Below the pieces are notes generated by a model. The model made no database searches. It had not been told where the DNA came from and worked only from the letters and a program-made list of their open reading frames with translations. The position numbers and the translations under genes were made by a program. From assembly GCA_026993525.1 (NCBI GenBank), contig JALWSS010000194.1, forward strand, positions 1 through 38,870: a stretch of DNA of 38,870 nt. The letters run 5' to 3'. The number at the start of each line of letters is the position of its first letter. Within the stretch, counting starts at the first letter, position 1. This document shows, piece by piece, positions 1 through 38,870 of this stretch. This DNA is from Saprospiraceae bacterium (lineage in GTDB: Bacteria > Bacteroidota > Bacteroidia > Chitinophagales > Saprospiraceae).

Positions 1-71
1 GGACTCCGTCCGACATTTTTCCAGAAGGAATAACTTCGTTTGACGAGAATACCACTTTTTGCAGTGCACTC
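1..71. repeat. B-type TIR element, truncated by window edge
   Basis: Right-hand end of a dispersed element called B here. It matches the right half of the complete copy at 4277-4510, including the GTCCGACATTTTTCCAGAAG segment and the GACGAGAATACCACTTTTTG segment. It finishes in the terminal inverted repeat, seen here as TTTTTGCAGTGCACTC. No coding potential is apparent. The left half lies outside the window. Confidence 0.75.
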
Positions 72-77
72 AGGAAT

Positions 78-321
78 GAGTCCACTGCAAAAACCCCCAT
101 TTTTGAAGGAACCCATGTTTTTGGTCCCGAAAGCCTTCGGGATTGAATGGTTTTTTTCCCGAGCTTCTCTCGGGATTGAGATACGTCGTTGATTGTACTC
201 CCCCGAAAGCTTTCGGGGTTAAACATTCAATTATTTATCAACTTTCCGTCCCGATCCCGTCCCGAAATTCTTCGGGATCGGGAGCCTCGGGATTGGAAAT
301 ATCAATTTTTGCAGTGGACTC
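78..321. repeat. A-type TIR element, complete copy
   Basis: About 244 bp bounded by GAGTCCACTGCAAAAA and its inverse TTTTTGCAGTGGACTC, a 16-bp perfect terminal inverted repeat. The interior carries hairpin-forming palindromes at 126-141, 158-174, 201-218 (CCCCGAAAGCTTTCGGGG, perfect) and 261-276. Further A copies are at about 4040-4230, 4566-4821 and, old and inverted, 28244-28397. It encodes no transposase, so it is a non-autonomous repeat. Whether it moves is inference. Confidence 0.75.
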
Positions 322-352
322 AGGAATGATGAATGAAATGGGCTAGCTCCTC

Positions 353-436
353 CAAACCCTAAACCCTAAACTCTACACCCTAAACTCTACACCCCCGTCT
401 GGCCTGGCGCCAGCCGGACAGGCTACACCCTAAACC
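353..436. repeat. heptamer array (CCCTAAA / CTACACC) with an embedded palindrome
   Basis: Degenerate 7-bp tandem repeat lying directly downstream of the WG-repeat gene, which reads on the minus strand and stops at 442. A near-palindrome at 397-419 centred on TGGCGCCA interrupts it, and the array resumes after it. The unit is identical to plant-type telomere repeat CCCTAAA. The flanking genes are plainly bacterial, so this is coincidental local expansion. Confidence 0.8.
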
Positions 437-441
437 ATCCC

Positions 442-3400
442 TCACTCCTGCAATCCCCACACCCACTTCCCATTGAGGTCGAAGTAGCCCACCTTGTCGC
501 CTTGTTCCACGCGGAAGAGGCCTTCGCCGGCGTAGCTGATGTATTCGTAATCGGGTTGGAGGATGAGTTCACCCCGGAGGTTGGTCACGCCGTTGAAGCC
601 CCGGATTCGCACTTTGGCGAAGCCATCTTCGAACTGCTCGATGCGGTCGTATTTGGGAGGGATAATTTCGATGCCCTGCTGGTTGATGACGGCCCACCGG
701 CCGTCAATTTTCACCACGGCCATTCCGTAGCGGAAGCGGCTGGCTTTTTCGTAAAAGCCGTCGTAAAAGCGGTTTTGCTCGGTGATGTAGTAAAACTGGT
801 ACTTCTCATCGCGCACCAGTCCGCGGCCTTCGTTGAAATCAATGAGGCGGTTGATGCCGGGTTCAATGATGTAATTGCCCTGGTGGTCAATGAGTCCGGC
901 CCGGCGCCCGCCTTTGAAAACGATGGCTTTGCCCTGCTGAAAGTCCATGCACCGGCTGAACACCGGTTCGATCACGATTTTTCCGGAACGGTCAATGAAT
1001 CCGCAGCGGCCATCCACCCACACAGCCGCTTTCCCTTCGGAAAAATCGGAAGCTTTTCGGAAAGATGCCTTGATGGCCACCCGTCCGGCCGTATTGATGA
1101 AACCGAACGCATCGCCCAGTTGCACTTTTGCCAGCCCTTCGTGAAACTCACCGATGAAGCGGAAGGGGTCGGAAGTGATGAGGTCGCCACGCAGGTTGAG
1201 CAGGGCGTATTTCGTGGGCGAGCCACCCAGGGCTACCACCGCCAGGCCGTTGCCGTCAAATTTTCCGATGGAAAGGAAGCGGGGCCTGGAAATGTAATTG
1301 CCCCCGGTATCTATCAGTCCGGCACGCATGTAATCGCCCGCCATCTTCTCAACCACCGCCACACCCCGGTCGAACTCATGGGCCCTCGGGAACTGCGGTT
1401 CTATGGCCCACTGCCCGGTGCGGTTGATGTAGCCGTAAAAAGGTCCGGCTTTTTTGGCAGGGGCCAGGCCGTTGCCAAAGCGGCCTGCTTTGGCGTATTG
1501 AAAAGGCAGTTCCTCGTTGCCGTTCTTGTCTATGTAGCCCCATTTGGAGCCGAGGCGTACGGCTGCAAGCCCTTCACTGAACCCGGAGACTTCGTCAAAG
1601 CGACAGGGTACCACCTCCAGGCCGTTGCGGTCCACAAAGCCCCAGCGGCCGCTGCGCTTCACAGCCAGCCTTCCTTCGGTAAATGAGCCGAGTGCTTCGT
1701 ACCGGGCGCTGACGGCCAGTTGGCCGAGCGAGTCAATCAGCCCGTATTTGTGTTCTTTTTTGAAAATGCGGAGCACCTTGTTGCCGGTGTTTTCCATGAA
1801 GCCCAGCTCGTCGAAACGGCAGGGCAGCACTTCTTTGCCGGCCTTGTTCACCATGCCCCATTTGTCATCCTGGGCCACAATGCCCACCTCGTTCACGAAA
1901 TCCCTGGCGAAACTGTATTGCGGAGCGACCCGGAAATTGCCGAGGGTGTCAATGTACCCCCATTTGCAATCCCGGCAAGTGAGCAGACCCCGGGCCTCCA
2001 GGTCGAGGTCGTATTGGGTGTAATCCGTCAGTGAAACCGGGATCATGTGCGAGGAAAGGTATTCTTTGAGCAAGCCCAGGTGGCGGTCCGTGCGGGGCGG
2101 CACTGCGCTCAGCCGGCCTTTGAGAGAAGCCCTGGCGAGGCCATCCCTGTATTCACCGATGTAGGCAAAGCCTTTCAGCAGCACCTTGCCAATTTTGTTG
2201 ACCAGTCCATGCCTTCCGTCGGAAAAAATGCAGCGGGCAGCGGGCAGCCCATCGTAGAAATCGTCCAGCCGGATGTCCACAATGTCCACTTCGTGAACCA
2301 GCAGGCCGGTATCGTTCTGCACCAGGCCGTAAGCCATTTCATAACGGAAGCTGGTGCGGTCAAAAACCACGGGTTGCGACTGCTGCACTCCGGCCAGGGT
2401 CAGGCCGATATCTCTGAGCACCTGCACTTCGTCAAAGGAGGGTTCAATTTGCACTTCCCCGTTGTCGAGGCGGCGCAGGCCCCATTTGTTGTGTTTGTTG
2501 GAATAAAACCACTCGAATTTTTCGAGCTGGTAGATGTTCTGGTTCCAGGTCGGAAACCAGTCTCGGCTGCCGTCGGGCACCACCCTGATGGAGAAAAAAT
2601 TACCGAAGGCATTTTCATCGTCGAGGTAGCCCCTGTTGTCGAGGTGAAAGACGGTCAGTTTACCACCTGCCAGGGCCCTGATCTCCCGTTCTTTCAGTTC
2701 CAGGTTGTCGTAGAGCGGGTCCACGATTTTGAACCCGAAAGCATTCACGGCCCCTCGCAGGCCATTGGCAATGACCACCGCCACGTTGCCGCTCAGCGGC
2801 GAAATGTAGTCGTATTCAAAAGGCAGGATCAACTCGTCGTCGTGGCCCACCAGGCCCCAGCGGTTGTTCATCTTTACCCGGAATATTTCACCACTGAAGG
2901 CCTGCACCTCGTCGTACTGGGGCGAGAGCACCGTTTTGCCACAGTGGTCAATCAGGCCCATCCGGCGGTTTTTCCGGCACAGGGCATATTCATCAGAAAA
3001 CGGGTAGTAATTGTCGTGTTCGCCTTCGGCAACCACTTTGTAATAAAGCAGCGAGAAAAGGGTTGTTTTTCCGTCGGAGATGAGCTTGAGGTAGTTGTCG
3101 GAAAGCTTGCTGAAATACTGGTAGCGGGGTTCCAGAATTTCGGTGCCGGTGTCGTCGCAGGCTCCCCATCGCAGGTTCTTTTTTGCGAAGAAGAGAAAAT
3201 CGTTGTAGGGCCTGATCTCACTGGCCACGGGCTTCAGAATGACTTTGCCGTTTTCGTGCAGCAGCCCGAAACGTTCGTTCTGCCGGGTGAGAATGTAGGT
3301 GCCGGTCATCCATTCCGGCAGTGGTTTCAGCACCTTCAGTTCATCGTATTTCGGTTCTGCCAGCAAGCGGCCATCGGCGCTCACCAGGCCCCACAGCCCG

Positions 3401-3819
3401 TTTTTGCTGAAGCTGATGGCCCGCCAGTTTCCGTTCCGCAAGACTTCCACCTGGTCGTAGCCGGGTGCCAGCACCATCCGGCCGGCCATGTCAACCACTT
3501 TCCACTCGCCGTGCTCCATCACAGCCAGGAAGAGGGAGTCCAGCACCTTGAGGTCGTCGTATCCGGGAGGTACCACCTCTTCACCCGTCTTCGACAACAG
3601 CCCTACCCTGCCCTGGCGCTGCATCACGGCATAGCCGTAATGTTTGAACTCACCAATGGCATCGTAAATGGCAGGCCTTACCAGGTAGCCCCCGGCATTC
3701 ATCAGGCCCCATTTCTTGTTTTGCTTGATGGGAAATACCGTCTGCGCCTTCATTGCCGAAGGCAAGAAATGACATAAGATCAGGAGTATTGAAAAAACAG
3801 GCGCCGTACGAGAAAACAT
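442..3819 (-). CDS. secreted WG-repeat protein (about two dozen repeats)
   Basis: 1125 residues starting at the ATG at 3819; an in-frame TTG lies just upstream. The N-terminus is a Sec signal peptide (about residues 1-26, hydrophobic core then A-x-A-Q), so the protein is exported. Nearly all the rest is tandem WG/KWG-type repeats of about 45-55 residues. Each has the pattern (K/R)-W-G-(L/Y/F)-(I/V)-(D/N)..G-(K/N), followed by a P..(Y/F)D or F-x-E-G motif; I count about 25 recognisable units, several degenerate. WG repeats are common in Bacteroidota, have no known enzymatic activity, and are thought to form propeller- or ligand-binding surfaces. No T9SS sorting domain is visible at the C-terminus, which ends within a repeat. 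The gene stands alone between repeat-rich noncoding regions. Function is unknown. Confidence 0.9.
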   Translation of the reverse strand: MFSRTAPVFSILLILCHFLPSAMKAQTVFPIKQNKKWGLMNAGGYLVRPAIYDAIGEFKHYGYAVMQRQGRVGLLSKTGEEVVPPGYDDLKVLDSLFLAVMEHGEWKVVDMAGRMVLAPGYDQVEVLRNGNWRAISFSKNGLWGLVSADGRLLAEPKYDELKVLKPLPEWMTGTYILTRQNERFGLLHENGKVILKPVASEIRPYNDFLFFAKKNLRWGACDDTGTEILEPRYQYFSKLSDNYLKLISDGKTTLFSLLYYKVVAEGEHDNYYPFSDEYALCRKNRRMGLIDHCGKTVLSPQYDEVQAFSGEIFRVKMNNRWGLVGHDDELILPFEYDYISPLSGNVAVVIANGLRGAVNAFGFKIVDPLYDNLELKEREIRALAGGKLTVFHLDNRGYLDDENAFGNFFSIRVVPDGSRDWFPTWNQNIYQLEKFEWFYSNKHNKWGLRRLDNGEVQIEPSFDEVQVLRDIGLTLAGVQQSQPVVFDRTSFRYEMAYGLVQNDTGLLVHEVDIVDIRLDDFYDGLPAARCIFSDGRHGLVNKIGKVLLKGFAYIGEYRDGLARASLKGRLSAVPPRTDRHLGLLKEYLSSHMIPVSLTDYTQYDLDLEARGLLTCRDCKWGYIDTLGNFRVAPQYSFARDFVNEVGIVAQDDKWGMVNKAGKEVLPCRFDELGFMENTGNKVLRIFKKEHKYGLIDSLGQLAVSARYEALGSFTEGRLAVKRSGRWGFVDRNGLEVVPCRFDEVSGFSEGLAAVRLGSKWGYIDKNGNEELPFQYAKAGRFGNGLAPAKKAGPFYGYINRTGQWAIEPQFPRAHEFDRGVAVVEKMAGDYMRAGLIDTGGNYISRPRFLSIGKFDGNGLAVVALGGSPTKYALLNLRGDLITSDPFRFIGEFHEGLAKVQLGDAFGFINTAGRVAIKASFRKASDFSEGKAAVWVDGRCGFIDRSGKIVIEPVFSRCMDFQQGKAIVFKGGRRAGLIDHQGNYIIEPGINRLIDFNEGRGLVRDEKYQFYYITEQNRFYDGFYEKASRFRYGMAVVKIDGRWAVINQQGIEIIPPKYDRIEQFEDGFAKVRIRGFNGVTNLRGELILQPDYEYISYAGEGLFRVEQGDKVGYFDLNGKWVWGLQE

Positions 3820-3973
3820 CAAGGTTCCGGTTTTCTGCGAACAAGTTGATTTTAATCAGCAGACCGTCAATTTGACAGGTAATTGTTTTGCAAAGGAAGA
3901 AAATATCCGAATGATATAACCCGGTGCACCCAAAAGAAACGCAAGTTGCCCGACAAGCGGTGCTTTGTTAACA

Positions 3974-4039
3974 GAATTGGTGGAATTGAAGAATCGAGGA
4001 TTTGAGGAATCGAGGATTTGAGGAATCGAGGATTTGAGA
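3974..4039. repeat. octamer array (GAGGAATC / GAGGATTT)
   Basis: Imperfect 8-bp tandem repeat that leads into the palindrome GCCCCGATGGCTATCGGGGC at 4040-4059, where an A-type element follows. The plus strand carries a TGA every 8 bp and so has stops in all three frames. The complementary strand is open and gives spurious ORFs. Confidence 0.8.
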
Positions 4040-4230
4040 GCCCCGATGGCTATCGGGGCAAAAACCCCCATTTTCGAAGGAAACCATGTTTTTTGAGGTT
4101 TTTGAATGGATTTTTGAGGTTTTTGAGATGCGTCGCTGATTGAACTTTAGAATGTTAAACATTCAATTATTAGTCAACTGTTCATCAGCTTTCCGTCGTA
4201 ATTGGAAATACCACTTTTTGCAGTGGACTC
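4040..4230. repeat. A-type TIR element, copy with altered left end
   Basis: Matches the A element at 78-321 from CAAAAACCCCCATTTT onwards and ends in the same TTTTTGCAGTGGACTC terminus. The first about 10 bp of the usual left terminus are replaced by a 20-bp perfect palindrome at 4040-4059. The two internal palindrome sites of the 78-321 copy are empty or replaced here, so the copy is shorter. Confidence 0.7.
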
Positions 4231-4276
4231 AGGATTTGAGGAATCGAAGAATCGAGGATTTGAAGAATCGAGGATT

Positions 4277-4510
4277 GAGTGCACTGCAAAAACCCTTAAC
4301 TCATTAATTCCGACGGGAATTTGAATGCTCACATGCCGGACGGAGTCCGGCTGGATGAGGCACCGGACATCCCGAGTCCATCTCGGGAGGCGCCAGCAGT
4401 GACGCTGGTTCCGGACTCCGTCCGGGACCATATCTTGTCGGACTCTGTCCGACATTTTTCCAGAAGGAATAACCTCTTTTGACGAGAATACCACTTTTTG
4501 CAGTGGACTC
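4277..4510. repeat. B-type TIR element, complete, + orientation
   Basis: 234 bp bounded by GAGTGCACTGCAAAAA and TTTTTGCAGTGGACTC. The interior is a chain of hairpins: GCCGGACGGAGTCCGGC, a CCCGAG..CTCGGG stem at 4371-4387, a CCAGC..GCTGG stem, CCGGACTCCGTCCGG and GTCGGACTCTGTCCGAC. An inverted copy lies at 4864-5110, so the pair could form a long cruciform or recombine to invert the DNA between them. Octamer array fills 4231-4276 on its left. Confidence 0.75.
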
Positions 4511-4565
4511 AGGAATTGAGCCCCGAAAGCTTTCGGGGGAGGATTTGAGGAATTGAGGATTGAGA
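4511..4565. repeat. octamer array interrupted by palindrome
   Basis: Short GAGGATTT/GAGGAATT array linking a B and an A element. It is split by the perfect palindrome CCCCGAAAGCTTTCGGGG at 4521-4538, and the array resumes after it. Confidence 0.7.
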
Positions 4566-4821
4566 GCCCCGATGGCTATCGGGGCAAAAACCCCCATTTT
4601 CGAAGGAAACCATGTTTTTTGGTCCCGAAAGCCGATACCGAAAGCTTTCGGTATCGGCTTCGGGATTAAATGGTTTTTTTCCCGAGCTTCTCTCGGGATT
4701 GAGATACGTCGTTGATTGTACTCCCCCGAAGCCGATAGCTATCGGCTTTCGGGGATAAACATTCAATTATTGGTCAATCATTCAACAACTTTCCGTCGCA
4801 AATGGAAATATCACTTTTTGC
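4566..4821. repeat. A-type TIR element with enlarged nested palindromes
   Basis: Same element as 78-321, but two internal palindrome sites are longer. At 4624-4664 a CCCGAAAGCC..GGCTTCGGG stem encloses CCGAAAGCTTTCGG. At 4724-4754 a 31-bp palindrome has GATAGCTATC at its centre. The short stem at 4681-4697 is unchanged from the copy at 158-174. Both ends are modified: the left begins with the palindrome at 4566-4585 and the right runs into a palindrome at 4821-4852. Confidence 0.7.
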
Positions 4822-4863
4822 CCCGATATCCCGAAAACCTTCGGGATCGGGGGACTTATTCCT

Positions 4864-5110
4864 GAGTCCCCTGCAAAAAGTGGTATTCTCGTCAAAAGAG
4901 GTTATTCCTTCTGGAAAAATGTCGGACAGAGTCCGACAAGATATGGTCCCGGACATCCCGAAGAAATTTCGGGAGGAACCAGCGTGGTTGCTGGCGCCTC
5001 CCGAAATATCTTCGGGACGTCCGGTGCCTCTTCCAGCCGGACTCCGTCCGGCATGTGAGCATTCAAATTTCTGTCGGAATTAATGAATTTGGGGTTTTTG
5101 CAGTGGACTC
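4864..5110. repeat. B-type TIR element, inverted copy
   Basis: About 247 bp, the reverse complement of 4277-4510 with modest divergence. It starts GAGTCCCCTGCAAAAA and ends TTTTTGCAGTGGACTC. Internal hairpins correspond, but two of them (around 4957-4975 and 5000-5018) have become CCCGAA..TTCGGG types. No coding potential is apparent. Confidence 0.75.
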
Positions 5111-5243
5111 ATTCCTCAGTTCTTCAGTTCTTCAGTTCCTCGATTCCTCAGTTCTTCAGTTCCTCAGTTCTTCAGTTCCTCAGTTCCTCAGTTCCTCCCC
5201 GGTGCCGATACTTATCGGCATCGGGACTCAGTTCCTCAATTCC
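5111..5243. repeat. octamer array (CAGTTCCT / CAGTTCTT)
   Basis: 8-bp tandem array that begins at the stop codon of the RNA ligase-like gene, which reads on the minus strand and stops at 5244. A nested palindrome near 5200-5226 (GCCGATACTTATCGGC core) interrupts it. Read on the minus strand the unit is AGGAACTG with TGA every 8 bp. Confidence 0.8.
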
Positions 5244-5774
5244 TCAAAACAAAAACTCCTGCTCGACGTGCCAGCGGCGGTCGTGATGGTGGAGCAATAC
5301 CAGCTTGTCCACCAGAAATTTACGGCGGTATTGCCGGCGTGAAAAGTAGTCCCAGGCTTTGTAATAAGCATCCCGTTTCAGGTCCCGGTGGGCGATGGTC
5401 ATGTGCGGATGAAAGCGTGCAGCCCGCTCGTCGTGGTAGTTCAGTGCCGACTCCAACTTGCGAAGGAGTGAAGCATGCAAGGCCTCCAGGTCTTTGTTTT
5501 TCTGAACATCAACGAAGATGACCCGTGGGGGGAAGGAGGAAAAATCTTTCAACACCACCTCGAATGGCGTCTGGCCAGGGGCGAACAGGTCGAGCACATT
5601 CCGAAGTGCCGGCAATTGCTCTTCAGGCCACCTGTGCGGAGGGATGAGGGTAATGTGCGGCGGCGATTTGAGGGCGTGTCCTGCGCCAAAGTGCCGCTGG
5701 CAGTATTGCTTGAAAGCAGTTACTTCTTTCTGGACTTTCTCATCCGGCATTACGGCTATGAAGTACAAGCTCAT
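5244..5774 (-). CDS. 2'-5' RNA ligase / cyclic phosphodiesterase-like (2H family) protein
   Basis: 176 residues from the ATG at 5774. An upstream in-frame start at 5894 would lie inside the preceding peptidase gene and adds no conserved sequence. The two H-x-T catalytic motifs of the 2H phosphoesterase superfamily are present: H40-I-T42 in SPPHITLI and H124-M-T126 in FHPHMTIAHRD. The length of about 175-180 residues is typical. Family members act on 2'-5' or cyclic phosphodiester bonds in RNA or nucleotides; the substrate here cannot be read from sequence. There is no signal peptide, so it is cytoplasmic. Its start is 22 bp after the M14 peptidase stop, which suggests co-transcription with the peptidases. 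The gene ends exactly where an octamer repeat begins. Confidence 0.85.
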   Translation of the reverse strand: MSLYFIAVMPDEKVQKEVTAFKQYCQRHFGAGHALKSPPHITLIPPHRWPEEQLPALRNVLDLFAPGQTPFEVVLKDFSSFPPRVIFVDVQKNKDLEALHASLLRKLESALNYHDERAARFHPHMTIAHRDLKRDAYYKAWDYFSRRQYRRKFLVDKLVLLHHHDRRWHVEQEFLF

Positions 5775-5796
5775 TGTAAAACGATTTGAGCGCACC

Positions 5797-8358
5797 TCAG
5801 CCCGGCACATCCACCAGGCTGCCAAAGAAGAGGGCGTTGAAGAACAGGCGGTTGGTGCCGTACCAGAAGCCTCTGAAGTTGGGATTGTCAACAAAGAGGA
5901 TGGCGCGCCCGCGCCCCACCCTGCTCACCAGCAGCGAGGCGGTGTTGGCCACCGATGGCAGGTTGTCCGGATGCACATAACCGTCAATCTGAGGCCCATT
6001 GCCGTACGCCACCACGGTGCTGAAAGGATTTTCCGAAGGCTCTGCAAAGATTTCGTGGTTGCGATAGACGGGCAGCCGGCGGTCTTTCAGGCCAAAGGCC
6101 AGGGGGTGACTGATGTCGGCATCGGCCATGAAAACCACCCCGCCGATGCGCTTTGAACCCAGTATTTCCCGGGCCCTTTCAAAATCGGTTCGCTTCGCAA
6201 TGGGGCGTTCTCCTTCGGGCTTTTCCCGGAGTTTTGCATCCACCAGATTGCGCTCGATTGCCCAGCGGGTGGCCTGCCGGATGGTGATGAGCGTGTTGCC
6301 GCCTGAAAGCCAGTTTCTCAAGTCTGCCAGCTGCCGGTCGGAAAAATCGTAGCGACCGGAAACCAGCACCAGCGTGTTGTAATTGTGCAGGTTGAGGCGC
6401 CGCAGATCATTCACATCCACTTTGGTGATGGGCATTCCCACCCGTTGATCCAACAGGTGCCAGACCTCGCCCGCTTCATAACCCGAAACGCCTTCGCCCA
6501 CTATCATCACCGCTTTGGGCATCTGTACCGTCTCAAACCGGCGGCTGCCGAGGTCTATACCCTCCAGGCTCCGCCCCGATGAAACGGCATAAATCCGGAT
6601 GCCGTGCTGCTCATGGGCTTGTTGCATGAGCGCTTGCAAGCGGTCCTGGCCCAGGCCCTGATCGGCCACGGAAATGAGCAGGGTGCCACGGCCGAAGGAG
6701 CGCCTGCCCGCACTCGTCTGAGCATCGAAAGGTGCAAAAGCCGTTTTCACGTGCACGCCGTTGCGAAGCAAAAAATACAATGCGCCGGGAGCGGCGTAAT
6801 CCTTCCAGGGAATCAGCCAGGCGTACTCAGCCGCTGGCACCGGCACCACCGGCCGGGCTGTGTCATCTTCTGACAATGGGCGGCCCAATTTGGGCAATTG
6901 CCGCAGGCGATGGTAATCGAGGTCAAAAGCGAGGGCGACCGTCCAGGCAGAGGCATCGTAGAACACGCTGTCGGGGATGTCCTCATTGGTGCGGGGCTCG
7001 AAAAAGCTCATGGCCATGCGCCACTGTGTTTGTGCCGAAGGCACTACGAAAGCCCGCTCCGCCTTCCAGGTTTTGTTTCCTTCGGTAAAATCCTCTGCCA
7101 GCCGGTAGGCTTCAATATGGTGGTGCCGCAGCAGGTCCAGGAATGCCCGCATGCGGGTGGGGTCCTGCCAATCGTCAAACACCCAGCCTTTCACCGGTGT
7201 TTTCCGGGCCTGTTCCAGTGCCGATTCAAAAAACCAACGCTGGTATTCCAAAAGTTTCCGGCGGTTTTTTACGGCCGCCTGGATGGTGGCCATGCTGGTG
7301 CGCAACTGGTTTCGAATGGTAAATGCAAACGAGAGTTTTTCCGTGCTGGTGCTTTGCAGGTGGCCCCGGGAGCTTGCCTGTTCAAAAAGCAACCCCAGCC
7401 CGCCCTCTATATCCGGGTAGGTGGAGCCATATCCGGGATAGCTGTTGTCGTAGCTTTCGCGGGTGTAATAGAGCGACCCGATGTCGTCCAGGGCATCCCG
7501 GTAGTATTCTGCAAATAGGTTGTTCAGCTCGTCGTAATTGCGGCGGGGCACCAACGGATTTTCCGAACCAAAGGGCTCCGTCGGCTCAAAAAAATAGGTG
7601 GAATTGGTGCCCATTTCGTGATAATCGGTGGCCACATTGGGCAGCCACTTGTGATAGAATTGCACCCTGTTGCGGCTCTCCACATGGGTCAGTGGCAGCC
7701 AGTCCCTGTTCAGGTCAAACCAGTAGTGGTTGGTTCGGCCACCGGGCCAGACTTCGTTGTGCTCCCGGTCCAGCGGGTCGGCCACGGGTGGGTTGGCCAG
7801 GTGCATGTTGGCCCAGTGGGTGTGGCGGTCACGGCCATCGGGATTGTACACCGGGTCAATGTGAACCACGGCATTTTGGAGGTAGCCAGCCACCTGCGGC
7901 GATTGCGAAGCGACCAACCACCAGGCCGTGAGCATGGCTGCCTCGGCGCTGGAAGCCTCGTTGCCGTGCACGCCGTAGCCCATGAGCACCACCACGGGTT
8001 CCTTTCCGGCATCCGGCATCTTTTCTTCTGGTTCCGAAAACAGGAGGTGCTGCTGCCGGATGTCCTCCAGCCGGGCCAGATTTTCCGGATCGCTCACCGT
8101 GAGTACCACCTGCGGGCGGTGCTCCCAGGTGTACCCGATAACCTGAAACTGCGCCTTCGGTGAAACTTCGGCCAGGTATTGAAAATAGGCCACCAGCCGG
8201 TCGTGGCGGGTGTGGCGCCGGCCAATTTCGTAGCCGAGGAATTCGGCAGGCCGCTGAATGGAGTTGTCAAACTTCTCCCCTTCGGGAAAAAAGTAACCGG
8301 TTTGACCAAAAGAGGTCGTTGCCAGAATGGTGAAGAAAAGGAAAGCGATGCAGCGCAT
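5797..8358 (-). CDS. M14 family zinc carboxypeptidase-like exported protein
   Basis: 853 residues with a short signal peptide (about residues 1-18, ending S-F-G-Q). The M14 fold has its zinc ligands: H131-x-x-E134 in GVHGNEASS and H247 in TDYHEMGTN. The catalytic Glu is probably E326 in LLFEQASS. FDLNRDW (214-220) is characteristic of the Bacteroidota subgroup. About 450 residues follow the catalytic domain, including a glutamine-amidotransferase-like beta/alpha segment (around 620-700) and a C-terminal beta-rich end. This layout is usual for large periplasmic M14 proteins of the phylum. It probably trims peptides outside the cytoplasm. It lies 65 bp after the P1 peptidase and 22 bp before the RNA ligase-like gene, so the three probably form one operon. 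Confidence 0.9.
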   Translation of the reverse strand: MRCIAFLFFTILATTSFGQTGYFFPEGEKFDNSIQRPAEFLGYEIGRRHTRHDRLVAYFQYLAEVSPKAQFQVIGYTWEHRPQVVLTVSDPENLARLEDIRQQHLLFSEPEEKMPDAGKEPVVVLMGYGVHGNEASSAEAAMLTAWWLVASQSPQVAGYLQNAVVHIDPVYNPDGRDRHTHWANMHLANPPVADPLDREHNEVWPGGRTNHYWFDLNRDWLPLTHVESRNRVQFYHKWLPNVATDYHEMGTNSTYFFEPTEPFGSENPLVPRRNYDELNNLFAEYYRDALDDIGSLYYTRESYDNSYPGYGSTYPDIEGGLGLLFEQASSRGHLQSTSTEKLSFAFTIRNQLRTSMATIQAAVKNRRKLLEYQRWFFESALEQARKTPVKGWVFDDWQDPTRMRAFLDLLRHHHIEAYRLAEDFTEGNKTWKAERAFVVPSAQTQWRMAMSFFEPRTNEDIPDSVFYDASAWTVALAFDLDYHRLRQLPKLGRPLSEDDTARPVVPVPAAEYAWLIPWKDYAAPGALYFLLRNGVHVKTAFAPFDAQTSAGRRSFGRGTLLISVADQGLGQDRLQALMQQAHEQHGIRIYAVSSGRSLEGIDLGSRRFETVQMPKAVMIVGEGVSGYEAGEVWHLLDQRVGMPITKVDVNDLRRLNLHNYNTLVLVSGRYDFSDRQLADLRNWLSGGNTLITIRQATRWAIERNLVDAKLREKPEGERPIAKRTDFERAREILGSKRIGGVVFMADADISHPLAFGLKDRRLPVYRNHEIFAEPSENPFSTVVAYGNGPQIDGYVHPDNLPSVANTASLLVSRVGRGRAILFVDNPNFRGFWYGTNRLFFNALFFGSLVDVPG

Positions 8359-8423
8359 AGAAAGGTTGTTGGTTTTATGAATTTGGGAAACAGTATATCA
8401 CCGCCTCCCACCCGTACAGTCAG

Positions 8424-9533
8424 CTAATCTTTCAACAGTTCATGTGGCAGGGCCTCCACCTTGCGGCCTTTGTAGCCGCTCATTGTTTGCGCAGCGACGA
8501 GGGAATTCAAAATGGCCTCTTCGGTAGCCTCCACGCAAGCCAGAAACAGCGGCGACATGCTGTCGTTGTGCAGCACTTTTCCTTCGGCAAACGGGGTTTC
8601 CGGGTTGTAGGGCACCCGCAGTCCTTCGGCCGTTGAGAAGGCGATGACGTAGTCGCCACTGCCGTTGGTGGCAATGCCGCCGGTGCGGGCCAGACCAAGC
8701 ATGGCCCTTTTGGCCAGGCGCTCCAGGTTGCGGGCATCGAGCGGGGCATTGGTAGCCACCACGATCATGCAGGAGCCGTCGCCGGAGTCGTTGAGCTTGC
8801 CGGACAGGTAAAACTTGCCACTGTTTTTACCGACGGGCTTGCCATCCACGCTGAGCACCCCTCCGAAATTGGATTGGACCAGGACACCCACGGTGTAGCC
8901 ACCGAGGTGCTCAGGCAAGCGGCGGCTGGCGGTGCCAATTCCGCCTTTCCAGCCAAAACATACCGTTCCGGTGCCGGCACCCACATTGCCTTCTTTCACA
9001 GGACCTGATCCGGCCTTCTGAATGGCTTCGAGCACGTCTGCGGCCTTTACGTGCCTGCCCCGGATGTCGTTCAGGTAGCCGTCGTTGGTCTCACCCACCA
9101 CCGGATTTACCGAACGCACTTCTTCATTGCCCGGCAGGGCGAGGGTATAATCTATGACTGCACTGGCAGCGGTGGGCACGCTGAGGGTGTTGGTCAGCAC
9201 AATGGGCGTTTCGATGTTTCCCAGCTCCTGCACCTGGCTGATTCCCATGAGTTTGCCAAAGCCATTGCCGATGTAGATGGCAGCAGGCACTTTCTCCTGA
9301 AAAACATTGCCGCCGTGCGGCAGAATGGCAGTGACACCGGTGCGGATGCTGTCTCCCCTGATCAAAGTGACCTGTCCCACCCTCACACCTGCCACATCGG
9401 TGATGGCATTGAGGGGACCGGTTGAAAGCACACCGGGAGTGATTCCCAGGTGGCGGAGGCGGGTGGGTTGGGCTGAGCCCTCTTCGAAAATGAACATGAC
9501 AAGAATGAAAATCGTCAGGAATTTGAAGTGCAT
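8424..9533 (-). CDS. P1 family (DmpA-type) aminopeptidase, exported
   Basis: The start is set at the ATG at 9533 because it is followed directly by a signal peptide (about 21 residues, ending G-S-A-Q). A longer reading from 9611 would put 26 non-conserved residues in front of it. From 9533 the protein has 369 residues. It belongs to the DmpA/BapA self-processing N-terminal-nucleophile family. The Gly-Ser cleavage site appears in GDGSCMIVVATNAP, with Ser254 as the predicted nucleophile, close to Ser250 of DmpA. N-terminal GITPG..NAITDVAGVRVG and GAGTGTVCFGWKGGIGTASR are family signatures. These enzymes release N-terminal D- or beta-amino acids or small residues from peptides. First gene of the probable peptidase operon. 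Confidence 0.92.
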   Translation of the reverse strand: MHFKFLTIFILVMFIFEEGSAQPTRLRHLGITPGVLSTGPLNAITDVAGVRVGQVTLIRGDSIRTGVTAILPHGGNVFQEKVPAAIYIGNGFGKLMGISQVQELGNIETPIVLTNTLSVPTAASAVIDYTLALPGNEEVRSVNPVVGETNDGYLNDIRGRHVKAADVLEAIQKAGSGPVKEGNVGAGTGTVCFGWKGGIGTASRRLPEHLGGYTVGVLVQSNFGGVLSVDGKPVGKNSGKFYLSGKLNDSGDGSCMIVVATNAPLDARNLERLAKRAMLGLARTGGIATNGSGDYVIAFSTAEGLRVPYNPETPFAEGKVLHNDSMSPLFLACVEATEEAILNSLVAAQTMSGYKGRKVEALPHELLKD

Positions 9534-9693
9534 TATCGTTGGCTTTAAAGGTGGCCAATATACGTTGATCCCAACTTTTGAACGTCCGGGAGCCTGGGGC
9601 CGGGTAAGCATCGGGGATGGTTATTCACTGGATTCCGGCTTCGAGCGTCAAAAAAAAACGATAACATTTTGAGGAAAAAAAAATTTGTTTTTA

Positions 9694-9724
9694 TTTTGAG
9701 ACTTAATTGTCTGAATTAAATTTG
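9694..9724 (+). promoter_or_regulatory. Bacteroidota-type promoter with overlapping dyad operator, upstream of nod
   Basis: TAAATTTG at 9717-9724 fits the -7 consensus TAnnTTTG, and TTTG at 9695-9698 fits the -33 element with an 18-bp gap. Between them lies an imperfect inverted repeat TTGAGAC-N6-GTCTGAA (9696-9715, 6 of 7 positions symmetrical). Its layout resembles sites of Crp/Fnr-family regulators, which include NO sensors. A repressor or activator site at this location is inference. Confidence 0.5.
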
Positions 9725-9945
9725 CACCGTTGACATTCAACCCCATCCAGCTACATTGAGCAGCCATCCCCATTGAGCCATGCCACTATGTCAGCCACTG
9801 ATCCAAAAGGTATCCATCCGAATTCCGGTTTCAAGGTGTAAGTGCGAGTCACTTAAAAAGAAAGGCCCTCATCTGAATTTAAGACTTAAAACGCTTAAAA
9901 AACGATGTGATCCGGGCCTTCCGCCTGTAACCTCATAGTTTCACC

Positions 9946-9979
9946 GACCAGGCATAAAGTGAGTCTCAACCGCCTGGTC
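9946..9979 (+). promoter_or_regulatory. 5' leader hairpin before nod
   Basis: Perfect 8-bp stem GACCAGGC (9946-9953) / GCCTGGTC (9972-9979). The 18-nt loop itself contains TGAGTCTCA. The stem ends 17 nt before the ATG at 9997, so folding could affect ribosome access. The rest of the 9534-9996 gap holds no convincing gene. Confidence 0.4.
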
Positions 9980-9996
9980 ATAAATCAAAAATCACC

Positions 9997-12396
9997 ATGA
10001 AGCAGGAGAACAATGGAAGTTTGAATGGCGCCAGGAAAGGGATTGACTACTTTATGAACACCAAAAACTGGTGGCAGCCATTGCTTTTCATCCTCATTAT
10101 CAGTGTGGCAGGAGTTGGAATGATAGGTTTTCAAACTTACAACGACGCTCCTCCGATGACCGGCTTTTCGGCACCCGGCGGCAAAGTACTGATGGACCAG
10201 AATACCATTGAAGCGGGTCAGGAGGTATTCCACAAATATGCCCTGATGGAATATGGGTCGTTCTTTGGCGATGGCGCCCAGCGAGGCCCGGATTTTACTG
10301 CCGAAGCCCTGCATCAGATCACGGTGTTCATGCAGGAGTACCATGAAAAGGAATTTGAAACACAAAACGGCCGTGCCCCTAGCGATATGGAGCGGCAGAT
10401 CATCACTGAAAACATCAAAAGTGAACTAAAAACCAACAGGTATGATGAAAGCAACAACCTGGTTGAACTCACGCCTGCACAGGCTTATGCACTGGAAAAA
10501 CTGAAAGGCTACTACATTGATCATTACATCGTCAACAATGACGATCCTTCGTTTCCTCCTCCGGGCTATTTTTCTTCAGAGTCAGAAGTGGCAGACCTGG
10601 CGTCCTTCTTTTTTTGGGGAGCCTGGGTATGCGTTGCGGAGCGACCGGGAGAAAAATTCAGTTATACGCACAACTGGCCCTACGACCCTGTGGCGGGCAA
10701 TACGCCAACATCGCCGGTGGTACTATGGAGTGTTCTGGGCATGCTGGCCTTCGTGCTGATGTGTGGTATCGTGCTGTATTTCATTGGTCAGTACAACCAA
10801 TTGCCCAACAAATTCTTCAAGCCTCCCCAGAAGGAGCTCCTGACCCTTGAGCGGGTGAAAAACTTCAAACCAACCAAAACACAGCGGGCTACATACAAAT
10901 TCTTTGCTGTGGCAGCAGCGCTGTTTTTCGTACAGGTACTGAGTGGCATTGTCACCATCAACGATTTTGTGAACTTCCTGGGCTACATTGGAATATATCC
11001 CCAGGAAATCTTTCCGGTGGTTATGAGCCGGAGTTGGCACCTAATGTTGTCACTGTACTGGATTTCCACCTGCTGGATAGCTTCTTCCATTTTTATTTTA
11101 CCCATCATTTCAAAAAAGGAAATACCCGGTCAGTTGCGACTCGTCAATACCTTGTTCTGGGGCTTGTTCATCCTGGTTGCAGGATCGCTGACAGGCATGG
11201 TTCTCGGCCCCAGGGGAACTTTGGGCGAGTGGTGGTACTGGCTTGGCCATCAGGGCTGGGAATTCGTTGACTTCGGCAAGGCCTTTCAGGTGTTGCTGAT
11301 GGGCATCTTTGCACTTTGGGTAGCAGTGGTTTACCGGGGCATCAAGCCGGCGCTCATAAAAGGTCAGCCCTGGAACATTCCCAACTGGATTCTCTACTCC
11401 GTAATAGGTATTCCTGCGCTTTTCCTTTCCGGGTTTGTGGCCCAGCCGGAGACGAATTTCGTCATCACCGATTTCTGGCGCTGGATGGTAATCCACATGT
11501 GGGTGGAAGCATTTTTCGAGGCGTTCATCACTGTGATCATCAGCTACCTGATGGTGCTGATGGGTCTGGTGAGCAGGCAAGCGGCCATCCGGGTGGTCTT
11601 TTTTGCCACCATTCTCTTCCTCGGAACCGGCCTGCTGGGCATATCCCACAATTTCTACTGGAATGCCAAGCCGGTGGCCACCATGGCTCTGGGTTCTGTC
11701 TTCTCAACCATGCAGTTCGTGCCCCTCATTCTGCTGACGGTGGAAGCCTGGCGATTTAAAAACATGCCCCGGGCTGCCATCAACGGCATAGCGAAGAAGA
11801 ACCTGGGCAATTTCGGATTTCAGGAAGTGTTCATGTTTCTGGTAGCCGTCAACTTCTGGAACTTCTTTGGAGCAGGTGTAATGGGCATCATCATCAACCT
11901 GCCCATCATGAATTATTTTGAGCATGGTTCTTACCTGACCATCAATCACGCCCACGCTGCATTAATGGGGGTTTACGGCAACATTTCACTCGCTGCACTG
12001 TTGTTTGCCTCAAAACTGATTTTGAAAGAACCACGCTGGAACCACAAACTCATCATGACTGCTTTCTGGTCAATCAACATTGGCCTTATGCTTATGGTGA
12101 TCCTGGACCTTTTCCCGGCCGGATCCATACAATTCAAAGCTATCGTTGACAATGGGCTGTGGTACGGACGTTCCCACCATTTCATCGGAAGCGGCATCTT
12201 TGAAACCCTGACCTGGTTGAGAGGCATTGGAGCCACGGTATTCTTCCTGGGTGGAGTTATTCCCATTACCTGGTTCATGCTTACCCGGTGGAATTCTCTA
12301 AAACCATCTGTGGAAACGGTGGAAGACCTGGATGACCTGCCAAAGAAACCGGCCGAAACAGCGCATCGGCCTTCGCAGACGGAAGTGATGGCTTAG
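9997..12396 (+). CDS. nod: nitric oxide dismutase-like protein (qNOR superfamily)
   Basis: 799-residue heme-copper-superfamily membrane protein with qNOR layout: one N-terminal TM helix (about 26-46), a large periplasmic domain without a CxxCH heme site (47-240), then 12-13 TM helices. Heme ligands H348, H651 and H653 (N-H-A-H) and FeB ligands H500 and H551 with E504 are present. Residues that define true quinol-dependent NO reductases are changed. The quinol-site H-Y-x-V-E motif is I-N-D-F-V-N here (His to N322, Glu to N326). The third quinol-site Asp is A746. The second His of the catalytic HH pair is Asn (S-H551-N552-F-Y-W), and the pocket Glu of the E-P-L-P segment is Q573. Loss of the quinol site plus His-to-Asn is the established signature of NO dismutase (2 NO to N2 + O2), as described in Methylomirabilis, HdN1 and a flavobacterium. 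Without that comparison it would be labelled qNOR/NorZ. Activity is inference. Standalone gene with its own promoter and terminator. Confidence 0.82.
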   Translation: MKQENNGSLNGARKGIDYFMNTKNWWQPLLFILIISVAGVGMIGFQTYNDAPPMTGFSAPGGKVLMDQNTIEAGQEVFHKYALMEYGSFFGDGAQRGPDFTAEALHQITVFMQEYHEKEFETQNGRAPSDMERQIITENIKSELKTNRYDESNNLVELTPAQAYALEKLKGYYIDHYIVNNDDPSFPPPGYFSSESEVADLASFFFWGAWVCVAERPGEKFSYTHNWPYDPVAGNTPTSPVVLWSVLGMLAFVLMCGIVLYFIGQYNQLPNKFFKPPQKELLTLERVKNFKPTKTQRATYKFFAVAAALFFVQVLSGIVTINDFVNFLGYIGIYPQEIFPVVMSRSWHLMLSLYWISTCWIASSIFILPIISKKEIPGQLRLVNTLFWGLFILVAGSLTGMVLGPRGTLGEWWYWLGHQGWEFVDFGKAFQVLLMGIFALWVAVVYRGIKPALIKGQPWNIPNWILYSVIGIPALFLSGFVAQPETNFVITDFWRWMVIHMWVEAFFEAFITVIISYLMVLMGLVSRQAAIRVVFFATILFLGTGLLGISHNFYWNAKPVATMALGSVFSTMQFVPLILLTVEAWRFKNMPRAAINGIAKKNLGNFGFQEVFMFLVAVNFWNFFGAGVMGIIINLPIMNYFEHGSYLTINHAHAALMGVYGNISLAALLFASKLILKEPRWNHKLIMTAFWSINIGLMLMVILDLFPAGSIQFKAIVDNGLWYGRSHHFIGSGIFETLTWLRGIGATVFFLGGVIPITWFMLTRWNSLKPSVETVEDLDDLPKKPAETAHRPSQTEVMA

Positions 12397-12461
12397 AGCC
12401 CGTTACCTTTCCATTACCCGGCTGCAACTGCGTAAGAAAAATCCAAATAGGCTCTTTGAAT

Positions 12462-12497
12462 GGGCAACCCTGGAGACAGGGTTGCCCGTATTTTTTG
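12462..12497 (+). terminator. Rho-independent terminator of nod
   Basis: Perfect 10-bp stem GGGCAACCCT / AGGGTTGCCC (12462-12471 with 12478-12487), 6-nt loop, then GTATTTTTT. The U-tract direction makes it a plus-strand terminator. It sits between convergent nod and the ABC ATPase gene, whose stop is at 12499. Confidence 0.9.
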
Positions 12498-12498
12498 C

Positions 12499-13182
12499 TC
12501 AGCGTCGCTCATCCTTCGCAATTTCTCCATCCACCAGGCTGAGCACCCGGCGGGCACGCTCGATGACCCGGCTGTCGTGGGTGGAAAAAATGAAGGTGAT
12601 CCCTTCCTCCCGGTTGAGTTGTTCCATAATGTCGAGCAGGTTAAAAGCGGACTTGCTGTCAAGGTTGGCGGTGGGTTCATCAGCCAGGATAAAGGATGGC
12701 TTTGGCGCCAGCGCCCGGGCCACGGCCACCCGTTGTTGCTGGCCGCCGGAGAGTTCTGACGGCCTTTTGTCCATTTTATCCTCCAACCCGACGGCTTTCA
12801 GCAATTCTTCCACCCGCCGTTCCCTTTCGGGCTTTGGCCGCTTTTGGAGCAACATCACAAATTCTGTGTTTTCAGCCACATTGAGAACAGGAATCAGGTT
12901 GTAGCTCTGAAACACAAAGCCAATGTTCTTCTGACGAAAGTCAATCAACTGATTATCGGTGAGTGTACTGAGGTCAATGCCATCCACCCGTATCTTGCCC
13001 TCCGTAGGTCTGTCCAGGCCCCCGATAATGTTCAAAAGGGTGGTCTTTCCCGAGCCGGATGGCCCGATGATGGCGGTAAATTCCCCTTTTTCAACTGTCA
13101 GGTCAACGCCTCTGAGTGCATGAACGGGTACTTTGTCCGGGTTGTAGGTTTTCGTAAGTCCGTGTGCTTCTATGATGGGCAT
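12499..13182 (-). CDS. ABC transporter ATPase, LolD/MacB type
   Basis: 227 residues from the ATG at 13182. A longer in-frame reading to 13380 exists only because the upstream TTGTTGAA repeat is open on this strand, and it gives a low-complexity Asn/Gln/Ser leader. All ATPase motifs are present: Walker A GPSGSGKTT (40-48), Q-loop Q92, signature LSGGQQQR (144-151), Walker B FILADEP (164-170) and switch H202. Sequence and size fit the LolD/MacB/FtsE branch, which powers extraction of lipoproteins or export across the envelope. It is the last gene of the operon with two FtsX-type permeases and a LolA-like protein, so it should energise that complex. A 228-bp repeat-filled spacer separates it from the upstream permease. 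Confidence 0.92.
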   Translation of the reverse strand: MPIIEAHGLTKTYNPDKVPVHALRGVDLTVEKGEFTAIIGPSGSGKTTLLNIIGGLDRPTEGKIRVDGIDLSTLTDNQLIDFRQKNIGFVFQSYNLIPVLNVAENTEFVMLLQKRPKPERERRVEELLKAVGLEDKMDKRPSELSGGQQQRVAVARALAPKPSFILADEPTANLDSKSAFNLLDIMEQLNREEGITFIFSTHDSRVIERARRVLSLVDGEIAKDERR

Positions 13183-13410
13183 GGGAGATTGTTGAGATTG
13201 TTGAATTGTTGATCCCGAAGCCGATACCGAAAGCTTTCGGCATCGGCTTTCGGGAGTTGAATTGTTGAATTGTTGAATTGTTGAATTGTTGAAAGTTGTG
13301 AGCTTGCTCACGATCCCGGACTTGATCCGGGATTGAGATTGTTGATCCCGAAGAAATTTCGGGATCGGGGCATCCCTCATCCCTCATTCCTCATCCCTCA
13401 TTCCTCAAGA
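13183..13410. repeat. repeat-filled spacer: TTGTTGAA octamers, nested palindromes, GATGAGG-type heptamers
   Basis: Whole spacer between permease and ATPase genes. It contains a TTGTTGAA array (about 13185-13295) interrupted by a nested palindrome at 13209-13256 (CCGAAAGCTTTCGG core). A hairpin pair GTGAGCTTGCTCAC (13298-13311) and ATCCCGGA..TCCGGGAT (13313-13333) follows, then a CCCGAA..TTCGGG palindrome near 13345-13365 and a short ATCCCTC/ATTCCTC heptamer array. The hairpin pair recurs at 32564-32600. Confidence 0.85.
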
Positions 13411-14649
13411 TCACACTTTCTGCAAAGCCTCCACCGGCCTCAACCTGATGGCTTTAAGGGCCGGGTAGAGCGAGGCCAGCAGGGCAGTTACGAACACCGC
13501 CACAGCTATTTGCAAATAGAGTTCTGTTGATAAAAGGGGGTATACCACGGTGTCCAGGCCGAAACGTTCCATTCCCTTTGCGAAGGCAGAAAGATCAATG
13601 CCATTGTCTTTGAGCAGGAACACTGTCAGCCAGCCCAGGCCGAGGCCCAGGGGTGCCGCCACCATTCCGAGGAAAAGAGTTTCTAGCACCACCATGGCAA
13701 ATACTTTTGGTTTGTTCATCCCTATTGCCATGAGCATCCCGAGCTCACGGTAGCGTTCCAAAACTGCCATGAGCATGGTGTTGACGATTCCGAAAATGAG
13801 CGCCAACATGAAAATGGTGATCATGATGGTATTGGAGAGCTGGATTTGCGACTCGTACAGTTCGATGTCCGGTGAAAGCTCGCGGTAATCCTGCACCTGT
13901 AGATTTCCGAAGCTGGCCTGCAAGCGTTTCTTTACCGGAAGGAGCTCATCCGTATTGTGCAAAAAAATGGCAATTTCATGGATGAATTCTCCCGGATTTT
14001 CGGACGGGTTTTCAGAACTCATCAGATGTGATTGCAGCGTTTTTCTCTTCACAAACACCCGCCCTTCGTCAAACAGCATGTTGCCGGTGGAGAACAGCCC
14101 TACCACCCTGAATGCCACGCTGGTAATGGTGCCATCGAGGTTTTGGAAAGTCACCACCACCCTGTTGCGGAGGCCTACTTTCAAGCGTTCCGCTGTCCGG
14201 CGGCTGAGGATGATCTCAGACTTCCGTTTCTGGCTGAAGTATCCGCCTTCCACAATTTCCGATTCCAGGTGGGTGACAGCGGTTTCCAATTCCGGGTCAA
14301 CACCGACCACTTCCACCCCGCTGGCACCCCGGCTGGAACTGACCATACCGCTCACAATGGTGCGGGGTGTAACGGCCTGCACCTCCGGCATCCCGGCCAA
14401 ACTGTCCAGCACCTCATCAGCGTTGCTGATGTAATATTTCACCAGCTTGTCTTCGGAAAATCCGGGATGGTGTACCTGCAAATGAGACCACTGGTCCCTG
14501 ATGGCATTCTCGATGTATGAATAAGTCATGCCCAGCGAAAAGCTGAGAATGAACGCCAATGCCCACACCCCCATCGCAATGGACAGGATGACCACAAAAC
14601 TCCGGGTCTTGCTTCTCCAAATGTTCCGCCAGGCGATTTTTAATAGCAT
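13411..14649 (-). CDS. FtsX/LolC-type ABC transporter permease
   Basis: 412 residues. The N-terminal TM helix (about 17-40) follows the A-W-R-N-I-W-R-S-K motif common in this family. A large MacB-type periplasmic domain (about 45-265) follows, then three C-terminal TM helices (about 275-400) ending RLRPVEALQKV. That is the LolC/LolE/MacB layout. It pairs with the neighbouring permease gene, probably as a heterodimer like LolCE, on the ATPase encoded downstream. The substrate could be lipoproteins, given the LolA-like protein at the head of the operon, or another envelope cargo. The start at 14649 directly precedes the conserved motif. Confidence 0.9.
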   Translation of the reverse strand: MLLKIAWRNIWRSKTRSFVVILSIAMGVWALAFILSFSLGMTYSYIENAIRDQWSHLQVHHPGFSEDKLVKYYISNADEVLDSLAGMPEVQAVTPRTIVSGMVSSSRGASGVEVVGVDPELETAVTHLESEIVEGGYFSQKRKSEIILSRRTAERLKVGLRNRVVVTFQNLDGTITSVAFRVVGLFSTGNMLFDEGRVFVKRKTLQSHLMSSENPSENPGEFIHEIAIFLHNTDELLPVKKRLQASFGNLQVQDYRELSPDIELYESQIQLSNTIMITIFMLALIFGIVNTMLMAVLERYRELGMLMAIGMNKPKVFAMVVLETLFLGMVAAPLGLGLGWLTVFLLKDNGIDLSAFAKGMERFGLDTVVYPLLSTELYLQIAVAVFVTALLASLYPALKAIRLRPVEALQKV

Positions 14650-14857
14650 TTTGTAGGGTTTAGGGTGTAGGGTTTAGGGTGTAGGGTGTAGGGTTTAGGG
14701 TGTAGGGTTTAGGGTGTAGGGTTTAGGGTTTCGTCATAACCCTCCATAACCCTTCATCCCCGATAAAAATCGGGGCCATAACCCCTCATCCCCGATGAAT
14801 ATCGGGGTCATAACCCCCCATAATCCTCATCCCCGATAAAAATCGGGGTCATAATTC
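14650..14857. repeat. repeat-filled spacer: TAGGGTT/TAGGGTG heptamers and three CCCCGAT hairpins
   Basis: Entire spacer between the two permease genes. A heptamer array covers about 14653-14731. Three imperfect repeats of about 35 bp follow, each holding a CCCCGAT..ATCGGGG hairpin at 14758-14775, 14790-14807 and 14831-14848. The loops differ (AAAA, GAAT, AAAA). Confidence 0.9.
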
Positions 14858-16066
14858 TCACTCCCTCATTGCCTTCACAGGCACCAGTTTCATCACATAC
14901 CACACGCTGTAAAAGGACAGGATGCTACTGATGATAAAAATAACCTCGGCCTGCGCCAGGAAAATGCCGAATTCATAAGCCGCTTTCATCACGGGTTCGA
15001 TGCCGTACTGTTCATAGGCTTCTGCCAACTTGCCGGAAAGCTGGATGGGTGAGCTGTACAACTTCCACACAATGGGCCAGCTCAACAAAATGCCTATGCC
15101 AGCCCCTACCAATCCGATCAGTACACTTTCGAACCACAACATGGCTCCCATGGTACTCCGGTGGGTACCTATGGCCAGCATGACCCCGAATTCGTAGGTG
15201 CGCTCCCGGGTCATCATCAGGATGGTACCGAAAAGACCTGCTCCGATCAGGGCGTACAGCACCCAAAGTATCAGCTTCGCACCTGCTGTATCCAGCTTTT
15301 GCGCTTCGATGAGTTCCGGCATCAACTCGCGGTAGTCCATCACTTCAAACCGGTCCGGGGGAAATATGCGGTGCATCCTTTCCAGGGCATCATCCAGGTC
15401 ATCCCTGCCGTTGGGCAAGTTGACGACGAGGGAGGTGTAGCGCTCGCCGGTGCCGTAGAAATATTGCGCCAGCGAAAGCGGCATTACCACCAGTTGTTTG
15501 TTCAGATCGGGAGCACCAAATCTGACGATGGCCTGAATGGGATATGCACCGGCTGCGTTTTGTCCCTGATAACCCTGACTAATCATCACAAGCGTATCGC
15601 CAAGTTTTAGTTTCAGGTGCCCGGCCAGGCCTTCGGCCACCATGACGCCCTGGTCGTCAGCTTTCAGGTACACTCCTTCCACTACCCGCTCGTGCAAGCT
15701 TGATATTGTACGTTCTTTTCCAGGGTCAACGCCTATGACCAAAACCCCTTTTGTAATATCACCAGCGCTGGCAAGGGCAAATGATTCGATGCGGGGCACA
15801 ATTTCGGGATCATTCATTGCTGCAGCCGGAATGTCTTCCAGTGCCATGGTGTTTTCGAGGGTCTTGTCGTCCCAAAAGCCTTTGTGGTGAACCTGTATAA
15901 ACCCGAGGTAATAGCGGACCACGTTGTCTATCATGTGATCCCAGGTGCCTTTCTGAAAAGAGGAAATAACGGCAGAAAAGAGCACGGCAAACGCTACCGA
16001 AGAAATTGAAATGATGGTTCTTCGCTTGTTTCTCCAGAGGTTTCGCCATGCAAGTTTTACAAACAT
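14858..16066 (-). CDS. FtsX/LolC-type ABC transporter permease
   Basis: 402 residues from the ATG at 16066. The in-frame extension to 16162 is translated octamer repeat and is rejected. Same design as the 13411-14649 permease: an initial L-A-W-R-N-L-W-R-N-K motif with a TM helix (about 17-40), a periplasmic MacB-like domain, and three C-terminal TM helices ending MKLVPVKAMRE. The two permeases are clearly paralogous but well diverged, as LolC and LolE are. It precedes the second permease and the ATPase in the operon, with a 208-bp repeat spacer after it and a 349-bp repeat spacer before it. Confidence 0.9.
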   Translation of the reverse strand: MFVKLAWRNLWRNKRRTIISISSVAFAVLFSAVISSFQKGTWDHMIDNVVRYYLGFIQVHHKGFWDDKTLENTMALEDIPAAAMNDPEIVPRIESFALASAGDITKGVLVIGVDPGKERTISSLHERVVEGVYLKADDQGVMVAEGLAGHLKLKLGDTLVMISQGYQGQNAAGAYPIQAIVRFGAPDLNKQLVVMPLSLAQYFYGTGERYTSLVVNLPNGRDDLDDALERMHRIFPPDRFEVMDYRELMPELIEAQKLDTAGAKLILWVLYALIGAGLFGTILMMTRERTYEFGVMLAIGTHRSTMGAMLWFESVLIGLVGAGIGILLSWPIVWKLYSSPIQLSGKLAEAYEQYGIEPVMKAAYEFGIFLAQAEVIFIISSILSFYSVWYVMKLVPVKAMRE

Positions 16067-16415
16067 ATTTTTTTGAGGAACTGAGGAACTGAGGAACTGA
16101 GGATTTGAGGAACTGAAGAACTGAGGATTTGAGGAACTGAGGATTTGAGCCCCGATAGCCATCGGGGGAGGAACTGAGTGCCCCGATCCCGACGAATGTC
16201 GGGATCAAATCCTCGATTCTTCAATTCCTCCCCCGATGCCGATTATTATCGGCACGGGGTTCGATTCCTCGATTCTTCGATTCCTCAATTCTTCGATTCC
16301 TCGATTCTTCAATTCCTCGATTCTTCAATTCCTCGATTCTTCAATTCTTCGATTCTTCGATTCCTCCCCCGATGCCGATTATTATCGGCACGGGGTTCGA
16401 TTCCTCAATTCCCCA
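16067..16415. repeat. repeat-filled spacer: GAGGAACT octamers in both orientations plus palindromes
   Basis: 349 bp between the LolA-like gene and the first permease. GAGGAACT/GAGGATTT octamers occupy about 16073-16148, followed by palindromes at 16148-16167 and about 16183-16205. The same kind of octamer in inverse orientation (TCCTCGAT/TCTTCAAT) continues to 16415. Two identical GCCGATTATTATCGGC palindromes sit inside the second half near 16235 and 16375. No gene is present. Confidence 0.9.
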
Positions 16416-17171
16416 TCACCTGACTCTTCTCAAATTCTGAAGGCTGAAAAAACGTTCATCCACCTTCACGTTGAAATCGAGTGCAAGGTATTCAATAATA
16501 GTTTTCTGACCGGGTTTATCGGCGGGTATCAACTCCATTACGGATGGGAGCAATCTGCCGCCGAGCATTTTAATGTCTTTTCCATAAATGGTATTGACCA
16601 GGAACTCATCCTCATCGTAAAACTCAACCTTCATTTCCAGGTAGTCCTTTACATCAATCCACATGATGACCTTTCCCCAGACTACGGCGGCATCGGGTTT
16701 CGGGGTCAACACGATCTTGTAGCAGGACCTGCCGGCCACCTCTTCTTTGCCTGCCAATTTATGGGTAAAGTCATTTTTGAGTGAGGACTCCCTGACCAGG
16801 TCGTCGTTGGTAAAATCACTGCCCATCCAGCTTTGCATCATCATGGAGGGGGGCATTTTGATGGTGCGCTCGATGGTGGGTTGCCAGTTCCACAACTCCC
16901 TGCCACGCTTCAGGAATGCGGTGCCTTTGTCACGAGCCGGAGCGGTGATGACCACCAGGCTGTAATCCTCACCCAACGACCAGCTCTTCATGGTGATTTC
17001 CCGTTTCCAGGTGGGGCGGATGATGGTCATTTTCATTTCGGCATACGCCTTCTTGCCCCGAAACTTGTTCTCTGCACGGTTGATGATTTCAGTTGCGTTT
17101 TGAGCTTTGATCTGGCTCAATGTTGCGACAGCGAAGAAAATTAGCAGGGAAATACTGAGAATCTTTTTCAT
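16416..17171 (-). CDS. outer-membrane lipoprotein-sorting protein (LolA-like)
   Basis: 251 residues from the ATG at 17171, which is followed immediately by a signal peptide (about 23 residues, ending K-A-Q). Start 17198 would put nine polar residues before it. The mature part matches the LolA/LppX-like family annotated as outer membrane lipoprotein-sorting protein: early E-I-I-N-R-A-E-N-K-F-R-G-K, then Y-A-E-M-K-M and a beta-rich fold with KRGRELWNWQPTIERTIKMPP. It probably carries lipoprotein or another hydrophobic cargo across the periplasm, handed over by the ABC complex encoded next. First gene of the four-gene operon. A TACCTTGG box at 17195-17202 (minus strand) could be its -7 element. 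Confidence 0.88.
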   Translation of the reverse strand: MKKILSISLLIFFAVATLSQIKAQNATEIINRAENKFRGKKAYAEMKMTIIRPTWKREITMKSWSLGEDYSLVVITAPARDKGTAFLKRGRELWNWQPTIERTIKMPPSMMMQSWMGSDFTNDDLVRESSLKNDFTHKLAGKEEVAGRSCYKIVLTPKPDAAVVWGKVIMWIDVKDYLEMKVEFYDEDEFLVNTIYGKDIKMLGGRLLPSVMELIPADKPGQKTIIEYLALDFNVKVDERFFSLQNLRRVR

Positions 17172-17315
17172 GGTTGTGGTGTCAGATTTGGAGGCCAAGG
17201 TAATGGAACCGGATCAATTTCCGGTGTCAATTCCAGTCACTTTGAACGATGCTTTGTCTCAACACCATGATGAGCGCCTAAATAGCACAAAAGCACACGA
17301 TTACCAATGATTTTA

Positions 17316-17415
17316 TACTCAACTCAAAGTGGTTTGAGAATACCCCATCACTCACGTCAAATGTGGATGGGGAGTTTGGGCGGCGTGCGCCGCCCAAACC
17401 ACTTCGTTTTGAGTA
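17316..17415. mobile_element. C-type MITE-like element, 100 bp, uninterrupted core
   Basis: Ends TACTCAACTCAAAGTGGTTT and, inverted, TACTCAAAACGAAGTGGTTT (17 of 20 identical). It is flanked by TA at 17314-17315 and 17416-17417, the target-site duplication of Tc1/mariner-IS630-type elements. The centre is a perfect 12-bp stem GTTTGGGCGGCG / CGCCGCCCAAAC (17374-17399) with a 2-nt loop. It is the shortest of four copies and the only one without an extra palindrome in the core. It lies between the SulP and LolA-like genes, in the gap 17172-17434, which holds nothing else recognisable. Confidence 0.85.
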
Positions 17416-17434
17416 TAGTCAGATCAGATCGCTA

Positions 17435-19219
17435 TCAATTTTCTTTTTTTTCCTTCGGCAAATTCTGACACTCTTTGAATATCCTGGCCGTGCAGGCAGC
17501 GCAGGTCTTTTTGTCAAGTTTCTCAAAGATAGCCGGGATGGCCTTTTCCTTGTGAACAAAAAAGTGATCCTCGCCAATTCGCTCTTTGAAGCCCCCTCTG
17601 ACAAGGCTTTCCTGGGCGTTTTTTTTCAACCCTGACAGGTACAGACCTCCGCCTTTGTTCTTCCAGTGTTCAGCCTCGTTGGTCAGCCATTCACAGCCGG
17701 CTACATCAATAAAGTTGACGCCTTTACACAATATAAGGACGTGTTTGAGATCGGGGTTTTGTTCTTCGGTCAATCTTCGCAACTCGGTGGCGATGTGAAA
17801 AACCGAACCGAAAAAGATGGAACCGTCAATGCGGAGAATCTTCAGTTGCGGGCATTCCCTGAGCGGCTTACGGGCAATGTATTTAAAACGGCGGTTGGGT
17901 TCATCAGGATCAGGCGCCATCACAGCAACGTGAGGTGTGGATGTGCGCTGCAGGTAAAAGATCAGGGAAAAGATGACACCGACGTAAATGGCATATTCCA
18001 AATCGAAAAACAAGGTTGCCAGAAAGGTAATGATCATGACAGAACTCTGGCGCTTGCTGGTTTTCAATACCGTCCGGATAAACCGGAAATTGAAAAGGTT
18101 GTAGCCCACCAATACGATCACACCTGCCATGGCTGCGATGGGTATGTATGCAATCCAGGGAGAGATCAACAGCATTATGAGAATCAAAAACAGGGCTGCA
18201 AAAATGGCGGACATGGGCGTTTTGGCACCTACGTCATAATTTAAACCCGAACGGGTGAAAGAGCCTGAAGCCACATAAGAAGAAAAGAAACTGCCTACCA
18301 GATTGGCAATGCCCTGACCGATAAACTCCTGGTTGGCATCAATCTGCTGGCCGGAACGGGCAGCCACCGCCCTTACAATGGCTATGTCACTGATCAAGGC
18401 CAGCAATGCTATGGCAAATGCTGCCTGTGCCAGCTTACCCAGTTCACTCCATGTAAAAACAGGCGACGAGAGTTGCGGCAAAGCACTGGGCATGGGCCCA
18501 ACCAATTCAATGCCTGCGGCCTCCCCACCCATAAAATATGCAGCCAATGACCCCAGGATCATGGCAATGAGCATATTCGGAAGTTTCGGAAAAAGCTTTT
18601 TGGAAAAAATGGCTACGAGCAAGGTGCCAATACCTACTGCAGCAGAATAAACATTCATCTCGGCAATGTGCCGGCCCATCTGCAAAAAAGTGTCGGTAAA
18701 GCTCAGACCCTGTGGCAGGCTGAGACCAATCAACGAATCCATCTGACTGCTCACAATCAATACCGCTGCCCCTGCCGTGAATCCCGTAACCACCACATCA
18801 GAAATAAAATTGACCAGGGTGCCCATCCTCGCCAAACCCAGTATCAATTCATAAACGCCCACCATGAAAGTGATGGTAATGACCTTTTGAACATAGTCGG
18901 CTGTGCCCGGCTCCGCAATCTGACTTACGGTGGAAAATATGACCAATGACACCGCAGTAGTGGGGCCGGCAATGGAGTGCCATGACGAACCGAACAAGGC
19001 CGCAACAATGGGTACCACCATGGCGGTGTACAGACCATATACCGGAGGAAGCCCGGCTATCATGGCAAAAGCCACACCCATCGGGATGACGACGATGGCC
19101 CCCGTAAGACCTGCCAACAGGTCAGCCCGGAGGCTTTGCCGGTTCACCATGGGCCACCAGAGGAGGAATGGGAAAATTTTGGGAAGGATGTTGTTCTTTG
19201 ATTTTCCGTTACTGCTCAC
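17435..19219 (-). CDS. SulP/SLC26 family anion permease with STAS domain
   Basis: 594 residues. The SulP transport domain (about residues 15-425, 12-14 hydrophobic segments) carries the family pattern PVYGLYTAMVVPIVAALFGSS and GIANLVGSFFSSYVASGSFTRSG-type segments; these are given as landmarks. A cytoplasmic STAS domain follows (about 455-570). Family members move sulfate, bicarbonate, chloride or other anions; the substrate is undetermined. After the STAS domain comes a short tail with C-x2-C-x7-C (C573, C576, C584), not part of the standard family and possibly a metal or redox site. It appears monocistronic, with a C-type element just downstream of its stop. Confidence 0.93.
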   Translation of the reverse strand: MSSNGKSKNNILPKIFPFLLWWPMVNRQSLRADLLAGLTGAIVVIPMGVAFAMIAGLPPVYGLYTAMVVPIVAALFGSSWHSIAGPTTAVSLVIFSTVSQIAEPGTADYVQKVITITFMVGVYELILGLARMGTLVNFISDVVVTGFTAGAAVLIVSSQMDSLIGLSLPQGLSFTDTFLQMGRHIAEMNVYSAAVGIGTLLVAIFSKKLFPKLPNMLIAMILGSLAAYFMGGEAAGIELVGPMPSALPQLSSPVFTWSELGKLAQAAFAIALLALISDIAIVRAVAARSGQQIDANQEFIGQGIANLVGSFFSSYVASGSFTRSGLNYDVGAKTPMSAIFAALFLILIMLLISPWIAYIPIAAMAGVIVLVGYNLFNFRFIRTVLKTSKRQSSVMIITFLATLFFDLEYAIYVGVIFSLIFYLQRTSTPHVAVMAPDPDEPNRRFKYIARKPLRECPQLKILRIDGSIFFGSVFHIATELRRLTEEQNPDLKHVLILCKGVNFIDVAGCEWLTNEAEHWKNKGGGLYLSGLKKNAQESLVRGGFKERIGEDHFFVHKEKAIPAIFEKLDKKTCAACTARIFKECQNLPKEKKEN

Positions 19220-19373
19220 AACTTCAATGTTTGGGGGGTTTTCAGAACGCTAAGGTGAGGAAAATACAGGAAAGACCTGAGTGCACTTTGACAAACGGCA
19301 AATGTCAGGCCGGGAGCTGGAATATACCTGTAACTATTGTCACCCTGTTGCGGCAATCCTCGCGGATGCCTTT

Positions 19374-20315
19374 CTATTTCCGGGCAGAGCGAAAAGGTAT
19401 CTCGTACGTTTCCCCCTCCACGCCGGTTACGGTCTCCGGAAAAACCTCTCTGGCCTCCTGCAGCAATGGTGCGAGGTCCATGTAGCGACTTGAATAATGT
19501 CCGAGGATCAGTTTTTTCACTCGCGCTTTCAGCGCAATGAGGGCAGCTTGCCGGGCTGTGCTGTGCATGGTTTCGGCGGCATAAGCGGCCATGTCATGGG
19601 CAAATGTGGCCTCGTGGTACAGCAGGTCAACTCCGGCAACAACCGGAACGATGGCCTCGCTGTAACCCGTGTCCGAAGCATAGGCGTAAGACCGGGGTTC
19701 AGGTGGAGGGAAGGTCAACGCTTCAGGGTGTAAAACGCGCCCGTCGGGCAAACGGACTGCCCGGCCCGATTTTGCCTGGAGGATCTGCTCCACAGTGAGG
19801 TCATATTCTTTGATCTTCTCCGGAATGATGTTGAGCTGCCGTTGTTTTTCCCTGAAGAGATAGCCCACCGTGGGCACCCTGTGAACAAGCGGAAAACTGT
19901 GTACCGTCAATACCGCATTTTCAAAAACCAGATTCTGCCGCCCAGGGTAGGGAGAAGCATCATGTATCCGGAGATCAAAGCCCGGATCCCCTTGTGCCGA
20001 AAACAGGCAGTCCAGCATTTCACGAAGCAAACCGGGTTGGGGGGCATAGAGGTGGATCGGACTTCGACGGCGGTTCAGACCAAAAGAATACAACAGCCCG
20101 GGCAGTCCGAAAAGGTGGTCCCCGTGAAGGTGGCTCAGGAAGATGTGGTTGATGTTGGCCCTGCCGATGCCAAACTGCTCCATCCTGATCTGACAACCCT
20201 CACCGCAATCAATGAGGAATTTCTGGTTTTGAACCTGAAGTATTTGTGAAGTTGGCACCCTGCCGTGGGCAGGGATGGCTGAATTAACCCCGAGAATGGT
20301 CAGGCAGAATTTCAT
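19374..20315 (-). CDS. rnz: ribonuclease Z (tRNA 3' processing)
   Basis: 313 residues, the normal length for the short RNase Z form. Metallo-beta-lactamase fold with the zinc motif H-L-H-G-D-H (62-67) in FLSHLHGDHLFGLPGL, a further His in LVHRVPTVGY, Asp in YASDTGYSE and a C-terminal His in LILGHYSSRY. It cleaves 3' trailers from tRNA precursors in the cytoplasm. Its start overlaps the stop of the STAS gene upstream by ATGA (20312-20315), so the two are translationally coupled. Confidence 0.95.
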   Translation of the reverse strand: MKFCLTILGVNSAIPAHGRVPTSQILQVQNQKFLIDCGEGCQIRMEQFGIGRANINHIFLSHLHGDHLFGLPGLLYSFGLNRRRSPIHLYAPQPGLLREMLDCLFSAQGDPGFDLRIHDASPYPGRQNLVFENAVLTVHSFPLVHRVPTVGYLFREKQRQLNIIPEKIKEYDLTVEQILQAKSGRAVRLPDGRVLHPEALTFPPPEPRSYAYASDTGYSEAIVPVVAGVDLLYHEATFAHDMAAYAAETMHSTARQAALIALKARVKKLILGHYSSRYMDLAPLLQEAREVFPETVTGVEGETYEIPFRSARK

Positions 20316-20689
20316 CCTTCTTCGGAACGCAGGGTGCGCTCGATGTCTTCCATGAACACGAAGTCAATGGACTCTTCAACAGTTGGGATGATGGTAAGAA
20401 CCGTATCCAGCCTTGAAATTTCAATGAGCTTTTTGACAGTCTCGTGTTGAACCCCCGTGAGTACAAATGTGCCGAGGGACTTCCACAAGCGGTTGGCAGT
20501 CAGGATGGAACTCAGCCCGGAGGAGTCAACGTATTTTACCGAAGAAAGGTCGAGTATAAGGTTGGGAACACCTTCATTGGCAAGGATGACCAGTTCTGAT
20601 TTGAGGTCAGGAGCCAAAGCGGAATTGAGGTTCTCTTCTTCCAGTTTCATTACGGCATATCGCTCTTTCTTGTCAATTGTATATTTCAT
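20312..20689 (-). CDS. STAS-domain protein (anti-sigma factor antagonist type)
   Basis: 125 residues, a single STAS domain. The phosphorylation-site segment is V-D-S-S-G-L-S (54-60), like SpoIIAA/RsbV. Such proteins bind a serine-kinase anti-sigma factor or act as scaffold partners; no kinase or sigma gene is nearby. It forms an operon with rnz through a 4-bp overlap, a pairing seen in other Bacteroidota. The C-terminus extends about 15 residues beyond the minimal domain. A TATCTTAG box at 20811-20818 (minus strand) is a weak candidate -7 element. Confidence 0.88.
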   Translation of the reverse strand: MKYTIDKKERYAVMKLEEENLNSALAPDLKSELVILANEGVPNLILDLSSVKYVDSSGLSSILTANRLWKSLGTFVLTGVQHETVKKLIEISRLDTVLTIIPTVEESIDFVFMEDIERTLRSEEG

Positions 20690-20968
20690 GGTCAGAATGG
20701 TTAATCCAGATTGGACTGAGGGGAAACAGCCCTGTGATGAAACGGTTTAGCAAGGCCGGCCAACAAGCTCATTCACGGGGGGCCTATTACAAGTTCCTTC
20801 TCTTGCGGCGCTAAGATAATACAATATCAAATAAATCCATTTGAGTTGTTCATTAGCCGACATCAGGGCAGATGTTTCCAGGGGTGGGAACAAACTATTG
20901 GGTTAAACGTTTTTATCCTGTAATTTGGCCGCCAGGCAACATGAAACGCCCGCTTGCAAAGGCAACTA

Positions 20969-21133
20969 TATTCAAAACGAAGTGGTTTGGGCGGCGAAGC
21001 CGATACCGTCCCGTCCCGTCCCGTCCCGAAAGCTTTCGGGATTCGGGATTCGGGATTCGGGATTCGGGAGCCAAACTCCCAACCCTGCTGAAGTTCAAAG
21101 CTGAAGGTTTCCCAAACTACTTCGACCTGGGTA
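20969..21133. mobile_element. C-type MITE-like element, 165 bp, expanded core
   Basis: Inverted relative to 17316-17415 and flanked by TA at 20967-20968 and 21134-21135. The core is the longest of the four: after GTTTGGGCGGCG come four CCGTC pentamers (21006-21025), the palindrome CCCGAAAGCTTTCGGG (21025-21040), then four ATTCGGG heptamers (21041-21068). It lies in the 20690-21308 gap upstream of clpC, which holds no other feature I can support. Confidence 0.8.
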
Positions 21134-21308
21134 TATCATTTGAGATTTTCTCTGGCATTGTTTTTCCGAAGGCTAAGCATACTGTGAATTTGGGGACTTG
21201 CCAATCAGGAAATGTTGCTTACTTATGCAAGGAGGAATTTTTGCAAGACTGGCACCAGAACTTTGAACCAACACTGTAATCCTGTTATAAACAGTCCAAG
21301 AGGTAAAC

Positions 21309-23855
21309 ATGATGTTTGAAAAGAAATTTTCTCCAAAAGTCAAGAAGATCATCTCATTGAGCCGCGACGAGGCCGTGAGGTTGGGCCAGGACTTTATCAG
21401 TACCGAGCACTTGTTGTTGGGTCTGATCAAAGAAACCGACAACCTCGCCGTCAAGGTTTTGCAGGTGCTCGATGTTGATGCACTTGAACTTGAACAACTC
21501 ATCGAGGAGGCTACACAACGCCGCCCGGCTTCGCCCTCGGCCATCCACGTGGGCAACCTACCCCTCACCAAACAAGCCGAAAAGGTATTGAAAGTGACCC
21601 TGCTCGAAGCCAAAGCGCTGAAGAGCGAAGAAATAGCACCGGAACACCTGTTGCTTTCTATCCTCAAAGAGGAAAATGACCCCGCATGCAAGATTCTGAA
21701 ACAATTCGACGTGGACTACGAAGTTTTCCGCGAAGAATTGGAATATGTAATACAGGAAATGGACCCGCTCAGCGGTACCGAACCTTATGCACAGACACCT
21801 TCTGACGAGGATTCATTCGAAGAAGAGGAGAGTTCCCGTTACTCCCAGCCCCGCAAGGGCTCCCAGGCCAAATCCCGCACACCTGTGCTCGACAATTTTG
21901 GCCGCGATGTAACGCGCCTGGCCGAAGAGGGCAAACTGGACCCCATCATCGGTCGTGAAAACGAGATCGAGCGGGTTTCCCAGATTTTGAGCCGTCGCAA
22001 AAAGAACAACCCCATACTCATCGGTGAACCGGGCGTGGGCAAAACAGCCATCGTGGAAGGCCTTGCACTGCGCATTCACCAGAAAAAAGTGCCGCGCACA
22101 CTCTACAACAAGCGCATCGTCATGCTGGACCTGGCAGCGCTGGTGGCCGGCACCAAATACCGTGGCCAGTTTGAAGAACGCATGAAGGCCATCATGAACG
22201 AACTGGAAAAGACCCGCGACGTCATCCTGTTCATTGATGAGATACACACCATTGTTGGTGCCGGTGGTGCCACCGGCTCGCTGGATGCTTCCAATATCTT
22301 CAAACCTGCATTGGCCAGGGGCGAACTTCAGTGCATCGGTGCTTCCACGCTGGATGAATACCGCCAGTACATCGAAAAAGACGGAGCCCTCGATCGCCGG
22401 TTCCAGCGAGTAATGGTAGATCCTCCTTCTCCAGACGAAGCGGTCAACATTCTGGAAAACATCAGAGAGAAATACGAAGAGTTTCACCATGTAAAGTATT
22501 CTGACGAAGCTATCAAAGCCTGTGTCAAGTTGAGCGACCGCTACATCAGCGACCGCTTTCTGCCGGACAAAGCCATTGATGTCCTCGATGAGGTTGGGGC
22601 CAGGGTGCATCTGAAAAATATCCACGTTCCCAAACACATCGAGGAGCTCGAAAAGAAGATCGAGGAGGTGAAGGTCCAGAAGAACCAGGCTGTGAAAAAC
22701 CAGCAATACGAAAAAGCCGCTGACCTCCGCGATGAAGAGAGCAAACTGAGCCGTCAGTTGGATTTTGCGAAGATGCAATGGGAAGAGGAAAGCAAAACCA
22801 AGCGCTATCCTGTTTCCGAAGAAGACATAGCAGAAGTGGTGTCCATGATGACCGGCATTCCGGTTAAACGGGTGGCTCAAAGCGAAAGCAAGAAGCTGGT
22901 AAACATGGTTGACGACATCAAAAAGATGATCATCGGCCAGGATGAGGCAGTCATCAAAGTGGTCAAAGCCATCCAACGCAACCGCGTGGGGCTGAAGGAC
23001 CCGAAAAAACCAATCGGCTCTTTCATCTTTCTGGGCCCGACCGGCGTGGGTAAAACGGAGCTTGCAAAAGCCCTTGCCCGCTACATGTTCGACAGCGAAG
23101 ACGCCCTCATCCGCATTGACATGAGCGAGTACATGGAGAAGTTCTCCATCAGCCGCCTCATCGGGGCCCCTCCGGGCTATGTGGGTTACGAAGAAGGGGG
23201 GCAACTGACCGAGCGGGTGCGTCGCAAGCCGTACTCCGTGGTTTTGCTCGACGAAATTGAAAAAGCACACCCGGACGTGTACAACATCCTGTTGCAGGTG
23301 CTGGACGACGGACAGCTCACCGACAGTCTCGGCCGCAAGGTGGATTTCAAAAACACCCTGATCATCATGACTTCCAACATCGGTGTTCGCCAATTGAAGG
23401 ATTTCGGACAGGGGGTAGGTTTCGTCACCAAAGCCCGCAGGGATTCAGCCGAAGAGCACTCCAAAGGCATCATCCGCGATGCGTTGAAGAAGACCTTCGC
23501 ACCGGAATTCCTCAACCGGATTGACGACGTGGTCATATTCAACAGCCTTGAAAAAGAAGAGATCTTCAAGATCATTGACATCTCTTTGCAAGATGTGTAC
23601 AAGCGCCTCGAAAACCTAGGCTATGAGTTGATCTTGTCGAAGAAAGCCAAGGAATTTGTGGCTGAGAAAGGATACGATCCGGCATTTGGTGCCCGTCCGT
23701 TGAACAGGGCCATCCAGAAATACATCGAAGACCCGCTGGCAGAATTTCTCCTCAACGAGAACCCTGCCCAGGGCTCTAAACTGGAGGCTGTGTTGAAGAA
23801 AGATGGGTCAGGCCTGGAGATCAAACTCGCCAAACCTGTAAAAACGGATGCCTGA
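21309..23855 (+). CDS. clpC: ClpC-type AAA+ unfoldase (Clp protease ATP-binding subunit)
   Basis: 848 residues. The N-terminal double Clp_N repeat (about 5-150) is followed by an acidic linker. The first AAA+ domain has Walker A GEPGVGKT (239-246) and Walker B VILFIDE (305-311). The middle region contains a UVR-like coiled segment (about 444-485). The second AAA+ domain has Walker A GPTGVGKT (576-583) and Walker [14 protein letters not shown]-terminal D2-small domain completes it. This is ClpC rather than ClpB, because of the UVR-type middle segment and short linker. It unfolds damaged or tagged proteins for ClpP. Two adjacent ATGs occur at 21309 and 21312, with AGAGG 6-10 bp upstream. No McsA/McsB genes are adjacent. 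Confidence 0.95.
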
Positions 23856-23980
23856 TTTCAGTGCAAGCTCAACTTTCCATACGGTCATCACCACGGTGCA
23901 AACGGAAGAAATTAAAGTTGCACATTCCAAAAATCCCGACCTGGAAAGGATTGCGAAATCAAATATTTTCTAACCTTTGC

Positions 23981-24030
23981 AACGGTCAATGCCCGCATTT
24001 TTGTCAAATGGGCATTGACCGTTTATTTTT
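23981..24030 (+). terminator. strong hairpin with T-run between clpC and infC
   Basis: Perfect 14-bp stem AACGGTCAATGCCC (23981-23994) / GGGCATTGACCGTT (24010-24023), 15-nt loop, then TATTTTT. It can end clpC transcription. A promoter-like TAACCTTTG sits directly before it (23971-23979), so it may instead lie at the start of the infC leader and act as an attenuator. Confidence 0.75.
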
Positions 24031-24069
24031 ACACCACTTAACCACTTTCATTCACTAAAAAATATTCAT

Positions 24070-24654
24070 TTGGCAAGAGGAAGAATCAGATCCAGAAAAG
24101 TCGTTCCGAAGATCAGGTTTCGCATCAACGAACAGATCCGGGTTCCTGAAATCCGAATCGTTGGCGACAACCTTGAAGAAGTCAGCCGGGAAGTTGGCGA
24201 AACCATTGAACCGGGGAGCATCGTGCCCACCCGCCGTGCCCTCAACTGGGCCGACAAAGTACACCTCGATCTGGTAGAAGTTTCTCCGAAGGCAAAACCG
24301 CCGGTTTGCAGGTTTACTGACTATAAAAAGTTCCTTTACGAAAAGAAGAAGAAAGACAAAGAGCTCAAAGCCAAAGCCAGCAAAACCGTTGTCAAGGAAC
24401 TCCGTTTTGGCCCCAACACCGACGACCACGACCTCGAATTCAAAACCCGCCATGCCAGAAAATTTCTGGAAGAAGGTGCCAAGGTAAAGGCCTATGTTAC
24501 ATTTTATGGCCGCAACATCGTCTTCAAAGACCGGGGAAGAGACCTGCTCGAACGCTTCATTCAGGGCCTCGAAGACCTTGGTGCACCGGAAGCCCCCCCA
24601 CGCATGGAAGGCAAGCGAATGATCGTAGTGCTTGCACCCACCAAAAAGAAATAG
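24070..24654 (+). CDS. infC: translation initiation factor IF-3
   Basis: 194 residues read from TTG at 24070. No in-frame ATG exists before the conserved N-terminal domain. An in-frame ATT lies two codons upstream at 24064. IF-3 genes of many bacteria use rare start codons that IF-3 itself discriminates against, giving autoregulation, so a non-ATG start is expected. The N-domain carries I-R-F-R-I-N-E-Q-I-R-V-P-E-I-R. The linker is Lys-rich (DYKKFLYEKKKKDKELKAKA, about 78-97). The C-domain has LRFGPNTDDHDLEFKTRHA, residues 114 on. It keeps initiator tRNA and start-codon selection accurate on the 30S subunit. It heads the classical infC-rpmI-rplT cluster. Confidence 0.95.
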   Translation: MARGRIRSRKVVPKIRFRINEQIRVPEIRIVGDNLEEVSREVGETIEPGSIVPTRRALNWADKVHLDLVEVSPKAKPPVCRFTDYKKFLYEKKKKDKELKAKASKTVVKELRFGPNTDDHDLEFKTRHARKFLEEGAKVKAYVTFYGRNIVFKDRGRDLLERFIQGLEDLGAPEAPPRMEGKRMIVVLAPTKKK

Positions 24655-24681
24655 CAAGATTCTTTTTAACCCAAAAAGGGC

Positions 24682-24713
24682 TTTGCCAATAAAGGAGCAG
24701 TTACTTACCTTTG
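24682..24713 (+). promoter_or_regulatory. promoter of rpmI-rplT
   Basis: TTTG (24682-24685) and TACCTTTG (24706-24713), 20 bp apart, match the Bacteroidota -33/-7 consensus TTTG / TAnnTTTG. It starts transcription 19-26 bp before the rpmI ATG, so rpmI-rplT can be expressed separately from infC. Confidence 0.65.
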
Positions 24714-24738
24714 CGCCTCCTTAAAAATTCGTATTGCT

Positions 24739-24936
24739 ATGCCTAAGATGAAAACTCATTCGGGAGCGAAAAAACGCTTCAGCCTCACCGGCAGGAAAAA
24801 GGTGAAGCGCTTTCACGCTTTTACCTCGCACATGATGCGCAACAAAAGCAAAAAAGCCAAGCTTCGCCTGGTGAAAGCTGACACCATTCACACTTCAGAT
24901 GAAAAGCGTGTAAAGCGTATGCTCGCCAGCGGATAA
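24739..24936 (+). CDS. rpmI: 50S ribosomal protein L35
   Basis: 65 residues, the standard length, beginning MPKMKTHSGAKKRFSLTG with the family's Lys/Arg-rich pattern and H-M-M-R-N-K-S-K. It binds 23S rRNA in the large subunit. It sits between infC and rplT as in most bacteria, and a dedicated promoter lies just upstream. Confidence 0.97.
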   Translation: MPKMKTHSGAKKRFSLTGRKKVKRFHAFTSHMMRNKSKKAKLRLVKADTIHTSDEKRVKRMLASG

Positions 24937-25025
24937 GCATCCGCATCTCAACCAGATTTTTTAACGAGAGTGCAGGAAAGAAGAACCGTTTCGTGGTCTC
25001 TGCGCTGTACTAAAAAATTCAAATC

Positions 25026-25370
25026 ATGCCTCGTTCAGTCAACCATGTAGCGTCTCGTGCAAGGCGCAAAAAAGTTCTCAAACAAGCCAAAGGTTATTTC
25101 GGTCGTCGTAAAAACGTCTGGACCGTAGCCAAAAACGCCGTTGATCGTGCCATGGCCTTCGCTTATGTAGGCCGCAAACTCAAAAAGCGTGCATACCGCC
25201 GCCTTTGGATCGCCCGTATCAACGCTGCTGCCCGTGCGAACGGCACCACTTACAGCCGCCTGATGCACAAGCTGGCAGCCAACAACATCAACCTGAACCG
25301 CAAAGCACTTGCTGACCTGGCCCTGAACCACCCCGATGCCTTCAAAGCCGTGGTGGACGCCGCCAAATAA
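25026..25370 (+). CDS. rplT: 50S ribosomal protein L20
   Basis: 114 residues starting [20 protein letters not shown], then [10 protein letters not shown] and [13 protein letters not shown], all family landmarks. It is an early assembly protein of the 50S subunit and in some bacteria represses its own operon. It lies 89 bp after rpmI; no L20-mimic pseudoknot was identified. A terminator follows. Confidence 0.97.
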
Positions 25371-25390
25371 ATCAGCTCTCCGAAGATACC

Positions 25391-25425
25391 AAAAGGGGAA
25401 TCACCAACCGGTGGTTCCCCTTTTT
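25391..25425 (+). terminator. terminator of the infC-rpmI-rplT cluster
   Basis: Stem AAGGGGAATCACC / GGTGGTTCCCCTT with one G-T pair and a 4-nt loop, followed by a short T run at 25421-25425. It is 20 bp after the rplT stop. Confidence 0.85.
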
Positions 25426-25571
25426 AGGGATGAGGGATGAGGGATGAGGAATGAGGAATGAGGAATGAGGGATGAGGAATGAAAAGGGCTAACCACTCCC
25501 TACCCCCTACTCCCTACTCCCTACTCCCTACTCCCTACTCCCTACTCCCTACTCCCTACTCCCTACTCCCT
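25426..25571. repeat. two heptamer arrays: GGATGAG-type then ACTCCCT
   Basis: A GGATGAG/GAATGAG array (about 25427-25482) is followed by about nine near-perfect ACTCCCT heptamers (about 25507-25571). The second ends about 10 bp before TACCTTG at 25581-25587, a possible -7 element of the symporter gene, so its -33 region would fall within the array. Confidence 0.88.
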
Positions 25572-25616
25572 GTAATTCCCTACCTTGTCCCGGCATTTCA
25601 ATAAAACGAAAAATCC

Positions 25617-27275
25617 ATGCGCCTGGACCTTCACACTGCGGATTACCTCATCATCTTGCTGTATTTTTTGTTTGTCATTGCTGTTGGTTGGGTGGTCAAG
25701 TACAAGATCAAATCCAGCAATGACTTTCTGATGAGCGGACGTTCCATTCCGTTATGGATCACCTCGCTGGCATTCATCAGCGCCAATTTGGGTGCGCAGG
25801 AAGTCATCGGCATGGCTGCCTCGGGTGCCAAGTACGGCATTATGACCAGCCATTTTTACTGGGTGGGGGCCATACCTGCCATGGTATTTTTGGGATTGCT
25901 GATGATGCCGTTTTATTACGGAAGCAAGGCCCGCTCGGTGCCGGAGTATCTCAAGCTCCGTTTTGACGAAAAAACCCGGAGTCTGAATGCCATTGGCTTT
26001 GCGGCCATGACGGTGTTCTCCTCGGGCATTTCCATGTATGTGCTGGCCCGGCTGCTGGAAATCATACTCGGCTGGGATTTCGACATGTCGGTGTTGCTCT
26101 CCGCTGGCATCGTCATGGCGTACATCTACCTCGGAGGGCTGACCAGTGCGGTTTACAACGAGGTGTTGCAGTTCTTCCTGATCGTACTCGGCATCGCACC
26201 TGTGGTCATCGTCGGCTTGCACGATGTGGGTGGCTGGGACGGCATCATGTCCAAACTGACGCCAGAGATGACCTCCTCCTGGAAATACATGGGCGATGCC
26301 AGCCAAAACCCGATGGGTGTGGACACCTGGAGCCTGGTGATGGGGCTGGGTCTGGCCATGTCTTTTGGTTATTGGTGCACGGATTTTCTGGTGGTGCAGA
26401 GGGCCATGATTGCCCGCAACATCGCCTCCTCCCAGAAAACGCCCCTCATTGCCGCCGTTCCGAAAATGTTGATGCCCTTCATCGTCATTTTTCCGGGGCT
26501 CATCGCCGTTGCCTTACCTTATTTTACCGAAGGATACAGCCTGCCTTCCGGCGCCGACGGCGGGCCCGATTACAACATGGCCCTGCCCTCGCTGCTGGCG
26601 CATTATTACCCCGAAGGGCTGCTGGGCATCGGGCTGACGGCCCTGCTGGCCTCGTTCATGTCGGGCATGGCGGGCAATGTTACGGCTTTCAACACGGTGT
26701 GGACCTTTGACATTTACCAGCCTTACTTCGTCAAAAACGCCAGCGACAGGCACTACCTCATCGTGGGCAAGGTGACCACCATCGTCGGGGTGCTGGCCTC
26801 CATCGGGGTCACTTACCTGGCAGCCAGTTTCAACAACATCAACGACTTTCTACAGGTGGTTTTCAGTTTTGTGAATGCACCGCTGTTTGCCACCTTCCTG
26901 CTGGGCATGTTCTGGAAAAGGGCCACCGGACACGGGGCTTTTGCCGGCCTGCTGGCGGGTACCCTGGCGGCGGCTGCCGTGCACGGCCTCACCATTGCCG
27001 AAGGAAAAGGCGGCTGGATCACGGTGCTGCACGAATACGGCTCCGGCCTCAGCCATGCCTTCAACATGGCATGGATCGCTTTCACGGTAAATTTGGTGGT
27101 GACCATTCTGGTGAGCCTGCTTTCCAGGCCCAAAAAAGACGAGGAAATGAAAGGCCTGGTGTACAGCCTGACACCAAAGGTCTGGGCCGGCGAGGGGCCC
27201 TGGTACAGCCGCCCGGTCACCCTGGCAATTGTGGTGACCCTGGCCTGCCTTGCGCTCAATTTCATCTTCGCATAA
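25617..27275 (+). CDS. sodium:solute symporter (SSS family)
   Basis: 552 residues with 13-14 TM helices. The N-terminus D-Y-L-I-I-L-L-Y-F and the S-S-N-D-F-L-M-S-G-R-S-I-P segment, plus S-A-N-L-G-A-Q-E-V-I-G-M-A and the F-G-Y-W-C-T-D-F segment, place it in the SGLT-like branch of the SSS family (Na+-coupled uptake of sugars, myo-inositol or sialic acid). The substrate is not decidable from sequence. It is followed 10 bp later by a small membrane protein gene, probably co-transcribed. Confidence 0.93.
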   Translation: MRLDLHTADYLIILLYFLFVIAVGWVVKYKIKSSNDFLMSGRSIPLWITSLAFISANLGAQEVIGMAASGAKYGIMTSHFYWVGAIPAMVFLGLLMMPFYYGSKARSVPEYLKLRFDEKTRSLNAIGFAAMTVFSSGISMYVLARLLEIILGWDFDMSVLLSAGIVMAYIYLGGLTSAVYNEVLQFFLIVLGIAPVVIVGLHDVGGWDGIMSKLTPEMTSSWKYMGDASQNPMGVDTWSLVMGLGLAMSFGYWCTDFLVVQRAMIARNIASSQKTPLIAAVPKMLMPFIVIFPGLIAVALPYFTEGYSLPSGADGGPDYNMALPSLLAHYYPEGLLGIGLTALLASFMSGMAGNVTAFNTVWTFDIYQPYFVKNASDRHYLIVGKVTTIVGVLASIGVTYLAASFNNINDFLQVVFSFVNAPLFATFLLGMFWKRATGHGAFAGLLAGTLAAAAVHGLTIAEGKGGWITVLHEYGSGLSHAFNMAWIAFTVNLVVTILVSLLSRPKKDEEMKGLVYSLTPKVWAGEGPWYSRPVTLAIVVTLACLALNFIFA

Positions 27276-27285
27276 AACTCAAACC

Positions 27286-27477
27286 ATGGAAAAATACGGA
27301 GACCTCCGCTTCATCATTGGCAGCTTCTTTTTCCTGTCCGGAATCGTCCTGCTGGTATTGGCTTTTGGTGTCGCTTCGCAAAAAACTTACGGGCACGAAC
27401 TGAACCTGTACGGAGGGTTGGGAATGACGCTTTTCGGCATGTTCATGCTGTGGCTCAGATGGAGGGATAAAGGGTGA
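27286..27477 (+). CDS. small two-helix membrane protein
   Basis: 63 residues from the ATG at 27286. An in-frame start at 27250 would overlap the symporter gene. Two hydrophobic helices (about 9-27 and 42-58) are separated by a short polar loop. No family is recognised. Its position 10 bp after the symporter stop suggests a shared transcript; a role as a symporter accessory is only a guess. It converges with the next gene, 7 bp away. Confidence 0.65.
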   Translation: MEKYGDLRFIIGSFFFLSGIVLLVLAFGVASQKTYGHELNLYGGLGMTLFGMFMLWLRWRDKG

Positions 27478-27484
27478 GATCGGA

Positions 27485-28108
27485 CTATTCCAGGTGTTCC
27501 AAATCATCCAGGTCTTTCTTTCGGTTAGAGGCCCGTTTTGCCTTTTTCAGGTCTTCAAGGCTTATCAGCCTGACTTCCATGCCGTCAAAATCCAGTGTGT
27601 CAGCATTTTGACAGGCTTCGTCAAACTCAAGACCTTTCACTGAAGTCATCAAATCAATGGCCACAGGCGGCCGACCAAAAGTAAACACATCGAATTCATC
27701 CTTGTGCAGGAAGGCTTCCTCCGTCATATCCAGGGTTGCCATTCCGAAATGCTGGAAGGCCATGACCAATTTCCGGTAATTTTCTTTTGACCTTTTCACC
27801 CAAATGTCAAGGTCACCGGTATTCCGAAGATAACCATGCAGAACAACTGCGTAGCCACCAACGAGGATGTATGCGACATTCCGGCCAGACATGACGCTGA
27901 ATAATTCTGCCCAATGGAATCCTGTTTCTTTCTTTGCTCCCTCCCCCCTTCCGGTCAACTCCTCATCGTAAAACCCATACACCTGACTATTGATGAAATT
28001 CAGGGCCTTCAATCTTTCGATGGCCGGTCTGGATAACCAGTATGCACGGTTGTCATCGGCTTCCTGAAAAGTTTGTGGTTTGCAATGATTTCTGTCCAGG
28101 CGATACAT
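27485..28108 (-). CDS. nucleotidyltransferase (DUF6036/AbiEii-like) with N-terminal extra domain
   Basis: 207 residues from the ATG at 28108. The nucleotidyltransferase part (about 63-207) has G-G-Y-A-V (84-88) and G-D-L-D-I-W-V (98-104), the G-S/G and D-x-D motifs of the Pol-beta fold, plus a late D acidic segment. It resembles minimal nucleotidyltransferases of toxin-antitoxin type, for which AbiEii is the best-known relative. The first about 50 residues (MYRLDRNHCKPQTFQEADDN and so on) resemble a small protein that in other Bacteroidota is a separate gene just before such a nucleotidyltransferase, so this looks like a fusion. Solitary; no antitoxin-like partner is adjacent. Confidence 0.8.
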   Translation of the reverse strand: MYRLDRNHCKPQTFQEADDNRAYWLSRPAIERLKALNFINSQVYGFYDEELTGRGEGAKKETGFHWAELFSVMSGRNVAYILVGGYAVVLHGYLRNTGDLDIWVKRSKENYRKLVMAFQHFGMATLDMTEEAFLHKDEFDVFTFGRPPVAIDLMTSVKGLEFDEACQNADTLDFDGMEVRLISLEDLKKAKRASNRKKDLDDLEHLE

Positions 28109-28243
28109 GTTATAAATAATAATTCTGGTCAATGATTTTTGAATTTCGGCACCGGTGCTGAGGCCAAAAGACAATAAAGTGCCCGGCTTCTGTCACTCCT
28201 GGGCGCACCGGCCATCCCGGAACAGCTGAAATTAATTTCAAAG

Positions 28244-28397
28244 TTCCCAGCAAAAGGAAGCATTTTCAATTACGACGGAAAGCTGACGAATTACTTAATA
28301 CTTAAACCTTTGAAATACAATCCAAGACACATCTCAAAAACTCAAAAGCACAAAAAAACCGATTTCCCTTCGGAAAATGCCATTTTGCAGTGTACTA
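28244..28397. repeat. A-type TIR element, old inverted copy
   Basis: A diverged reverse copy of the element at 4040-4230: GTTCCCAGCAAAA at the left, then the CAATTACGACGGAAAGCTGA segment, CACATCTCAAAAA-type middle, and TTTTGCAGTGTACT at the right. It lacks palindrome insertions. It lies in the 28109-28402 gap; the left about 135 bp of that gap hold nothing I can assign. Confidence 0.65.
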
Positions 28398-28402
28398 TCG
28401 GC

Positions 28403-30799
28403 TTACATCTTCACCACCTTCACCGATCCCTGAATTTTTCCGTCGGCAATGAGTTGCACCAGGTAAATTCCGTTGGAGAGGTCTTCCAGTTTCCAGATTA
28501 TTTCACCGAAGGCAACGAACTCCCCCTCTGCCGCTCCTCCCACATCTTGCCCCAGGGTGTTTAAAATCCTGATTTTGACCTGAGGTGTTGGCAAATCCGT
28601 CAAAAAGCGGATGTGCAGCTCATCCGTGAAAGGGTTGGGCCAGGCTTGCATTTCAACATCATTTCCTGTGTTGCATGCCGGCCAGCCGTTGGCATCCTGT
28701 ATCTGAAAATTATCGAAGCCCACCTCCAGGAAATCGTATTCGGGATTGTAGTCAGATGCGCTGACGACGATCCGCATGTTGTCAGTAACGGGCAACAGTT
28801 CTGCGATGTCGAAAGGCCCTGAGGGGCGCCAGGTCTGCACATTGTCGTTGAGCATTTCCACCACCACCTGCTGCTGGCCGTTGTCGAGGCTGATGACCAG
28901 GGTGTCGTTGCCGGGAAAGCCTTCACGGGGTTCAAAGAACCAGGTTTCATAGTAGAGCATGGGCTTTTCGTAGCAAGAAGTCAGATCCATGGGAGGCGAG
29001 GTCAGAATGGCCGGTCCGCCGTCCAGGTCGTCGTCGTTGGCGATGGAGCCCTGGTTGCCGCTGACCCAGGCGTAAGGTCCTTGGTCGTTTTGGGAATCTT
29101 CAAAAGGATTGGAGATGTAGCCTGCAGAAAGGGTGCCTTTCGGAATGCCCCGCTCCCAGTTGCCGTCGGTGGCGGCGTCGTTTACCGTCCATCCCAGGTC
29201 CAGGTTGAAATTGTCGGAATAGCCCCTGTTCAGGGTAAAGTTCAGGGTGGTGCCTTTTTCCGTCAGGTCCAGGTCAAAAGCTGCGGTCTGGGAATAACCC
29301 CATTTGCCTGCGTAGATGTCGTACTCGCCTTGTTTTACGAAGAAAGAGAAAGAGCCATCAGCGGTGGTGGTGGTTTTATAGCTGAAGTGTTCACTTTCCG
29401 CCGCCAGGCGAACACCCTCCAACGGCTGGCCGGAGAATGCCTCCCGTACGGTTCCTTCCACTTTGAACGAAGGAGTGGGCTCCAGGCTGAAATTGAGGAT
29501 GGATTCTTCGCCGTTGAGCAGTTGCACCTGCCTTTGCTGGCTGAAATAACCAATGGCGGAGGCCCTCACGGTGAAAGTGCCGGCGGTGGGTTGTCCGGTT
29601 TTGTAACTGCCGTCGTTGGCGGTGGTGGTGATATTGGGATCGGTGGAGAGAATTTCCACCTTCGCCTGAGCAACTGGGCTGCCGGTGACGGCATCCACCA
29701 CCCCACCGACCAGCCGGCAGGCCCGTTTGTATTCAGGTTCCAAAACATACAGCCCGTTTTCGATGTCGGAAATGACGATCAGCCCGGAAGGGAAATACGG
29801 GTAGGCTCCCCAGGCTCCGTGATACCCTCCGTTGTAATCCTGGTTGGTGTCGTACCAGCCCACCTGCACCAGGTGATCCGGCCGGCTGGCATCCACAATG
29901 ATGCAACCGTCGGTGTAATAGGAAACGACCAGGTAGTCGTTCAGGACATGCACGTTGTGGGGAATGACGCCGGTGCCACGGGTAGCGGGTGGGGTGAATT
30001 CATCGAGGAGCTTGATGTTGTCAACCGGCCAGATGCTGTAAGAGGCTACGGGGGCATTGGCCCGCTCGTCGGTATTGAACAACACCTTGCCGTCGTCGGA
30101 TGGCCACACATTGTGAGAGAAGCGAAATGGCGTTTCCTGGGTGGCCAGCAATTGCACATTCGACTTGTCGGAAACGTCGTAAATGGCAAACTGCCCGGCC
30201 AGAATTTCCGATACATACAAGGTGTTGTTCCGGGCATAGCAATCGTGGCTCCCTACCGGAAAAGCCTTGCCAACATATTGCGGGGTATCGGGATCGGTGA
30301 ACAGGTCGAAGAACACCACCCCGCCGTTGTTCACATTGCCCCCGGACAAATAGGCATAGCCAAATTCGTCAATCCAGATGTTGTGGCTGGTGAAGAGGGT
30401 GTCATCAAATTCCGCCAGATAAGGCTGCACCAGGTGGTAATCAACCGTTGACGGAAGGCCGGAAAGGTCAATGATGGTGATGCCCTCCCTGGTGCCGGGC
30501 TGGTCGGTCACCACATAACAATAATGCCCCCTGGTGCGCAAATCCCGCCAGAGGGATTCCTCCCCTTCGATAAAGGCCACCTCTACCGGTTCGGAAGGAT
30601 CTGCCAGGCTGACGATGGAAACCCCGAATCGAAGCCCCACCAGTGCATACTCCGTACCGTCAGGGGCGGTATAGCCCCAAATGTCGTTGGCCCTGGAATC
30701 GAAAGAGAGGTGGCCCTTTAAGGTGATGTTTTGGACCTGGCCTTTCAAAAGTCCAATGTGAAGAAACAAGACAGAAAAGAAGAGTGTAGATAATTTCAT
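28403..30799 (-). CDS. T9SS-exported LVIVD-repeat (choice-of-anchor B type) protein
   Basis: 798 residues from the ATG at 30799, which begins a signal peptide (about 21 residues, MKLSTLFFSVLFLHIGLLKG). Residues about 25-370 are a propeller of LVIVD-like repeats. Characteristic pieces are Y-A-L-V-G-L, ITIIDLS, IWIDEFGYAYLSGG, SHDCYARNNTLYVSE, SHNVW and the PHNVHVLNDYLVVSYYTDG segment (choice-of-anchor B family). Then come two carboxypeptidase-regulatory-like Ig domains (about 375-540), a jelly-roll-type module (about 550-710), and a C-terminal T9SS type A sorting domain (about 716-798, N-P-F-x-D and G-I-Y-L-V-Q-L). It is secreted or anchored on the cell surface; function unknown. It is read toward the nucleotidyltransferase gene. 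Confidence 0.9.
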   Translation of the reverse strand: MKLSTLFFSVLFLHIGLLKGQVQNITLKGHLSFDSRANDIWGYTAPDGTEYALVGLRFGVSIVSLADPSEPVEVAFIEGEESLWRDLRTRGHYCYVVTDQPGTREGITIIDLSGLPSTVDYHLVQPYLAEFDDTLFTSHNIWIDEFGYAYLSGGNVNNGGVVFFDLFTDPDTPQYVGKAFPVGSHDCYARNNTLYVSEILAGQFAIYDVSDKSNVQLLATQETPFRFSHNVWPSDDGKVLFNTDERANAPVASYSIWPVDNIKLLDEFTPPATRGTGVIPHNVHVLNDYLVVSYYTDGCIIVDASRPDHLVQVGWYDTNQDYNGGYHGAWGAYPYFPSGLIVISDIENGLYVLEPEYKRACRLVGGVVDAVTGSPVAQAKVEILSTDPNITTTANDGSYKTGQPTAGTFTVRASAIGYFSQQRQVQLLNGEESILNFSLEPTPSFKVEGTVREAFSGQPLEGVRLAAESEHFSYKTTTTADGSFSFFVKQGEYDIYAGKWGYSQTAAFDLDLTEKGTTLNFTLNRGYSDNFNLDLGWTVNDAATDGNWERGIPKGTLSAGYISNPFEDSQNDQGPYAWVSGNQGSIANDDDLDGGPAILTSPPMDLTSCYEKPMLYYETWFFEPREGFPGNDTLVISLDNGQQQVVVEMLNDNVQTWRPSGPFDIAELLPVTDNMRIVVSASDYNPEYDFLEVGFDNFQIQDANGWPACNTGNDVEMQAWPNPFTDELHIRFLTDLPTPQVKIRILNTLGQDVGGAAEGEFVAFGEIIWKLEDLSNGIYLVQLIADGKIQGSVKVVKM

Positions 30800-30910
30800 A
30801 ACATCAATTGGGTAACTGCGAACAATGATACGCAATAACACCCTCGACATTTACCATCATCACCTTCTTAACAGTGACAAGGCGCCACCTTGTAAACCTG
30901 GAAACATTTT

Positions 30911-31367
30911 TCAGACTGATAGCCCGAGTTGTAGTAAGACTACTTTTTCAATTTCATTCATCTCCTATTTTGTTACACTTCCTGCTTTTTCAATAAATCT
31001 GAGTTCACTTACTGTGGTCAATTGATCTGCCATGGCCTTGCTTGGCATCGGCCCGGACGATATTCGGGCTTCAGTAGGATACAATTTTTGAACCTTGGAA
31101 CTCAAAGGAACAACCTGATACCTTCTTAAAAACCTATTGGAAATGTCATTGCTGATATACCCGATCCGTAGTGGTTTGGGAATAAATCATCACTCCCGTC
31201 CAGTGTGGATGGGGAGTTTGGGTCCCGAATCCCGAAAGCCTTCGGGATCGGGATCGCCGCCCAAACCACTTCGTTTTGAGTATAATCACAGCGGGCCTTT
31301 TCTTTTTGATCTCCTGACCAATAGATGGATCAAAATTCACCCACCATATTTCACCTCGTTTTTTCAT
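30911..31367 (-). pseudogene. MazF/PemK-type toxin gene broken by a C-type element
   Basis: Codes MKKRGEIWWVNFDPSIGQEI and then KKKRPAVII (to about 31283), the N-terminal beta-strand of MazF/PemK ribonucleases. It is then interrupted by the 125-bp element at 31158-31282. Past it the family sequence resumes in a different frame with SNDISNRFLRRYQVVPLSS (from 31153). Removing the element and one TA restores an unbroken R-P-A-V-I-I-S-N-D junction. A second lesion is an in-frame TAG at 30967-30965; reading on gives EMNEIEKVVLLQLGL and a TGA at 30911. An intact form would be about 110 residues. It would have been an mRNA-cleaving toxin. It overlaps the antitoxin gene by ATGA, as intact pairs do. 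Confidence 0.9.
31158..31282. mobile_element. C-type MITE-like element, 125 bp, inside mazF
   Basis: Flanked by TA at 31156-31157 and 31283-31284, which are single in the restored toxin gene, so the target-site duplication is demonstrated directly. It ends TACCCGATCCGTAGTGG (diverged left) and CCACTTCGTTTTGAGTA (right). The core holds a palindromic module CCCGAAAGCCTTCGGG at about 31228-31243 inside the GTTTGGG..CCCAAAC stem. Element plus TA is 127 bp and shifts the reading frame. Confidence 0.92.
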
Positions 31368-31591
31368 AATTCATTTGCATTGAGGGTTCCTTCTATCCAT
31401 TCAATTGCATTTTTTTCCCTCTCTTCATCCTGAGCCATTTTTTGATAGGCAGACTCCAAATCGGACGTCGGCTTATCTTCAGCTTTGTTCTTTAATTTCT
31501 CAACGATCAGTGCATACAACTCTTTGAGCGCTTCTCCTTTCTGGGAAACGATCAACTTGATCAAATTCAATTTCAATTCTTCTTCCGACAT
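31364..31591 (-). CDS. antitoxin of the broken MazF-type pair
   Basis: 75 residues, small, acidic and helical (MSEEELKLNLIKLIVSQKGE...). It resembles the antitoxins paired with PemK/MazF toxins in Bacteroidota, which have no classical AbrB or RHH motif in sequence. Its stop overlaps the toxin start by 4 bp, the usual coupled arrangement. It stays open although the toxin is disabled, so it is either a remnant under weak selection or still useful against a related toxin elsewhere in the genome. Confidence 0.75.
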   Translation of the reverse strand: MSEEELKLNLIKLIVSQKGEALKELYALIVEKLKNKAEDKPTSDLESAYQKMAQDEEREKNAIEWIEGTLNANEL

Positions 31592-31656
31592 ACTGCTGGT
31601 ATTTTGTATTCTCCAAAGTTACAATTCAGCTTGCATACTCCAAACCTGGGTAGGAT

Positions 31657-32493
31657 TCACGGCTTCTCCACCTCAAAATACAGCAGGCAATGATCGGAAA
31701 AATCCCTGATCCACTGGTCTTGTTCGGCGGGGTCTGTGAAATCGGCCCAGCCGCGCACATCCACTTCGCCTTTGCCCCTGGGGGTGTCGAATTCTTTGAA
31801 TTGCATGTGCTCAGCAGCCACAACGTGGTCGAGGTCTCCCGGCGGGGTGGAAGAGGCACTCCCATTGCTGAATGTGTCGGGATAGGTTTTCGGAAGCAAG
31901 CGCATTCGGTAAGCCCAGTGCCTTGCGCGCCGGTCCAGGCGCCTGATCTCCGTTTCTGCTTCAATGGATTTTCCCGAAGGGTATTTCATCCCCATGGTGT
32001 TCATGTCACCCAGGATGATGTAATTGACATCGCCGCCGGCCCGGTTGAGTACGGATTTGAACCTGATAGAGCGGTGCAGCATGTCATCGCGCAAGCCAAA
32101 CCCCCGGGCATCGTTGCCGCTTTTGGTGTGCAGGAACAACAAGGGGAAATATTCGCCATCGATGAACAATGTCAGCAATGACCCCGGCCGCAACAAGGTA
32201 ACACCGGACTTGAATTCAATCTTCTGGGTAAAAAAGGCCGTGAGATGGCTCTTTACGCCGACCAGAATCTCCTGTACCTGGGGGCCTTCGGTAATGTGGA
32301 AGGTGTAACCCGGCATGTCCTCAAACAAAGCCCTGAACACCTCCTTTCCTTCCACTTCGTACAACCCGAATACATCGGGGTCCTGGGCCTTCAGAAACTG
32401 AATGACCCGTTTTACCCGGGCTTGGCCGGCATCGGATTCGTCTTTTCCAAAATGTTCGATGTTCCAGGAGGCTACGGAGAATAGTTTTGACAT
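31657..32493 (-). CDS. endonuclease/exonuclease/phosphatase (EEP) family protein
   Basis: 278 residues. EEP signatures: W-N-I-E-H-F-G near the N-terminus (metal-binding Asn/Glu), a GLYEVEGKEVF Glu, H121-type in FLHTKSGND, G-D-M-N-T-M-G (Asp/Asn pair), D-L-D-H-V (Asp) and S-D-H-C near the C-terminus (catalytic Asp-His). It has no signal peptide, so it is intracellular. The family covers DNase, phosphodiesterase and phosphatase activities; this member's substrate is unknown. The start is preceded by an octamer-rich repeat block. Confidence 0.85.
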   Translation of the reverse strand: MSKLFSVASWNIEHFGKDESDAGQARVKRVIQFLKAQDPDVFGLYEVEGKEVFRALFEDMPGYTFHITEGPQVQEILVGVKSHLTAFFTQKIEFKSGVTLLRPGSLLTLFIDGEYFPLLFLHTKSGNDARGFGLRDDMLHRSIRFKSVLNRAGGDVNYIILGDMNTMGMKYPSGKSIEAETEIRRLDRRARHWAYRMRLLPKTYPDTFSNGSASSTPPGDLDHVVAAEHMQFKEFDTPRGKGEVDVRGWADFTDPAEQDQWIRDFSDHCLLYFEVEKP

Positions 32494-32610
32494 GGCGCGT
32501 GGATTGTTGAAGGGTTGATTTGTTGATTTGTTGATTTGTTGATTTGTTGAAGTGTTGAAGGTCGTGGGCTTGTCTCACGATCCCGGACTTGATTCGGGAT
32601 TGAAGGGGTA
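32494..32610. repeat. TTGTTGAT octamer array plus hairpin pair
   Basis: GATTTGTT octamers (about 32508-32550), then GTGGGCTTGTCTCAC (32564-32578) and ATCCCGGA..TTCGGGAT (32580-32600). The same hairpin pair follows a TTGTTGAA array at 13298-13333. In both places the block lies just upstream of a minus-strand start codon. Confidence 0.8.
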
Positions 32611-32671
32611 ACGTGGTTGGGGTTAGCACCTTCCATTGCGACGAATATGCGGCAAATATTAGAGAAACCCG

Positions 32672-34171
32672 TCAGGCCTCACCAATTTCCTTCAGGAGGC
32701 GTTTGAGCACGCCGTTGGTCCAGCCGAAGCCATCCTGAACGGGATACTCACCACCGCCGGCCAGCAGGTCCATGTCTTCCAAGTTGTACTTTTCCACCAG
32801 TTTGCCGGTGTTTTCGTACACCCGCTTGTTGAGGGTCACCCAGCGGTCACGAATGGTGTTGGCCAGTTCATGGAGGCCATAGTTGCGGAAGGCCCGGATG
32901 GCCATCCACTGCAAAGGTGCCCAGCCGTTTGGTGCGTCCCATTGCTGGCCGGAATGAACCGGAGTGGTCAGCAGGCCGCCGGCCTTCAACAGATGTGCCT
33001 CCACTTTTTCTGCCAGGGAAGTTGCCTGCTTCTGTGTGGCCATTCCGAAGAAAAGCGGAAAAACCGCCGCTGCCGTCAGCTTTCGGGTGCGCTTTCCTTC
33101 GGTAAAATGGTAATCCCCGAACCAGCCGTTAGCCGCATCCCAACAATACTTTCGGATGGCTTCGCTGCGCAATCTGGCGGCAGTGGTCCATTGTTTTGCC
33201 GCGTTCTCATTGCCGGCAAGGTCATGTGCCCGGGCCAGGGTTTGTTCGAGGTGGCAGAGCAAACAATTGAGATCAACCGGAATGAGACGGGTGGTGATGA
33301 TGCTTGACAGGTCACCCGCATCCTCCAGCCAGCGGCTGCTGAAATCCCAGCCCGACTCGCAGGCAGCCCTCAGGTCCTGCCACAATTCCGTGTCCGTCCG
33401 GTTTGACTTTTGAGCCAGTTCCACATCCTCCCGGTAAGATTCCGGCCGGGGTGTCGGGCTGTCGTCGAAATACCGGTTCAACAGTTCTCCTCCGGGCAGC
33501 TTTACCACCCGGCGGCAAGCCGCTCCGGCTGCTGCTTTTTCAGTACCGTCCATCCAGAATGCGTGCTCTTTTTCCAGTTGGGGCAGGTATCGCAACAGTG
33601 CTTTTTCACCTTCAACCTCGGCCAACAGCCCAACCATCAATGAAAAGAACGGAGGCTGCGAGCGGCTGAGAAAATAGGTGCGGTTGCCGTTGGGAATGAA
33701 CCCAATCTGTTCAATCAACCAGGCAAAATTGTCAACCATTGAACGGATCAGGTCGCTACGGCCATCCACTTGCAGTCCGAGCATGGTAAAATAGCTGTCC
33801 CAGTAATAAATTTCGCCAAAACGACCACCGGGTACCACATAGGGGTGTGGAAGTGGGATCAGGGAGCCTCCCCGTTCCTGATCCTCCGGCTGTCTTGTCA
33901 ACACCGGCCAAAGTGCTGCAATGTGTTCAGCGACACTCCTGCCCGCATCAGCCTCAAAGCCACTGCTGTGTTGTTTTGGAAGACGAAAGTATTTTCTGAC
34001 GAAAGCCTTCAGGTCAAAACCGGGCTTATCCCTTTCTTCTTCCCAAAACGCTGTGATCGCTTCGGGGCTTTTTAGGGGTGCGCAATCCACAAATGTTTTG
34101 GAATCCGGAAAAATTCCACTTAGCTGCACAGCCTCAAACAAACCGGGAAATGCCTTCTCAGGTAAATTCAT
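32672..34171 (-). CDS. treF: cytoplasmic trehalase (GH37)
   Basis: 499 residues from the ATG at 34171; another ATG six codons upstream at 34189 is possible. It contains both trehalase signatures: P-G-G-R-F-x-E-x-Y-x-W-D (114-125 of this reading) and Q-W-D-A-P-N-G-W-A-P near the C-terminus. The glycosidase catalytic Asp/Glu pair should lie in the segments after LNRYFDDSPTPRPESYREDV and near the C-terminus. It has no signal peptide, so treF is preferred over the periplasmic form. It hydrolyses trehalose to two glucose. It is transcribed divergently from the hybrid sensor gene, 187 bp away; trehalose is therefore a possible signal or target of that sensor, but this is inference. Confidence 0.92.
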   Translation of the reverse strand: MNLPEKAFPGLFEAVQLSGIFPDSKTFVDCAPLKSPEAITAFWEEERDKPGFDLKAFVRKYFRLPKQHSSGFEADAGRSVAEHIAALWPVLTRQPEDQERGGSLIPLPHPYVVPGGRFGEIYYWDSYFTMLGLQVDGRSDLIRSMVDNFAWLIEQIGFIPNGNRTYFLSRSQPPFFSLMVGLLAEVEGEKALLRYLPQLEKEHAFWMDGTEKAAAGAACRRVVKLPGGELLNRYFDDSPTPRPESYREDVELAQKSNRTDTELWQDLRAACESGWDFSSRWLEDAGDLSSIITTRLIPVDLNCLLCHLEQTLARAHDLAGNENAAKQWTTAARLRSEAIRKYCWDAANGWFGDYHFTEGKRTRKLTAAAVFPLFFGMATQKQATSLAEKVEAHLLKAGGLLTTPVHSGQQWDAPNGWAPLQWMAIRAFRNYGLHELANTIRDRWVTLNKRVYENTGKLVEKYNLEDMDLLAGGGEYPVQDGFGWTNGVLKRLLKEIGEA

Positions 34172-34358
34172 AATAATGTGTTTACACACTTTGATTCAAT
34201 ACCTATTAATGAACAAAGGTATAGGGACTTGACAGAAGGCAGCTTGCGAAATCATTTAACGGCATGATATTCCGTTGATTCTTCGCTACATTTGTAAGGT
34301 TTGTTAAAGGAAATGCCACATTTCATTTCGTGCTACAGACCCTTATCTCTGAACCCTG

Positions 34359-37300
34359 ATGTTTGTATACTCAACTCGAAGTGATTTGAGAATAACCCAT
34401 CACTCTCGTCGAGTGTGGATGGGGAGTTTGGGTCCCGAATCCCGAAAGCCTTCGGGACGGGATCGCCGCCCAAACCACTTCGTTTTGAGTATATTAAACC
34501 CAGCAAAAACGAAACTGCTGCGCCTGGTTTGCGCGGTAATTTGGATTTCTGCTTTTTTCCCGAAGGGCAATTGCCAACCGGATGTACCACTTCAGGAGAA
34601 AGACGTGCTTTCTTTTATTGATAGCCAACTCGTCCATTTCAATTCCAGTACCACACTTCCTTCACTCCTTTCAGCCATAGAAACGCATTGCGACAGCGAG
34701 CCAGGATGCCTGATTGGGTATTACAAGAAACTTTCCTACAAACTGGAACGAAAATTCTCTCTGTACGCCGCCATTTATGTAGAGGGGGAAATCATCAAGC
34801 AGGCTCAAAAGCTGGGAGACAAAAGTGCTGAGGCTGAAGCCTACTATAACCTGAGTCGGTTCAACGGCGCCAAAGGTTACTACAAACTTGCAGCGATTAA
34901 CCGGGACCAGGCCATTGAGGCTGCAAAAGAATCCGATTGCTATAAGATTTATATACAGTCCAGTTTTATCAAATACCAGGATTTGCTTTTGCGGGGAGAA
35001 ATGTCCTCATTTGACTCCCTTTTCCCGGAGCTCCTACGCATTGCCGAAGAAAAAAAAGACTCGAGCACGCAGTATTGGCTCAGGAGGAACCTGGTTTACT
35101 ACTATATAGACGTTAATGATTATGACAGGGCTTCGGACCAAATTGCTATTCTTGAAAACTATTTGAGAAATGATGCCCTGGACAGTTCCAATTACCTGGA
35201 GCGCATGCGCATACCGTTTGCACGGGGCAAAATCGCTTTGGCAAAGCAACAATATGCAACCGCCGAGGCATATTTTAAGGAAGCGGAAAACCTCTCAGGA
35301 AAGGCCCCCGATTACTGGGTTCAGGCCAGCAGTCTGTTTCAACTTGCGGCTATTGCAAAGCAACTGGGCCATAACAGGGAATATCTGAAATACCTGAACC
35401 AGGTACTGGACATTGCCAATGAACGTGAACTGCTGGACCACCTCATCCGTGCTTATGCCGAAAAAGCAGCATACCTCGAAGAAACCGGCGATTACAAGGG
35501 CGCCATCGGGTGCCTCAAAAATTCCAAAGCTTACGAAGACGATTGGAAGGCCAGGCAAGCTGATTTCGATGCAGAAAATTTGCTACTGCTCAAAGAGAAA
35601 CAAAAACTGGAAGCCGAAAAAGAAAGCCAGTCACTGGCATTGTCAATAGAGAAGCAACAAACAAGAATGCTCCGATGGGCAACTGTCATTGCTGTGCTCC
35701 TGCTGGCCTTCCTGGGCTGGTCTTATTATCAGCGAACAAAAACCATGAAGAAAATTGCCGATCAGAAAAACACCATCGAGCTGCAGGCGGAAGAACTCAA
35801 AACCCTGGACAAGGCCAAATCGCGTTTCTTCGCCAACATCAGCCATGAATTCAGAACACCGCTGACCCTGATCCTGGGCTCGGTGGCCAAATTGCGAAGC
35901 AATGAAAACCTGACATCCGAACAAGAAAACCAACTCAGGCGTCTTTCGAAAAGTTCTGACCACTTGCTGGGGATGGTAAACCAGATCCTTGACCTCAGAA
36001 AGCTCGAATCGGGGAAACTCGTTGTAAAAGCCGAACCCACCAGGATTGCCACTTTCTATTACAGCCTCGCTGCGCAATTTGAATCCCTGGCAGGCCAAAA
36101 CAGCATCGGGTATTCTTACACCAGCTCCATCCCTTCGGAAACCTGGTTGCAACTGGACCGTGAAATCTTCAGGGTGATTTTGCACAACCTGCTGGGCAAC
36201 GCCTTCAAATTTACCGAAGGAGGACAGATAGTGGAATCCGCACTTACACTAAAAAACAACCAGCTACATCTGACGATTAAAGACAGAGGCAGGGGCATTC
36301 ACCCCGACGACATTCCCTCCCTGTTCGACCTCTATTTTCAGTCCAAAGATGGAACCTCAGCCACAGAGGGGGGCACGGGCATTGGCCTTTCACTCTGCCA
36401 CGAATACGCCAGGCTCCTCGGTGGTGACATCACCGTTGAAAGTGCTTTGGGAAAGGGTACTGAATTTTCAGTGTGGTTTCCGGTAGAATTTGCCGAAGCA
36501 ACTGAAGGCGAATTTGAATTAGAACCCGGGGCTGCTTCCTTTGCTGAGCAAGGCACACGGGCCGCAATTAAAACCATTGACCGGAACCCTCCGAATCCGA
36601 ATTCCACTGCGCAAAAAGTCCTGCTTGTAGAGGACAACCCCGACCTTCGAAAATACATTCACGAGTTGCTCCGGAAAAGCTTCCGGGTAGTCGAAGCCAG
36701 AAACGGCAAAGAGGCCCTGGAAAAGCTCAACGAGACCCAGGATATAAGCCTTGTCATTTCCGACCTGATGATGCCGGTGATGGACGGCCAGGAATTGCTG
36801 AAGCGCATTAAAAACGATCCTAAATACTACCGGCTTCCTTTCATCATGCTGACTGCCCGGGCGGATTCGGACACCCGACTCAGTGCATTGCGATTCGGAG
36901 TGGACGATTACCTGACCAAACCATTTGAAGAAGCAGAACTACTGGCCCGGGTGACCAACCTGCTGCGGAATTACCACCGCAGAATGGAAGAGTCTGAAAA
37001 AGACACGCAAGCGGCCTCGATGCCGGAGCAACAAATCCTGTCAAAAGACCGGGAATGGCTGGCCGTTTTTGAGAAGTACATCCTCGACAACATCGCCAAT
37101 GAGCTACTGAACATCGCCGACCTGGCAGACCGGTTCAATATGAGTGAATCCAGCCTGCTGCGTCAACTAAAACGACTCACCGGCCTGTCTCCGAAGCAAT
37201 ACCTCATGGAAGTCCGCCTGAACAAAGCCCGCCAACTCCTCGACCAAAACGCTTTCAAAACGGTGAGCGAAGTGGCAAATCAGGTCGGATACAGCAATCT

Positions 37301-37364
37301 GAGAACCTTCTCGAGGGTCTTCAAAGAGCGTTTCGGAAAACCGCCTTCCAGCCACTTGTCCTGA
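34359..37364 (+). CDS. hybrid two-component sensor (HTCS-like) with AraC output and MITE-derived N-terminus
   Basis: 1001 residues as read from the ATG at 34359. Residues 4-45 come from an inserted C-type element. Without it the protein reads M-F-V-L-N-P-A-K and continues into a signal peptide (hydrophobic about 53-68, then N-C-Q). The sensor region (about 75-430) has TPR-like helical repeats and a coiled coil. A TM helix (439-457) follows. HisKA has H496 in FFANISHEFRTPL. HATPase has N-L-L-G-N (610-614), DRGRGI (642-647) and GGTGIGL. The receiver has phospho-acceptor D802 in SDLMMP and K854. A C-terminal AraC HTH (about 905-1000) completes it. It is a complete signal-to-promoter regulator in one protein. 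The usual Y-Y-Y-type sensor of carbohydrate HTCS proteins is absent. Downstream lies a surface protein gene with a direct-repeat operator candidate between them. Confidence 0.93.
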   Translation: MFVYSTRSDLRITHHSRRVWMGSLGPESRKPSGRDRRPNHFVLSILNPAKTKLLRLVCAVIWISAFFPKGNCQPDVPLQEKDVLSFIDSQLVHFNSSTTLPSLLSAIETHCDSEPGCLIGYYKKLSYKLERKFSLYAAIYVEGEIIKQAQKLGDKSAEAEAYYNLSRFNGAKGYYKLAAINRDQAIEAAKESDCYKIYIQSSFIKYQDLLLRGEMSSFDSLFPELLRIAEEKKDSSTQYWLRRNLVYYYIDVNDYDRASDQIAILENYLRNDALDSSNYLERMRIPFARGKIALAKQQYATAEAYFKEAENLSGKAPDYWVQASSLFQLAAIAKQLGHNREYLKYLNQVLDIANERELLDHLIRAYAEKAAYLEETGDYKGAIGCLKNSKAYEDDWKARQADFDAENLLLLKEKQKLEAEKESQSLALSIEKQQTRMLRWATVIAVLLLAFLGWSYYQRTKTMKKIADQKNTIELQAEELKTLDKAKSRFFANISHEFRTPLTLILGSVAKLRSNENLTSEQENQLRRLSKSSDHLLGMVNQILDLRKLESGKLVVKAEPTRIATFYYSLAAQFESLAGQNSIGYSYTSSIPSETWLQLDREIFRVILHNLLGNAFKFTEGGQIVESALTLKNNQLHLTIKDRGRGIHPDDIPSLFDLYFQSKDGTSATEGGTGIGLSLCHEYARLLGGDITVESALGKGTEFSVWFPVEFAEATEGEFELEPGAASFAEQGTRAAIKTIDRNPPNPNSTAQKVLLVEDNPDLRKYIHELLRKSFRVVEARNGKEALEKLNETQDISLVISDLMMPVMDGQELLKRIKNDPKYYRLPFIMLTARADSDTRLSALRFGVDDYLTKPFEEAELLARVTNLLRNYHRRMEESEKDTQAASMPEQQILSKDREWLAVFEKYILDNIANELLNIADLADRFNMSESSLLRQLKRLTGLSPKQYLMEVRLNKARQLLDQNAFKTVSEVANQVGYSNLRTFSRVFKERFGKPPSSHLS
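34368..34491. mobile_element. C-type MITE-like element, 124 bp, in frame inside the hybrid sensor gene
   Basis: TA duplication at 34366-34367 and 34492-34493. Ends TACTCAACTCGAAGTG and CGTTTTGAGTA; core palindromic module CCCGAAAGCCTTCGGG at 34441-34456. Element plus TA is 126 bp, exactly 42 codons, with no stop in the gene's frame. The ATG at 34359 lies 7 bp outside its left end. Confidence 0.92.
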
Positions 37365-37410
37365 GTTTACTCACCCGTTTGGGGGATGCAAATACCTTCC
37401 TACCTCTCAA

Positions 37411-37440
37411 TTTGACGGATTTCGTGACCATTTTGACGGA
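37411..37440 (+). promoter_or_regulatory. direct-repeat operator candidate before the surface protein gene
   Basis: TTTGACGGA occurs at 37411-37419 and 37432-37440, 21 bp apart (two helical turns), the spacing used by many AraC-family regulators. It lies between the AraC-output sensor gene and the surface protein gene it could control. Confidence 0.45.
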
Positions 37441-37592
37441 AAAGAGCACATGACATGCCCCCATCTTTGGGGCGTGAGAATTGAAAGAATGTGATTGCCT
37501 CTCCAATTCCCTCCTCATTAGGCACTGGCCCTTCTTCCATTTCGAACATTTACTCATCATCTGATCAAACCCTGCAAACACTTTAAACTACC

Positions 37593-38870
37593 ATGAGAAG
37601 TTTATCCACGCTTTGCTTCACAACCCTGTCAATCCTTTTCTTTAACATTCAGATTGCCTCCGCTACCACCATTTATGTGGATGCATCGGCCACCGGTGCC
37701 AACGATGGCAGTTCCTGGGCCAATGCCTATACGGATTTGCAAGACGCCTTGTCAGCAGCCGTGAATGGCGATGACATTTGGGTGGCTGCAGGGACTTATA
37801 AGCCCACCACCACGACCAACCGCTACATTTCGTTTTCTATGAAAAACGGCGTGGCCCTCTACGGGGGCTTTGCCGGCACAGAATCCGCCCTCTCCCAAAG
37901 GGACTGGGTCGCCAATCCAACTATCTTGTCAGGTGATATTGGCTCAGCCAATTACATCTATGACAACACCTACCAGGTCATCTACAACAACTCCGGAGAC
38001 ATTGACGCCACCGCTGTACTCGACGGCTTTACCGTCTCCGATGCTTACAACTACAATATATACAACCTGGCCAATGGAAGTGGCACCACAGCCAGCCCTA
38101 CCATCAAAAATTGTAAATTCTCCGGGTCTTACCAAACTGGCATGTACAACTACGCCTCCGGTTCTGCTGCCGTAGCCAGTCCCATCATCACCAATTGTGC
38201 CTTCACAGGAAATCGGTCTCCTGGCATTTACAACTATGCCCAGAACAGCGGCACTTGCAAACCTGTCATTTTTAACGCTACCATTGCCGCTAATTCCAAT
38301 TACGGCATTTACAACTACGTCTCCGGGGGCACCTGCCAGCCTACCTTCACCAATTGCATCATCTGGGGGAACACTAACGGAATAGCTAATTATTACGCCT
38401 CCACCACCGTCACCTACTCCATCGTTCAGGGCGGCTACTCCGGTACCGGCAACCTCAACGCAGACCCCAAATTCGTGGACCTGCCATTGTACTCCTCCGC
38501 CCCTAACAACGGCGGTGACTACCACCTGCAACTGCTCTCACCGGCCATCAACGCCGGAACAGCCACCGGTGCACCCACCACCGACTACGACGGCGATGCC
38601 AGACCTTTCAATTCCGACTTCGACATGGGTTTTGACGAAGCAGAATTTACCTGCCCCTCCGGCAGCATCCTCTATGTGGACATCGACGCCACCGGCGCCA
38701 ACAACGGCTCCTCATGGACCGATGCCTACACCAACCTCCAGACCGCCATTGACCTGGCCAGTGTCTGCTCCGGCGTCACCCAGGTCTGGGTGGCGGAAGG
38801 TACCTACAAGCCAACTTCCGGGACCAATCGTTACGCCTCTTTTGAACTCGTCAACGGGGTGGCTGTGTAC
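37593..38870 (+). CDS. partial secreted surface protein with parallel beta-helix (choice-of-anchor Q type) repeats
   Basis: Open from the ATG at 37593 to the window end, 426 residues with no stop, so the 3' part is missing. Signal peptide about residues 1-25 (MRSLSTLCFTTLSILFF...). Then a unit beginning T-I-Y-V-D-A-S-A-T-G-A-N-D-G-S-S-W (about 27-43) and G-T-Y-K-P-T (about 69-74) continues into right-handed beta-helix-like repeats rich in Asn, Thr, Ser, Gly and Y-N-Y motifs. A second unit (I-L-Y-V-D-I-D-A-T-G-A-N-N-G-S-S-W) starts near residue 363, so the protein is built of repeated modules of about 335 residues. In Bacteroidota such proteins usually end with a T9SS sorting domain, outside this window. 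Confidence 0.88.
   Translation, partial: MRSLSTLCFTTLSILFFNIQIASATTIYVDASATGANDGSSWANAYTDLQDALSAAVNGDDIWVAAGTYKPTTTTNRYISFSMKNGVALYGGFAGTESALSQRDWVANPTILSGDIGSANYIYDNTYQVIYNNSGDIDATAVLDGFTVSDAYNYNIYNLANGSGTTASPTIKNCKFSGSYQTGMYNYASGSAAVASPIITNCAFTGNRSPGIYNYAQNSGTCKPVIFNATIAANSNYGIYNYVSGGTCQPTFTNCIIWGNTNGIANYYASTTVTYSIVQGGYSGTGNLNADPKFVDLPLYSSAPNNGGDYHLQLLSPAINAGTATGAPTTDYDGDARPFNSDFDMGFDEAEFTCPSGSILYVDIDATGANNGSSWTDAYTNLQTAIDLASVCSGVTQVWVAEGTYKPTSGTNRYASFELVNGVAVY

Follow-up and report, generated by a model that had tools for sequence, protein, structure and literature searches.

The window, by which we mean the whole 38,870-nucleotide stretch of contig JALWSS010000194.1 (Saprospiraceae bacterium, GenBank assembly GCA_026993525.1), carries a gene, nod, whose product has the architecture of a qNOR, as had been predicted, and lacks several residues on which such enzymes depend. 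Nitric oxide dismutases (Nods), the family to which it is assigned below, are believed to convert nitric oxide to nitrogen and oxygen without light. The locus has the following features.

9695..9724, forward strand: predicted Bacteroidota-type promoter, TTTG-N18-TAAATTTG, by pattern match
9699-9712, forward strand: palindrome AGACTTAATTGTCT inside the promoter spacer, a probable repressor operator
9879..9898, forward strand: second, imperfect operator-like site, TTAAGACTTAAAACGCTTAA, matching at 12 of 16 positions; putative function
9946..9979, forward strand: leader hairpin GACCAGGC...GCCTGGTC, with an 8 bp stem
9997..12396, forward strand: nod, 799 aa, ATG to TAG, free of internal stops
10960..10974, forward strand: codons N322 to N326, at the quinol site (N322 and N326 correspond to H328 and E332 of the G. 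stearothermophilus qNOR)
11650..11652, forward strand: codon N552, Asn in place of the FeB ligand His (H560)
11713..11715, forward strand: codon Q573, Gln in place of the catalytic-pocket Glu (E581)
12232..12234, forward strand: codon A746, Ala in place of the quinol-site Asp (D746)
12460..12496, forward strand: intrinsic terminator, a 13 bp stem at 12460-12489 and then a T run

The gene stands alone, with a divergent 5′ neighbour and a convergent 3′ neighbour. It also appears to have the promoter, leader hairpin and terminator claimed for it in the original prediction, on the basis of a pattern match, folding z-scores and a stem followed by a T run, respectively. The promoter pattern occurs three times in the window against 0.95 expected, and at least three times in 5 of 100 shuffles; taken by itself, the palindrome pattern is about as frequent there as expected by chance (two found, 1.8 expected). 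The imperfect site lies 99–118 bases 5′ of the start codon, a placing similar to that of sites in relatives. The operator motif reaches at least 12 of 16 positions in 28 of 67 upstream regions (shuffle mean 2.2, largest 7), a partly circular count, the motif having been read by eye from regions then included in it; in clade 2 regions, outside those from which it was read, the figure is 5/20. Under the 16-position pattern neither the host nos promoter nor the region upstream of host norC stands out (best values elsewhere in L150 and L149 are 12 and 11, respectively), and to see the nos palindrome at all one has to relax the pattern to RGAC-N6-GTCY, whose frequency in the window is that expected by chance. 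FNR-type TTG-N8-CAA sites were considered and rejected, as they are not consistently present upstream. The leader hairpin has a folding energy of −14.8 kcal/mol (z −3.57 and, in a second computation, −3.09). Over 47 leaders, that of nod included, the median z is −0.26 and only four fall below −2, which rules out the hairpin as a conserved family feature. The leaders of L003 and L008 also reach z values below −2.

The nod product comprises Pfam domains PF22085 and PF00115. In translation it is a single chain of qNOR fold, with a cytochrome c-like N-terminal domain devoid of CxxCH followed by a COX1 domain. HMMER aligns it to the G. stearothermophilus qNOR (PDB code 3ayf) with an E value of 7.8e-160. 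The same structure is the best PDB match of the AlphaFold model (pTM 0.82), with Foldseek TM-scores of 0.86/0.91 and 36% identity, and fold and domain order agree. The model is silent on the geometry of the active site because pLDDT drops to 52–66 at residues 541–590, right where altered residues lie.

Residue numbers of 3ayf are taken from the HMMER alignment, which places N322, N326 and A746 at the quinol-site residues H328, E332 and D746, N552 at H560 and Q573 at E581. H500, E504 and H551 match H508, E512 and H559, and H348, H651 and H653 are also kept. All five substitutions and all six retained residues that had been predicted are therefore seen in the alignment. The accompanying statement that it is gap-free holds for the motif blocks, but not between them, where there are two one-residue gaps from the quinol-site to the catalytic block and more between Q573 and A746. 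The qNOR marks, namely the HH pair, the catalytic Glu and the quinol-site His, Glu and Asp, are missing; those of a Nod are present, namely H560N, Glu-to-Gln, replaced quinol residues, the remaining histidines and an N-terminal domain without heme c.

How general are these changes? We compared 81 Nod with 23 qNOR sequences, sorted by residue 552 itself so that the split at this position is by definition. Nineteen rows under 700 aa, five of them Nod (L046, L051, L054, L092 and L101), and nine duplicates were left out of these counts and of the tree. Position 573 is Gln in 81/81 Nod and Glu in 23/23 qNOR rows, tracking residue 552 in 104/104, and 17 class-diagnostic positions separate the two sets. 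N552 and Q573 are also present in 80/80 relatives, the best 80 of 256 from the genome_contigs collection. The quinol site is more varied, with position 322 being Asn in 52, His in 27 and Thr in two Nod rows (His in all 23 qNORs) and position 746 being Ala in 52, Gly in 27, Ser in one and a gap in one (Asp in all 23 qNORs). Judged on these alignments, the dependable marks of a Nod are N552 and Q573. The quinol-site His-to-Asn change is a trait of one subclade and is not diagnostic, because 27 of the 81 Nods keep His. The original prediction had regarded quinol-site loss with His-to-Asn as the signature of Nod; this agrees with the relevant portion of Ettwig 2012 (PMC3413370), but not with those 27 sequences.

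The 104-row tree, a quick search with SH-aLRT support only, recovers the split of 81 from 23 rows at 100, with the same rows on each side as in the residue sorting. The nod product (P0001) falls in a 10-row clade (support 97), itself nested in one of 53 rows (100) to which Muricauda and Robiginitalea also belong. Within this tree, which does not include the Nods of Methylomirabilis oxyfera and HdN1, it sits with the Nod-type proteins from three Muricauda species and separately from the 23 qNORs. Its sequence leaves us in almost no doubt that it belongs to the Nod family.

Homologues had been said to occur in very few lineages, which is not borne out. A scan of genome_contigs with six peptide patterns, one of which contains HN and so favours Nods, finds 256 stretches encoding relatives, and 11 of 120 Saprospiraceae genomes carry Nod. 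Extracts of the literature report Nods from Muricauda ruestringensis (Ettwig 2012, PMC3413370), from Sediminibacterium and Algoriphagus (PMC10264387) and in two clades of Bacteroidota (Ruff 2024, cited through PMC13386854). The family is thus already known in the phylum. Viral or plasmid carriage was rejected, there being no viral_contigs stretch that matches the peptide patterns and all 318 plasmid records showing less than 60% identity (35% for the top match among the 60 listed). A stop lies inside the tblastn range at eight loci (L016, L027, L046, L047, L053, L065, L077 and L078), of which L046 is also short.

The genome of the host, rated 100% complete, gives no match for NirS, nothing over the cut-off for NirK and no NrfA, so that the last was rejected as a source of NO. 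It does contain a clade II NosZ, with which the organism can probably also respire N2O, and a norCBQDE-like operon with a cNOR-type NorB at L149:831-2165. Of the other ORFs in the window, 19 were compared with Pfam; none was recognised as a methane monooxygenase or any other O2-using enzyme, and an O2-consuming partner beside nod was set aside. In Chitinophagaceae a COX1-family protein lies beside nod; it is not a cNorB of the usual kind.

Within 9 kb of nod, Fe-S Rrf2 genes with a three-cysteine pattern occur in 47 of 80 loci, a count with no base rate beside it, the loci being the best 80 of the 256 relatives. Genes for hemerythrin-type proteins (15/80), NrdD (14/80) and globins (6/80) are also found near nod. 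The Rrf2 protein of the host, encoded at L150:11308-11763, reaches 31 bits in comparison with the NsrR equivalog, for which the cut-off is 182.

NosZ is encoded by 11/11 Saprospiraceae genomes with Nod, 8/8 with cNorB and no Nod, and 21/101 with neither; in the phylum sample it is present in 6/11 cNorB genomes without Nod. Pooled, and ignoring kinship, the counts are 40/44 for Nod genomes and 8/24 for qNOR genomes. A Nod query finds Nod as the only NOR-family protein in 30/41 Nod genomes, and nitrite reductases occur in 12/41. The totals of 44 and 41 are hand counts from which three twice-seen genomes were left out, and 33 of the genomes were hand-picked from the 80 loci (33/80), with completeness not given for these. 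G144, G128 and G180 are counted among the 24 qNOR genomes though their genomes were not fetched, and a 58-residue piece in G307 (50% identity) was not counted as Nod. The nosZ of Nod genome G061 holds an in-frame stop; among the qNOR genomes the G128 gene holds a stop and that of G180 is in two pieces. NosZ was rejected as a Nod-specific partner since Saprospiraceae cNorB genomes without Nod have it too. Because NosZ accompanies both Nod and, in Saprospiraceae, cNorB, Nod occupies the place where a NO reductase would be.

Our preferred reading, which we hold to be reasonably probable, is that of a Nod, probably induced by NO, that deals with NO from outside the cell in a bacterium that reduces N2O but does not denitrify. 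The protein keeps a qNOR-type fold but is without the quinol site, one of the two FeB histidines of the HH pair and the catalytic glutamate. Its chemistry would most likely be the one proposed for the family, electron-free dismutation of 2 NO to N2 and O2 at heme b3/FeB. The NO would probably come from neighbouring cells because NirS, NirK and NrfA were not found in the host genome. An Fe-S Rrf2 regulator probably represses the gene until NO relieves the repression. The enzyme would then dispose of toxic NO at no cost in electrons, in a host that also has the cNOR-like operon. According to PMC13386854, no Nod has so far been isolated or assayed, so that conversion of NO to N2 and O2 still awaits demonstration with an enzyme in isolation. 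For that reason we infer oxygen-making by the nod product from sequence.

An unlikely alternative is that this Nod-family protein is an altered NO reductase, which would draw on some electron donor to make N2O and thereby supply the NosZ that usually accompanies it. The genomic distribution of Nod is like that of a NOR, both in its association with NosZ and in being so often the sole NOR-family match, and an N2O-releasing enzyme would suit this slot well. Against this, the protein has neither a quinol site nor a heme c motif through which electrons might enter, every Nod row has Gln in place of the Glu to which a part in NO reduction is ascribed, the co-occurrence with NosZ may reflect a common N-oxide niche, and the host already has a cNOR-like operon. 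It is also rather improbable that the protein serves mainly to detoxify or bind NO, without a net output of O2 large enough to be of consequence to the cell. The Rrf2, hemerythrin-type and globin genes near nod in relatives are of an NO-stress type, which together with the lack of a match for NirS, NirK or NrfA in the host speaks for such a role, but dismutation is detoxification too and the genomes offer little by which to tell the two apart.

We consider it very improbable that nod encodes an ordinary quinol-dependent NO reductase (norZ), a label that has been given to Saprospiraceae genes. The fold and domain order would fit, and the annotations in PMC9304909 list norZ in 10/11 MAGs, from three Saprospiraceae genera, and a lone norB. 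An ordinary qNOR is, on the other hand, ruled out by the missing catalytic and quinol marks and the separate clade; moreover the 120 Saprospiraceae genomes contain no qNOR-class match at 30–36% identity and their Nod-length matches are all at least 70% identical to the nod product. A decayed qNOR, suggested by the loss of several catalytic residues, can be dismissed, as the original prediction held, in view of the intact frame, the identical losses in 81 sequences, the apparent promoter, leader hairpin and terminator, and pN values of 0.12–0.16 far below pS of 0.73–0.82 against six relatives (dS saturated or nearly so), which place the gene under purifying selection.

The usual picture, in which a cell reduces its own nitrite to NO and makes O2 for hydrocarbon oxidation, seems not to fit most of the Bacteroidota carriers examined because NosZ is frequent in them and nitrite reductases are scarce. 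We tentatively raise the possibility, itself somewhat doubtful, that Bacteroidota Nod works mostly outside oxygenic denitrification, as an Rrf2-controlled enzyme in the NO-reductase slot of N2O-respiring non-denitrifiers, clearing NO leaked by neighbours either to N2 and O2 without electrons or to N2O for NosZ. If so, the norZ-listed genes of wastewater Saprospiraceae would encode Nods, which would make these bacteria sinks for both NO and N2O; our results suggest re-reading part of the norZ annotations of wastewater MAGs. Cultivated strains exist in the clade of the nod product (Muricauda, Robiginitalea and Cerina), with which N2, O2 and N2O formed from NO could be distinguished.

The nearest known systems are the putative Nods of Muricauda and the Bacteroidota clades (Ettwig 2012; Ruff 2024, by way of PMC13386854), which share H560N, E581Q, the changed quinol site and the fold. 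The proteins of the three Muricauda species are 70–71% identical to the nod product and lie with it in one 100-supported clade, the M. ruestringensis protein not being part of the comparison; the host differs in its standalone copy and in the nitrite reductases not found. The Nods of Candidatus Methylomirabilis oxyfera (DAMO_2434/2437) and strain HdN1 have substitutions in common with it by the description in Ettwig 2012; as a difference, no methane monooxygenase was recognised in the 19 other ORFs of the window compared with Pfam. The qNOR/NorZ enzymes (3ayf and Cupriavidus necator pHG1 norB) share fold and domain order, but form a separate clade and have the FeB His, the pocket Glu and the quinol-site residues that are replaced here. 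The host cNOR-type NorB (row L002), of the same NOR superfamily, is 26% identical to the nod product over residues 293–709, keeps the HH pair and the Glu, and has a NorC-like neighbour.

The nod gene is intact, and the features at and upstream of it are as follows.

9695-9724, promoter TTTG-N18-TAAATTTG, the spacer containing the palindrome AGACTTAATTGTCT
9879-9898, weaker copy of the nod operator-like palindrome site
9997-12396 (+), nod open reading frame, intact, 799 amino acids

TTTG/TAnnTTTG is the promoter type of Bacteroidota. A leader hairpin (z -3.57) lies upstream of nod and a strong terminator follows it; comparison with the leaders of relatives indicates that the hairpin is no family-wide feature. 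Set against six relatives, nod gives pN of 0.12-0.16 and pS of 0.73-0.82, a ratio of the purifying type. This is a real, intact Nod (nitric oxide dismutase family) gene with apparent expression signals.

The protein carries two Pfam domains, NorB cytochrome c-like and COX1. No NCBIfam model matches it at E 0.001, which is uninformative because the genuine quinol-dependent NO reductase (qNOR) of Cupriavidus pHG1 is equally blank. The closest solved structure is G. stearothermophilus qNOR (PDB code 3ayf, E 7.8e-160). In that alignment (window protein/3ayf) the quinol site is altered at N322/H328, N326/E332 and A746/D746, an FeB ligand is replaced (N552/H560) and Q573/E581 is a further substitution, while H500, E504, H551, H348, H651 and H653 are retained. 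The residue changes and retentions of the original prediction are thus all correct; the gap-free alignment that it described holds within the motif blocks, with short gaps between them. An AlphaFold2 model built on 45 aligned sequences (mean pLDDT 79, pTM 0.82) finds 3ayf as its best PDB match (TM 0.86/0.91). The pLDDT is just 52-66 over residues 541-590, the region holding N552 and Q573, and the predicted model supports the fold, not the active-site geometry.

A genome_contigs scan gave 256 stretches encoding nod relatives. Asn at 552 and Gln at 573 occur in 80/80 of those retained, the best 80 of 256, noting that one of the six peptide patterns includes the HN motif and biases the scan towards Nods. 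For qNOR we took 20 stretches from a 296-genome phylum sample, L109 from the same search and two plasmid-borne sequences. With residue 552 as the sorting criterion there are 81 Nod and 23 qNOR rows; residue 573 agrees with that class in 104/104, and 17 positions are class-diagnostic. Asp occupies position 746 in 23/23 qNOR rows and in none of the Nods. The loss of the quinol-site His to Asn, proposed as a Nod signature, is present in the window protein, but 27/81 Nod rows keep the His at 322, so that this residue is undependable as a mark of the family. Twenty-six of them belong to the second clade, whose members share about 52-55% identity with the window protein; the remaining one is from Cerina litoralis (L033).

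A quick maximum-likelihood tree splits the same 81 and 23 rows (SH-aLRT 100) and, with Nod-type Muricauda proteins and qNORs included, places the window protein on the Nod side. It groups with nine rows of Saprospiraceae, Lewinellaceae or unplaced Bacteroidota (SH-aLRT 97) inside a 53-row clade (SH-aLRT 100) that holds three Muricauda species and Robiginitalea. Judged by sequence, membership of the Nod family is secure.

Several placements deserve mention in their own right. Nods of MAGs named Thermoanaerobaculia and Chlorobiota (L015 and L030) nest among Bacteroidota, possibly through misbinning or transfer, and the Bacteriovoracaceae MAG L053 encodes a Nod (61%), two qNORs, a cNorB-like protein, NirS and NosZ. 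The nods of Indibacter alkaliphilus LW1 and Cecembia lonarensis LW9 (L077, L078) are near-identical, with a tree distance near 0 and an Rrf2 gene in the same position, NosZ exceeding the cut-off in only one; either recent transfer or assembly cross-contamination would explain this. A Planctomycetota genome (G443, that of L082) encodes a Nod with 54% identity to the window protein and a second Nod-like protein at 44% (G443:C48:3455-5731).

The host genome (G000; 5.16 Mb, 230 contigs, 100% complete, 0.17 contamination) was searched for NO sources as NirS, NirK and NrfA. There is no match to cytochrome d1 NirS, no NirK over the cut-off (best 42 bits, cut-off 296) and no NrfA. It does carry a clade II NosZ within a nos cluster and a norC-norB-norQ-norD-norE-like operon, named by resemblance. 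By this inventory the host appears to consume NO and N2O without denitrifying. The genomic evidence speaks against NO of its own making and for the handling of external NO.

In the host's family Nod occurs in 11/120 genomes, a qNOR-class match in none of the 120, and NosZ over the cut-off in 40. NosZ is found in 11/11 genomes with Nod, 8/8 with a cNorB-like protein and no Nod, and 21/101 with neither; it accompanies either kind of NO-consuming enzyme, and Nod therefore behaves like a NO reductase. Two congeners of Nod genomes (G113, G119) have NosZ, with no Nod found. Strong NirS (E below 1e-100) occurs in 2/120 and NirK over the cut-off in 4/120, one of each with Nod; Nir is thus rare in Nod genomes, though not rarer than elsewhere (2/11 against 4/109). 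The nods of three family members (G093, G044, G047) are identical, over the compared stretch, to those of Saprospiraceae MAG loci L007, L013 and L042, and the family is regarded as Saprospiraceae-like on that ground. Among 33 Nod genomes picked by hand, NosZ is present in 30, NirK over the cut-off in 7, strong NirS in 3 (8 over the loose Pfam cut-off), a cNorB-like protein in 8 and qNOR in 1. The phylum sample has NosZ in 99/296 genomes overall, 8/24 with qNOR and 6/11 with cNorB. Pooled, and with kinship ignored, NosZ occurs in 40/44 Nod and 96/292 non-Nod genomes, and NirS or NirK in 12/41 Nod genomes. The distribution of NosZ points mildly to either an N2O-forming role or a shared niche; overall, the genomic evidence is compatible with either N2 + O2 or N2O as product and cannot tell them apart.

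Function, unlike family membership, is not secure, and the activity inferred from the protein's residues is putative. In the excerpts consulted, the Nod enzyme is described as not isolated, with some opposing results (PMC13386854); Ettwig 2012 (PMC3413370) defined the signature and already listed Muricauda, PMC10286720 gives a residue list, and nod is recorded in Sediminibacterium and Algoriphagus (PMC10264387). The seven Nor classes given in the excerpt of PMC12569097 do not include Nod, and that of PMC10390337 makes no mention of dismutase. Saprospiraceae MAGs, some with annotated norZ (qNOR), are presented in part of PMC9304909 as possible non-denitrifying N2O reducers. Because the 120 family genomes yielded no qNOR, and judging from these rather than from those MAGs, the annotated norZ may well be Nods. 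Among the matches listed from an open-licence library, no paper connected Nod with NosZ or dealt with a Saprospiraceae Nod; as evidence of novelty this is weak.

As a raw count, 47/80 nod loci have an Rrf2-family gene at a distance of 9 kb or less; of the 64 loci with 1.5 kb or more of flank on each side, 26 have one within 1.5 kb. Pfam assignment covered one near-nod ORF and the own-genome copy; the three-cysteine pattern C-x5-7-C-x4-6-C is present in 51/51 near-nod Rrf2 ORFs, as in Fe-S Rrf2 proteins. Sites resembling TTAAGACA-N4-TGTCTTAA recur 5' of nod in 28/67 regions at 12/16 positions or more (shuffle mean 2.2), the motif having been derived from part of these same regions; 5/20 clade 2 regions, unused in the derivation, carry it. 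The host's own nod showed no Rrf2 gene at 9 kb or less. The host does have one that is divergently oriented to the nos cluster and has GGACAAGTATGTCC alongside, and its product scores above the superfamily cut-off and below that for NsrR. Six other nos loci, which represent five genomes since L119 and L147 come from a single one, show an Rrf2 gene in 5/6 and an RGAC-N6-GTCY palindrome in 2/6. Shared nod-nos control is suggestive only. Part of PMC13386854 reports NsrR adjoining nod in FEN-1191 and Cecembia calidifontis, and proposes a detoxification role.

Other genes recur near nod. A COX1-family protein (L072:6136-7536(-)) has kin in L063, L064, L067, L068 and L071, and further kin in L009 and L036, 5-6 kb from nod. 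In L064, L067, L071 and L072 the gene is divergent from nod at about 470 bp, and a cytochrome c gene separates the two. In an alignment with NorB the protein is without the H-x3-E motif and has AHTMG for AHGH, so the metal sites look altered; when the genomes of L064 and L067 were searched in full with the Nod query, it was not recovered. A family of about 605 residues lies within 9 kb at 20/80 loci, and its member L010:5511-7325(+) has no Pfam or NCBIfam match. Peroxidase-type genes are always on the same strand as nod (e.g. L003:6003-7913(+), L060:5291-6727(+)): PAP2-family genes, possibly for vanadium haloperoxidases by resemblance, occur at 18/80 loci (13 within 300 bp), and haem peroxidase genes of the animal type at 7/80 (4 within 120 bp). 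None was seen adjoining the window's nod. Convergent with it, 12499-16162(-) encodes an ABC transporter ATPase and two membrane proteins of MacB/FtsX-like appearance. Elsewhere in the window, 442-3822(-) encodes a 1126-residue protein with 11 matched WG repeats (PF14903).
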